Shown: positions 1 to 44,711 of the stretch, piece after piece
Layout of the letters: the number at the start of each line of letters is the position of its first letter
Position numbering within the stretch: position 1 is the first letter of the stretch
From: a virus
Length of the DNA stretch: 44,711 nt
Reading direction: 5' to 3' (one strand)
Virus record (IMG/VR): IMGVR_UViG_3300021960_000149
Span: 1 to 44,711 of that record
Made by a program: the position numbers and the translations under genes
Notes under the pieces: model-generated
The model's input: only the letters and a program-made list of their open reading frames with translations
What the model was told of the DNA's origin: nothing
The model's database searches: none

Positions 1-302
1 AAGATACTCTTGAACGCCTCATAATCCTCTAGATACTTGTCTGCATTTTCTGCAATCATCCTACCCACAAATTGGGGAGAGTGATAGTGATCCCAAGTAT
101 TTAACCTGTATTTCTTTGTGAGTTGGTTCTCCAAAGCCTGTTCACTAATCAACCCTAGAGGATTAGGATTGCCTGCATCAAATACTCCGTAGTAAAAGTC
201 ACGGGAGATCTTTCGTTTGTCATCAAATGATCGGTTCCAGTTGTGAATGTTCCCCCTCATGTTGTTGAAGGTTCCTTCAGCGTAGACTTCCCACTTTTCC
301 AT
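1..302 (-). CDS. Hypothetical protein, 3' part cut by window edge
   Basis: An open frame starts with ATG at 302 (protein begins MEKWEVYAEGTFNN) and stays open for 100 codons to the left edge, so its C-terminus lies outside. It starts two bases after the stop of the upstream cupin gene, so it is the next member of the same minus-strand operon. The product is soluble and rich in Asn, Tyr and Trp (for example NWNRSFDDKRK). I do not recognise the family and assign no function. Confidence 0.75.
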   Translation of the reverse strand, partial: MEKWEVYAEGTFNNMRGNIHNWNRSFDDKRKISRDFYYGVFDAGNPNPLGLISEQALENQLTKKYRLNTWDHYHSPQFVGRMIAENADKYLEDYEAFKSI

Positions 303-304
303 AA

Positions 305-787
305 TCATTCCCAAGAAAAACTAAGGGTAACCCTAGAAGATTTCACGATAGGATCGTGATAAGTACCTTTCGGTATGTAAATACTATCACCAGGAGTTAG
401 GTCATAGATCGAACCGTCATCAAACCGATACGAAACTTCACCAATACTCTGGACGATCAAAACATCCATAGTATCATTGTGTCTACCAAAAGTCGAATTA
501 TCTTTACAAAATGAAAGATATACTTTTAGGACGTTAATGCCAGTTTCATCCTTTACATAATTAAATGCATCAGACAGTGTATTTGGGAAATAATCATTCT
601 GCAATCTTAATCCAGGGAAATCTCTATCCTGAGAGAAAGGATAAGCTAACATAGCCATGATGTCTTCAGAGTTCAAGGCCAAACTATAAGTTTTGTTCTC
701 CATTTCGTTGGAGACTTTTAGAATAACATCATCCCAAGTAATCTTTTTACAAATCTCAAAGTGATTTGGAGTAAAAACTACACTCAT
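305..787 (-). CDS. Cupin / JmjC-like Fe(II) protein
   Basis: This 160-aa protein ends in a double-stranded beta-helix pattern: GRHNDTMDVLIVQ, a loop with LTPGDSIYIPKGTYHDP, then a last strand. His103, Asp105 and His144 match the HxD...H metal triad of cupins and JmjC-like 2-oxoglutarate oxygenases. The first 90 residues are helical and unassigned. Its start overlaps the stop of the helicase gene by four bases (ATGA), so translation is probably coupled. The substrate cannot be read from sequence. A sugar or peptide cupin that is not an oxygenase is the main alternative. Confidence 0.7.
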   Translation of the reverse strand: MSVVFTPNHFEICKKITWDDVILKVSNEMENKTYSLALNSEDIMAMLAYPFSQDRDFPGLRLQNDYFPNTLSDAFNYVKDETGINVLKVYLSFCKDNSTFGRHNDTMDVLIVQSIGEVSYRFDDGSIYDLTPGDSIYIPKGTYHDPIVKSSRVTLSFSWE

Positions 788-2028
788 TTCTTAACCACCG
801 AGATTGCAGGTTGACCTTGTTGGAAGATCGTATCCACCACAGCTTGGATCTTCTGGTGAGTAGAGATCCCAACTTTGTTGAAGACGGGAACAACAACCAG
901 ACCAAAAGATTTGGTGTAGTTGTCAACATCTCCAGGAACCAGTTCACCACTACGGATACGAGCTGCATCATCATGGTGCATCCGAATCACACGGCCGATG
1001 GTTTGGGAGATACCAATGTAGTCCATAGATCGCATGAAGATGACACCCTCAAGTCCAGAGACATTGATACCCTCAGAGAGGATAGAGTGATGTAGCACAA
1101 CAAACTTCTTAGAGTCATCCTTACCCCATGCACTTAGGGTCTCAAAGAATACCTCACGATTCACCTTCTGACCGTTGATAATTGCACCAGTCTTTGCGGT
1201 GATGTAGAGATAGGAGAACCCACGATCTTGGAGTTGTTGGATGAAATCAGTCTCAGACATCAGTGCAGTGATCTGTTTGGTAGCTTTCGCACAGATCAAC
1301 ACTTTGTCCTTACCACATTCATCCAGAGTCTCAATCAAGTTAGTGCAATCCCGATCTGCGGGAATCTTACCCTTACCAACCATAGGAAGTTGTTTTGCGA
1401 GAACTTTAGGGGGCAGGATGTAACCACCTTCCACAAGTTCAGGTGCAGGAACATTACAAATGACCTGACCATAAACATCTACATCATTCATCCCAGGCTT
1501 ACCGACTGCGAGGGAATGTTTTGGCGTTGCCGTAAAGAAGTAACAACGATCAGATTCCTGACTGAAGTATTCAGTTGCAGGGAAGAAGTGACGTTGCACA
1601 GAGTTGTGAGCTTCGTCAAAGTAGATAGTATCTACGGGGAGACGAGTTTGCTGCAGACGACCCAGAGAATGATAGGTGGTGAAGATCATCTTGTGACCGC
1701 GAGTGTTCACCCACCAGTTGACAATCTCTTGGGGTTTGGTAGAACTAAAGTGATGAGTTTCACCAGAGTGAATGTGCATCACACTTGCGTTGGTGATAAA
1801 CTCTAGGAACTCAGAACAGAGTTGTTCTGCGAGAAGAATACGGGGAGCAACTATAACAATCGTCTGAGGAGTTTGATTCAGAAACTGACGGATTGCATCA
1901 TAGATCATCTTCATCGTCTTGCCGCCACCAGTCGGAACGATAAGCTGACCTTTTCTATGCAGTTGCATAAGATCAACCGCACGTTCTTGATGTGGACGAA
2001 GAAGAGGAATCATCAAATTGCGTTTCAA
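784..2028 (-). CDS. uvsW: SF2 DNA helicase, UvsW-like
   Basis: This 414-aa superfamily 2 helicase has motif I PTGGGKT at 32-38 (Walker A), motif II DEAH at 138-141, motif III TATP at 166-169 and motif VI QTIGRVIR at 342-349, so both RecA-like lobes are present. T4 UvsW unwinds branched DNA and R-loops and helps the shift from origin-dependent to recombination-dependent replication. It is shorter than T4 UvsW (503 aa) and lacks room for the small N-terminal domain. A second in-frame ATG five codons in is possible. A promoter-like sequence lies just upstream at 2036-2064. A generic phage DEAD/DEAH helicase not equivalent to UvsW is the alternative. Confidence 0.85.
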   Translation of the reverse strand: MKRNLMIPLLRPHQERAVDLMQLHRKGQLIVPTGGGKTMKMIYDAIRQFLNQTPQTIVIVAPRILLAEQLCSEFLEFITNASVMHIHSGETHHFSSTKPQEIVNWWVNTRGHKMIFTTYHSLGRLQQTRLPVDTIYFDEAHNSVQRHFFPATEYFSQESDRCYFFTATPKHSLAVGKPGMNDVDVYGQVICNVPAPELVEGGYILPPKVLAKQLPMVGKGKIPADRDCTNLIETLDECGKDKVLICAKATKQITALMSETDFIQQLQDRGFSYLYITAKTGAIINGQKVNREVFFETLSAWGKDDSKKFVVLHHSILSEGINVSGLEGVIFMRSMDYIGISQTIGRVIRMHHDDAARIRSGELVPGDVDNYTKSFGLVVVPVFNKVGISTHQKIQAVVDTIFQQGQPAISVVKK

Positions 2029-2035
2029 TACAGCT

Positions 2036-2064
2036 AGAATACACCCCTACCCCAGATGGGGCAA
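2036..2064 (-). promoter_or_regulatory. Sigma70-like promoter ahead of the helicase gene
   Basis: On the minus strand TTGCCC (2059-2064) is followed after 17 bases by TATTCT (2036-2041), eight bases before the ATG at 2028. Each box matches the consensus at four of six places. The spacer contains the palindrome CCCCATCTGGGG, which could also be an operator. This is a prediction only. Confidence 0.4.
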
Positions 2065-2073
2065 GGGCTTTTT
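2045..2073 (+). terminator. Intrinsic-terminator-like hairpin reading on the plus strand
   Basis: CCCT-A-CCCC, loop AGAT, GGGG-CA-AGGG, then CTTTTT. The shape is a standard rho-independent terminator, but it points along the plus strand, where no gene precedes it. It lies between two minus-strand genes and overlaps the helicase promoter. Confidence 0.5.
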
Positions 2074-2089
2074 GATCAGAGATCCTTAT
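2074..2089. repeat. 16-bp repeat, copy 1, at a gene 3' end
   Basis: GATCAGAGATCCTTAT occurs here and again at 4032-4047. Both copies lie within ten bases of the stop codon of a minus-strand gene. Here GATCC-TTAT-GGATC (2081-2094) can form a small hairpin. Confidence 0.75.
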
Positions 2090-2092
2090 GGA

Positions 2093-3274
2093 TCAGATTG
2101 TCTGTCGTGCGATTTCATCAACACGAGACCGCACAGCTTCATCAGCATTCTTGATGAAATCAAGGTAGTCAAGAGATGAATAACCGATTGCATGATTGTT
2201 GCAAGTCGGAATCTTTGCACGGAGAACTTTCAGACAATACTCATTGTAAAGTGAGACCAACCGAGCAACATTTACCTCTTCACCTTTGAACTTACCATTA
2301 CCAGCTGTCAATACAACTTGGTTCACATCTTCAAGAAAACCATGAGAATAGTTGTTCCTTTCGTTGTAGATGTAGTTCAAGAATCCAGTGACAGAATCTA
2401 CATTGTTATTGTCATCAATGTATTTGATGGAGTTCTTGAAAGAGTTGAGGAAAGATGTTGCAGCATAGGTAGCAATACCACCAACTTCTTTGTCAGAAAC
2501 AACCTCAGTAAAGGCTTTGAGGTAACGACTGCAAGCTTCTTCGTTCAACTCACGAGATTTGGTGATTGACCGATAAGAAGTTGCTTCATAGTTTGCACTT
2601 GTGTTGGTCTCTGCAACACTGATGTTGAACTTAGCTAGGTACTTGTAAAGATTTACAGCCCAGGTTTCTTCTGCATGGTATGCAGCTTTGAATCGGTCAT
2701 CAGTGTTCTGAGATGTGCGATAGTTGCAGTCTACATTGTGATCTGCAGCTTCAGTGCGAATGATTTCGGAGTAATCGGAATCATCTCCGTGAAAGGTAAT
2801 TTCAGCTGCGATCTCTGCATCAGGATCAAGACCAGCTGCATACAACTTAGTTACACGATGGTTTCCTTTAGTAGTAACCAGTTTGCTGTTGTTGGGTCGT
2901 GCAAACAAAGAGATAAGTCCTGCAGCTTTATGGGAAAATCCACCCATACCTTGCAGATTTTTTGCTACATTTCCGTAGTGAATACGATCACCCCTGTTAT
3001 AGGTGGTGTCCGTGTAGATTTCTTTTACTTTAACCAAAGCCACGATAGTGTCACCTTTCTTAGGGTTAAAGGCTCTTACTGCATCTTCATAAGGAAGAAC
3101 GCCTTTAGGAGGACAATCAACTGGCTTAAGATTTGAAAGTTTGGTCTTTGTTTTGGTGTCAACTTTATCATTGTAAAGCTGCACAATGTTTTTCAGGGTC
3201 ATAAAATAAACTCCGTTGTTAATCTTGGAACGGGATGAACTTTTGTCTTTGTTCATCATGAGGCCAGAATACAT
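2093..3274 (-). CDS. Hypothetical protein with ParB-like GNHR motif
   Basis: This is a 393-aa protein. Near residue 135 it has VTTKGNHRVTKLYAAG, which resembles the [D/G]-G-x-H/N-R core of ParB/sulfiredoxin-fold domains, preceded by a strand-helix region (KKGDTIVALVKVKEI). The C-terminal 200 residues are helical with several Tyr and Asn. The start overlaps the upstream stop by one base (TGATG). A shorter form from MNKDK (residue 8) is possible. A ParB-like fold would suggest DNA binding, a nuclease or an NTP-dependent activity, but nothing else confirms it and I treat the function as unknown. Confidence 0.75.
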   Translation of the reverse strand: MYSGLMMNKDKSSSRSKINNGVYFMTLKNIVQLYNDKVDTKTKTKLSNLKPVDCPPKGVLPYEDAVRAFNPKKGDTIVALVKVKEIYTDTTYNRGDRIHYGNVAKNLQGMGGFSHKAAGLISLFARPNNSKLVTTKGNHRVTKLYAAGLDPDAEIAAEITFHGDDSDYSEIIRTEAADHNVDCNYRTSQNTDDRFKAAYHAEETWAVNLYKYLAKFNISVAETNTSANYEATSYRSITKSRELNEEACSRYLKAFTEVVSDKEVGGIATYAATSFLNSFKNSIKYIDDNNNVDSVTGFLNYIYNERNNYSHGFLEDVNQVVLTAGNGKFKGEEVNVARLVSLYNEYCLKVLRAKIPTCNNHAIGYSSLDYLDFIKNADEAVRSRVDEIARQTI

Positions 3275-3789
3275 CAGTCAAAGAACTCTGTCAAGGCTCC
3301 TGACTGAGGTTTGAGGGTTTCGTAACAATACGAAATCTTCATGGAATCAAGAACTCTCATAATCAATTTGAGAGATCTTTGGTGTGGTCGTTGTTTCCAA
3401 CCATACCAAGCTGTTTTCTTTCCTGTTGCATACGGAGGAACTTGTCCCACAAAGTAATACTGATCCGCAGTTACATCGTAGATAGTTTCACCATCTTGTA
3501 ACCACCAGTGAGTATCATTCCGATAGTCAATTCCACTCATAGGAACTAACTTATCCGTGTCCATCAGGTAGAACAAAGCCTGAGTTGAATGGTAACAATG
3601 ACCAAACATTGGGTTGGTTGCATTTTCTTCTCTGTACTTTTTGGTGAGAAGATCAGGCGTCAGTTGTCCAGCAATAATTCTACTTATTGCATGAATCACT
3701 GCGGGTTCATAAGAAAAAGGAAGAAACCTAAGAGAACGAGTCTCAAAGATTTCTTCCCCATCGTATCGGTGTCTCTCAACAACCTTCAT
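3274..3789 (-). CDS. Hypothetical protein, papain/transglutaminase-like pattern
   Basis: This is a 171-aa protein. FGHCYHSTQALFYLM (Cys near 64), then THWWL (His near 93) and IYDVTADQYY (Asp near 104) give a Cys-His-Asp order and spacing like compact papain or transglutaminase-fold enzymes. There is no signal peptide. It lies between a 48-aa gene and the GNHR protein, with a one-base overlap downstream. The catalytic idea rests on motif spacing only. Confidence 0.7.
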   Translation of the reverse strand: MKVVERHRYDGEEIFETRSLRFLPFSYEPAVIHAISRIIAGQLTPDLLTKKYREENATNPMFGHCYHSTQALFYLMDTDKLVPMSGIDYRNDTHWWLQDGETIYDVTADQYYFVGQVPPYATGKKTAWYGWKQRPHQRSLKLIMRVLDSMKISYCYETLKPQSGALTEFFD

Positions 3790-3816
3790 CTAAACCCTTA
3801 AACCATTACCATACTT

Positions 3817-3845
3817 ATTGTATCAAAAAGACTTCAAAAGAGCAA
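3817..3845 (-). promoter_or_regulatory. Possible sigma70-like promoter
   Basis: TTGCTC (3840-3845), a 17-base spacer, then TACAAT (3817-3822, five of six matches), 28 bases before the ATG at 3789. The -35 box is weak and lies inside the 3' end of the preceding 48-aa gene. Confidence 0.35.
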
Positions 3846-3969
3846 GCGTTTCAGAGTCAAACTCTTCGCGGATACCAGCATCAGGAAGCCAATCTTCGGG
3901 ACCAGTTTCCATCAGAGATTCGTAAAGATCGTTCTCTTCCATGTAGTCGTAGTTGAAATCGTCGTTCAT
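3823..3969 (-). CDS. Small acidic hypothetical protein (48 aa)
   Basis: The frame runs from ATG at 3969 to TGA at 3823 and fills the space between two genes. The product begins MNDDFNYDYMEENDLYESLM and is strongly acidic (13 Asp plus Glu, few basic residues), which is common among phage early proteins that bind host factors. No family is recognised. Confidence 0.55.
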   Translation of the reverse strand: MNDDFNYDYMEENDLYESLMETGPEDWLPDAGIREEFDSETLALLKSF

Positions 3970-4031
3970 AGGTGAATCAGTTGAACAAGGCCAAGATAAT
4001 GTGGATTGAGGTGGGAGTCAAGGGGCTGACC

Positions 4032-4047
4032 GATCAGAGATCCTTAT
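4032..4047. repeat. 16-bp repeat, copy 2, at a gene 3' end
   Basis: This is identical to 2074-2089. Here the flanks form a different stem: on the minus strand ACCGAT (4052-4047) pairs with ATCGGT (4035-4030) around the shared core. It ends just before the stop codon of the gene at 4056. Confidence 0.75.
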
Positions 4048-4055
4048 CGGTTAGA

Positions 4056-4454
4056 TCAGAATGCCTTTGCAATCTCTTTACGAATCTCTTGCACGGTTTC
4101 AAAGCTTTGACCCGCAACAACGATGAAGGCACGATTGCCACGGCACCATACAGAACCATGGTTTTGACCGATGATACCGAACTGGGCATTTTCATCACTG
4201 GGAGACATACCACGAGCACCTAGTTCAAAGAACTTGGCACGAGCAGCAGCACGACAAGCGACATTGTTAGCAACAGGAACTTCAGCATAAGTCAGCGAAG
4301 GAGGAATACCCTCACTACTAAATCCATTCGTAAGTCCACTCATAACAGTAGGAACTGGTTTAGGAGAGGTTACTTCTTCAGCAAGAATAGGAGCACACAG
4401 AGGAGTAGCGGGGATTGCTACAGCAGCGGCAGCAATCAGAATGTTGTTAATCAT
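4056..4454 (-). CDS. Small exported protein with a cysteine pair
   Basis: This 132-aa protein starts with a signal peptide (MINNILIAAAAVAIPATPLC, then a likely cut after ILA before EEV). The mature part has two cysteines (NVACRAAARAK and GSVWCRGNRAF) that could form a disulfide outside the cytoplasm. It is the last of three adjacent exported proteins. I do not recognise the family. A role at the host envelope during infection is inference. Confidence 0.7.
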   Translation of the reverse strand: MINNILIAAAAVAIPATPLCAPILAEEVTSPKPVPTVMSGLTNGFSSEGIPPSLTYAEVPVANNVACRAAARAKFFELGARGMSPSDENAQFGIIGQNHGSVWCRGNRAFIVVAGQSFETVQEIRKEIAKAF

Positions 4455-4462
4455 GATTAGAA

Positions 4463-4663
4463 TTAGTACTTAGTATCAAAATAAGAGAACATTTGTAGAC
4501 ACATTGAATGTCGTTGATCCAATGTGTATTCATCAGTGCCACCATACTGCATAAGTTCTTTGCAGGCTAGGTCAGCATTAAATGTCACCATGTATTTTTC
4601 TGCAGCAAATGCAGATGTTGGCATAAGTGTCAACAGGAGTGGCAACAACAGTAGTTTTTTCAT
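4463..4663 (-). CDS. Small exported protein (66 aa) with a cysteine pair
   Basis: MKKLLLLPLLLTLMPTSAFA is a textbook signal peptide with an AFA cleavage site. The mature 45 residues hold two cysteines (DLACKELMQY and HSMCLQMFSY). It lies eight bases upstream of the next exported gene and five bases downstream of the previous one. No known family. Confidence 0.7.
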   Translation of the reverse strand: MKKLLLLPLLLTLMPTSAFAAEKYMVTFNADLACKELMQYGGTDEYTLDQRHSMCLQMFSYFDTKY

Positions 4664-4667
4664 TTAA

Positions 4668-5057
4668 TTAGTCCCAGGAAACATTTTGAACAAGAAAGCC
4701 TGGCATCACATAAGTCCATGCACCAGGATCATTTACACCACCAACCTTATACTCCCACTTGTATTCATACTTATTGTGTGAATCCCAAGTCATGTATCCC
4801 TTCTCTTTATCAAAGCGACCTTTAATGGTCAAACCATGTTTATTAGAGAAGATGTTGCGAGTGCGGAGTGCTCCACCCTTTTCACGGGTTTCTACAACCA
4901 CACAAGTATCGGGGTAGGTTGCTAGACCTGCCTCCAACATACAGGGAGTTTCATACCGAAACGGACGATAGGTATGTTTCTCTACGGGTTTCGGTGCGGT
5001 TTGAGCAAATGCAGGGGAAGAAATAAGGAGTGCAGCAGCAATCAGAAGGTTCTTCAT
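4668..5057 (-). CDS. Exported hypothetical protein (129 aa)
   Basis: MKNLLIAAALLISSPAFAQ is a signal peptide with an AFA-Q cut. The mature part is beta-rich, with two close cysteines (TPCMLEAG and DTCVVVETRE) and a Trp/Tyr-rich end (KWEYKVGG, AWTYVMPG). The start overlaps the upstream stop by four bases (ATGA). It is first of the exported trio. Function unknown. Confidence 0.75.
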   Translation of the reverse strand: MKNLLIAAALLISSPAFAQTAPKPVEKHTYRPFRYETPCMLEAGLATYPDTCVVVETREKGGALRTRNIFSNKHGLTIKGRFDKEKGYMTWDSHNKYEYKWEYKVGGVNDPGAWTYVMPGFLVQNVSWD

Positions 5058-5191
5058 TTACTTTCTACATAAACATAATCGGGGTGTTTGGCTTTGAAAG
5101 CCTCTACTTGCTCATTAGTCTTAAGGAAGACTGAAAGAGTAGTGTTAGGATGTTCTTTGAAGTAATACTTCACTTGAATGAGGTCTTTCAT
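5054..5191 (-). CDS. Small hypothetical protein (45 aa)
   Basis: I place the start at ATG 5191 (MKDLIQVKYYFKEHPN), two bases after the stop of the upstream gene. The longer in-frame start at 5284 would lie deep inside that gene. The product is basic and probably a single alpha-beta unit. Its stop overlaps the next start (ATGA). No family recognised. Confidence 0.6.
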   Translation of the reverse strand: MKDLIQVKYYFKEHPNTTLSVFLKTNEQVEAFKAKHPDYVYVESK

Positions 5192-5192
5192 A

Positions 5193-5576
5193 TCACGCAG
5201 GGATTTGCTCTTCATTACCTTTAGGAGTATAACACTTCCACTCGCCATCGGCAAAGAGGTATGCATAATCCGCCCAAGAATCATTCACACCACTGATGAA
5301 AGCTTGGAAGGAGTTATCAAGATTGGGTTCAACATCAACATCACCACGGCCTTCGTAGTAAAGAGTTCCCCACTCCTGTTCTTTTCCATCCCAATCTTTA
5401 TCAGTCCACAGAGAACTGATGTCACCACCATCAATCAGAGAAGCCGCCTTTTCTCGGGTATTAAAATGTTCCTTGAGTTTCTTACCATTCCACTCGGGAT
5501 AATTATCCCAATGTGAATACACAGAGAGAACAGATCCATCCTTGAGTTGGATGCCGATTCGTCCGCGAGTTGCCAT
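5193..5576 (-). CDS. Conserved phage-type hypothetical protein (127 aa)
   Basis: The N-terminus MATRGRIGIQLKDGSVLSVY, followed by SHWDNYPEWNG, is a pattern I associate with conserved small proteins of T4-like and other marine phages. The rest is acidic and aromatic (DSWADYAYLFADGEWKCY). A promoter-like element sits 24 bases upstream. The function is not known to me. Confidence 0.75.
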   Translation of the reverse strand: MATRGRIGIQLKDGSVLSVYSHWDNYPEWNGKKLKEHFNTREKAASLIDGGDISSLWTDKDWDGKEQEWGTLYYEGRGDVDVEPNLDNSFQAFISGVNDSWADYAYLFADGEWKCYTPKGNEEQIPA

Positions 5577-5599
5577 GTGTCTTGATTGATTACATGGCT

Positions 5600-5629
5600 A
5601 ATGTACCACCGCCTGGCGACCTATGGCAT
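5600..5629 (-). promoter_or_regulatory. Early-type promoter with conserved start region
   Basis: ATGCCA (5624-5629), an 18-base spacer, then TACATT (5600-5605). Directly after the -10 comes AGCCATGTAATC, which is also found after the strong promoter at 25085-25113. The shared start region supports it more than the boxes do. Confidence 0.45.
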
Positions 5630-5653
5630 GTCCTGTGGCCTGTTTGAAGAGTG

Positions 5654-5824
5654 TCACACGAGGGAACGTGTCTCCATACCTGTTACATTGACTCCATTAC
5701 GAATCATTTTCATCATGGCTTCTTGGGCACAATTAAAGTTGAAATAACATGCCCATTTTTCTTCACCATCAAGCAGGTAACCTACTGTGTAAAACTCAGA
5801 TACTTGCGGTCTCTTTCTCTTCAT
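5654..5824 (-). CDS. Small hypothetical protein (56 aa)
   Basis: The frame runs from ATG 5824 (MKRKRPQVSEFYTVGYLLDG) to TGA at 5654. It overlaps the end of the upstream gene by 29 bases, as is usual in this array. The protein has a basic start and an aromatic centre (KWACYFNFNC). No family recognised. Confidence 0.6.
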   Translation of the reverse strand: MKRKRPQVSEFYTVGYLLDGEEKWACYFNFNCAQEAMMKMIRNGVNVTGMETRSLV

Positions 5825-5987
5825 TCTTCATAATAATGAGTTTTCCAGCAATCAAACCATAGAAAAGTTCTGACATCTTATCTTCTTCTCTACAGGCGAT
5901 GGACTTCTCTTTTGACAGTTTAATCAATGCGTTTAGTTCTTCTTCGTTGAGATTCCAGTCGGTTAGATTGTGCTCTGTTACTTGCAT
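5796..5987 (-). CDS. Small hypothetical protein (63 aa)
   Basis: I chose the ATG at 5987 (MQVTEHNLTDWNLNEEEL) because the frame upstream of it is low-complexity and would run into the neighbouring gene. The product is acidic and helical, with a conserved-looking EEELNALIKLSKEK stretch. No function assigned. The 74 bases between it and the next gene upstream hold no gene I can support. Confidence 0.6.
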   Translation of the reverse strand: MQVTEHNLTDWNLNEEELNALIKLSKEKSIACREEDKMSELFYGLIAGKLIIMKNEEKETASI

Positions 5988-6061
5988 TTGTTTTTGTATG
6001 TTCTTAAGTATTTTAACAGATTTATGAGATCTTTCGCATAGTTTCTTAATACTTTGTAACA

Positions 6062-6232
6062 CTATTCTTTGATAACACAAGATGTAGTGCATTTGAGATC
6101 GCCAGAAGATCCAACAACCGTAGATGTATGTTCTGGAGTCTTTTCTGGTTTTAAGTTATACGATACCATAGCTGCCACGAAAAACGCAAGTGCAGGGATG
6201 GCTACATATTGCAGATAGGTTTTACTGTTCAT
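6062..6232 (-). CDS. Small membrane protein
   Basis: From ATG 6232 (MNSKTYLQYVAIPALAFF) the protein has one N-terminal membrane segment of about 18 residues, then a short polar tail with two cysteines (LKCTTSCVIKE). A start four codons earlier at 6244 is also possible. It overlaps the upstream gene's end. It is probably anchored in the host inner membrane. Function unknown. Confidence 0.6.
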   Translation of the reverse strand: MNSKTYLQYVAIPALAFFVAAMVSYNLKPEKTPEHTSTVVGSSGDLKCTTSCVIKE

Positions 6233-6380
6233 TGGTTTCCCCAAGAATTTTCTTACATTCTTTCATAATACAATCAATAAAATCCTGTTCTGTCCAGGTG
6301 TTTAGAACCCTCTCAGTGGGATCATTTTCGTCCCATGAGATAGTAAAAGATCCGTTGTCTTCTTCTTTGACATCAATCAT
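6222..6380 (-). CDS. Small hypothetical protein (52 aa)
   Basis: The start is placed at ATG 6380 (MIDVKEEDNGSFTISWDEND), which overlaps the previous gene's stop by eight bases. The longer frame back to 6479 lies wholly inside that gene. The product is acidic, with two cysteines near the end (DCIMKECKK). No family recognised. Confidence 0.6.
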   Translation of the reverse strand: MIDVKEEDNGSFTISWDENDPTERVLNTWTEQDFIDCIMKECKKILGETNEQ

Positions 6381-6540
6381 TTTTTTCTCCTGGTTGAATA
6401 GAATATCCCTTGACATAGGTAATACTTTGTACCATGAAATCCGCAAGTTTATGAGCTTCTTGTAGATCTTCTGATTCAATCACATAATCCTGATCTGTTC
6501 CATCATCAATATGGAATGTTATGGTATATTTTTTCTTCAT
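6373..6540 (-). CDS. Small hypothetical protein (55 aa)
   Basis: The frame runs from ATG 6540 (MKKKYTITFHIDDGTDQDYV) to TGA 6373. It overlaps the upstream stop by four bases (ATGA) and the downstream start by eight. Strand-strand-helix composition. This gene is easy to miss because a longer false frame covers it. Function unknown. Confidence 0.65.
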   Translation of the reverse strand: MKKKYTITFHIDDGTDQDYVIESEDLQEAHKLADFMVQSITYVKGYSIQPGEKND

Positions 6541-6692
6541 GTGGTTTTCTTCCTAATGACAGAAATTACCTTTTGGTCTGGATGTAAGTCCATAACGAAA
6601 TCCCGAGCATCTTCATAATCAATAGCGTCTTCCACTAAATGATATTTCACGCAATGATTATCTTCGTCCCAAGTTTGCACTTCATAACTCAC
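6537..6692 (-). CDS. Small hypothetical protein (51 aa), GTG start
   Basis: The frame runs from GTG 6692 (read as MSYEVQTWDEDNHCVKYHLV) to TGA 6537. The GTG overlaps the upstream stop as GTGA and the stop overlaps the next start as ATGA, so it fits exactly into the array. The pattern resembles the neighbouring 55-aa protein (strands then an acidic helix), suggesting a distant duplicate. Confidence 0.65.
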   Translation of the reverse strand: MSYEVQTWDEDNHCVKYHLVEDAIDYEDARDFVMDLHPDQKVISVIRKKTT

Positions 6693-6874
6693 GGTGTTTC
6701 GTCACTCCAATAATAACGCAGTTTATCACCATCTGCAGAAATATTCAAGTGGTAAATTTTGCCATCTTTACCATAAACACCACACCAGAGTGTGCGTTCA
6801 TTCATACTTTCCAGGTGAAACATCTCCACATCTCTCAGCACGATTTCATCTGGGTTTTCTTGGAATCTACTCAT
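6689..6874 (-). CDS. Small hypothetical protein (61 aa)
   Basis: MSRFQENPDEIVLRDVEMFH starts at 6874, with the ATG overlapping the upstream stop. The protein ends in strands with aromatic residues (KLRYYWSDETP). No family recognised. Expression is coupled to both neighbours. Confidence 0.65.
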   Translation of the reverse strand: MSRFQENPDEIVLRDVEMFHLESMNERTLWCGVYGKDGKIYHLNISADGDKLRYYWSDETP

Positions 6875-7023
6875 GGCTTTAATTTCTCAGCAGACTCTTG
6901 AATAATCTCACCAAGTTCCATAATCTCATGTTTCATTTCTGATGTTGATGTCTTTGCCATCTCATCATAAAACAATGTGATTGCTGTTAGTAAGAGAACA
7001 TGTTGTCTAAATGTAAGATTCAT
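6871..7023 (-). CDS. Small helical hypothetical protein (50 aa)
   Basis: The frame runs from ATG 7023 (MNLTFRQHVLLLTAITLFYD) to TGA 6871, overlapping the upstream stop (TAATG) and the next start (ATGA). The first half is hydrophobic and the second half is a charged helix (KHEIMELGEIIQES), so it may be membrane-associated. Function unknown. Confidence 0.6.
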   Translation of the reverse strand: MNLTFRQHVLLLTAITLFYDEMAKTSTSEMKHEIMELGEIIQESAEKLKP

Positions 7024-7343
7024 TATGCAACTCCATTAGCACTATCTTCAAAGTCAGATTCTTTATCTCTTAAACTATCCAATACTTGTAGAACAAAAGC
7101 AATAGAGTTTGCATACTCTCGCCCATCTTGTCCACCCATTACGATGTAGGCAATCTCTTTTTCGGCAAGTTCAATACGCTCATTTCTGGTGAGTTCTTGT
7201 AGTGTTGGGCGATACCAGTTTCCATCAGCATCTTGTTTGAAACCAGCATTCAGTTTCTCACGACGTTCTGCCTCTTCAAACATCTCATCGGGGTATGGTA
7301 ACATATCAAAGGCATCAGAAATGTGTCCGTATTCTTCAGTCAT
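7023..7343 (-). CDS. Hypothetical protein (106 aa)
   Basis: This acidic, mostly helical protein begins MTEEYGHISDAFDMLPYPDE and has a central GNWYRPTLQELTRNERIELA stretch. It overlaps its upstream neighbour by eight bases. No catalytic motif or known family. Confidence 0.65.
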   Translation of the reverse strand: MTEEYGHISDAFDMLPYPDEMFEEAERREKLNAGFKQDADGNWYRPTLQELTRNERIELAEKEIAYIVMGGQDGREYANSIAFVLQVLDSLRDKESDFEDSANGVA

Positions 7344-7518
7344 AAGTCGTAAAGAGAAATACTTTTAGTGTTTGTCCGTCGTCCTGAAGGCTTACCTGAA
7401 CATTAGAACATTCATAACGAACAAGTTCTCTTTCAGATCCATTGATTACTTCAACACGGGTCACATCTGGATAGTTCTTTAGAAAGTCTCCATTAGGCAT
7501 TTGGATGTCTTCAGTCAT
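7336..7518 (-). CDS. Small hypothetical protein (60 aa)
   Basis: MTEDIQMPNGDFLKNYPDVT starts at 7518. The second half is a run of beta strands (VQVSLQDDGQTLKVFLF). It overlaps both neighbours by eight bases. Function unknown. Confidence 0.6.
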   Translation of the reverse strand: MTEDIQMPNGDFLKNYPDVTRVEVINGSERELVRYECSNVQVSLQDDGQTLKVFLFTTYD

Positions 7519-7702
7519 AACTCATACCCTCTAACAAACCACGAGCGAATGTAACCCAACCATAAACCTCACCATCCTCAAAACATTCTTGTAGATCTTC
7601 TGGGTAATCATAATCTTCACCTTTCATATCATAACAAGTTTGTTGTAATGATGCGATTTTCAGTTCAGTCAGAAGGAAGTTGAGTTTTTGTTCGTCGGTC
7701 AT
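7511..7702 (-). CDS. Small hypothetical protein (63 aa)
   Basis: I chose ATG 7702 (MTDEQKLNFLLTELKIASLQ) over 7744 because the first 14 codons of the long form lack the acidic character of the rest and increase the overlap with the upstream gene. The protein is acidic, with two cysteines. No family recognised. Confidence 0.55.
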   Translation of the reverse strand: MTDEQKLNFLLTELKIASLQQTCYDMKGEDYDYPEDLQECFEDGEVYGWVTFARGLLEGMSYD

Positions 7703-7964
7703 TGTTGTTTTTAGCAAGACTACTTTCTGGGTGAGCCCATTCAATCTTTGAGCATCTCCCAGTATTATAACCCGTCAAGAAGGCTGAATGCAACCACTTG
7801 TACATGAGATCTTTTAATGTGTTCTCGTCTTGTACTTTACAATCACCAAAGAACCACTCCGAACGAAGGGAATAGGGACTCCCATAGTCATCATTAAACC
7901 ACTGAACAAAAGCCTCTTCAGCAGTATCTTCCCATTCCCAATCGTTCGCAGGATGTTTGGTCAT
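7665..7964 (-). CDS. Hypothetical protein (99 aa)
   Basis: MTKHPANDWEWEDTAEEAFV starts at 7964. The sequence is rich in Trp and acidic residues and turns basic at the end (AKNNNDRRTKTQ). It overlaps the upstream stop by four bases and the next gene by 38. No function assigned. Confidence 0.6.
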   Translation of the reverse strand: MTKHPANDWEWEDTAEEAFVQWFNDDYGSPYSLRSEWFFGDCKVQDENTLKDLMYKWLHSAFLTGYNTGRCSKIEWAHPESSLAKNNNDRRTKTQLPSD

Positions 7965-8116
7965 AGTGATTCTAACTTTGATTTTACAGATTCAGGTGTT
8001 GCTTTTACTTGATACACTACTTCATCTCTGCGGGACAATTCTGAGAGAATCTCAGCAGCAATATCCCAGAGTTCAGTAGAGTGTCTATGATTATAAGGCC
8101 AAGTTGTTTCAGTCAT
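7961..8116 (-). CDS. Small hypothetical protein (51 aa)
   Basis: The frame runs from ATG 8116 (MTETTWPYNHRHSTELWDIA) to TGA 7961, with ATGA overlaps at both ends. Mostly helical, unrecognised. It fills what would otherwise be a 150-base gap. Confidence 0.6.
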   Translation of the reverse strand: MTETTWPYNHRHSTELWDIAAEILSELSRRDEVVYQVKATPESVKSKLESL

Positions 8117-8352
8117 TTGTTACCCTCACAATAAAGAAAATACTTGTATTCTGATACTTGATGTGGTGCATATCTTACTATATCACACTCCTTGTACTTG
8201 TCAACAACCTCAAAGGATGGTTCCAATGGTTTATCACCAGATGCAAAGTGTGCCAGTACAATTAGAATAATGATGAATACAACAGAGGTGCCAATGAATA
8301 CACCAACACCACGCAGAAACTCTTTGAGAGCGTACTTATCTTCAGGAGTCAT
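8113..8352 (-). CDS. Single-pass membrane protein (79 aa)
   Basis: One membrane segment at about residues 16-36 (GVFIGTSVVFIIILIVLAHF) is followed by a polar C-terminal domain with two cysteines (KECDIVRY and LYCEGNK), which probably faces the periplasm. Overlaps both neighbours by four bases. Function unknown. Confidence 0.65.
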   Translation of the reverse strand: MTPEDKYALKEFLRGVGVFIGTSVVFIIILIVLAHFASGDKPLEPSFEVVDKYKECDIVRYAPHQVSEYKYFLYCEGNK

Positions 8353-8534
8353 AGGTCATAAGGCTGTTGTGGATCTTTGTACCATACCTGAGCATAACAC
8401 AAATGTGGTTCTGAATAATGTTCCATTTGTGCCATCCAGTGATATCCATTCTCATCAATCGCATTCAGGTAATGAATACCATTCTGAGGATCAATGGTTC
8501 GTGTGATAGTTTTGAATTTAACTCGTTCAGGCAT
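8349..8534 (-). CDS. Small hypothetical protein (61 aa)
   Basis: MPERVKFKTITRTIDPQNGI starts at 8534. It is beta-rich with His and Trp (GYHWMAQMEHYSEPHLCYAQ). Overlaps its neighbours by four and eight bases. No family recognised. Confidence 0.6.
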   Translation of the reverse strand: MPERVKFKTITRTIDPQNGIHYLNAIDENGYHWMAQMEHYSEPHLCYAQVWYKDPQQPYDL

Positions 8535-8721
8535 TTTCTAACTCCGTAAGTTTTTCATTCACAAAACCAGTCAAATCAAGTGTGCGAGGATCTACACCTT
8601 CATCAAGACAATCAAGCATAAACTCCATAAAAGCACCAAGAATCAAACACGATTTACGCTTGTTATCAAGTTCTTGATCAACATAAAAGGTAATGTGATC
8701 GTAGAGTTGGTCGTAAGTCAT
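8527..8721 (-). CDS. Small helical hypothetical protein (64 aa)
   Basis: MTYDQLYDHITFYVDQELDN starts at 8721, six bases after the upstream stop. It is acidic and helical throughout, and the ending LTELENA reads as a helix. Function unknown. Confidence 0.6.
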   Translation of the reverse strand: MTYDQLYDHITFYVDQELDNKRKSCLILGAFMEFMLDCLDEGVDPRTLDLTGFVNEKLTELENA

Positions 8722-8727
8722 TGTTCT

Positions 8728-8940
8728 TCAGTTAGGTTGTTTCCTCACAGGTTCCATAGGTTGACGGCCACGAAGATTCCAGGGATCAGCATCTTCAGGT
8801 ACATTATTATACTTGAGATCCATGATAGCATGAACTAAATCAAGTAAAGATGCATCCTTACCTTTGTACGAGGCTGCACAAAATACATCCTCCCACCAGT
8901 CGGCGATCACATCATACAGTTTCTGTTCTTCTTCAGTCAT
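8728..8940 (-). CDS. Small hypothetical protein (70 aa)
   Basis: ATG 8940 (MTEEEQKLYDVIADWWEDVF) is preferred over 8949 because a GGAAG ribosome-binding sequence stands nine bases before it but only one base before the other. Helical N-terminus and a Pro/Gln-rich tail. No family recognised. Confidence 0.6.
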   Translation of the reverse strand: MTEEEQKLYDVIADWWEDVFCAASYKGKDASLLDLVHAIMDLKYNNVPEDADPWNLRGRQPMEPVRKQPN

Positions 8941-9340
8941 TCTTTTCATCTTCCAAAACAGTTCCCATAGGGCCTTTCTTCAGTCGGGCCCACTCTTCAT
9001 CACGCTCTTTCCACTCCTTGAACTTCTTATCAAGATCCTCATCCATGGTCAACTCATACTCTTTACAGACCTTACGCTGCTCTTCTTCATTCACATAATC
9101 GTTGAAGACCAACGACATAGCACCAGAGCGAATACTAGCAGGGCACATACCAACACAGAGCATGAACTTCTCAAACAGTTTGAAATACTGCTTGGCATTC
9201 AGATCAGCAGCAGGAGCAGTAATCACATAATGCTCTTCAGGGATGAAGTCATCATCAGCAATAGTAGAACCAAACCCACGACTATAATCATGAGTATAAG
9301 TAGCGTCAAACTTAAATTGAACTTCTGCTTCGTAGGTCAT
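8933..9340 (-). CDS. Hypothetical protein (135 aa)
   Basis: MTYEAEVQFKFDATYTHDYS starts at 9340 after a promoter-like element. A beta-rich first half (HYVITAPAADLNAKQYFKLF) is followed by a highly charged helix (residues about 95-125) that could form a coiled coil. Function unknown. Confidence 0.7.
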   Translation of the reverse strand: MTYEAEVQFKFDATYTHDYSRGFGSTIADDDFIPEEHYVITAPAADLNAKQYFKLFEKFMLCVGMCPASIRSGAMSLVFNDYVNEEEQRKVCKEYELTMDEDLDKKFKEWKERDEEWARLKKGPMGTVLEDEKND

Positions 9341-9361
9341 TGATCTAATTCAGATGTGGCT

Positions 9362-9390
9362 ATCGTACCACATCAGGATTCTTCTGTCTC
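9362..9390 (-). promoter_or_regulatory. Early-type promoter
   Basis: GAGACA (9385-9390), a 17-base spacer, then TACGAT (9362-9367), followed by AGCCACAT, which resembles the start region of the promoters at 5600 and 25085. It lies across the end of the upstream gene and drives the 8933-9340 gene onward. Confidence 0.4.
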
Positions 9391-9741
9391 CCCCGATGGG
9401 TCAGTTTCTGAAGTGTCCTCATCTTCATCCCACATATCTTTCAATCTTTCTATTACTTCATCCATGGGATACACCTTTTCTTTACCTGTATCAATATCTT
9501 CTACAAGTTGATTTAGATAATCAAGAAACTCTTTGGGATAAGTCTCATCCAGGTTGATAGAAGTCCAGAACCATTGGTAACACTCTTCATAAGGATCATC
9601 ATCTTTCAGTAGAGCATAGTTCTCATAGTTTCCACTGATGAGATCTCTCCACATCTTGAAGTTGTTCCAGATTTCTCTCCAACCAGTCTGGAAACAATGT
9701 CCAAAGTAATACTCAACCCAGGTCAGTTTCGTTTTCGTCAT
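9373..9741 (-). CDS. Hypothetical protein (122 aa)
   Basis: MTKTKLTWVEYYFGHCFQTG starts at 9741. Aromatic-rich, with an acidic tail of Asp/Glu/Ser/Thr (DEDEDTSETDPSGETEES) that is probably disordered. Overlaps the upstream gene by 29 bases. No family recognised. Confidence 0.65.
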   Translation of the reverse strand: MTKTKLTWVEYYFGHCFQTGWREIWNNFKMWRDLISGNYENYALLKDDDPYEECYQWFWTSINLDETYPKEFLDYLNQLVEDIDTGKEKVYPMDEVIERLKDMWDEDEDTSETDPSGETEES

Positions 9742-10006
9742 AAGGGTTTTGCAATAATGACTCCCATCTCCAAGTTCTGGATAAAATATCTATATCCATA
9801 CCGAACTTAAATACCCAGAATAGAATACTCAACATTCCGTTGGATCCGAATGAAAGTTGGCCATAAGGCCACGATGGATAATCATTCCAACTTACGGATA
9901 CTTGCAACAATGACCAACGTTTGATGTTTAGAATTTGAACATAGAAATCATGTCCAAAGTCGTAACGATACTTAAATCTAATTAGATCCACGTTTAACCT
10001 CAACAC
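9713..10006 (-). CDS. Hypothetical protein (97 aa)
   Basis: MLRLNVDLIRFKYRYDFGHD starts at 10006. It has alternating strands rich in Trp and Phe, with a hydrophobic stretch (NGMLSILFWVFKFGMDIDIL) that may touch the membrane. Overlaps both neighbours by 29 bases. Unrecognised. Confidence 0.6.
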   Translation of the reverse strand: MLRLNVDLIRFKYRYDFGHDFYVQILNIKRWSLLQVSVSWNDYPSWPYGQLSFGSNGMLSILFWVFKFGMDIDILSRTWRWESLLQNPYDENETDLG

Positions 10007-10211
10007 AGTGCATGACTCCTTTATAGAAGTCGGGTTTACATATCATCTCCATTCTAGTACCTACAATGCCATCGGCAAGTCTAAGTAAGGCAACCGTAAC
10101 AATTACAGACTGCGACAGAACCACATAGAGAACGATTTTATCTTTATGTTTCATGAATGGTGCATTGATCTTATCTGACCAAGCCCAATATTTTTTCCAG
10201 AAGTTTTTCAT
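9978..10211 (-). CDS. Single-pass membrane protein (77 aa)
   Basis: A basic N-terminus (MKNFWKKYWAWSDK) leads into one membrane segment near residues 27-45 (IVLYVVLSQSVIVTVALL). The C-terminal part has two cysteines. It starts one base after the upstream stop. Function unknown. Confidence 0.65.
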   Translation of the reverse strand: MKNFWKKYWAWSDKINAPFMKHKDKIVLYVVLSQSVIVTVALLRLADGIVGTRMEMICKPDFYKGVMHCVEVKRGSN

Positions 10212-10212
10212 T

Positions 10213-10479
10213 TTACCACTTAGAATCGGGACACTTTGAGGATTTGAATTTTATTTTATGTTCCATAAAACAACCGCACAAGTAACACCGTCTTTGTTTT
10301 GGATCAAAGTGTTCACATTCATTGCATGTGGCCAATCTTTCTTTTTGTTTCTCTTCTGTCACAAAAATTCCATGACCCTCAGAAACATCTTGACCGGTTT
10401 CTTTCAAGAATTCGGTAAAGTTTTTCATTTGTTCCCAAAAATCTGGGTATTCTTGCGGATTCATATTATTGGGAAACAT
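10213..10479 (-). CDS. Six-cysteine, probably zinc-binding protein, copy 2
   Basis: This 88-aa protein has C-x2-C-x9-C-x2-C-x-C-x12-C (Cys 52, 55, 65, 68, 70, 83) and ends CPDSKW, a pattern I know from small zinc-ribbon-like proteins of T4-like and marine phages. It is a clear paralogue of its upstream neighbour, with identical cysteine spacing and similar N-terminal layout (EYPDFWEQMKNF). The two genes are one base apart. The partner is unknown. Confidence 0.75.
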   Translation of the reverse strand: MFPNNMNPQEYPDFWEQMKNFTEFLKETGQDVSEGHGIFVTEEKQKERLATCNECEHFDPKQRRCYLCGCFMEHKIKFKSSKCPDSKW

Positions 10480-10480
10480 T

Positions 10481-10738
10481 TTACCACTTTACCGCAGGAC
10501 AACTGGAAGCCTCAAATCTAGCTTTTGCTACCACATAACATCCACAAAGTTTACATCTTTTGTCATTTTCTTCGTAATGTTCACATGAATAACAAACATC
10601 CAGTCTTCTATCATACTCCTCATCGGAGACCATAACTTTTTTTCCTTGATATAAATCTCTAGGAATTTTAGCAGCAAGATCAGAGAGATTTTTAATTTGA
10701 TCAAAAAATGTTGGATATTCGGGTTTCTGGTTGTCCAT
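10481..10738 (-). CDS. Six-cysteine, probably zinc-binding protein, copy 1
   Basis: This 85-aa protein has Cys 49, 52, 62, 65, 67 and 80 in the same spacing as its neighbour, ending CPAVKW. The core CKLCGCYVVAKARFEASSCP matches the neighbour closely. The start codon overlaps a late-type promoter reading the other way, so early and late transcription diverge here. Function unknown. Confidence 0.75.
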   Translation of the reverse strand: MDNQKPEYPTFFDQIKNLSDLAAKIPRDLYQGKKVMVSDEEYDRRLDVCYSCEHYEENDKRCKLCGCYVVAKARFEASSCPAVKW

Positions 10739-10743
10739 AAATA
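10736..10743 (+). promoter_or_regulatory. T4-type late promoter CATAAATA
   Basis: CATAAATA ends 20 bases before the ATG at 10764 and differs from the T4 late consensus TATAAATA at one base. It is the only candidate for the plus-strand island. Confidence 0.55.
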
Positions 10744-10763
10744 TTTTTAAAGATGAAAAACAA

Positions 10764-11477
10764 ATGAATTATAATATTGTAGACACTGAGTTGATTAAAG
10801 TATCAGAAGATGTCAAACTTCAAGTGTTAACTGTAGGAGAAGAAACTAAACATACAGTTATTGTTATTGATAATTTCCTACAAAACCCTGAAGACTTATT
10901 ATCTATAATAGAAACTCACCCTATAGAAATGGAATGGGGTAAGTGGGGTCACCCAACACATCTGAAACTGATGTTTATTCGTAAGATGTTTAATTATCTT
11001 GCGAGTGAATACTATGGTGTAACGGATATCGTTGACTTAGAAGACAAACTTCGTTTGCAATTTAATATTGTGAACGGAGGAATGCCTTGCAATTATACAA
11101 CAATTATACCACACATTGATCCAGCAATGTTAGCTTTCTCCTTGTTCCTAAACAAAGACTGTGAAGGTGGTACTGGATTTTACAAACATAAAAAGTCTGG
11201 CATTGATTATCAGGTTGAGTATTTTGATGAAGGTTTTAAAAAGACTGAAAAGTATTGGCAAATACACGAAACCTATAGAAAGGCCAAAAAACATGACTAT
11301 GAAACTATACTAGATTCAAGAAACATTCATGAGGATGATTGGGAATTGCAATATGTTGTAGATGCACAATACAACAGATTTGTTATGCACCCAAGTTATA
11401 TTTTCCACTCAGCATATGTAGAAAAAGAATGGTATCAAGAAGAGAAGAGAGTCAGTCTAGCTGGATTCATTCTGTAA
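10764..11477 (+). CDS. Fe(II)/2OG oxygenase-like protein (DUF6445 type)
   Basis: This 237-aa protein has His117-x-Asp119 (IIPHIDPAML), then GGTGFYKHK and a distal HPSYIFHSAYVE (His215) with a later Arg229, the order of a double-stranded beta-helix Fe(II)/2-oxoglutarate enzyme. The layout matches the DUF6445 family as I remember it. I chose ATG 10764 over 10731 because the earlier start would lie inside the divergent gene and upstream of the late promoter. Substrate unknown. First gene of a late plus-strand island. Confidence 0.7.
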   Translation: MNYNIVDTELIKVSEDVKLQVLTVGEETKHTVIVIDNFLQNPEDLLSIIETHPIEMEWGKWGHPTHLKLMFIRKMFNYLASEYYGVTDIVDLEDKLRLQFNIVNGGMPCNYTTIIPHIDPAMLAFSLFLNKDCEGGTGFYKHKKSGIDYQVEYFDEGFKKTEKYWQIHETYRKAKKHDYETILDSRNIHEDDWELQYVVDAQYNRFVMHPSYIFHSAYVEKEWYQEEKRVSLAGFIL

Positions 11478-12034
11478 ATCTGGAAGACTATATCATCACA
11501 ATACCCAATGTCTTGCCTGCAGATGAATATTATGAGGTATTAGACTACTGTGAAGATACTCAAGATTTTGAAAGAAGAGAGAAGTCTAGTGAAAAGTTAG
11601 ACACTTTACATCAACATGGAAAAAGGTACGACATACGATTAGATGATGGAAGAATTCATGATTTAATCAGAAAGGCCTTTCTAATAGGATTGGAAGAGTC
11701 TTTACCTCACTATGGATACTTTATTCCACCAAACTTTTATCAGGTCACAAGTGGATATTGGTTACTAAAATATATTGAAGGAGACTTCCTTTCATGTCAT
11801 TCGGATTTTCAAGCAGAATCTGGATCATTAACGATGTCTTATTGCATCAATGATGATTATGAAGGGGGTGAACTATTATTTTGGAAAAATCATAAGATAC
11901 CGAATCAAAAAAATACTGTTCACGTATTTCCATCATGTCTTCTTTATCCCCATGAAGTTTTACCAATTATCAAGGGAATACGGTATTCTGCAATAACTTG
12001 GTTCGGAAACGAGAGAGCTTCAAGGAATATATAA
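11429..12034 (+). CDS. 2OG-Fe(II) oxygenase, prolyl-hydroxylase-like
   Basis: His124-x-Asp126 (LSCHSDFQAE), GGELLFW, then YPHEVLPI (His175) and Arg185 in a strand give the full metal and 2OG-binding set of P4H-type oxygenases. The domain begins at NLEDYIITIPNVLP, just after the upstream stop at 11477. The only in-frame ATG near it is 11429, inside the upstream gene, with a poor ribosome-binding site. A non-ATG start near 11480 is a real alternative, so the N-terminus is uncertain. Confidence 0.7.
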   Translation: MVSRREESQSSWIHSVNLEDYIITIPNVLPADEYYEVLDYCEDTQDFERREKSSEKLDTLHQHGKRYDIRLDDGRIHDLIRKAFLIGLEESLPHYGYFIPPNFYQVTSGYWLLKYIEGDFLSCHSDFQAESGSLTMSYCINDDYEGGELLFWKNHKIPNQKNTVHVFPSCLLYPHEVLPIIKGIRYSAITWFGNERASRNI

Positions 12035-12040
12035 TAAATA
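12033..12040 (+). promoter_or_regulatory. T4-type late promoter AATAAATA
   Basis: AATAAATA overlaps the stop codon of the upstream gene and ends 16 bases before the ATG at 12057. The same octamer precedes other structural genes in the window. Confidence 0.5.
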
Positions 12041-12056
12041 AGGTTTCTTAAAAATA

Positions 12057-13085
12057 ATGCCTGCACAGACATCACATTTACAAGAATTAGTTGAAAAGAA
12101 ATGGTTTACATCTTTAGTAGATGAAGAAGATGTAAGCAACATTGAACAATTATCTGAATACACAGAATTTGCAAGTAATGCAATACTTACTAAAAATTTT
12201 ACTACCGGTGAAAAAACTTACTTTGTTTCTATGCAAGGAAGTCCAATTTTTTTCAAACAGTTTAATTATTTAAATAATAAACTTCTTGACAGATTGCAAT
12301 TATATCTAATGGAGTTCGACTCTGAAGATTTGTCCACAGTTCAATCTGAGTTATTTTTCTTCGACTCCACATTAATAGAAAATAGTTATGATTCCAGTTC
12401 TATTGCAAGAGACTCAATAAAAACAATATTTGATGCTTATTATTCTTGTGATGAAGAGTTCTTAACAAATACACTAGATGTATTTGATGGTGGTACAGCA
12501 AGTTTTGTTGATGGCATTAGAATACACAAAAAAGAAAATTGCAATACTGCTTTATGTTATGAATTGGGAACAAATGCAGAAGACAGAAGTTTCGAAAGAA
12601 ATTCGAGGGTGTTTAAAGATATTGCTTTGTTATATGGACTTAAAGAATCTTTAGTAGATGAGTGGATAGAAAAATATAAGCCAATTTTATACAATAAAAA
12701 TACTAGAATATGTTATCAACTAAAACACTCGGAAACGGGATCATTTGAAAAATTTGAAGTTCTTATTCTACCAATATCTTCTCAAGTGTTTATGACTGCA
12801 CACAATGAATCTATTCAGTCATTCTTAGAACTTGGACTAATTAATCAAGATCAAGCAAATGATCTTAAAGATTGGAATGATTATACATTCAGAGTTCTTA
12901 GCCATTTCAACTTGATACTAACTGAAGGAACATCGAGTTTGAATACAGAGTTGCAAGCGTTTTATGGAATAGAACTTGACGAAAAAATTAATCCTCCATA
13001 TAGACCAGTCTTATCTCTTGAAGATAACCCAGAAGAAACTGGTGGAGAATATTATCCAGAAACTTGGAATATCGGTAAAATTTAA
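12057..13085 (+). CDS. Hypothetical protein (342 aa)
   Basis: MPAQTSHLQELVEKKWFTSL begins a soluble, acidic alpha-beta protein with no motif I recognise. Several Phe-rich strands (TGEKTYFVSMQGSPIFFKQF) and an acidic, Pro-rich tail (PPYRPVLSLEDNPEETGGEY) stand out. It has its own late promoter, and its stop overlaps the stop of the convergent glycine-rich gene by two bases. Late expression next to fibre genes suggests a virion or assembly role, which is inference. Confidence 0.7.
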   Translation: MPAQTSHLQELVEKKWFTSLVDEEDVSNIEQLSEYTEFASNAILTKNFTTGEKTYFVSMQGSPIFFKQFNYLNNKLLDRLQLYLMEFDSEDLSTVQSELFFFDSTLIENSYDSSSIARDSIKTIFDAYYSCDEEFLTNTLDVFDGGTASFVDGIRIHKKENCNTALCYELGTNAEDRSFERNSRVFKDIALLYGLKESLVDEWIEKYKPILYNKNTRICYQLKHSETGSFEKFEVLILPISSQVFMTAHNESIQSFLELGLINQDQANDLKDWNDYTFRVLSHFNLILTEGTSSLNTELQAFYGIELDEKINPPYRPVLSLEDNPEETGGEYYPETWNIGKI

Positions 13086-14122
13086 GTAGGACCGCTTGTT
13101 TGAATAGTACCAGGAAGACCTGGAGAAACTAAGAATCCACTATTTGTTAAAGCGGGACCAGCAGGGCCACCGCTACCTCCTCCGGCACCACCATCTCCAC
13201 CGTTACCGCCTTGGCAATTTCCGCCTGGGCCAGTGGAACCGCCTCCGCCACCGTTTCCGTTGCCCCCTCTGGATCCCCAACCACCTCCAGGGCCTCCAGA
13301 TCCGCCGCCGCCACCGCCATTTCCGGGGTTGTTACCACCGTTGCCACCATTTGGACCGATTAGATTTAGATTAGTTCCATCCCAACTATAACCTCTACCC
13401 TGGCCACCGTTACCACCAGAGCCGCCACCGTCGCCACCTCCACCTACACCTCTGTCACAAGAGTTGCATTGTGGACAAAACCACCCACAACAATAACTTC
13501 TATTATTTCTTCCATCATTACCTTCTCGGCCTCCGCCGCCTCCACCACCACCGCCACCTCCGCCGCCGCGAAGGTAACCACCAGTCCCACTAGTACTCAA
13601 AATCTTAGTAGTTTGTCCCAAAGATAAAGCAGTACTGCCACCTCCGCCATCATTGCCTCTACTTCCTCCACCTCCTCCATTACCACCAGCACCTCTATGT
13701 CCAGTTACTCCTCCACCGTTAAAATCAAGGATAATAGTTGATGGAGATCCACTATTGACTGTCATTCCAGGATTTCCATTCTGGGAAATAATAGTACCAG
13801 AAATAATTACTTTTTTTGGCACATTATATTCATAATGATTTGAGAAGATTGCATTAGTGTTTACATTCTGTTCAACACTAGTAATCGTTGTAATAACTCT
13901 AGAAATGCAATTTCTAAATTGGCTGATAGAAATTGTACCACTTGTTGGTAGTTGACCATTAGAGGCAGCATCTGGAACTATACCACCATTTCTATAATAA
14001 GCACTTAAACTAACTGAACCTGTAGATGCAGAAGCTTCTGCAGTTTCAGTTAGGTTTCTAATAGCACTGAAGCTGACGGGACCGCTAACAGGTACTGGAT
14101 TAGTAGAAATTGAGACGGCCAT
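13082..14122 (-). CDS. Glycine-rich adhesin-like virion protein
   Basis: The first 75 residues (AVSISTNPVPVSGPVSFSAI and TSGTISISQFRN) look like a virion-attachment region. From about residue 130 the protein is dominated by poly-glycine blocks with Asn/Asp, like the polyglycine-II tip of T4-type gp38 adhesins that decides receptor binding. A cysteine cluster (CCGWFCPQCNSCDRG, near residues 208-222) interrupts the glycine run. It is transcribed late from 14146-14153 and follows the giant fibre gene. A role in host recognition is inference. Confidence 0.65.
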   Translation of the reverse strand: MAVSISTNPVPVSGPVSFSAIRNLTETAEASASTGSVSLSAYYRNGGIVPDAASNGQLPTSGTISISQFRNCISRVITTITSVEQNVNTNAIFSNHYEYNVPKKVIISGTIISQNGNPGMTVNSGSPSTIILDFNGGGVTGHRGAGGNGGGGGSRGNDGGGGSTALSLGQTTKILSTSGTGGYLRGGGGGGGGGGGGGREGNDGRNNRSYCCGWFCPQCNSCDRGVGGGGDGGGSGGNGGQGRGYSWDGTNLNLIGPNGGNGGNNPGNGGGGGGSGGPGGGWGSRGGNGNGGGGGSTGPGGNCQGGNGGDGGAGGGSGGPAGPALTNSGFLVSPGLPGTIQTSGPT

Positions 14123-14145
14123 TTATAAACTATTAATCTTTATTT

Positions 14146-14153
14146 TATTTAGA
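14146..14153 (-). promoter_or_regulatory. Late promoter variant TCTAAATA
   Basis: TCTAAATA on the minus strand, 23 bases before the ATG at 14122. The identical octamer precedes the 2265-aa fibre gene at 21310-21317. Confidence 0.4.
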
Positions 14154-14155
14154 AC

Positions 14156-14185
14156 AAAAAACCCCATCAAGATGCTTGACAGGGG
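14156..14185 (-). terminator. Rho-independent terminator
   Basis: On the minus strand CCCC-TG-TCAAG, loop CAT, CTTGA-T-GGGG is followed by six T. It closes the 14226-14441 transcript just upstream of the late promoter of the glycine-rich gene. Confidence 0.8.
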
Positions 14186-14225
14186 CTGATCTATTTTATT
14201 ATAATGACTCTGTGGAGTTTCAAGA

Positions 14226-14441
14226 TCACTCTTCAGCTTCTTCTGAAGCTTCTGGAGCTAGATCTTCCATTGGAGGAATCTCTGTACCTAGAAGAGCTAG
14301 GGTTTCGAGAGATCCTTGGATCTTGAGAAAAATTTCTTTCTTTTCATTGAACTTTCTTTCAAGATCCATCATTTCTTTTCTGATGACACTGGCCTGAGAT
14401 ACCAAGCTCTTTGCCATTTGATCTTTGTTTAGGTCAGACAT
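14226..14441 (-). CDS. Small helical protein (71 aa)
   Basis: MSDLNKDQMAKSLVSQASVI starts a single charged helix (KEMMDLERKFNEKKEIFLKI) with coiled-coil spacing and an acidic tail (APEASEEAEE). It sits between two fibre-like genes with its own late promoter and terminator. A fibre assembly or capping role is possible, but only context supports it. Confidence 0.65.
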   Translation of the reverse strand: MSDLNKDQMAKSLVSQASVIRKEMMDLERKFNEKKEIFLKIQGSLETLALLGTEIPPMEDLAPEASEEAEE

Positions 14442-14476
14442 GGTTTATTTCAATGTAAATGGTTTACGTTACGATT

Positions 14477-17400
14477 CTATTTATTACCTTTCAACTCGTC
14501 AAGTTCTTGTCTGAGTTCGGTAATTTCACCCTTAAGATCCTTGATAGCCTCAATGAGTAGAGGTACAAGTTTTTCATACTTAACGGTCAAGTATTTATCA
14601 TTTCCAGGAGCAGGTGCTACTGCCTCTGGTAGAACTTCTTGAACTTCTTGTGCAGAAACACCGGAGTGTCTTACACCAGATTCGAATCCAATTTCTTGTC
14701 CTTTCTCGTTGAACTCATATGTAAATCCACTGAGTTTTAGAACTTTCTCGATCGCATTATCAATCAGTTCAATATTTGTTTTGAGTCTGATGTCAGAAGC
14801 AAAAGCAGTAATGTCCCCAGTTACTGAGAGGTTATTTGTAGATGGGTTGTAATAGATACCTGCATCTGTATATAGAACTTCGTTTGTTGAAGATCCATTA
14901 TTACTATTAACAAAAGTTATATAATGGTTTGCGTTTGTAGCAACAGAAACTGTCTTAATCTGGTCTGCGGAGGAAATGTTACCAGTTACGTTACCGACTA
15001 GGTTTGCAGTAATCGTTCCAGCGGAGAAGTTGCCACTTGCGTCTCTCTGTACAACATAGTTCGCAGTATTTGCACTTGTTGCGTTAATTGCAATAGTTTT
15101 ACTTGTACTATTATTAAATGCAGTATTAGAAGTAATAGTCAGTGGAGAAGAAACTCCAATACTGTATTGTAGTGGGCCTCTTAGTTGAGTTGCAGTTACA
15201 ATTCCTGCAGCAAAACCACCAAGACCATTTCTTACAACTACTGTACTTGCAGTATTAGTATCTGCGGTAGTGAATCCATCAAGTAAGTCAGCATTCAGGT
15301 TTGTAACTTTGGTTGTAGAAGTAACTTGGAGTGGTGCAGTTCCAGTTGCAACTGTAGAAACGTATCTCTGTGCGGTTGAAACACCAGAGAGATTTTGTTG
15401 TGTACCATTAACATGGGTAACAAAACCAACGTTTGCATATAGTCCGTTATTTGCAACCAGAGAAGTACTTGCTCTCAGGTGAGTGTATGTACCAGCTGTA
15501 CCAACAATAGAAGTAACAACACCTACGTTAATATAAGCAGTTAGTGGATCAGCAGAAGAAGCACCTCTTAAAGTTCTTGTTGTAAGAGTGGTAATAATAC
15601 CAGTGTTTACATATCCAAGTGGGGAGTGGAACTGTTGGGAGATGTTTAGTTTCGTTGTAGTTGTAGCAGTACCGGTTACACCCTCATAAACAAGAGTTGT
15701 TCCAGAAATTGTTGTAACAATACCAATGTTGATATATGCATTTGGTGTAGCAAAACTGGAGTTAACTCTGAATCCATTAAAGAATCCACTTGTACCATTA
15801 ACGGTGGTAATAGTTGCAGCAAAACCAGTTAAACTTGTAATGATGCCGACGTTGGAATAGAAGTTAGTTACTGTACCAACTTCGGACTTGAAGTTAGTTA
15901 CGATTCCAACTCCAATGTATCCAGTTCCAACTGATAGTGTTCCAATATCAACAGCAGTTGCATCAAGAGCAGTTGCAGTAACAAATCCTGAACTACACTC
16001 TAGAGCACCAACTTGAAGGGTTCCAGCAACAGTAGATATTCCTGGGAAAGTTGAATTGAATGAATTCTCAAACTTAACTACAGCATTAGTAAAGGTTGCT
16101 GCATATCCAGTAACTTCAAGGTTTTGGAACTGTGCAATCTTTCCAGCATTTGCATGTTTAATTGTGTAGGTGGAGCCACCAGTACCAACAAAGTTGATAT
16201 AATCATTTACCGTAATGTCATCATAGGTAACACCAGCGAATGTCTGGTTAGATGCGAATGTAACGGCGCCACCTACATAGAGGTTCTTCACTCTAGTGGT
16301 GCCATTGACCTCTAGGGCGTCCAGGAATGGGTATGTCGCATCACTTTGACCTACCCCGATCTGATCCAGCTTTAAGAAGTCTCTATTCTTGTCTCTGGAG
16401 ATCATACCCCATCTACGCCAATCACCATCAACAAATACGTGTCCAATGTGTCCAGTAGGATCAGGAGTTGAGATCAGGTTAACATCACCAGATCTTGCAC
16501 CAGTTGTTGGAGTAGAAATACCAACGGTGATTAGTTTTGCCTGAGAAGCAAGACCCTTAATGTATAGATCTCTGGTCTCTAATCCATTTTCAGAAGTGTT
16601 AGTTACTTTCTCGGAGAAGTTAACAGGACCATAGAACTGTGATGTTTGGTTGTTATTCTCACCACCCTCAACAGTTAGTCTTTCTTTGATAACAACGTCA
16701 TCGAATACACCACTGTTTCTCTTGGTTGTTTCGGTGATTGCGTCATCACCAAAGTAAGTAACAATAGGTGCCTCAATGACTTCTTCTTCACCAGTTGCAC
16801 CATTTAGTTTAGTTGCACCGTTATAGAACTCACCTCTGTCGTTCATACCAGTGTAAACGACAGTACCACCGTTCTGTTCTCTTGCCTGAGAAATGATAAC
16901 CTCAGTATCACTTAGAACGCGATCCTGTTTTACAGGCAAACCAGTTGAGTAGTTACCAGGGCCATAACCAAGATATTCAAATGTATGACCAGAAGCACGT
17001 AGAATAGAGTGTCTACGAATTTCTACAGGCAATACTCTAACTTTTTTAACAGCAGTTCCTGCTAAACTTTCTCTTGCACCAGTAGAGAATTGTCCTCTTA
17101 TAACATTTACTGAGGTTGGGAGTGGTTCTGCAACAACACGAACAATCTCTGCATTGATTGCTAGGTAATCACCCTTCTTAATTCCTGCAGATGATGTTAA
17201 TGGAACTGTTGTAGAAGTTGCACTTAGATCTCCATTGGTTGTTGTAGTTAAACCAGCATAAACATATGCGCCTCTTCCACCCAAGTTTTCTTCACCAGCA
17301 CCTAAGGCTTTACCTTGTGAAGAGAATCCAAACTTATGTACAGTTACTCCAGTTGGATTAATTGTATGGGCAATGGTAGAAATACCAGCAGTGAAAGTAA

Positions 17401-20400
17401 ATGTGTTTACTCCAACAACTTCACTTACTTGGAACTTAGTTCTGTAATTAGTTACAGTATTGATTCCAGTGAAGAATGTACTACCAGATCCTACTAAGTT
17501 AAATGTATTTCCTGGCAGTAAACCGTGAGCTCCAAGGCAAGTTACAGTTGCAATACCTATTTCCTTATTATAATTTAAATCACTTACAGATACTCCGTTG
17601 GAAACTAGATTTGCTATTGGATAAAGTGCATCATTTCTTGGATAATAGGTCAGTCCAATACCTGCATTTTCATTGTAAACTTCGATAGTTCTTGATGAAG
17701 GAACCGCAATAATTTTGAAAATACCATTTAGTTCTGGATTTAAGAAACCATTTAATTCAAGAGTATCACCAACGTTGTCAACAATTTCGGTAACTTCAAC
17801 AATCGCAGGATTTGTTGGAGCAGCAGCAAATCCTGGAGATACGGTTAAAGTGTTACCTACTCCGTATGCAGAACCAGCATCAACAATAGAAACGGAAGAT
17901 ACTGTATTTCCAACAGAAATCGTAGCCTTTACAGTGGCATTTCTTCCAGATAAGGAGTTATTGACAAGTTCTGTGGAGTATAGTATTGAAGAAATACCCG
18001 CAGAGTTGTTATAACCAACACCAGCAGCAATGAGGTTTATCGATTTAATCGAATTGAGGTTATGATCAATATCAGTATAGAGTGTAATGGTTGTACTACC
18101 AGATCCACTAATTGATGCACCAGTTACTGCATAACCAATTCTATTATTTTGTGAGAAGTAATTGAGAGCTTCTTTTGTAATTGAACCCCTCTTATCATTT
18201 GTTGAGATCTTTCCGATTGGAGATAGATCTGAATGGCTTGTAGTTGGTATTGGGTCTGGATTGTAATTATCTCTATCTTGTTGTGGGTATAAGTTTCTGA
18301 TGTCCTGATTGAATCTCTTTTCACTTAGACCATAACCTACATTAATGTCTGGAGAAATACTTCCAGAAATCGCAGTAATATTATAGATACCATCTTGTCC
18401 ATCAGTTCCTGGAATATGTTTCTTAATTTCAGAACTTCTATAGATGAACAGAGTATTTTTATATTTACTTCTTTGTACTGTTGGTAGAGCTTCGATTTGT
18501 TGTTGTGTAGCTCTCTGGTTTGTTAGGTTTCTAAAAGCACCAGGGTCTGCGGTTAATCCAGTAAAAGTAAAGGTTTTGGTTGATGGGACAGACGCTACCG
18601 TAAATTCTCCGTTATAAGGAACGGATGGGTCTCCAGTAGTGTTGTTTGCACTAATAATTCCCCTAACAATTACCCTATCACCAGGAACTAAATTATGTGG
18701 TATTTCAGTTTTAATTGTTGCTGTTCCAGATGTGTATATTGCATCAACAATTATTTTAGGGTTTCTAAGTTGAGTTACATCATCCAAATCTGAAGTCAGA
18801 TATGATACGGAACCAACACCAACATTCTTAGATTCTTGGATAATAAATCCATCTGTGGGTGGTCTTGCATTAACAAATTCCTTTGGAATTACATAACGCA
18901 TTTTATAAAGACGATCTTCCAGACCTCTGTTGTCTGTAAATCTTTGTACGAATGTTGCACCAGTAACATTTCCTAAAATTACCGTACCAATACCAACAAT
19001 TCCTTCATAAACTGTGTTGAAGAATGTTGCTGGATGTCCTAGAACATACCATTGTTTTTCAGTATCGTCATACTGAACTGGATGTCCATAATCTCCAGGG
19101 GCTTTATCTGATACTGAACTGATGACTTTAAGAACACCACCACCATTAGAGATACCAGTTACGGTATTACCAGATAGAGCGTCGTTTAGTGTTGGAGACA
19201 GTTTAATTTGGTTTGCGTTTAGTCCAGAAGTATATGCATAATAGACTTTTGCACTTTCAACGTTTGCAGGCATTTCACCTGTATCACTATAGATTCTTAC
19301 AGTTTCACCATTAAACAGTTGGTGATTTTCTGTCAGTGTAATGATGTTGTTAGATACACTATTGATACCAACGGCACGACCAACTTCATAGGTCTTTCTA
19401 GATATTGGGCCAATTCCTGTTGGAACAGGCATTAAAACTGGGGTGGAGTAAGTAGATTGTGCAGTACCTACAATGGTAGTTAGATATAACTTTTCATCTC
19501 TTCTTGCACCAATTCTGTATGAGTCAATCTGAATTGGTGGTGGAATATCCTTGGAGAAATAATCAGCTAACCAAAGTTTTTGGACAGTGCCAGTGTTGAT
19601 TATTTTGAGAGCATCAAGAGGCAACCAAGAAACAGCACTCTGTCTGAGATTTGGTTCTCTTGGTGGAATAACGTGAGTAATATAACCAACGTCGTCTCTA
19701 TCAAAGGATTCTGGTCTAAATCCAGTAGACTCTAGTGCAACTGCACCGAAGTTTGAGTTCGAGTTGGTGATAGATTGGTCACCACCTGTATCAGATACGA
19801 AGTGTTTTGCATAACCAATAGCAAACACAGAAACTGCCTGAATAATAGCGTTGTTACTGGTTTTGATGTGTATACTTTCATAGTCTGGTTTATAAATTGC
19901 TCTAGAGTTAATGTGTAGAGGCTTTTCAGATTCGGCAACAGTTTGGTTATCGTTGTAAATACCGGTCTCTTCATCATAAAGGATGAAAGCGTTATCATCT
20001 TTTTGTAGAGAGATACCTGTAAACTGAGCAACAAGCATGGACTTAAATCCAGTTGCCTTGCTACCATCAGCGTGCATACCATTAAGACCATATACAGATC
20101 TTAGGGTACATGAGAAGATATATGGAGATGCGGAAGAAACACTATCAGATTCTACTAAAACTGAAGAATTGATGAATTGAGAAATATCGGGAAGTGGATC
20201 TGTTGGAATTTCTGGAGCGGTATATGTAAAGGTGTTCTCATCAATTACATCGGATACAATAAAAGATCCATTATAGGAACTAATATTAGTAGTGATACCG
20301 GAAACTAAAACAGGAGTATCTTTAAATAATCCGTGTGGCTCTGTAGTATCAATTCTGATTGTACTTGTAGCAACAATTCCGTCACCAGATCTAATACTTG

Positions 20401-21274
20401 TAATACCAATACTATCTGCACGAAGATCGCCAACAATTCTAAATTCGTCTACTGATGGCTCAAAATCGGTTCCAGCTGCAGCAGGATAGTTTGCTAGACC
20501 TCTACCAGAAGTATCGCCATAGGCGTGAGTAATCTTGTAGTAATACATTTCAAGATCTGTTAGATCTTGAACTTCTGATCCCAAAATAGCTAGGTTTGCA
20601 CCATCAGCATATTCAAAGGTTGTTAATTTGTGGTGTGAGAAGTTTGGAACAACTTTTCTTACACTGGAATCCTTATAAGCAGCTCTATTGATGTCTGCAT
20701 CAAAAATAGAAAATGCAGTGAAGTAACAAGTACCCGTTACTCTGAAAATAGCAGATCTATCAACCTCATTATTCTCTGGATCCGGTACATACATTGGACG
20801 GATCTTTGTCTTTCTTAGATCCAAACCAACGATAGAAGTACCTCTAGGTAGAATTACACCACCTTCAACCGAGTTGAATTTGTGTAAATCATTATTTTCA
20901 TCGAAAATATCAAAATTACTATTTTCATTAAATTCTGTAATGGTTGCTCCTGAGGTTGTCCAACCAAAATTTAAATATCTTTTAAATACAGCACTTCCAC
21001 CAACATTTGCAATAGAATATCCAGGTCTATTATCAATATAGTGCGTTCCAGGATAAACCAGGATGGTTGTGGTATCAATCTTATCGTTATTTCTTCCTAC
21101 TTGATATGAAAATCTTGCGGCCTCAATCAAAGCCCTTTGAATAGTTCTAAAAGGTCTTGTTAAGGAGTTACCTCTATTTTCAAAACTATCAGTTGCGTCA
21201 AAGTCCGATGGGTTGACATAAAGGATATTACCTTCTGCATTCTTTAGGAAATTCTCTAATCTACTTAGGGGCAT
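14477..21274 (-). CDS. Giant virion fibre-like protein with S74 chaperone domain
   Basis: At 2265 aa this is the largest gene in the window. The N-terminus (NILYVNPSDFDATDSFENRG, then RPFRTIQRALIEAA) is the start of a pectate-lyase-like beta-helix fold. The middle holds many beta-repeat modules. At about residues 1700-1900 the motif N-[VIT]-G-[IV]-[IV]-T recurs in tandem. The last 106 residues are an intramolecular chaperone of endosialidase type (peptidase S74): DIRLKTNIELIDNAIEKVLK, GVSAQEVQEVLPEA, then a C-terminal helix. Self-cleavage is expected between Ser2160 and Asp2161 after trimer folding. It is probably a long tail fibre or a whisker-like structure. Confidence 0.8.
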   Translation of the reverse strand: MPLSRLENFLKNAEGNILYVNPSDFDATDSFENRGNSLTRPFRTIQRALIEAARFSYQVGRNNDKIDTTTILVYPGTHYIDNRPGYSIANVGGSAVFKRYLNFGWTTSGATITEFNENSNFDIFDENNDLHKFNSVEGGVILPRGTSIVGLDLRKTKIRPMYVPDPENNEVDRSAIFRVTGTCYFTAFSIFDADINRAAYKDSSVRKVVPNFSHHKLTTFEYADGANLAILGSEVQDLTDLEMYYYKITHAYGDTSGRGLANYPAAAGTDFEPSVDEFRIVGDLRADSIGITSIRSGDGIVATSTIRIDTTEPHGLFKDTPVLVSGITTNISSYNGSFIVSDVIDENTFTYTAPEIPTDPLPDISQFINSSVLVESDSVSSASPYIFSCTLRSVYGLNGMHADGSKATGFKSMLVAQFTGISLQKDDNAFILYDEETGIYNDNQTVAESEKPLHINSRAIYKPDYESIHIKTSNNAIIQAVSVFAIGYAKHFVSDTGGDQSITNSNSNFGAVALESTGFRPESFDRDDVGYITHVIPPREPNLRQSAVSWLPLDALKIINTGTVQKLWLADYFSKDIPPPIQIDSYRIGARRDEKLYLTTIVGTAQSTYSTPVLMPVPTGIGPISRKTYEVGRAVGINSVSNNIITLTENHQLFNGETVRIYSDTGEMPANVESAKVYYAYTSGLNANQIKLSPTLNDALSGNTVTGISNGGGVLKVISSVSDKAPGDYGHPVQYDDTEKQWYVLGHPATFFNTVYEGIVGIGTVILGNVTGATFVQRFTDNRGLEDRLYKMRYVIPKEFVNARPPTDGFIIQESKNVGVGSVSYLTSDLDDVTQLRNPKIIVDAIYTSGTATIKTEIPHNLVPGDRVIVRGIISANNTTGDPSVPYNGEFTVASVPSTKTFTFTGLTADPGAFRNLTNQRATQQQIEALPTVQRSKYKNTLFIYRSSEIKKHIPGTDGQDGIYNITAISGSISPDINVGYGLSEKRFNQDIRNLYPQQDRDNYNPDPIPTTSHSDLSPIGKISTNDKRGSITKEALNYFSQNNRIGYAVTGASISGSGSTTITLYTDIDHNLNSIKSINLIAAGVGYNNSAGISSILYSTELVNNSLSGRNATVKATISVGNTVSSVSIVDAGSAYGVGNTLTVSPGFAAAPTNPAIVEVTEIVDNVGDTLELNGFLNPELNGIFKIIAVPSSRTIEVYNENAGIGLTYYPRNDALYPIANLVSNGVSVSDLNYNKEIGIATVTCLGAHGLLPGNTFNLVGSGSTFFTGINTVTNYRTKFQVSEVVGVNTFTFTAGISTIAHTINPTGVTVHKFGFSSQGKALGAGEENLGGRGAYVYAGLTTTTNGDLSATSTTVPLTSSAGIKKGDYLAINAEIVRVVAEPLPTSVNVIRGQFSTGARESLAGTAVKKVRVLPVEIRRHSILRASGHTFEYLGYGPGNYSTGLPVKQDRVLSDTEVIISQAREQNGGTVVYTGMNDRGEFYNGATKLNGATGEEEVIEAPIVTYFGDDAITETTKRNSGVFDDVVIKERLTVEGGENNNQTSQFYGPVNFSEKVTNTSENGLETRDLYIKGLASQAKLITVGISTPTTGARSGDVNLISTPDPTGHIGHVFVDGDWRRWGMISRDKNRDFLKLDQIGVGQSDATYPFLDALEVNGTTRVKNLYVGGAVTFASNQTFAGVTYDDITVNDYINFVGTGGSTYTIKHANAGKIAQFQNLEVTGYAATFTNAVVKFENSFNSTFPGISTVAGTLQVGALECSSGFVTATALDATAVDIGTLSVGTGYIGVGIVTNFKSEVGTVTNFYSNVGIITSLTGFAATITTVNGTSGFFNGFRVNSSFATPNAYINIGIVTTISGTTLVYEGVTGTATTTTKLNISQQFHSPLGYVNTGIITTLTTRTLRGASSADPLTAYINVGVVTSIVGTAGTYTHLRASTSLVANNGLYANVGFVTHVNGTQQNLSGVSTAQRYVSTVATGTAPLQVTSTTKVTNLNADLLDGFTTADTNTASTVVVRNGLGGFAAGIVTATQLRGPLQYSIGVSSPLTITSNTAFNNSTSKTIAINATSANTANYVVQRDASGNFSAGTITANLVGNVTGNISSADQIKTVSVATNANHYITFVNSNNGSSTNEVLYTDAGIYYNPSTNNLSVTGDITAFASDIRLKTNIELIDNAIEKVLKLSGFTYEFNEKGQEIGFESGVRHSGVSAQEVQEVLPEAVAPAPGNDKYLTVKYEKLVPLLIEAIKDLKGEITELRQELDELKGNK
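14478..14485 (-). promoter_or_regulatory. T4-type late promoter AATAAATA
   Basis: AATAAATA on the minus strand overlaps the stop codon of the giant fibre gene and lies 36 bases before the ATG at 14441. Confidence 0.45.
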
Positions 21275-21309
21275 CTTGTTTTCCTACAGTGACAAATCTA
21301 TTCTTTTTA

Positions 21310-21317
21310 TATTTAGA
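21310..21317 (-). promoter_or_regulatory. Late promoter variant TCTAAATA
   Basis: TCTAAATA on the minus strand, 35 bases before the start of the 2265-aa gene and just downstream of the terminator that ends the previous operon. Confidence 0.45.
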
Positions 21318-21321
21318 CACT

Positions 21322-21353
21322 AAAAAACCTCCCTCATAAAGGGAGGTTTTAAA
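21322..21353 (-). terminator. Rho-independent terminator
   Basis: An eight-base-pair stem (AACCTCCC with GGGAGGTT) with a seven-base loop is followed on the minus strand by a T run. It ends the 21.4-25.1 kb operon. The flanking A and T runs may make it work in both directions. The rest of 21354-21405 holds no gene. Confidence 0.85.
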
Positions 21354-21405
21354 GTTCACACGGAAGGGATTTGTCGCTGGTGTCATAGTATCACCAATTA
21401 TTATA

Positions 21406-22017
21406 TTACCACTTAACTTCCTTCCAGGCAAGTCTTTCTTTCAATTCCTTTTGAAAAACCATAAGATAGCGATGTTTACGAGAGCGATCCCTCCACTCAC
21501 CGTCAATGCCGCTGACACTACCTCTAGAATGTTTGGTTCCATCTGCGTAATAGAAATCTTTTTTAGGGTCAGTTAACCCATAGTACTTGAAATTACAAGC
21601 TCTGTATATAGTTCCAGTGTGGTGACTAGCGTCAGCATAACTAAGAATAGCAGAAACTGTGACATCTTTTCTAAACCTCTTGATACATTTACTTACAAAC
21701 CACGAGGTAATATTATATTCTTCTTTCTGTACTTCTGGGTCTATGCATAAACGAGAGAGTTCAAATAAACCCTCCTGTTCATCTCTTTGTAGACCAAATG
21801 CACCTACAGCTATTTCTGGAACAGGGAGACCAGTAAAAACGCAAGCAGCAAGACACTTCCCAATTCTAAGGGGACATTCCCACTCAGTATGCCTGAAAAG
21901 TCCATAGTTATACCCCGATTTGAAGTCTTTCGACTCATCTTTTAGATAATGATGAGTATAAAGAAGATCTTTGATTTCTTCCTTACTAACTCTATCTATG
22001 TAAAAATCACTCTTCAC
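21406..22017 (-). CDS. Mom-like acyltransferase-fold protein, possible DNA modification
   Basis: This 203-aa protein has ELSRLCID at 86-93 and YADASHHTGTIYRACNF at 127-143, followed by YYG. In my reading these are the two core blocks of the phage Mu Mom family, a GNAT-like fold that puts a carbamoylmethyl group on adenine to protect phage DNA from restriction. The length fits (Mu Mom is about 230 aa). The basic C-terminus (GEWRDRSRKHRYLMVFQK) suits DNA binding. It is last in an operon of 2OG oxygenases and CpeT and ends at a terminator. A GNAT protein with another target is the alternative. Confidence 0.65.
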   Translation of the reverse strand: MKSDFYIDRVSKEEIKDLLYTHHYLKDESKDFKSGYNYGLFRHTEWECPLRIGKCLAACVFTGLPVPEIAVGAFGLQRDEQEGLFELSRLCIDPEVQKEEYNITSWFVSKCIKRFRKDVTVSAILSYADASHHTGTIYRACNFKYYGLTDPKKDFYYADGTKHSRGSVSGIDGEWRDRSRKHRYLMVFQKELKERLAWKEVKW

Positions 22018-22046
22018 TTAGGTATAATTACTTATTATGTGTTAGT

Positions 22047-22631
22047 TTACTCATATTCTACCCAACCTGTCAAGATATATTTTGTATCTTCTAATGGGGG
22101 ATTTCCTCTATGGACATGGGTAAATCCACATGGAGCAACAATTAACTTACCCACCTCTGCCTTGATTCTTTTTTTATAGTATAAGAATTCTGTTTCCCCA
22201 CCCTCTTCAATTGTATTAAGATATAGGATAAAAAATAACAATCTATCATACACTAATCTACTAGCAGCTTCATGGTGCCAAGTATGATATCCGCCGCCAG
22301 GTTCTGTTCGTTGGAGTTTTAATTTAAAAATTTTATGTGATGGAGACTCTTTAAGTACACTATATTGTTTTGCATAAATCGGATAGATGTCACTCCAAAA
22401 CCTATTTAAAAACAGATCGGTTAGGGGTTGATCTAGTTGTACGCAAGCTTTATCATGTAGGAATACCTGATCATCATTTACATGATGAGCCATAATTCCA
22501 TGACTTTGTACTCTATCGCTTGCAAAACCTAGGCGATCCATATTTTCAAAGTACTCTATGTACTCTGAACATTCTTCATAACTAAAGAAATTTGGTGCTT
22601 CTAGTATAAAATCGGGATTAACTTTCATCAT
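22047..22631 (-). CDS. 2OG-Fe(II) oxygenase, prolyl-hydroxylase-like
   Basis: This is a 194-aa protein. GGGYHTWHHEAAS gives His119-x-Glu121, GGETEFLYY follows, then APCGFTHVHRGNPP (His172 or His174) and a final strand. This is the P4H layout with Glu in place of Asp in the metal triad. It overlaps the end of the upstream 54-aa gene by 14 bases. Substrate unknown; in other phages such enzymes are proposed to act on proteins or nucleobases. Confidence 0.75.
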   Translation of the reverse strand: MMKVNPDFILEAPNFFSYEECSEYIEYFENMDRLGFASDRVQSHGIMAHHVNDDQVFLHDKACVQLDQPLTDLFLNRFWSDIYPIYAKQYSVLKESPSHKIFKLKLQRTEPGGGYHTWHHEAASRLVYDRLLFFILYLNTIEEGGETEFLYYKKRIKAEVGKLIVAPCGFTHVHRGNPPLEDTKYILTGWVEYE

Positions 22632-22782
22632 CAGTTATAATAAATTCCACAGTATTTGCTACGTCATTCATAGCTTCTCTAAGATTTTTTTGACTTCCAG
22701 CATGTTGATCCATCGTTGAAGGGTCTGTAAGAGTCCATCTCCACTGATCCATTTCTTGATTATACCAGAGATTAATAATCAT
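22618..22782 (-). CDS. Small hypothetical protein (54 aa)
   Basis: I chose ATG 22782 (MIINLWYNQEMDQWRWTLTD) because the earlier in-frame ATG lies further inside the upstream oxygenase gene. A strand-strand-helix protein (SQKNLREAMNDVANTVEF) lies between two oxygenase genes and overlaps both. No family recognised. Confidence 0.6.
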   Translation of the reverse strand: MIINLWYNQEMDQWRWTLTDPSTMDQHAGSQKNLREAMNDVANTVEFIITDDES

Positions 22783-23350
22783 CGTCGTTGTCCTTCCAAT
22801 CAAACTCTACCATTTCAATATTAAATGCGATAGAAATTCGTTCTTCGGTGGAATTGTTTTGTTCCACACGATGCACTAACCAATATGGAAAAAGTAAAAG
22901 TTCGTTTTCTTTTGGTATATAGGAAGCCGTAGATCTACCATTATTATAATACATCATCGGTTCTGTATGTAGAGTTAGATGATCTCTTGGATCATTAAAT
23001 ACAATACCTCCAGAATTTTGTGGTACTTTTACGTATAGAATACCTGACATAAAAGCACCCCTGCCAATATGGTCATGAGCACTATTAGAACAACCTGGAT
23101 AGTTAATATTTACCCACGCCTTTAGGGAATAGTCTAAAATTTTTAAATCGGGTCTTTGTGGGATATAAGATCTTATCTTTTTTTCAAAGTCCTCGTCTTT
23201 AAAGTTAGCTCCTTGATACCCTTTTACATTAGATATGGTTCTACTAGGAGTCTTTTTTTCAAAATCCTTTATTTTTTTATATAAACTATCTAAATCAAAA
23301 TCACAGTTATGTACAAAAACTTCAGTAGGGAAAAATTTTAAGACATCCAT
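22772..23350 (-). CDS. Putative 2OG-Fe(II) oxygenase (TIGR02466 type)
   Basis: This is a 192-aa protein. NSAHDHIGRGAFMSGILYV (His92-Asp93-His94), GGIVFNDPRD, LLLFPYWLVHRVEQN (His160) and ERISIAFN (Arg171) follow the pattern of TIGR02466, a family common in marine phages and bacteria. The N-terminus LKFFPTEVFVHN is also typical. It starts 16 bases after the tRNA-Thr gene in the same transcript. Substrate unknown. Confidence 0.8.
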   Translation of the reverse strand: MDVLKFFPTEVFVHNCDFDLDSLYKKIKDFEKKTPSRTISNVKGYQGANFKDEDFEKKIRSYIPQRPDLKILDYSLKAWVNINYPGCSNSAHDHIGRGAFMSGILYVKVPQNSGGIVFNDPRDHLTLHTEPMMYYNNGRSTASYIPKENELLLFPYWLVHRVEQNNSTEERISIAFNIEMVEFDWKDNDDDY

Positions 23351-23366
23351 AATATTATTTGTATAA

Positions 23367-23440
23367 AGCCCACGGTCGGACTTGAACCGACGACCTACGG
23401 TTTACAAAACCGTTGCTCTATCCAGCTGAGCTACGGAGGC
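23367..23440 (-). tRNA. tRNA-Thr (anticodon UGU)
   Basis: A 74-base cloverleaf begins GCCTCCGTAGCTCAGC and has anticodon loop TTTGTAA (anticodon UGU, reads ACA) on an ACGGT/ACCGT stem and a T arm GTCGG-TTCAAGT-CCGAC. The acceptor stem has one mismatch (C5-T68). No CCA is encoded. It lies between the CpeT and oxygenase genes. Confidence 0.9.
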
Positions 23441-23457
23441 ATATGTGGAAGATCGGA

Positions 23458-23928
23458 TTATTTCCGATCAAACTCAAAGAATCCATTAACAGATCCCCAG
23501 ACTTGTTCGTGGGTATTTATATCAAAACCTTGATCTATTACTCTGTAATATCCGTTTCCTAATACGCTTTCTGTTATTAGGTAGGTTTCTTTACCGCCCC
23601 TGTTTACGAAGCACTCATTACAAGCACTTCTTCCACGAAATACATCACCATCCCACTTGAATATAGTATCACATCCAGATAAGTATGTCAACTCTCCGTT
23701 GTTAGACTTATAATTTTTAGAAATAATAAGATCGTTTTCTTCAGAGAGTTTGAGTATAGTTTCTCTATATGGAGTCTTTTCGTAACTATATTGTTGAGTT
23801 ACTTTAAATTCTTCCTCATTTAATTTAATATGGTTGAGACATATTAAAGCATATTCTCTTGGGTATTGGAAAGCTTGTCTTTGATTATCAAAATATCCTT
23901 GAAAATAACTTTTGAATACTTCAATCAT
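23458..23928 (-). CDS. cpeT: CpeT/CpcT-type phycobiliprotein lyase
   Basis: This 156-aa protein shows the signature of the family: YPREYALICLNHI, QQYSYEKTPYRE, SGCDTIFKWDGDVFRGRSA, GGKETYLITE and the ending GFDINTHEQVWGS (134-146). CpeT and CpcT attach or handle phycobilin chromophores on phycobiliproteins of the cyanobacterial antenna. The phage form is shorter than host forms (about 200 aa). It sits between tRNA-Thr and a 2OG oxygenase gene. It probably alters host light harvesting during infection; actual lyase activity is not shown by sequence. Confidence 0.9.
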   Translation of the reverse strand: MIEVFKSYFQGYFDNQRQAFQYPREYALICLNHIKLNEEEFKVTQQYSYEKTPYRETILKLSEENDLIISKNYKSNNGELTYLSGCDTIFKWDGDVFRGRSACNECFVNRGGKETYLITESVLGNGYYRVIDQGFDINTHEQVWGSVNGFFEFDRK

Positions 23929-24001
23929 AAATTCTAATAACTATATTAAAAGTTGGAGGCGGAGAGCTATTCTCAATCCCTTTTGTATTCCCCTCGGTTA
24001 T

Positions 24002-24478
24002 TTAGTCTCTAAATTTTATAGCTAAAGTAAACCTTGGATTGTCTCTGAAGGAAGATGCAGAGTGCATTAAGGTTGCATCAAACAAAATAGATCTATTTGT
24101 TACGGGTGGAATGGATCGTATTTCATCATTGATAATGAACTTTGTTTCTCCACCAGAATTTAAATCTTTATATGGATTGGGATAGAACAATAAAGTATGT
24201 TCACCTGGAGGACCATCTTTATGAAAGTTTGGAAGTTCTCTTGGTAAAAAGAGATTTATATACATTCTATAGATCTTTTGTTGTGTGTTAAAGACTTCTC
24301 TAGAACGTTCTTCGAAAACTTTATACCAAAGGTTATCCGAATTTAGTGGGGTTATTAACCCAGTTGGAGCAAGATTTGGTGCATCTCTTTCTCCATAAAA
24401 ATATGGTGCATTTAGACAAAACGAATAAAATGATTTGAGATCATCTAAGTCTAAAAAATTATCGTGAATTTTTATCAT
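24002..24478 (-). CDS. 2OG-Fe(II) oxygenase, prolyl-hydroxylase-like
   Basis: This 158-aa protein has His86-x-Asp88 (PNFHKDGPPG), GGETKFI, DATLMHSASSF (His139) and NPRFTLAIKF (Arg149), a complete Fe(II) and 2-oxoglutarate site. The start is ATG 24478 (MIKIHDNFLD). The frame upstream runs through tRNA-Leu and is not coding. The 73 bases between it and cpeT hold no gene I can support. Substrate unknown. Confidence 0.8.
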   Translation of the reverse strand: MIKIHDNFLDLDDLKSFYSFCLNAPYFYGERDAPNLAPTGLITPLNSDNLWYKVFEERSREVFNTQQKIYRMYINLFLPRELPNFHKDGPPGEHTLLFYPNPYKDLNSGGETKFIINDEIRSIPPVTNRSILFDATLMHSASSFRDNPRFTLAIKFRD

Positions 24479-24495
24479 ATTAATTTTCTTTTTAA

Positions 24496-24579
24496 TAGGA
24501 CGAGGGGGACTTGAACCCCCACGGGAATACTCCCAACAGATTTTAAGTCTGGTGCGTCTACCACTTCCGCCACCGTCCC
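24496..24579 (-). tRNA. tRNA-Leu (anticodon UAA)
   Basis: An 84-base class II tRNA begins GGGACGGTGGCGGAAGTGG and has anticodon loop CTTAAAA (UAA, reads UUA), a long variable arm (TGGGAGTATTCCCGT) and a T arm GGGGG-TTCAAGT-CCCCC. The acceptor stem has G-U pairs at both ends. It suits an AT-rich phage in a host with fewer UUA codons. Confidence 0.9.
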
Positions 24580-24588
24580 ACAAAAAAC

Positions 24589-24744
24589 CTATTCAGGTTT
24601 ATAAGTTACAGGATGAAAATTACAATACTCATTGAAAGTAATCTTCATTTCTTTGTTAGACAGACCGCAATGTTGTGCAGCTTTAGGGAGATTCCATTTA
24701 GCTTGAAACAACATTTCCATTGCTTCTCGTGTTTCTGGTCGCAT
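24589..24744 (-). CDS. Small helix-turn-helix-like protein (51 aa)
   Basis: The frame runs from ATG 24744 (MRPETREAMEMLFQAKWNLP) to TAG 24589. KWNLPKAAQHCGLSNKEMKI reads as a helix-turn-helix, a pattern I associate with a small conserved cyanophage protein. It starts one base after the preceding stop and ends nine bases before tRNA-Leu. A regulator is plausible; the target is unknown. Confidence 0.65.
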   Translation of the reverse strand: MRPETREAMEMLFQAKWNLPKAAQHCGLSNKEMKITFNEYCNFHPVTYKPE

Positions 24745-24745
24745 A

Positions 24746-24895
24746 TTAGAATGGTACGATTTGAAGTTCTTGAGCGTTTAGTTCGTTTTTAACGTAAGAT
24801 TCCCACCTCATTGCGTCTTCAATATTGTAGAATACGACTTCATGTTTGGCAAGACCTTTTTTCTTGGGTTTGAAGTATTGAACCTTATACTTCAT
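24746..24895 (-). CDS. Small basic hypothetical protein (49 aa)
   Basis: The frame runs from ATG 24895 (MKYKVQYFKPKKKGLAKHEV) to TAA 24746. Strongly basic at the N-terminus. It overlaps the upstream gene by 11 bases and is one base from the next. Function unknown. Confidence 0.6.
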   Translation of the reverse strand: MKYKVQYFKPKKKGLAKHEVVFYNIEDAMRWESYVKNELNAQELQIVPF

Positions 24896-25061
24896 CTGCG
24901 ACTACCTCACCACGCAGTTCTGCGAGTTTTGCAGTTGCAAGAGACTCAACACAAGTCCAATAGAGTTCACCACTCATCGGGAAGTTTTCACGACAGAAAT
25001 ACTCTGCGGTGTCTTCTTGCAGGCCCTGAAGGGACTTCAGAGTATCACGATCAATTTGCAT
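24885..25061 (-). CDS. Small hypothetical protein (58 aa)
   Basis: The frame runs from ATG 25061 (MQIDRDTLKSLQGLQEDTAE) to TAA 24885. Helical and acidic. It is the first gene behind the strong promoter at 25085-25113, the usual place for early host-directed proteins. No family recognised. Confidence 0.65.
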   Translation of the reverse strand: MQIDRDTLKSLQGLQEDTAEYFCRENFPMSGELYWTCVESLATAKLAELRGEVVADEV

Positions 25062-25084
25062 GGGGTGTCCTTGATTACATGGCT

Positions 25085-25113
25085 ATAATACCAAGACCCA
25101 CTGGACTCGTCAA
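25085..25113 (-). promoter_or_regulatory. Strong sigma70-like early promoter
   Basis: TTGACG (25108-25113), a 17-base spacer, then TATTAT (25085-25090): five of six matches in each box. AGCCATGTAATC follows the -10 directly. It drives the operon from 25061 down to the terminator at 21322. Confidence 0.8.
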
Positions 25114-25131
25114 GGGGTGTATGACAGATTT

Positions 25132-26787
25132 TTAACTGGTCGCAACCCCTGTAGTATTGGACGAGAACCTATTTGCACTTCTATAAGTGGTTGGTTCAAA
25201 GGGCGTTAAGTCAATATTGTTTAGAATCGCAACATCGGCAGTGAGTCTATTGATTTCCACTTCTGCATAAACTTTTCCTTGTAACATAGCAAAAGCTTCG
25301 CTTTCCAATTTATCTCTCAGAGTTCTTAAAACTCTGGCTTTATTCAGAGTATCAGTGATGCGAGGTTGGTTTCTTGCAATAATAGCGTCTCTACTTGATT
25401 CTGCTGCAGTAATTGCAGTATCTAAAGCACTACATCCAGTCAAACCAGGATTTGTTGGGCTTGTTCCACTATAATTGATACTATATCTGGATGGAGTACT
25501 TGTTGTAGTTCCAATTCCCGCAGTGCTTACAGTGATTGATTGTCCTTCTGTTGCATATGTAAATGTACTTGCAATTGCAACTCCAGAAGTGTTGTATGTA
25601 TATGTAATATATCCAGGCCACTGAGTTGTTCCACTATAATAAGTCACATATCCGTTTCCACATGCAGGTTCTGGAGAGAATTCGGGCCCAATAACTTCTT
25701 CCCACTGGAATGGTCCGGAAGAACTACCATTGTTTACTAATATTGCTGTGTGACCAAGACCAACTCTAGTAGTATCCATGATAGCAATAGTCACTGGATC
25801 TAATGGATTGTTGGTATAATCAAAAGTATCAAGAACAGATTGAGTTGTTCTAATTGCTGTGAAAAATGCGTCATTAGCATCAGCGTTTATGGGTTGATCT
25901 AATAATAATGATGGAAACTCCGACTTTATTCCCACAGTGAATACAGTAGTTGCAGCTCCAGTAGCTGGAGAACTTACAACTAAAGCAGGACCACTTGTTG
26001 ATGAAGATATGAAAGATCCTGTAGCATAGTTCCAAACTTCAATTGTATAACTTCCAGTGGAAAATCCAACGATTGTTGTTCCTGGTGTTAAAACTCCGAT
26101 CTTTTCTATGGAATCTCCTGTATTAATTCCAACAGTTGAACCTATTCCAGTGTGGACAATGATAGTTGATCCAAACGCAACAGTTCCACCAAACTCTACA
26201 GAGTTGATGGTAATTAAACTGACTCCGAATCCAACTATATCTGGTAGATTTGCAGAACTGTATAATTGCGGATTATCAATACTATCGGTGATAGTGTCAC
26301 CCAATAGTAGACTATTGGTTCCTCCGATACTAGTTACAGCAAGATTGGTTGCACCATATCCAGCACTACCAGTAAACTCTGCAACAATATTAGAACCATA
26401 GTCTTGGTTTTGTGGTCTTCTATAATACTTTACACCATACTTATTATAATCAATCTGAACGGCAGAATTTTTTCTTGCAGTATATGTGTAAGTACTATAA
26501 CTACTTGTCAATCCAACTTGATATGTGTTTGATGCAGTTAGTACCCAAATCAGATCAGTTTTGCAACCATTAGATATTCTGTTGTCATATGCAGTTTTTA
26601 CCGAACTTATCGCAACATTAATCTCATCTACCAATGGTAGAATTGATCTGTCCATATTTTCAATAATTGCATCGTATTGATCTATACGGACATCATAAAG
26701 TTGAAGTTGATCTCGGATCATCTCAACTTCAGCTCTTCTTTGTTCTAATTGTTCTTCCAGTTCTGCAACAAAATTAGTTGATATCAT
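25132..26787 (-). CDS. Virion structural protein with N-terminal coiled coil (551 aa)
   Basis: Residues 1-70 form a charged coiled coil (FVAELEEQLEQRRAEVEMIR). The middle is a series of Gly/Ser/Thr-rich beta modules (GATNLAVTSIGGTNSLLLGD), and the end returns to a helical, charged stretch (TLNKARVLRTLRDKLESEAF). This helix-beta-helix design is typical of trimeric virion fibres. It is the last gene of the hub operon and overlaps the previous gene by 14 bases. The exact virion part is unknown. Confidence 0.7.
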   Translation of the reverse strand: MISTNFVAELEEQLEQRRAEVEMIRDQLQLYDVRIDQYDAIIENMDRSILPLVDEINVAISSVKTAYDNRISNGCKTDLIWVLTASNTYQVGLTSSYSTYTYTARKNSAVQIDYNKYGVKYYRRPQNQDYGSNIVAEFTGSAGYGATNLAVTSIGGTNSLLLGDTITDSIDNPQLYSSANLPDIVGFGVSLITINSVEFGGTVAFGSTIIVHTGIGSTVGINTGDSIEKIGVLTPGTTIVGFSTGSYTIEVWNYATGSFISSSTSGPALVVSSPATGAATTVFTVGIKSEFPSLLLDQPINADANDAFFTAIRTTQSVLDTFDYTNNPLDPVTIAIMDTTRVGLGHTAILVNNGSSSGPFQWEEVIGPEFSPEPACGNGYVTYYSGTTQWPGYITYTYNTSGVAIASTFTYATEGQSITVSTAGIGTTTSTPSRYSINYSGTSPTNPGLTGCSALDTAITAAESSRDAIIARNQPRITDTLNKARVLRTLRDKLESEAFAMLQGKVYAEVEINRLTADVAILNNIDLTPFEPTTYRSANRFSSNTTGVATS

Positions 26788-27601
26788 CTTTCTCTATTTG
26801 TAATTTTTCAACGTCAATTCTTTCAGCATATACAACATAACTACAATTTATTGGTCCTCCTGCATTATTTACCACATTTATTCTTCTTCCCCACTCTATA
26901 TTTTTTACAAATAATTCTTGATAGAACTCGTGTGGTGTCAGATGTACGGTAATTGTTTCTGGATCAATTAAATTAACCCAATAATCAGGTAATTCTATCA
27001 CATTACTTCCTACAAGTTTACCTCTATGATAAACACCTATCTCTGGACCTTCAATACATGCATGAATTAGTCTTTTCCCTGGTTTGTTGGGGTGTGGAAT
27101 ATCAAACTGTTTAAACGGAGCAGCAACACCTGCAAATTGTCCGTAATTTGCCTTAATATAAGAACATAGAATTGCTTGTGCTTTAATAAGTTTTGCAGTA
27201 CCTACAGACTGCATTACTTTTGCACCAGCAGTCTGTTGGACTCCTGCTTTGGTACTTAGTCCCAAAGATGTTGCAAGGGCTTTCTTTACACTGATTCCAG
27301 TCTTAATAGTAGCTCCACTAGCATTAGTGATCGCAAATCTGTTGATAACACCAGTTAAATTGATGTTCCCGACAAAGTTAGAAATACCAGTAACTTCTAA
27401 AGATGCAGGTACTCCCAATCCAATAGGAGGACCAATCATACAAGCAGCTCTTGCAACACCAGCAGATGCAACAAGTCCAATATAAACAGGTCCGTTTAAT
27501 ACGGCAGTACCTGGGAAAATTCTAGAAGTTGCAGTTAAAAAAGAAGTATCTAATGCACCTACTACTAACTTATCACCAATATGTTGAATTGAAAATGTCA
27601 T
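26774..27601 (-). CDS. Virion structural protein with fibre-tip-like domain
   Basis: This is a 275-aa protein. The C-terminal half has FDIPHPNKPGKRLIHACIEG, PEIGVYHRGKL and IELPDYWVNLIDPETITVHL, a domain I have seen in many marine phage tail proteins, where it follows a fibre shaft. The N-terminal half is hydrophobic and beta-rich. It lies between the spike-like and coiled-coil genes of the hub operon. Probably part of the baseplate fibre or spike assembly. Confidence 0.7.
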   Translation of the reverse strand: MTFSIQHIGDKLVVGALDTSFLTATSRIFPGTAVLNGPVYIGLVASAGVARAACMIGPPIGLGVPASLEVTGISNFVGNINLTGVINRFAITNASGATIKTGISVKKALATSLGLSTKAGVQQTAGAKVMQSVGTAKLIKAQAILCSYIKANYGQFAGVAAPFKQFDIPHPNKPGKRLIHACIEGPEIGVYHRGKLVGSNVIELPDYWVNLIDPETITVHLTPHEFYQELFVKNIEWGRRINVVNNAGGPINCSYVVYAERIDVEKLQIEKDDIN

Positions 27602-27604
27602 CTA

Positions 27605-28162
27605 TCACTCCCCACATTCTAACCATTTTTTAAATTTTTGTAAGACTTTCATAATTTGACCCAAGAAAGATCCCTGTGTAATATCAGTAATTACTCCACC
27701 ACTAGCAGAGATACCAGCAGCAGTTTCTACAAAGTTTCCTCCAATTGCTGCAGTTGCTGTGGCTACTGTGTCAATATTAGTTCCCTTAAAAGTTTGTTTT
27801 GGAGCATTAGTTGCGATCTGTTTTGCAGCATTTATCGTAACTTCTCCTTCTCCATCATAAGCAACAATTCTTATATTTCTACCTCTAAGAATTATATCAC
27901 CATCCAAGGCATCTATTATTATATCTCCATTAATGGTTCGGATTACTTTAGCTGGTTCTCCCTCTTGACAATCCTCGCCACTTAATTCGTAAGAAGTCTT
28001 ATAACAAATATCAAACTTCATTCCGTCCGTAGTGTAGTGATATCCTTGATTATTGTCTGTAAACATCGAATAATCAATTGTCCTCCCAGCACCATCTGGA
28101 ACACCGGATTTAGTAGTAAACCCCGGTTTCTTTTCATAAAATTCTTTTGGTTGTTCTGACAT
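27605..28162 (-). CDS. Spike-like beta-helix protein
   Basis: This is a 185-aa protein. IRTINGDIIIDALDGDIILR and GRNIRIVAYDGEGEVTINA repeat in register like the triple beta-helix of gp5 C-termini and membrane-piercing spikes. An amphipathic C-terminal segment ends in WLECGE. It starts one base after the stop of the gp5-like gene, so the spike may be encoded as a separate subunit here. It is inferred to be the cell-puncturing needle or part of it. Confidence 0.6.
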   Translation of the reverse strand: MSEQPKEFYEKKPGFTTKSGVPDGAGRTIDYSMFTDNNQGYHYTTDGMKFDICYKTSYELSGEDCQEGEPAKVIRTINGDIIIDALDGDIILRGRNIRIVAYDGEGEVTINAAKQIATNAPKQTFKGTNIDTVATATAAIGGNFVETAAGISASGGVITDITQGSFLGQIMKVLQKFKKWLECGE

Positions 28163-28163
28163 T

Positions 28164-30398
28164 TTAGCAATCGTCGCAACAGAGGTTTACATTAATAATT
28201 TGGTCAGTTGTCAATCCAACTCTTGAGTTTGGATTATCTACAATAAATTGTGGAATATATCTTAGAACAGGTCTTAGAACTGCTCCTTGACCAGTATTAG
28301 TATTTATTGTTGGTACAGGAAGCTCTCTGAACTCTGACTGACAAGAACTTGCGGATGTTATTCCAATTATTGATCCATTCGGAGTTAAAATTGGAGAATA
28401 TGCACAAGACCCAATATTAATAATATCTCCACTAGTATAACCAATTCCTGGTGAAGTTATAACAATATTAGTTACTATTCCTACAGGAATTGAAGAAATT
28501 CCAACTCCACCTCCAGTCGTGCCTATTCCAGTTCCTCCACTTGTTGTACCTATTCCCGTAGTACCATCAGTCAATCCGACACCAAGATTGGTCTGACAAT
28601 AACCACTTCCTGGAGAAATGATATAGATCGATTCTATATTTCCGTTTTCATTGATTATTGCACCAGCTTGAGCGCCCGATCCATATCTTGAATTATCTAG
28701 AATAGTTATACTTGGATTTTGTGTAAATCCCCTTCCAGCATTTAAGACTCTTATTGCAAGTATGGATCCCCTTGTTGGTTCAATAACTGCTACAGCGGAG
28801 GCACCAATCCCAGTTCCAGTAATTACTACTTCTGGTGGGACACAACGATAGAACCTCACTCCAGGAGGCATAGGAGTCATATCTTCTTGAGATGTTGGAT
28901 TTACTATCCTTTCCCTACAATCTCTAAATGGAGTGGCTGCAGAACCATACATTGACAATAGACCTGTCCATTCATCTACAGAATCCCCAAGTCCACCTAG
29001 AATATCAATCTTACCAATTGCTTCTGCCCAATCATCGGTCTTGGGGAATTGAATTCCAGCAAATGGATCCCAAGTCTTTACTGGTTTACACTGCAGTCTA
29101 TCGCATTCTAGGAAACTTAAAATTTGACTTAGATAATTTACAGATCCTCTAATATAAGAGGTTATTTGTCCGATTCCTCCAGTTAACCAATCTATTCCAG
29201 ACAGAACAGAAGATAATCCACTATCAACAAGATCACCAAGTTTTTCTATTAAACTTGCAGCAACTTCTGATGCAGCACACTGAGGAATGTTGTTCGACTT
29301 TCCGATAAGTCCATTCAACATTCCCAGAATGAAATCTAATATTGGTCCAAAAAGTTTCTCAAAAATACAGAAGATTATGTTTATTATATTTTTTGCAGCC
29401 TCAGATATTTGTAACCATTGTGGTAATGGAGTTGTTGGTGCAAATGCTCTGAATAAACACCCAATTAATTTAATAATATTATCACGCATACCATTAATGA
29501 TAAATTTCATTATGGATGCGATTAATCTAGCAACTTTTTTTACCTTTTGACGTATATCTACAACTTTGTTTCTGATCGGATCAATGAATCCCAAAGCAGT
29601 TTTTTCCAATCCATTTACAAATCCTATGAATCCTTGTAAAGCTGCTTGGATTTGTGCAATGAAGTTATTCCAACATCCATTGTCTCCTTGAACTGGGCCT
29701 GCGTCATAAAATGCTTTAAGTGCTCCCACAGCAGAAGCGTCATCATAAAACAGTTGATCTTGTACTATTCCAGTGAAGTTGAAATTTGATCCAGAATTAG
29801 ATGATAACGGATTAAAATCAGTACTCAATCCGATTGTACCAGAAGTATCTACACCAAATGTTACTGCTGGTCCTGATGGTACTGTATTTGTTGGTGGTTG
29901 ATTTATTTTACCTTCTTCTGGTTTTTTTCTCCTGGTTGAAGATGGAGAAAAGGCTCCTTGCATACCAGTAAAAGGTTTGAATCTGGAACTTCTTTCACTC
30001 TTTACTAACTCTGGAGTTACTAAATTTTGAACAGAAGTGTTTCTGTAGAAACAGGATACTACTACTGGTTGTTGGGCCTCATCACCATCTAAGAAAAATC
30101 CTAAAACGGATTCTCCACCAACTAGGGTTGGTAATTTACCAAAACCACCCTGTCCTGGAGCACCATCTGAAGCACTAGTTAGAATGTGTGCCCAGGGAAG
30201 ATCCTCATCAGGAAGAATGTTTCCATCAAAAGTATGATAACCAATGATTCGGACTTTACATCTATAAGCCCAACTTCCTTTAGCGTCTACTCTGGATTTC
30301 TCATTACGCCAAACAGATGGATCAGCGACTTGGCCAATCCACCAAACGAATCCATCTTTTCCAAGAAAGTTTGACTTTAGTAAAGATTCTTCAATCAT
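28164..30398 (-). CDS. gp5: Baseplate hub protein, gp5-like OB domain, no lysozyme domain
   Basis: This 744-aa protein opens with DGFVWWIGQVADPSVW, YRCKVRIIGYHTFDG and LPDEDLPWAHIL, the OB-fold domain of the T4 gp5 hub family. T4 gp5 (575 aa) then has a lysozyme; here the middle is instead a hydrophobic, helix-rich segment (about residues 240-420) and the C-terminus holds G-x-G-[YF]-T-x2-P type beta repeats (GRGFTQNPSITI, GIGYTSGDIINI). The ATG overlaps the stop of cp12 (ATGA). It should sit on the hub centre beneath the gp27-like ring. Confidence 0.8.
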   Translation of the reverse strand: MIEESLLKSNFLGKDGFVWWIGQVADPSVWRNEKSRVDAKGSWAYRCKVRIIGYHTFDGNILPDEDLPWAHILTSASDGAPGQGGFGKLPTLVGGESVLGFFLDGDEAQQPVVVSCFYRNTSVQNLVTPELVKSERSSRFKPFTGMQGAFSPSSTRRKKPEEGKINQPPTNTVPSGPAVTFGVDTSGTIGLSTDFNPLSSNSGSNFNFTGIVQDQLFYDDASAVGALKAFYDAGPVQGDNGCWNNFIAQIQAALQGFIGFVNGLEKTALGFIDPIRNKVVDIRQKVKKVARLIASIMKFIINGMRDNIIKLIGCLFRAFAPTTPLPQWLQISEAAKNIINIIFCIFEKLFGPILDFILGMLNGLIGKSNNIPQCAASEVAASLIEKLGDLVDSGLSSVLSGIDWLTGGIGQITSYIRGSVNYLSQILSFLECDRLQCKPVKTWDPFAGIQFPKTDDWAEAIGKIDILGGLGDSVDEWTGLLSMYGSAATPFRDCRERIVNPTSQEDMTPMPPGVRFYRCVPPEVVITGTGIGASAVAVIEPTRGSILAIRVLNAGRGFTQNPSITILDNSRYGSGAQAGAIINENGNIESIYIISPGSGYCQTNLGVGLTDGTTGIGTTSGGTGIGTTGGGVGISSIPVGIVTNIVITSPGIGYTSGDIINIGSCAYSPILTPNGSIIGITSASSCQSEFRELPVPTINTNTGQGAVLRPVLRYIPQFIVDNPNSRVGLTTDQIINVNLCCDDC

Positions 30399-30610
30399 CA
30401 GTCGTCGTATACTCTACATTCTAGGGCGTCTGGATGGGTGTCGCAATATAACTCAAGTGGAGTTGGATCATGTTCATCCTCTGGATGAGCATCATGATAT
30501 TTTTCCAAATCAGTGAGTTCTCCCTCAATATGACGGCGCATTTGTGGAGAAATCGTTGCATCATCAAGGATTTCTTTATCTTTTTGAATGTGTTTTTGAA
30601 TGTTTTCCAT
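30398..30610 (-). CDS. cp12: CP12-like Calvin-cycle inhibitor
   Basis: This 70-aa protein ends with PLELYCDTHPDALECRVYDD. The C-x8-C pair and the ECRxYDD tail are the C-terminal signature of CP12, the small disordered protein that under oxidising conditions locks GAPDH and phosphoribulokinase together and slows the Calvin cycle. The N-terminal cysteine pair is absent and the AWDxVEE region is only loosely kept (GELTDLEKYHDAHP). It lies between the gp27-like and gp5-like genes with four-base coupling to gp5, so it should be made with late baseplate proteins. Known cyanophage CP12 is thought to steer carbon to the pentose phosphate pathway. Confidence 0.85.
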   Translation of the reverse strand: MENIQKHIQKDKEILDDATISPQMRRHIEGELTDLEKYHDAHPEDEHDPTPLELYCDTHPDALECRVYDD

Positions 30611-30618
30611 AGTATCAA

Positions 30619-31890
30619 TTAGTAAAGGCCGTAAGAATCTCTAACTAATTTTAGAGAGGTGACCATTGAATTTGGTTCAAAGTGGTGTCGCAATTCTTTA
30701 ATAAGATATTTTCCACTTTGTTGTTCATCTACTGTGGGACTTTTTGCTACAACTTTTGGAAATTGAGCTTCTATTACCCCACCAGCTTTCAAATTTATGT
30801 TACATGGTACTACCATATTTAGTGACTGAGTGAACAGCAAGTTATATCTTGAAAATGATTTTGCCATGTCAACATTATCTCTTCCAGAATCTCCTGCAAT
30901 ATCATTTGGATCCAAAGTTCCTTTATCACTTGTTCGATAAAGTATCCTTGACGGAGATTCTTCGAATCCGGATGGAATTACAAGTTCATCCTCATTACCA
31001 AGTTTACTCCTAATTTCGTTTTTTAGATAGTATGTGTACAAATCTAACGTATTTGTGTATAAATCATAAAAATACGTTTTGTTTGCATACATTCCAACTC
31101 TCAGAGACTTCATTAAGTCTACATTTTTTTCTAGATTATAATTTATAATACTAAAATTTGCTTGAGAATCATTAGATTCATATGCACTGTTATAGAAGTA
31201 AGTTGCAAGAGTATTACCAGTTCCAGATGTTGTCGCAGATACCATGCGATCTATACTTCTAAAATTAAATCCGTCTTTAGTCTCATAGAACAAATATCCA
31301 GCAACACCTCTTGCTTCGCTTCCTCTAGCTCCAGAGTTCCCCGTTGATGGAATTCCTTTAGGGCATAACCAAGTTAATATGTGGAATGGTTTTTTCTGGT
31401 TTCCAATAAAACTATATGCATTTGATGTTGACTCTATATTTGCACGATCAAACTTAGTGGTCTGTAAGTCATTTTGTAAGATATCTATAACATGTTGATC
31501 TATACTTACCTTCCCATATTTCTTTTGGCATCTTATAGTTTCATTCGTTAAACCTTCTCTCGAAACTAGGTGTAGGGTGAATTGTTCTGACGTACCATCA
31601 GAAGTATATCCACTGACTTTGTAAACATACATCGCATATTCATCTTCCAAGATGAAATCTCCTGCAGCTGTACTTACATCAATGAGTACTTTTTCGCCAC
31701 CTCTGATTGGGAGGGAGTTTAGAATGGGGTTACTTGATGTGACATCAATTGTCATTGTAACACAGGGCGATAAGATGTCTTCAAAGTAGTCCATTCCAAG
31801 AATACTGTTTGTTATATCAAGTCTTTTAGTGCCTTCTTTGGCTAAAATTTCTACTTGATTGTATTGTAAACTGGATACATATTGCGACAT
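30619..31890 (-). CDS. gp27: Baseplate hub protein, gp27-like
   Basis: This is a 423-aa protein. SILGMDYFEDILSPCVTMTI near the start and the swivel-type strands that follow (ITNSILGM, GEKVLIDVST, YAMYVYKVSGYT) resemble T4 gp27 (391 aa), the trimeric ring of the hub that connects gp5 to the tube. A second tube-like domain is suggested by SRYNLLFTQSLNMVVPCNIN and the final strand GKYLIKELRHHFEPNSMVTS. The position next to the gp5-like gene supports it. Confidence 0.75.
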   Translation of the reverse strand: MSQYVSSLQYNQVEILAKEGTKRLDITNSILGMDYFEDILSPCVTMTIDVTSSNPILNSLPIRGGEKVLIDVSTAAGDFILEDEYAMYVYKVSGYTSDGTSEQFTLHLVSREGLTNETIRCQKKYGKVSIDQHVIDILQNDLQTTKFDRANIESTSNAYSFIGNQKKPFHILTWLCPKGIPSTGNSGARGSEARGVAGYLFYETKDGFNFRSIDRMVSATTSGTGNTLATYFYNSAYESNDSQANFSIINYNLEKNVDLMKSLRVGMYANKTYFYDLYTNTLDLYTYYLKNEIRSKLGNEDELVIPSGFEESPSRILYRTSDKGTLDPNDIAGDSGRDNVDMAKSFSRYNLLFTQSLNMVVPCNINLKAGGVIEAQFPKVVAKSPTVDEQQSGKYLIKELRHHFEPNSMVTSLKLVRDSYGLY

Positions 31891-31893
31891 ATC

Positions 31894-33912
31894 TTACGTG
31901 CCCGAGAGATTGGTTAATAACATTGTCTTCATTAGATTATTTAACACTGCAGATTGGGGGGTAGAAGGCATGACCACTGTTTGTGATCCACCAGAACCAC
32001 TGGATATAACGACAGGCGCTTGTTGACCCTGACTAATAGGCATTAAAACAACACTTTGTTGTACTGTTGCGTATGAAGGATATTGTTGTACCTGTTGTGG
32101 TTTAGTCGCTTGTTGTGGAACTGATTGTATTTGAGATTGTGGCGTTACTTGTTGTTGGGCAGATATAATATCGGGAAGATTTCTTGCATATTGAACTGCA
32201 GCAGATGTTTGACTTCCAACAACCCTTCTTCCTTGAAGCTCACTACCAGCGATTCTTACTGCATTACTGTCCCCAACAAATTCTGCACCTTTGTATTTTT
32301 CTCTGATTGCCTTTGCACTATCCATCGTCAAGTGAAGTGGATCAGATGAACTATACATACCCTTCTCTACCTGAGCACCACCCATCTTTGCAGCCTCAAC
32401 CGAAGCTTTATGTGCAACAGCATATGCAGATTCATTTGGTGGAACAATAATTGGAGTATATCCTTTCCTCCTTAGATCATTGATAATTTGTAAAGTGTCT
32501 TGTTTTACTTTTTCTGGATCATTTGAAGTGTTGGTTCCCGTTGCAACAACTGCATATTTACCTCCAGTTTGACCCATTACCCCTGTTTGGGAAGTTACTT
32601 TTGGTTTTACTTGAACATTTCCACCGAATCTGAAATACTTATCATCATTATTTCCCGCTGAGGGATCTACTGAACCAGATCCTGCAGGTGCATATTCATA
32701 GTGTAGGTGTGGTCCTGTTGAATTGCCAGATCCGTATGCACCCTCTGCTCCTCCACTGTATCCTATTAAAGTTCCCGGTTCTATTTTTTGGCCTTGAGAT
32801 ACTGAAGCTCTACTTAAATGTAAATATCTTGTATGCGATCCATCTGTGTGGTCAATATAAACAGATAAATTGCCACCACTGTCCAATCCACTAAAAGCAA
32901 CTGTTCCTGGTTGAATAACACTAATCGGAGTTCCTACATTTACCGGATAATCTATTCCATAATGTTTTCTTCCCCAACGGTTACCATATGGTGAACCTCT
33001 TTTTGAACTTGGGAGTGAGCCACCAGATACCGAGTAGTCTCCAGTTTCTCCAGTTTGTTGATTGTTATTTACCAACTCTGGGGTTTCTGGTTCTAAAGGT
33101 TGCTCATCAGATTCTTCATCAGCATCAGTACCTTCATAATCCCCCGTAGTTGGTCCCAACAATCCCCTAGCAGTTATTTGTTCGAACCTATAAACCACTG
33201 AATCAAACTTTGACATTACATCGGATATCGTTACTTGAGTTGCAATTGCTGCCTGTTGTTTTTGTTTTACTTCCTGTTCTTTTAATTTTCTTTCCGTCTT
33301 TTCTTTTGCAATTCCTTCACCGGTTTCATATGCACGATCTCCAACCCAACCACCAGCCATGCCTCCAAGGGCACTACCTACCATAAAACCTACCCCAGGG
33401 ATGGGAATGAGTGCCTGACCTATTGCTCCACCAAGCAAACTTCCAGCAAGTGCTCCTCCAGCACCTGCAGCTGCTTTACCTACAGACTCTCCTTCCGCAA
33501 GACCAGTTGCAAAGTCCAATCCCGCAAAAACAGCATTAGCAATTCCCAAAGCTCTGATGCCACCAAATCTTACTTTAGCTCCTTTAGGTATTGGTTTTCC
33601 TGCAGGAGTATTTGGTTTTACTTTCCTATTTCCACCAAAAAAGTCCCCAACAAAGGATGCAGCATCAAGAGCACCACTTGCTAAACCACTCAGTAAATTT
33701 CCACTTCTACCAAAAGACGCATTTACATTAGCGGATAAAGCTTTTTTAAGTTTTTTCTCATTAAACTTAATGGATTCCAAACCTTTTGTTTGGACTTCCA
33801 TAAATCTCAAAAAATTAGCAAAAGAATTTTTACCTCGATTCAGTCCAGATTTGGAACGATTGAGTTTTACTATATTATTTGCTGAACTTAGTAGGGAAGA
33901 TGATATTTGCAT
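31894..33912 (-). CDS. Hub-associated M23 peptidase with SGNH-like C-terminal region
   Basis: This is a 672-aa protein. An N-terminal charged helix is followed by a glycine/alanine-rich hydrophobic stretch (about 130-195). The M23 (LytM) domain has HYGIDYPVNVGTP (near 317), TRYLHLS and GPHLHYEY (near 400), which give the zinc ligands of a D,D-endopeptidase that cuts peptidoglycan cross-links. Downstream lie GTNTSNDP (near 457), DPLH (near 522) and GDSN (near 545), the catalytic blocks of SGNH hydrolases but in the order III, V, I. The end is Gln-rich. It overlaps the GH104-like gene by one base. It probably opens the wall at injection. Confidence 0.75.
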   Translation of the reverse strand: MQISSSLLSSANNIVKLNRSKSGLNRGKNSFANFLRFMEVQTKGLESIKFNEKKLKKALSANVNASFGRSGNLLSGLASGALDAASFVGDFFGGNRKVKPNTPAGKPIPKGAKVRFGGIRALGIANAVFAGLDFATGLAEGESVGKAAAGAGGALAGSLLGGAIGQALIPIPGVGFMVGSALGGMAGGWVGDRAYETGEGIAKEKTERKLKEQEVKQKQQAAIATQVTISDVMSKFDSVVYRFEQITARGLLGPTTGDYEGTDADEESDEQPLEPETPELVNNNQQTGETGDYSVSGGSLPSSKRGSPYGNRWGRKHYGIDYPVNVGTPISVIQPGTVAFSGLDSGGNLSVYIDHTDGSHTRYLHLSRASVSQGQKIEPGTLIGYSGGAEGAYGSGNSTGPHLHYEYAPAGSGSVDPSAGNNDDKYFRFGGNVQVKPKVTSQTGVMGQTGGKYAVVATGTNTSNDPEKVKQDTLQIINDLRRKGYTPIIVPPNESAYAVAHKASVEAAKMGGAQVEKGMYSSSDPLHLTMDSAKAIREKYKGAEFVGDSNAVRIAGSELQGRRVVGSQTSAAVQYARNLPDIISAQQQVTPQSQIQSVPQQATKPQQVQQYPSYATVQQSVVLMPISQGQQAPVVISSGSGGSQTVVMPSTPQSAVLNNLMKTMLLTNLSGT

Positions 33913-35672
33913 TATCCGTCAACAATGTTATATACAATTCTTGAGTATAATGTAAGGAAATTATCTGCATTTCCAGAAGGCAAGAATGGTAGAGGTTGTT
34001 TACTACCTCCACCTCCACCTGCAACAACTGGTTGTTGTGATCCTTGTTGTCCTCCAATAGGAACAACGGTCACCTGAGGAGCACTGGAGACTGGGATTAC
34101 TGGTTGTGATACTTGTTGTGCAACTTGTTGTTGAGTTTGTTGTTGAGTTGATGCAGGTGTTATCCCTGGTTGTTGTACCGCAGCAGCTTGAGCAGTTGCT
34201 TGAGGAGTAGTGGGTGAACCTTGGGCTTTAACCAAATATTGATCATATCGTTTCTTAGCCTCGGCATAAGATATTTTTCTCATCCCTTCCCACGCCGGCA
34301 TACTCCCAGCTATTCTATAATTTTTTTCATCAAGTGGTTTATTGGGATCTCCACCAAGAGCCACTTGGTGAGCTAATGCAATTTTATCTTGATTTTCTGG
34401 ACTATACAAGTCTGTTGGTTTAAGACCTGCAGCAGCCATTACACTCTTCATTGTATCTGGGTGGAATTGATATCTACCAGCAGCATTTGAAGAAAATCCA
34501 CCATAACTAATTTTTCTTCCACCAAATCTTTGTGGCAAAACTCCATATGTTCCAGCTTTAGGAGCACTGTATGCCATATCATATACTTCTTGGAAAGTCA
34601 TCTTTGTAAGTTCTGGAACTTCTTCACCTCCGACGACTGTATTATATGAACCAGCTTCTGTTGATCCCACTGTCGCTAAGAATGCTTTTGCTTCTGGAGT
34701 ATCCGCACTAATTTGAGATGGATCTACAGTCCGCCCAGGTCCGGCGCCTGGTGCAGACGAAGGCGATGTAGATGGTTTTGCAGCAGTTGAAGATCCAGAA
34801 GATGAACTTGATTGTTTTTGTTCGGGTTTTGTGTTAGCTAAAGAATTTATAGCCCTAGAAAATCTGTCAAGAATTTCATTAAACTTATCTAACATTGGGC
34901 CAGACAATCCACCACCAGTTTCTGTTGGAACCGCTTCAACATCTTGACCAACTTTTGCAAGAGCACTTGTAGCAAGAGCCGCTCCACCTCCAGCTAGAGC
35001 AGCACCACCCAACATCATACCAGGGCGTCTTCTCATTGCTCTCATTAATCCGCCTGGAGCACTCTTTTTTAGTCCCCCACCAGGTACTCTAACATCTAAA
35101 TTTAATCCACTTCCACCAGCACTCGCAGTTGGTAAGGTAGATAATTGATCTACGATTCTAATTATTGTTCTTCTTATTTTTGTTGCAACATCAAATGTTT
35201 CTGCAAAAACTTTTTGCAGACTTTCCAAATTATTAGCTAAATTCTTTACGTTATTTGGATTAGCAAAGAATCTAATATAGTCAATCGCATTTCTATATAA
35301 TCCCAGGAAATTCGATAGAATTTTACTGGGATTTGCAGAATCTATTTTATCAACTTTCTCTCTAAATCTTTTACCTAAATCTCCTAATCTTTCAGTTACA
35401 AATTGATTTACGTTCTGATTAATAGATTGGATTCTATTCTCTACATTTGTAAGAATATTTGATGATAATGTCTTGATTATTGATCCCAAGTCTGGTGCCT
35501 GAGGAGCAACCGCTGCTGCACCTCTCTGAAAACCTACGATTTTATTAGCAGCACTTGCAACAACTGTAGAACCAAGTGGAGCCCCTCCAGAAATAAAATT
35601 CTGTACTTTTTGTGGTGTAACTCTTCTCTCTGGAGCTATAACTCCAGGATTAAGCGGGGAACTAATTGCCAC
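33912..35672 (-). CDS. Hub-associated GH104-like muralytic protein
   Basis: This is a 586-aa protein. Residues about 330-480 match the lambda R / GH104 lytic transglycosylase layout: KAFLATVGSTEAGSYNTV (candidate catalytic Glu in the STEAG stretch), NAAGRYQFHPDTMKSVM and LYSPENQDKIALAH. The N-terminal 200 residues are helical and probably anchor it in the baseplate. Pro/Ala/Gln linkers flank the enzyme. It overlaps the gp51-like gene by 11 bases and the M23 gene by one. It probably cleaves glycan strands during entry, as gp5 lysozyme does in T4. Confidence 0.75.
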   Translation of the reverse strand: MAISSPLNPGVIAPERRVTPQKVQNFISGGAPLGSTVVASAANKIVGFQRGAAAVAPQAPDLGSIIKTLSSNILTNVENRIQSINQNVNQFVTERLGDLGKRFREKVDKIDSANPSKILSNFLGLYRNAIDYIRFFANPNNVKNLANNLESLQKVFAETFDVATKIRRTIIRIVDQLSTLPTASAGGSGLNLDVRVPGGGLKKSAPGGLMRAMRRRPGMMLGGAALAGGGAALATSALAKVGQDVEAVPTETGGGLSGPMLDKFNEILDRFSRAINSLANTKPEQKQSSSSSGSSTAAKPSTSPSSAPGAGPGRTVDPSQISADTPEAKAFLATVGSTEAGSYNTVVGGEEVPELTKMTFQEVYDMAYSAPKAGTYGVLPQRFGGRKISYGGFSSNAAGRYQFHPDTMKSVMAAAGLKPTDLYSPENQDKIALAHQVALGGDPNKPLDEKNYRIAGSMPAWEGMRKISYAEAKKRYDQYLVKAQGSPTTPQATAQAAAVQQPGITPASTQQQTQQQVAQQVSQPVIPVSSAPQVTVVPIGGQQGSQQPVVAGGGGGSKQPLPFLPSGNADNFLTLYSRIVYNIVDG

Positions 35673-35847
35673 GATTTGCTGCCTGTTGTGCCTTTAGATT
35701 TTCTTCTTCAATATGTTGTCTCAATAGGGCAAGATAGATATCTCTTTCCCAAGGCATCAAATTTTCAATCTCAGTCAATGAGTATTTATGGAACTGCATG
35801 AGAGCGAAGTTAATACGATAATATGACTCAAGATCAATATGAGCCAT
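35662..35847 (-). CDS. gp51: Small baseplate hub assembly protein, gp51-like
   Basis: This 61-aa protein has MPWERDIYLALLRQHIEEEN, a motif I associate with the short gp51 or gp28-type hub assembly proteins that follow gp26 in cyanophages. The start is ATG 35847 (MAHIDLESYYRINF), two bases after the gp26 stop. A TTG two codons earlier would overlap that stop. T4 gp51 is much longer (249 aa), so equivalence is tentative. Confidence 0.55.
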   Translation of the reverse strand: MAHIDLESYYRINFALMQFHKYSLTEIENLMPWERDIYLALLRQHIEEENLKAQQAANRGN

Positions 35848-35849
35848 GA

Positions 35850-36581
35850 TCAACCGAAAAAACTTGTTAGACCCTCCAACGTTACTGTATTCTCTGCTTT
35901 TGTCTTTGGATTTGTAACACTAAATGTATGAGAAAGTTTAGGCATAGTTTCAAAGAACCCTTCAATCTTTTTAAATTGTTCTGAGTTCATACTTTCGATA
36001 AACTCAATCAACTCTTTCTTTGTGCAATCTGAAGCTGCCCATGCCTCTTCACCAGAAAAAATTGAATCAATACATGAAGAGATGATATCAAAAGATCTTT
36101 CGATGGTTGAAACAGATTCTCCACCAGTAGTAAAATCAAAATTGTTTTTAATGAATTGATCCAGAGAAGGATATTTCATTTTAACTACAATGTTATCATC
36201 AATTCTAATTTCCGTAGTGTGTTCTGGATCTTTCTGTACTTTTACTTCATCAACAAAAATTTTTACTGGAACTTGAGTTTCCCCATCATCGGAACAAGTT
36301 ACTACAAGATCAATAGCTTCACCTACAGATTTTCCACGAACATTAAGGAAGATATATTCAATATCAAATGATGGAAGATCTTCAATCTTCACTCCTCTTG
36401 TTTGAATACAATCTTTTAAAACAGACTTGATTGCAAGTGTAATCTGTTTAACATCTTGGCTTTCGAGAGCAAGGATTAGAACTTTCTCTTCTTTTACTAA
36501 AAATGGTCTATATTTTATTGGTTTTCCAGTAGAAGGCAACTCAAGTTCATAAGTTGGCGTAGAAATCTTTGGTAATGGCAT
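35850..36581 (-). CDS. gp26: Baseplate hub subunit gp26
   Basis: This 243-aa protein begins MPLPKISTPTYELELPSTGK and has IKYRPFLVKEEKVLILALES and DLPSFDIEYIFLNVRGKSVG, which are characteristic of the T4 gp26 baseplate protein family (T4 gp26 is 208 aa). It is used in building the hub and closing its central end. It is first in the hub operon after gp54 and stands behind a late promoter at 36607-36614. Confidence 0.85.
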   Translation of the reverse strand: MPLPKISTPTYELELPSTGKPIKYRPFLVKEEKVLILALESQDVKQITLAIKSVLKDCIQTRGVKIEDLPSFDIEYIFLNVRGKSVGEAIDLVVTCSDDGETQVPVKIFVDEVKVQKDPEHTTEIRIDDNIVVKMKYPSLDQFIKNNFDFTTGGESVSTIERSFDIISSCIDSIFSGEEAWAASDCTKKELIEFIESMNSEQFKKIEGFFETMPKLSHTFSVTNPKTKAENTVTLEGLTSFFG

Positions 36582-36606
36582 TTAAAATAACGAGATCAGT
36601 TAAATT

Positions 36607-36614
36607 TATTTATT
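36607..36614 (-). promoter_or_regulatory. T4-type late promoter AATAAATA
   Basis: AATAAATA on the minus strand overlaps the gp54 stop codon, 25 bases before the gp26 start, and can drive the hub operon on its own. Confidence 0.5.
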
Positions 36615-37512
36615 GAGGATTTGAAGAGGTATTACTACTCCTCAAGTTTTGAGCAACATCTTGTTGTGCGATTTGTTGACCTTCTGCAATAGTTGGGGCA
36701 TCATCCTTTCCACTAACCCTAGTTCCTGCATGTCTTTGTACAACATATCTGTCATAAGAAAATGTAACGGATGTTTTTGTCACAGTACTTCCTTCATAAG
36801 AAACTGGCAATGCAGTCAATTGTGTTGGGAAAGCATTGATAAATCTATACGTCAACATTGCAGGAGTTTCTGAAAAAGCTCTATCTGGTAGAGAATTATC
36901 TACTAAAATATTTCTTTCAAATTTGGTTACGGACAAATCTCTCTTATATGATTCCGGGTATTTTACTCTATAGTAATTATTTTCAGTTAATGCAGATCTT
37001 CTTGATGTACTTCCTGAATCCAATGGTTCATATTGAACCCCATTAGTACTATCATAAAGAGGATTCATAAAGTTTAACCACTCTTCAAACATGCGTATGA
37101 TTCCATAATCAGAATCGACATAAAATTCTAGTGTTAAATCGGGAAACTGTCTGATAACAGCAAATTTTTCAGAAATTCCCTGTCTACTCCCAGATTCTTC
37201 AACTGTTGAGAATGATGACCCTGGAAGAGTTGCACTGTGACACATGAATTCATACTTTAAATTATTAATAGAATCGTTAAATATTCCACAATTTATCAAC
37301 CATCTATTTACGTCATCAAATCCAATATCTGTAGTACCAAAAAATAGAGAAACCTTAAATTGGCTTGTTTGAGACAATTGACCAAAAAGATCTTGAACAC
37401 TGGGTAGTGAAGATCTGAAGTCATTAGTTTGTCTGGGTTGTGTCATCCTAAGGTAAATAGGATCAACCCTATATGGATTTGATGGATAATCCGGTCTAAA
37501 TGCCTCAGGCAT
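36610..37512 (-). CDS. gp54: Baseplate tail tube initiator gp54
   Basis: This 300-aa protein has FKVSLFFG, LKYEFMCHSATLPGSSFSTV, EKFAVIRQFPDLTLEFYVDS and RMFEEWLNFMNPLYD, the tube-fold core shared by gp54 and gp19. The size is close to T4 gp54 (320 aa). The true start is ATG 37512 (MPEAFRPDYPSNPY). A longer frame runs back across the divergent gp4 gene and is not coding. gp54 with gp48 starts polymerisation of the tail tube. Confidence 0.85.
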   Translation of the reverse strand: MPEAFRPDYPSNPYRVDPIYLRMTQPRQTNDFRSSLPSVQDLFGQLSQTSQFKVSLFFGTTDIGFDDVNRWLINCGIFNDSINNLKYEFMCHSATLPGSSFSTVEESGSRQGISEKFAVIRQFPDLTLEFYVDSDYGIIRMFEEWLNFMNPLYDSTNGVQYEPLDSGSTSRRSALTENNYYRVKYPESYKRDLSVTKFERNILVDNSLPDRAFSETPAMLTYRFINAFPTQLTALPVSYEGSTVTKTSVTFSYDRYVVQRHAGTRVSGKDDAPTIAEGQQIAQQDVAQNLRSSNTSSNPQ

Positions 37513-37513
37513 T

Positions 37514-37521
37514 GATAAATA
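37514..37521 (+). promoter_or_regulatory. T4-type late promoter GATAAATA
   Basis: GATAAATA lies in the 27-base gap between divergent gp54 and gp4, 18 bases before the gp4 ATG. It is the likely source of the gp4-gp53 transcript. Confidence 0.55.
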
Positions 37522-37539
37522 TTTCTTAAGGTCTATACT

Positions 37540-37983
37540 ATGTATATGAGTTATAAGGGTAAATTCCGTCCAGAAAACCCTAAAAAATATAAGGGTGATC
37601 CTACAAATATCGTCTATCGTTCTTTGTGGGAAAGAAAGTTTATGCGTTATTGTGACTTGAACGAAAATGTAAACCAATGGCAGTCCGAAGAATTTTGGAT
37701 TCCCTATCGTTCACCTCTTGATGGTAAAGTTCACAGATACTTTCCAGATTTCTTTGTAAGGTATAAAGATAAAAATGGAAATACACGAACAGTCGTGATA
37801 GAAATTAAACCGAAAAAAGAAGTAGAGATGCCAGAACAGAATCCTAAAAGAAGGACTAAGGCCTGGGCATATAAGGTTCAGATGTGGGTTAAGAATCAAG
37901 CAAAGTGGGAAGCAGCAAAAGAATACTGTGCAGATCGTAACTATGAGTTCCGAATCATGACAGAAGAGGATCTTGGTATATGA
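37540..37983 (+). CDS. gp4: Head completion protein gp4
   Basis: This 147-aa protein (T4 gp4, 150 aa) has YRSLWERKFMRYCDLNENVN, YRYFPDFF-type RYFPDFFVRYKD and VVIEIKPKKE. The E-x(n)-PDF...EIK pattern is the nuclease-like core seen in TnsA and in gp4. It finishes filled heads before tail joining. AAGG at 37528-37531 favours ATG 37540 over ATG 37546. Its stop overlaps the next start. Confidence 0.9.
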   Translation: MYMSYKGKFRPENPKKYKGDPTNIVYRSLWERKFMRYCDLNENVNQWQSEEFWIPYRSPLDGKVHRYFPDFFVRYKDKNGNTRTVVIEIKPKKEVEMPEQNPKRRTKAWAYKVQMWVKNQAKWEAAKEYCADRNYEFRIMTEEDLGI

Positions 37984-38507
37984 GTTTCGACGGCATATTC
38001 CAACCTGGAGAAGGTTTTGGATACGATCTAATCAAACAAACTAAAGGAAAAAATGTAAAGAGTGACTGGTACACGGGTCAACTTAGGCAGTACCTTGGTG
38101 AACTTGAACAATTTGACGTTAACGAAATTGATACTGGCGGCATAGAAGTTGGTAGGTTATATCTCTTCATTTATGGGGCATCTACTCCTGGACTAAAGTT
38201 TTATGATACTCAACCTTTGGCTTACATTACAGAAGTAAACTTTAATGCAGGATACTTTATAGGAACGAATTTACACTATTTGAATAGAAAATATCGTGAA
38301 GGAGTTGCAAAAGGTCTAATAAATAATCACAGCACCATAGGTATACCTCGAAATACTATTCATCGTTATTCTTTTTCTGGAGTTAGTGGGGGATTTTTAA
38401 GAGTTCCAGAAAAAGATTGGCCTTCCGTTGCACTATTGCCCACTGAAAAATTTGTTGATAACAGAGGACAACCTTTCCCGAATCACAAAGCCTGGAGTAA
38501 ACCGTAA
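37980..38507 (+). CDS. Conserved T4-like structural-region protein (175 aa)
   Basis: LYLFIYGASTPGLKFYDTQP, LAYITEVNFNAGYFIGTNLH and YLNRKYREGV form a pattern I know from proteins in the tail-gene cluster of T4-like and marine phages, but I cannot name it with confidence. gp2 (DNA end protector) has been used for genes in this place. It overlaps gp4 by four bases and its stop abuts the GTG of gp48, so the four genes form one transcript. Confidence 0.65.
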   Translation: MSFDGIFQPGEGFGYDLIKQTKGKNVKSDWYTGQLRQYLGELEQFDVNEIDTGGIEVGRLYLFIYGASTPGLKFYDTQPLAYITEVNFNAGYFIGTNLHYLNRKYREGVAKGLINNHSTIGIPRNTIHRYSFSGVSGGFLRVPEKDWPSVALLPTEKFVDNRGQPFPNHKAWSKP

Positions 38508-39992
38508 GTGGCATATCAAACCGTACAACGAACATTCTTTGAATATAATGGGGTTAACTATGATCTTCAGTATGACTCCACAAATGGTAACGTTCAATTA
38601 ATTCAACAAGGTAGTCCATCAGGAACTGCGCCAATTTATTATGACGGTGGATTTACGACATCGGGAGTTGGATTAAATATACCGACAAGTACACAAAACG
38701 TTTTACATGAAGATATAAAAGATAAAATACAAGCGGCTTTCACTTCCGGAGGAGGAAGAGCAAATAATCTTGTTCTTGCTCAATGGGTGCAACAAAATAA
38801 TCCACCAGGAATAAATGTTCCCGTTCCCGCTCAAAATCCTACTAGTGGTCAGAATACTGGAACGGGTATTGGAGGTCTTCTCAATACTGCATTAAGGCCT
38901 GGTTCATCAATACAAGGAGTGGCAGTAAACAATGATATTTGGAATTCTGCAAATGCGTTGAGATTGTTCCAACCAAGTAAAACCAAACCAACTTTTAAAT
39001 ATCCGTTAGATCTTGCTGTTAATAAACAAGATACCATGGTCATAACCGCTCATAGATATGTGCCAGTCAATGCTGATTTATTGACTCAGGATAACTTTGG
39101 ATCAATTCTTAGAGAAGGTTTACTGAGAGGAAGAGATAGTCTTGAAGAGATTATTGGAATGGTAACTTTTCCTATGCCTATGGGCATTATGGAACAGAAG
39201 AGTATCAATTGGGGACAGGGTGAAGGTATAAATCCAATAAATGCAGCGGTAGGTAGTAAGTTTGCTAATAATAGTATGGCTGCAATGGGCGGTGCCCTTG
39301 CTGGGGGAACTGTGGGAACTCTATTAAAACAGGTATTGGGTATAGGTCCTGGAGCCATGGGTGGGGCTAAAGCGGGAGCTCAGGGACAACTACTAATGGA
39401 AGGACTTACTGCAACTTCGGGTTCTACTGCTGGTCAAGCATTAATTGGTTCTGCATTGGTAGATAGAATTACTAATATGCTTGGTTATGGAATTTCAGCC
39501 GAGACTATTTTGGCCAGAGGTGCTGGGGTAGTAAGTAATGATAACATGGAGTTGTTGTTCAATGGCCCCCAACTCAGAAATTTTCAATGTGCTTTCAGAC
39601 TTACCGCAAGAAGTAGAGAAGAGGCTAAAGAAATTAGAACTATCATTCGTTTCTTTAAACAAGTCTCCTCTCCCAAAAAAATTAGTGGAGTTGCTGGAAA
39701 TAGATCACTATTTCTAGGCACCCCAGATGTCTTTAAAATTAAATTCTTGACTTCTGGTGGAAAAGAAATAGAGGGTGTTGCAAGATTTAAAACTTGTGCA
39801 TTAACTTCTGTGCAAACAGATTATACTCCGGATAGATATTGGGTGGCTTTTGATGATGGTCAACCAGTTTCTACCACATTAGCTCTAACGTTCCAGGAAC
39901 TAGAACCAATTTACGAAAATGATTATCAGGAAAGTATTTTGGATTCTAGGACGGATTTAAGACCAGTAGGCGATACTTCAGTAGGTTACTAA
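38508..39992 (+). CDS. gp48: Baseplate tail tube cap gp48, GTG start
   Basis: This is a 494-aa protein (T4 gp48, 364 aa). The C-terminal half carries MELLFNGPQLRNFQCAFRLT, EIRTIIRFFKQ, VFKIKFLTSGG and the tail LALTFQELEPIYENDYQES, the tube-like core of gp48. The longer N-terminus includes a Gly/Ala-rich hydrophobic stretch (about residues 255-310). The start is GTG directly after the preceding TAA. gp48 caps the hub so that gp54 and the tube can attach. Confidence 0.8.
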   Translation: MAYQTVQRTFFEYNGVNYDLQYDSTNGNVQLIQQGSPSGTAPIYYDGGFTTSGVGLNIPTSTQNVLHEDIKDKIQAAFTSGGGRANNLVLAQWVQQNNPPGINVPVPAQNPTSGQNTGTGIGGLLNTALRPGSSIQGVAVNNDIWNSANALRLFQPSKTKPTFKYPLDLAVNKQDTMVITAHRYVPVNADLLTQDNFGSILREGLLRGRDSLEEIIGMVTFPMPMGIMEQKSINWGQGEGINPINAAVGSKFANNSMAAMGGALAGGTVGTLLKQVLGIGPGAMGGAKAGAQGQLLMEGLTATSGSTAGQALIGSALVDRITNMLGYGISAETILARGAGVVSNDNMELLFNGPQLRNFQCAFRLTARSREEAKEIRTIIRFFKQVSSPKKISGVAGNRSLFLGTPDVFKIKFLTSGGKEIEGVARFKTCALTSVQTDYTPDRYWVAFDDGQPVSTTLALTFQELEPIYENDYQESILDSRTDLRPVGDTSVGY

Positions 39993-39993
39993 T

Positions 39994-42333
39994 ATGGGAT
40001 ACTTTCAAGAATTTCCAAATATAGAATACGTCAATAGATTTCCTAATGCGAAATCTAATGATGAGGTAACTGTTGCCAAAAATTTATTCAAAAGACCTAA
40101 AATGAGAGGAGATATTCTCCCCTCAGCAGTGCAATTCGAATATTATAATATTGAAGATGGTGAAAGACCAGAACAAATTGCAGAAAAAGTATATGGCAAC
40201 CCCGAATTAGACTGGGTAATTTTAATAGCAAATAATATTATTAATATAAACGAAGACTGGCCATTAACTGAAGCACAACTACCCCAGTACTTACTTAAAA
40301 AATATGGTTCCGAATCTAATCTAACACAAATACGTCATTATGAGACTATAGAATTAAAAGACTCGTACAATAGAACTGTTATTCCTGGTGGATTGCTTGT
40401 AGATGAGGCCTTCTATCTGGCACCAGAATTCGAAACTCAAGATACTGTCCCACCAGGAATCACTTTCCCACCGATTTACTTGAATCCAATAGTTGGAATT
40501 GCAACCGTTGGATTATCAACTTTCCCTGGTTTTGAAGATACAGTTGGAAGCATATCAGTAACTGAACCAGGTAGAGGATACACGGAAACTCCAACTGTAC
40601 TGATCGGAGATCCAACTCTAAGCGCTGATGCTTCAGCGACTGTAGGTATTCAAAGTTTCTATGTTAGTAGTCTTACTGGACTGACCGTTGGAGCAGGATA
40701 TGTTACTCAACCGGATATAACGATTGATGCTCCGCCAGTGTCAATTCAGGGTATCGCAACTTGTGGACTTGGTACTGGTGCAGAAGAAAGTTTAGTAAAA
40801 ACAATCTATCTAGATGAACCTGGAATTGGTTATGGATTAACCGCTCCAACCGTTGTATTCGATCTACCAAGAAACTTTATTTCTGGTGCATCATACAAAA
40901 ACGAATCTGCAATTTCCGTTGGATCTGATCTGGATGGTATGTATGTGAGATCAGATGGATTTAAAGTTTATACTTCAAGTGGAACTGGATCTCCTCTCCT
41001 GAAATCCTTCAGTTTATCCAGAGCTTGGGACGTAACCACCCTTGTTAGTGAAGGATCTCTCGACGTGAGTTTAGTATTTTCTTACTGTAGTGGAATCGAA
41101 TTCTCTCCTGATGGAGCTAGAATGTATGTCACTGGAGGAAAGAGTGGGGCGTTCTTTGTTGCACAATACAATCTAGGAGTTGCATGGGATCTAACCACCG
41201 GAATCTATGTTAATCAAACTACATTGCCTTCTCCAGGTGGAGTTAGATTGAGAAACAATGGAACCAGATTGTATAGTTTGAACAGTAGTTCTCCAGATTC
41301 CATCGAAGAATATGTACTAAGTACACCCTGGAACGTTACTACAAAGAGTCTTTTAGCAACTCACAATATCCAAACTCCAACTGGAGATAACCAAATTCTT
41401 GGATTCTCATTTAACCAGGATGCAACCAAGATGTTTGCAACTGGTGTGGCTAACGCCAGTTTATATGAATTTAATATGGATAGTGCTTATGACTTAAGTA
41501 CATTAAGTTATTCAAATAATGTTTATGTTGGTGATAGAATTCCAAACCCATCAGACGTATTCATAAGCACCGACATTACTGCACTATTCATTGCTGGTGG
41601 TACGGGAAATAAAGTTTTCCAATATAATATTAATGTAAGAGCAAAAGGATTTGCACTTTTAAACGAATATGGATCTATATCCGATATTACAATAACAAAT
41701 CCTGGTTTAGGATATACTATTGCACCAGTTGTTAATATAACTGCACCATCACCTGCAGTACAAGCAACCGCAGTTGCAAATATGGCAGGTGGATCTGTCG
41801 TAAATATAACGATAACAAATGCAGGATTTGGATACACATCTATTCCATCAGTAGGAATAACTACTGCTCCATATTATAGAAGAGCAGTTGGAATTGCAAG
41901 CATGGTTGATGGAAGAATAGTTGGAGTTTCTATCTTAGATCCAGGTAAAAATTACTACTCAGCTCCAGCAATTACATTCTTTGGTAACCAAAGTGAAATT
42001 TTAAATGTTCAAATTGATCAGAAATATTCTCAAGCAGACAGAACTTGGAAATGGAATGGTACAGAATGGCAAGAAAAAGTAACTGATGAATTTGAGTATT
42101 TGGATGGCCAAATAATTAAAACTGCGGTAGGTTCTCAAATTGCACAACCAGTTACTAACTATGAGTATGAAATATCCTTGAATGAATCAAAAAGACTTAT
42201 TGTTATACCAAAACCAGAGTTTATTCCAATTATTCTTAAGGATTTGAAGGGAATGATGAAGTATTCCATCTCTTCTTCTAAAAAGAACGATAAACTTAAG
42301 AATACTTATAATCCAAAACTTAGTGGGGTATAA
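39994..42333 (+). CDS. gp53: Baseplate wedge gp53, enlarged, with beta-propeller insert
   Basis: This is a 779-aa protein, four times T4 gp53 (196 aa). Residues 1-140 are the gp53 core (FEYYNIEDGERPEQIAEKVY, GNPELDWVILIANNI). Residues about 180-300 and 545-660 carry G-x-G-Y-T-x2-P beta repeats. Between them (about 300-545) lies a propeller-like repeat of about 45 residues with AWDVTT, AWDLTT and PWNVTT marks. The last 100 residues return to gp53 (WKWNGTEWQEKV, LKDLKGMMKYSIS). gp53 clamps wedges around the hub. The insert would be exposed on the baseplate. Confidence 0.85.
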   Translation: MGYFQEFPNIEYVNRFPNAKSNDEVTVAKNLFKRPKMRGDILPSAVQFEYYNIEDGERPEQIAEKVYGNPELDWVILIANNIININEDWPLTEAQLPQYLLKKYGSESNLTQIRHYETIELKDSYNRTVIPGGLLVDEAFYLAPEFETQDTVPPGITFPPIYLNPIVGIATVGLSTFPGFEDTVGSISVTEPGRGYTETPTVLIGDPTLSADASATVGIQSFYVSSLTGLTVGAGYVTQPDITIDAPPVSIQGIATCGLGTGAEESLVKTIYLDEPGIGYGLTAPTVVFDLPRNFISGASYKNESAISVGSDLDGMYVRSDGFKVYTSSGTGSPLLKSFSLSRAWDVTTLVSEGSLDVSLVFSYCSGIEFSPDGARMYVTGGKSGAFFVAQYNLGVAWDLTTGIYVNQTTLPSPGGVRLRNNGTRLYSLNSSSPDSIEEYVLSTPWNVTTKSLLATHNIQTPTGDNQILGFSFNQDATKMFATGVANASLYEFNMDSAYDLSTLSYSNNVYVGDRIPNPSDVFISTDITALFIAGGTGNKVFQYNINVRAKGFALLNEYGSISDITITNPGLGYTIAPVVNITAPSPAVQATAVANMAGGSVVNITITNAGFGYTSIPSVGITTAPYYRRAVGIASMVDGRIVGVSILDPGKNYYSAPAITFFGNQSEILNVQIDQKYSQADRTWKWNGTEWQEKVTDEFEYLDGQIIKTAVGSQIAQPVTNYEYEISLNESKRLIVIPKPEFIPIILKDLKGMMKYSISSSKKNDKLKNTYNPKLSGV

Positions 42334-42372
42334 AAAAATCCCTGACCTTCAAAAAAGCCAGGGAAATTTTTT
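42332..42372. terminator. Bidirectional rho-independent terminator
   Basis: TCCCTG (42339-42344) pairs with CAGGGA (42359-42364), with T runs on the 3' side of both strands. It separates the plus-strand gp53 transcript from the minus-strand gp32 transcript, which meet here. Confidence 0.8.
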
Positions 42373-42378
42373 CTTATT

Positions 42379-42627
42379 TTAACGACAGGGGACTCTAAAA
42401 GAGTCTCTCCATCTTCTTACATATCCAGGACGATATATGTCTCCTGGTACATATTCTTCTTTATAAACTTCTTTTGTACAAATTTCAGACTCTCCCCGAT
42501 AATGAGGTCTAGGACGATAATAGTGGTGATGATCACCTCTAAAAGGTTCCCAGAATTCTTTCCAAGTAATGGCTTGAGCTGGACTTGAAAAAGAGATTAG
42601 TATTATCAGAGGGAGAAGTCTTTTCAT
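42379..42627 (-). CDS. Small exported protein (82 aa) with a cysteine pair
   Basis: MKRLLPLIILISFSSPAQA is a signal peptide with an AQA cut. The mature part is His/Tyr/Arg-rich (RGDHHHYYRPRPHYRGE), then has two cysteines (SEICTKEVY and RVPCR). It starts four bases after the gp32 stop and is the last gene before the terminator. Function unknown; a periplasmic site is inferred. Confidence 0.7.
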   Translation of the reverse strand: MKRLLPLIILISFSSPAQAITWKEFWEPFRGDHHHYYRPRPHYRGESEICTKEVYKEEYVPGDIYRPGYVRRWRDSFRVPCR

Positions 42628-42631
42628 TTTA

Positions 42632-43564
42632 TCAGGACTCAGCGAGTCGTTGGAAGTAACTCAGAGCATCATCTGCATCCTCATCATCTTCCTCAACACG
42701 AGCAGCGGGTTTGGAGATCTCAAAGGAAGGAGCAGAACGCTTCTCAGAGTAGTCTCCACGACGTTCGGCTTCCCATTGTTGATCCTCTTCAACCGTCTCA
42801 GCATCTTGACGTTGAGGAACAGGTTTGGCACCCAGAACATAGTCCAGACGCTTCTTCAGTTCATCATAAGTCTTGAAGTTAGATGCAGCACTGAACTCAT
42901 TCAGATCGTTCAGATTCTTGTAGATACGTTCCAGTTTGTCATCATCATCCAGAAGGGCATTAGGACGATCAAACTCGGACTTATCATAGTTCCAGTAACC
43001 TTCAACCTTACGAATCTTCAGTTTGAAGTTAGCACCAGTCCAGAAGTCAAAAGGATTGATGGCTTCTTCATCTGCAAACTGAGGTTGCATTGCTTCGGTG
43101 ATCTTGTCATAGATCTTCTTACCGAACTTATACAGGAACACACGACCCTCGTTCTCGGGGTGTGCAGGATCACTCACCACATAGATGTTAGCGTAGTAGG
43201 AGAGTTTGCGTTTCTGTTTACGAGCAATCTCCTTGTCACGATCAGAACCACTATTCCACAGAACACGGTTATGTTCGGACACAGGATCCTTCTGACCGAG
43301 AGTGGTCAGGGAGTTCTCAATATACCAACCACCAGGGCCTTGGAACGCATGGCTCCAGACTTGTGCCCAGGGAAGTTCACATCCTTCAGGCGCAGGAAGG
43401 AATCGGATCACTGCATAACCGTTACCAGCCTTGTCAACTTCAGGCTTCCAGAAACGTTCATCAGCTCCACCACCTTCACCACTATTCAGTTTTTCTACTT
43501 TCTTGATCAGTTTTTCAGTCAGCGAACCAGCACGGGACTGTTTCTTAAGATCAGCAAAAGACAT
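42632..43564 (-). CDS. gp32: Single-stranded DNA-binding protein gp32
   Basis: This is a 310-aa protein (T4 gp32, 301 aa). KKQSRAGSLT at 7-16 corresponds to the basic LAST motif for cooperative binding. The OB core is clear (SYYANIYVVSDPAHPENEGR, FLYKFGKKIYDKI, GANFKLKIRKVEGYWNYD). The C-terminal tail is acidic (VEEDDEDADDALSYF) for contacts with replication partners. The T4 zinc site (His64, Cys77, Cys87, Cys90) is missing: the matching segment has no cysteine. It has its own strong promoter at 43610-43638. Confidence 0.95.
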   Translation of the reverse strand: MSFADLKKQSRAGSLTEKLIKKVEKLNSGEGGGADERFWKPEVDKAGNGYAVIRFLPAPEGCELPWAQVWSHAFQGPGGWYIENSLTTLGQKDPVSEHNRVLWNSGSDRDKEIARKQKRKLSYYANIYVVSDPAHPENEGRVFLYKFGKKIYDKITEAMQPQFADEEAINPFDFWTGANFKLKIRKVEGYWNYDKSEFDRPNALLDDDDKLERIYKNLNDLNEFSAASNFKTYDELKKRLDYVLGAKPVPQRQDAETVEEDQQWEAERRGDYSEKRSAPSFEISKPAARVEEDDEDADDALSYFQRLAES

Positions 43565-43609
43565 TTGTATTTCTCCGTATTGAGTGTATTTGGCCTTTGG
43601 GACGACTTT

Positions 43610-43638
43610 AGTTTACCGTGGTAGACCGGGGATGTCAA
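43610..43638 (-). promoter_or_regulatory. Sigma70-like promoter of gp32
   Basis: A perfect TTGACA (43633-43638), a 17-base spacer, then TAAACT (43610-43615). It lies in the gap upstream of gp32 and lets gp32 be made apart from gp59 and gp33. Confidence 0.75.
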
Positions 43639-43650
43639 GCCCCATTTTAT

Positions 43651-43920
43651 TCAGTCTTTGGGCATTTCCTCTGGGTTTTCCAGGGCGACTTCAAAGAGAA
43701 GTGGGTGACACATCTCATCAATTAGATAATTTGACCAACGATACATATCGTCGGTTGTGTACTCGTAATTATTATTTGCTTCTAACTGTATGTAGGGATC
43801 CTGTTGCATTATTAACGGAATGTCATCAAATGTAAAAGGAATCCCATTTATGAAAAACATATCTACAATCTCACCATTATGGTAGCAATATGAGGAGGTG
43901 ATTTTGTAGTTGTACGACAT
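43651..43920 (-). CDS. Hypothetical protein (89 aa)
   Basis: MSYNYKITSSYCYHNGEIVD starts at 43920, one base after the gp33 stop. It is beta-rich at first, then helical (TTDDMYRWSNYLIDEM). No family recognised. The place between gp33 and gp32 suggests expression with the replication genes. Confidence 0.7.
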   Translation of the reverse strand: MSYNYKITSSYCYHNGEIVDMFFINGIPFTFDDIPLIMQQDPYIQLEANNNYEYTTDDMYRWSNYLIDEMCHPLLFEVALENPEEMPKD

Positions 43921-43921
43921 C

Positions 43922-44251
43922 TTACATATCTGCGATTTTGTCTAAACGATCCAGAGTTTCTTCCATCTCTGAAAATAAATCATTAACGTTGTTTCCATCA
44001 AATCCAAGGAACTCTGCGGCATCTTGGATTCTTTGTTTCATTTCTAATGCTTCGGGATCATCAGAAAGAGAGAGACGGAAGTAAAGGTTCTTCTGTTTCT
44101 CTAGAAAAGTTCTCATCAATTCAACGTGTTCTCTTTTTTGTTCCCTACTCATTATAGGGGCTTTGAAAGTATCTTCAATAATTTTTTGTTGAAGTTGTTC
44201 CATCTCTTTGACGGCTTCTCTTACAATCTCGGATTCAAAAAATCCACTCAC
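43922..44251 (-). CDS. gp33: Late-transcription accessory protein gp33, DUF1825-like
   Basis: This is a 109-aa protein (T4 gp33, 112 aa). In T4, gp33 bridges RNA polymerase and the sliding clamp to activate late promoters. The N-terminus MSGFFESEIVREAVKEMEQL closely resembles the MGFFDSEIVQ start of the DUF1825 proteins of cyanobacteria, and the rest is helical (LMRTFLEKQKNLYFRLSLSD). It uses a GTG start that overlaps the gp59 stop (GTGA). Position beside gp59 and gp32 supports the name. Confidence 0.7.
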   Translation of the reverse strand: MSGFFESEIVREAVKEMEQLQQKIIEDTFKAPIMSREQKREHVELMRTFLEKQKNLYFRLSLSDDPEALEMKQRIQDAAEFLGFDGNNVNDLFSEMEETLDRLDKIADM

Positions 44252-44711
44252 AATACGATCTCCTTTAGTGTCTGAGTATACTTTTCCTTATCAATATTTA
44301 GGAAGGATTTGTATTTTTTGATGCGTAAACTGACGGATTCCCACACTGGATCTAAGAGTTGTTTATCAAAGTTTTTAGAAAACTTAAGGATCATATCCAT
44401 TATAACAAAAGTTTCTATAGATATACCTTTTTGCAGGTATTTCTTAAGAATCTCTGGGTGTGATGAACCTTTGATGGCGAAAAGATCTTCAAAGGTATCC
44501 TTATGTAAGAATACCTCAGACTCTGTTTTGAAGAGATAGAAGAGACTTTGAGATCTTTTCAACCAGTTAGAATAATTTTTTTCACCTGACTCAATAATTT
44601 CACCGATCCATAGTTTAGAGGGATCATCACATTCTACAAAATTTGCCAGGAAGTATTGTTTGATCTCGTCATCAGATTTCTGACGAGACATTCGTTCAAA
44701 GAAGTAACGAT
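44248..44711 (-). CDS. gp59: Helicase loader gp59, N-terminal part cut by window edge
   Basis: The frame is open to the right edge (RYFFERMSRQKSDDEIK), so the ATG at 44691 is internal and the N-terminus lies outside. YFLANFVECDDPSKLWIGEI, FVIMDMILKFSKNFDKQL and RIKKYKSFLNIDKEKY match the C-terminal two thirds of gp59 (T4, 217 aa), which loads the gp41 helicase onto gp32-coated DNA. Overlaps gp33 by four bases. Confidence 0.85.
   Translation of the reverse strand, partial: RYFFERMSRQKSDDEIKQYFLANFVECDDPSKLWIGEIIESGEKNYSNWLKRSQSLFYLFKTESEVFLHKDTFEDLFAIKGSSHPEILKKYLQKGISIETFVIMDMILKFSKNFDKQLLDPVWESVSLRIKKYKSFLNIDKEKYTQTLKEIVL

Follow-up and report, generated by a model that had tools for sequence, protein, structure and literature searches.

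The 44,711-nt viral DNA stretch analysed here (positions 1 to 44,711 of IMG/VR record IMGVR_UViG_3300021960_000149; hereafter the window) carries a small frame between two tail genes, which a preliminary description made from the letters alone had read as a CP12 gene inside a baseplate hub operon, with only the C-terminal cysteine pair. The locus raises the question of whether this is a genuine CP12 gene, when in infection it would be expressed from such a position, and whether the missing N-terminal pair changes what the protein does to the host.

The cp12 gene and its tail operon

The frame (30398-30610, minus strand, 70 aa) translates as MENIQKHIQKDKEILDDATISPQMRRHIEGELTDLEKYHDAHPEDEHDPTPLELYCDTHPDALECRVYDD. 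The protein matches the Pfam CP12 family PF02672 with E=2.4e-13 and 51.1 bits (cut-off 22.7) over profile positions 3-70 of 70, i.e. along its whole length, and matches phrog_627 with E=3.4e-31, which confirms the CP12 identity first proposed. Its only cysteines are C56 and C65, a C-terminal pair eight residues apart with the tail ECRVYDD (ECxxYDD type). No cysteine lies ahead of C56, in agreement with the described loss of the N-terminal pair, and the AWD_VEE core motif of canonical CP12-N/C was not found in the protein. That cp12 is a real gene is far beyond chance, because relatives occur in 372 of 50,697 phage records, every one named as a cyanophage or marine virus, and purifying selection acts on it (median dN/dS 0.20, 101 pairs). 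The features of the locus are as follows.

30398-30610, minus: cp12, CP12-C form, 70 aa (Pfam PF02672 and phrog_627)
30401-30463, minus: C-terminal cysteine-pair stretch, last 21 codons of cp12 (matches to solved CP12 structures)
30619-31890, minus: gp27-like tail protein, 423 aa, directly upstream of cp12 (phrog_350, E=6e-102)
28164-30398, minus: gp5-like baseplate hub / tail lysozyme, 744 aa, directly downstream of cp12 (phrog_1922, E=1.6e-103)
31894-33912, minus: tail protein with M23 peptidase domain, same gene run (Pfam Peptidase_M23, E=9e-23)
33912-35672, minus: muramidase-like protein that opens the run (part of it matches the endolysin family phrog_90, E=1.6e-15)
26774-28162, minus: two genes (185 aa and 275 aa) extending the run past gp5 with few-base gaps (phrog_26118, phrog_17490)
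35783-35790, minus: candidate late-promoter motif CATAAATA, heading the run (motif scan; 93 b ahead of where the frame of its first gene opens)

The neighbours of cp12 bear out its location in a baseplate hub operon. The upstream family, phrog_350, is annotated 'tail protein', a name also carried by isolate homologues of the gp27-like gene, and the downstream family, phrog_1922, is annotated 'baseplate hub subunit and tail lysozyme'. Two details of the junctions needed correction: the stop codon of the gp27-like gene lies 8 nt, not nine, before the cp12 ATG, and the cp12/gp5 junction reads GAC-TGATG-ATT, a stop/start overlap of 1 nt in place of a 4-nt ATGA. A solved-structure search found nothing for the gp5-like protein, and for the gp27-like family it returned one non-significant match (E=0.075), none being convincing. 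In the S-T4 operon, a 'putative muramidase' likewise lies upstream of the gp27-like gene. As a side observation, the gp5-like protein (28164-30398) had no Pfam match, hence no detected lysozyme domain; of the two genes upstream of gp27 (31894-35672), one has an M23 peptidase domain and the other a stretch resembling an endolysin. The task of cutting the wall may have passed from the gp5-like protein to these separate genes.

To compare loci, cp12 regions were collected by similarity to four queries in four scans of viral contigs and from isolates, giving a non-random sample of 262 loci, distinct by cp12 plus 100 b upstream, and 225 distinct proteins. The counts leave out two coiled-coil false matches (L146, L147), a locus whose CP12 frame was not usable (L119) and two partial CP12 domains (L090, L091). 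Locus L002, identical to the window over cp12 and 3 kb on each side, was excluded as independent evidence. In this sample, cp12 follows a gp27-like gene in 227 of the 262 loci, with a gap of ≤15 b in 113 of them. The order gp27-like, cp12, gp5-like with few-base gaps is identical in S-T4, DSL-LC03, Sf-CH5 and S-SCSM2R, and S-RSM4 has it with slightly larger gaps; the gp27-like protein of the window shares at most 49% identity with those of the listed isolates. Unlike in the window, cpeT, tRNA genes, pcyA or small genes separate cp12 from gp5 in Syn9, Syn33, S-RIM2, P-SSM7 and P-SSM3. The P-HM2 gene adjoins talC, outside the baseplate operon, and that of S-TIM54 is also sited elsewhere.

The junction also occurs empty. 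In P-HM1, S-CAM7, S-SRM01, ACG-2014f and Rhizobium phage RL2RES, gp27 abuts gp5 or the gene in its place, and because phages with nothing between these genes exist, cp12 is best described as cargo at the gp27/gp5 junction. P-HM1 and S-SRM01 carry cp12 elsewhere in the genome. S-CAM7 (L404, 32785-32859) and ACG-2014f (L406, 31141-31212) have a frame elsewhere that matches the CP12 C-terminus below the Pfam cut-off, covering the last 24-25 profile positions; these may be diverged or trimmed CP12. Placement of cp12 in the baseplate operon is already known and common to isolated phages, and a 2010 genome survey reported talC and cp12 at variable positions, near gp5 among them (PMC3037559).

The window protein also resembles phage CP12 from isolates (T4-GC 337; PHROG 627; S-RSM4, Syn9, P-HM2, S-T4) in length range, C-terminal signature and C-only pair, with full-length identities of 60-76% (S-T4 75.7%, Syn9 65.7%, P-HM2 60.0%). 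It is an ordinary cyanophage CP12, one more example of a known gene.

Promoter motifs and timing of transcription

The motif NATAAATA is the late promoter of cyanomyoviruses (PMC2984593). In the window, the candidate late promoter CATAAATA sits 5.2 kb upstream of cp12. Across the first 85 loci, the core ATAAATA was about 15 times as common on the sense strand as on the antisense one, and of 39 comparable loci 21 had an intergenic late motif at a distance of 4-5.3 kb upstream of cp12. Since the window has no element of its own before cp12, the simplest origin for cp12 RNA is read-through that starts at the head of the operon.

The comparison splits cp12 loci into those with their own late-type promoter motif and those embedded without one. 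Neither NATAAATA nor CTAAATA was found 18-46 b upstream of cp12 in any of the 113 tight loci (gap to gp27 ≤15 b), as opposed to 123 of the 149 non-tight loci: 87/105 with a gp27 gap of 16-100 b, 30/35 not behind gp27 and 6/9 with larger gaps. Where present, the motif clusters at -27 to -33. In the tight loci, the 18-46 b stretch is coding, and the absence of the motif there is about what chance predicts from the background rate; the informative side of the contrast is the strong presence in non-tight loci. Tightly packed cp12 loci do without the usual private promoter motif of cp12, a mildly new observation. Among named isolates, Syn33, S-RIM2 and P-SSM7 have a NATAAATA motif right before cp12, which the window lacks. 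Shine-Dalgarno sequences did not discriminate, being present in 17/31 tight and 12/17 open loci, and in the larger set 68/113 tight loci compared with 78/114 gave no clear difference.

A motif alone does not fix timing, because P-HM2 cp12 carries NATAAATA and is nevertheless expressed as a middle gene (PMC5082946). Its motif lies at -31 and overlaps TTGACA. In both P-HM2 (L151:2960-3000) and locus L242, cp12 is preceded by a late motif that shares bases with a perfect TTGACA (TTGACATAAATAC), and this overlap could explain middle-class expression.

A competitor to late read-through is a hidden early or middle promoter inside gp27, from which cp12 would be made with the middle genes as in P-HM2. 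The measured middle expression of that gene (PMC5082946) speaks for it, as do the overlapping early and late promoters that cyanophage middle genes are thought to use (PMC2984593) and the frequency of promoter-like sites in the AT-rich DNA here. However, sigma-70-like sites in the region occur at the shuffled expectation (36 found, 32.9 expected), none is listed on the minus strand between 30611 and 31753, and the tight loci, 0 of 113, have no NATAAATA or CTAAATA at 18-46 b upstream. A CTAAATA inside gp27, present within 400 b of cp12 in 21 of 47 loci, was considered as a cp12 promoter and rejected; the window copy, which starts at 30822 or 30823, falls on Ser-Leu-Asn codons, and coding can explain the motif. 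We consider a hidden promoter unlikely.

The lack of an own motif, the tight gaps and the late motif at the operon head strengthen the predicted late timing of the window cp12. The same prediction, truly late expression, extends to embedded cp12 loci in general and sets them apart from P-HM2, the one measured case in the literature consulted. We tentatively suggest two regulatory classes, though the odds are somewhat against so clean a division: cp12 genes with their own NATAAATA or CTAAATA about 30 b before the ATG, which can be middle (P-HM2), and promoterless genes embedded between gp27 and gp5, which would be truly late. The usual model has phage CP12 diverting carbon into the making of nucleotides. 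What supports it is expression in the middle period in P-HM2, from a cp12 that lies outside the baseplate operon and has its own promoter motif. If the two classes hold, the shut-off of carbon fixation by CP12 would in many cyanophages come after most DNA synthesis and would not feed it. The embedded-type phages S-T4, DSL-LC03 and Sf-CH5 are sequenced named isolates, so timing is directly testable.

The C-only form and redox control

The C-only pattern is uniform among the sampled phages. The C-terminal cysteine pair is kept in 262/262 distinct loci and 225/225 distinct proteins, the N-terminal pair occurs in 0/262 loci, and AWD_VEE in 0/225 proteins. Both cysteines, P60 and E64 are invariant across the 225 proteins; a single case, L312, carries one more cysteine, placed in the linker directly ahead of the C-terminal pair.

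A genome-collection scan with the phage protein as query returned a Nostoc homologue as its sole match, and host CP12s were gathered by family search. In 26 CP12 proteins from cyanobacterial genomes of 1.6-3.0 Mb, a size range from which we take the label "picocyanobacterial", the N-terminal cysteines and AWD_VEE were missing in 26/26. In the other cyanobacterial genomes, AWD_VEE was present in 33/33 CP12 loci and both N-terminal cysteines in 32/33. Picocyanobacterial host CP12 (CP12-C of Stanley and colleagues; classes in PMC3906501) resembles the window protein in having the C-terminal pair only, no AWD_VEE and the same kind of N-terminal stretch; identity between the two is 51-54%, and they differ by two extra residues ahead of the RRH/VRH position. 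The canonical CP12-N/C of Synechocystis, Thermosynechococcus and plants shares the C-terminal GAPDH-docking stretch, and identity to two canonical cyanobacterial CP12s is 30-37%. In a tree, a branch with SH-aLRT 99 set 84 rows of phage and small-genome host CP12 apart from canonical CP12; the 71-column alignment gives little resolution within the group. Previous work noted the likeness of cyanophage CP12 to the C-terminal region and eight forms of CP12 among cyanobacteria (PMC3906501), as well as the lack of the N-terminal pair in S. elongatus CP12 (PMC9623430).

Alignment with host and phage CP12 thus found the C-only form common to both. It is the form of the host lineage and no modification by the phage, because the same form is found in all of the small-genome cyanobacterial CP12s. 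The missing N-terminal pair is then explained without a phage-specific story.

The retained C-terminal stretch (C56, C65) is the counterpart of the loop by which CP12 docks on GAPDH in solved structures; CP12 peptides seen in such GAPDH complexes (6gfo, 3zdf, 5nmu, 6kez, 3b1j) can be aligned with the final 21 residues of the window protein. An AlphaFold model of the protein has a mean pLDDT of 92 and helices at 4-15, 22-41 and 51-58. Its four best PDB fold matches are CP12 chains from GAPDH-CP12 and GAPDH-CP12-PRK complexes, with weak scores (E=0.03 and probability 0.85 for the best). Binding and inhibition of GAPDH by the oxidised protein would be in keeping with the resemblance to the docking peptide (6gfo, 3zdf, 3b1j) and the weak fold matches. 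Both PRK-docking features of canonical CP12, the N-terminal pair and AWD_VEE, are lacking.

In Synechocystis, replacement of the N-terminal pair (delta-CysN) gave near wild-type growth on glucose and wild-type-like NAD(P)H kinetics, and replacement of the C-terminal pair gave behaviour much like CP12 deletion (PMC9623430). A second Synechocystis study found that the N-terminal pair, AWD_VEEL and the C-terminal pair all contribute to glucose catabolism (PMC9514657). Thioredoxin A reduces the C-terminal disulfide, whose midpoint potential is -257 mV; the pair is 59% reduced in light and 17% in the dark (PMC13214033).

The preliminary description had proposed that a form without the N-terminal pair could give inhibition that depends less on the light state; on this reading, the loss would make a version of CP12 peculiar to phages. 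The N-terminal pair is truly absent from the window CP12, and the confident two-helix N-terminal part of the AlphaFold model (H4-15, H22-41) might fold without a disulfide. However, the C-only pattern is universal in the sampled phages and in the small-genome hosts, hence no phage adaptation, and the C-terminal pair that docks on GAPDH and serves as the main switch in vivo has been kept and can be reduced by thioredoxin (PMC9623430, PMC13214033). The proposal is not supported, and we regard such a form as improbable. Phage CP12 is instead expected to stay redox- and thioredoxin-sensitive toward GAPDH, because it retains exactly the pair that switches. With the switch intact, a large late dose of CP12 could still inhibit GAPDH in light, because about 40% of host CP12 remains oxidised in light in Synechocystis.

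Proposed role in infection

We propose that the window encodes an ordinary phage CP12-C that is probably co-transcribed with the late baseplate genes and would block host GAPDH. The Calvin-cycle-inhibiting role given in the preliminary description matches the accepted inference for phage CP12. A C-only cyanophage CP12, related to that of small-genome (picocyanobacterial) hosts, would have been inserted at the gp27/gp5 junction of the hub operon. Its RNA would most likely arise by read-through from the late (NATAAATA) promoter about 5.2 kb upstream, and its translation by coupling to its neighbours. The C-terminal disulfide hairpin would then plug the active site of the host GAPDH that uses NADPH. 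NADPH would no longer be drained by residual carbon fixation, and carbon could pass through the pentose phosphate pathway. The C-terminal pair would keep the protein thioredoxin-sensitive, and inhibition in light could persist through the oxidised fraction if the late dosage is high. The family, the conserved cysteines, the gene order and the motif pattern are direct observations; co-transcription, coupling, GAPDH inhibition and the effect of dosage are inferred from them.

Several published results count against the proposed late CP12-C. One is the middle expression of P-HM2 cp12 in spite of its NATAAATA motif (PMC5082946). S-RSM4, which has the gene order of the window, reportedly ceases CO2 fixation some 2 h after infection (PMC10452541), sooner than a purely late product would be expected to act; talC, gnd and zwf are also present in this phage, however, and a CTAAATA motif lies at about -28 of its cp12. 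S-PM2, without CP12 (PMC3037559), also stops CO2 fixation, at about 4 h (PMC10452541). A further one is the role of the N-terminal pair and AWD_VEEL in glucose use in Synechocystis (PMC9514657).

It is very improbable that CP12 travels in the virion alongside the hub proteins and enters the cell by injection, to act within minutes of infection: cp12 is encoded between two hub/tail genes and late-class proteins are present at assembly, but gene order is weak alone, cp12 lies elsewhere in P-HM2 and S-TIM54, and the Syn9 record calls the upstream gene a structural protein, but not cp12 (gp17).

Three further genes of the window may be mentioned. The gene at 21406-22017 matches a Mom-like DNA modification protein family (phrog_1384, E=1.6e-29) and is weakly related to HNH endonucleases too, and that at 24002-24583 matches a PHROG named DNA endonuclease V (phrog_274, E=2.9e-25). 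A single tail fibre gene of 2265 aa spans 14477-21274, and parts of it match many different tail-fibre and baseplate families.
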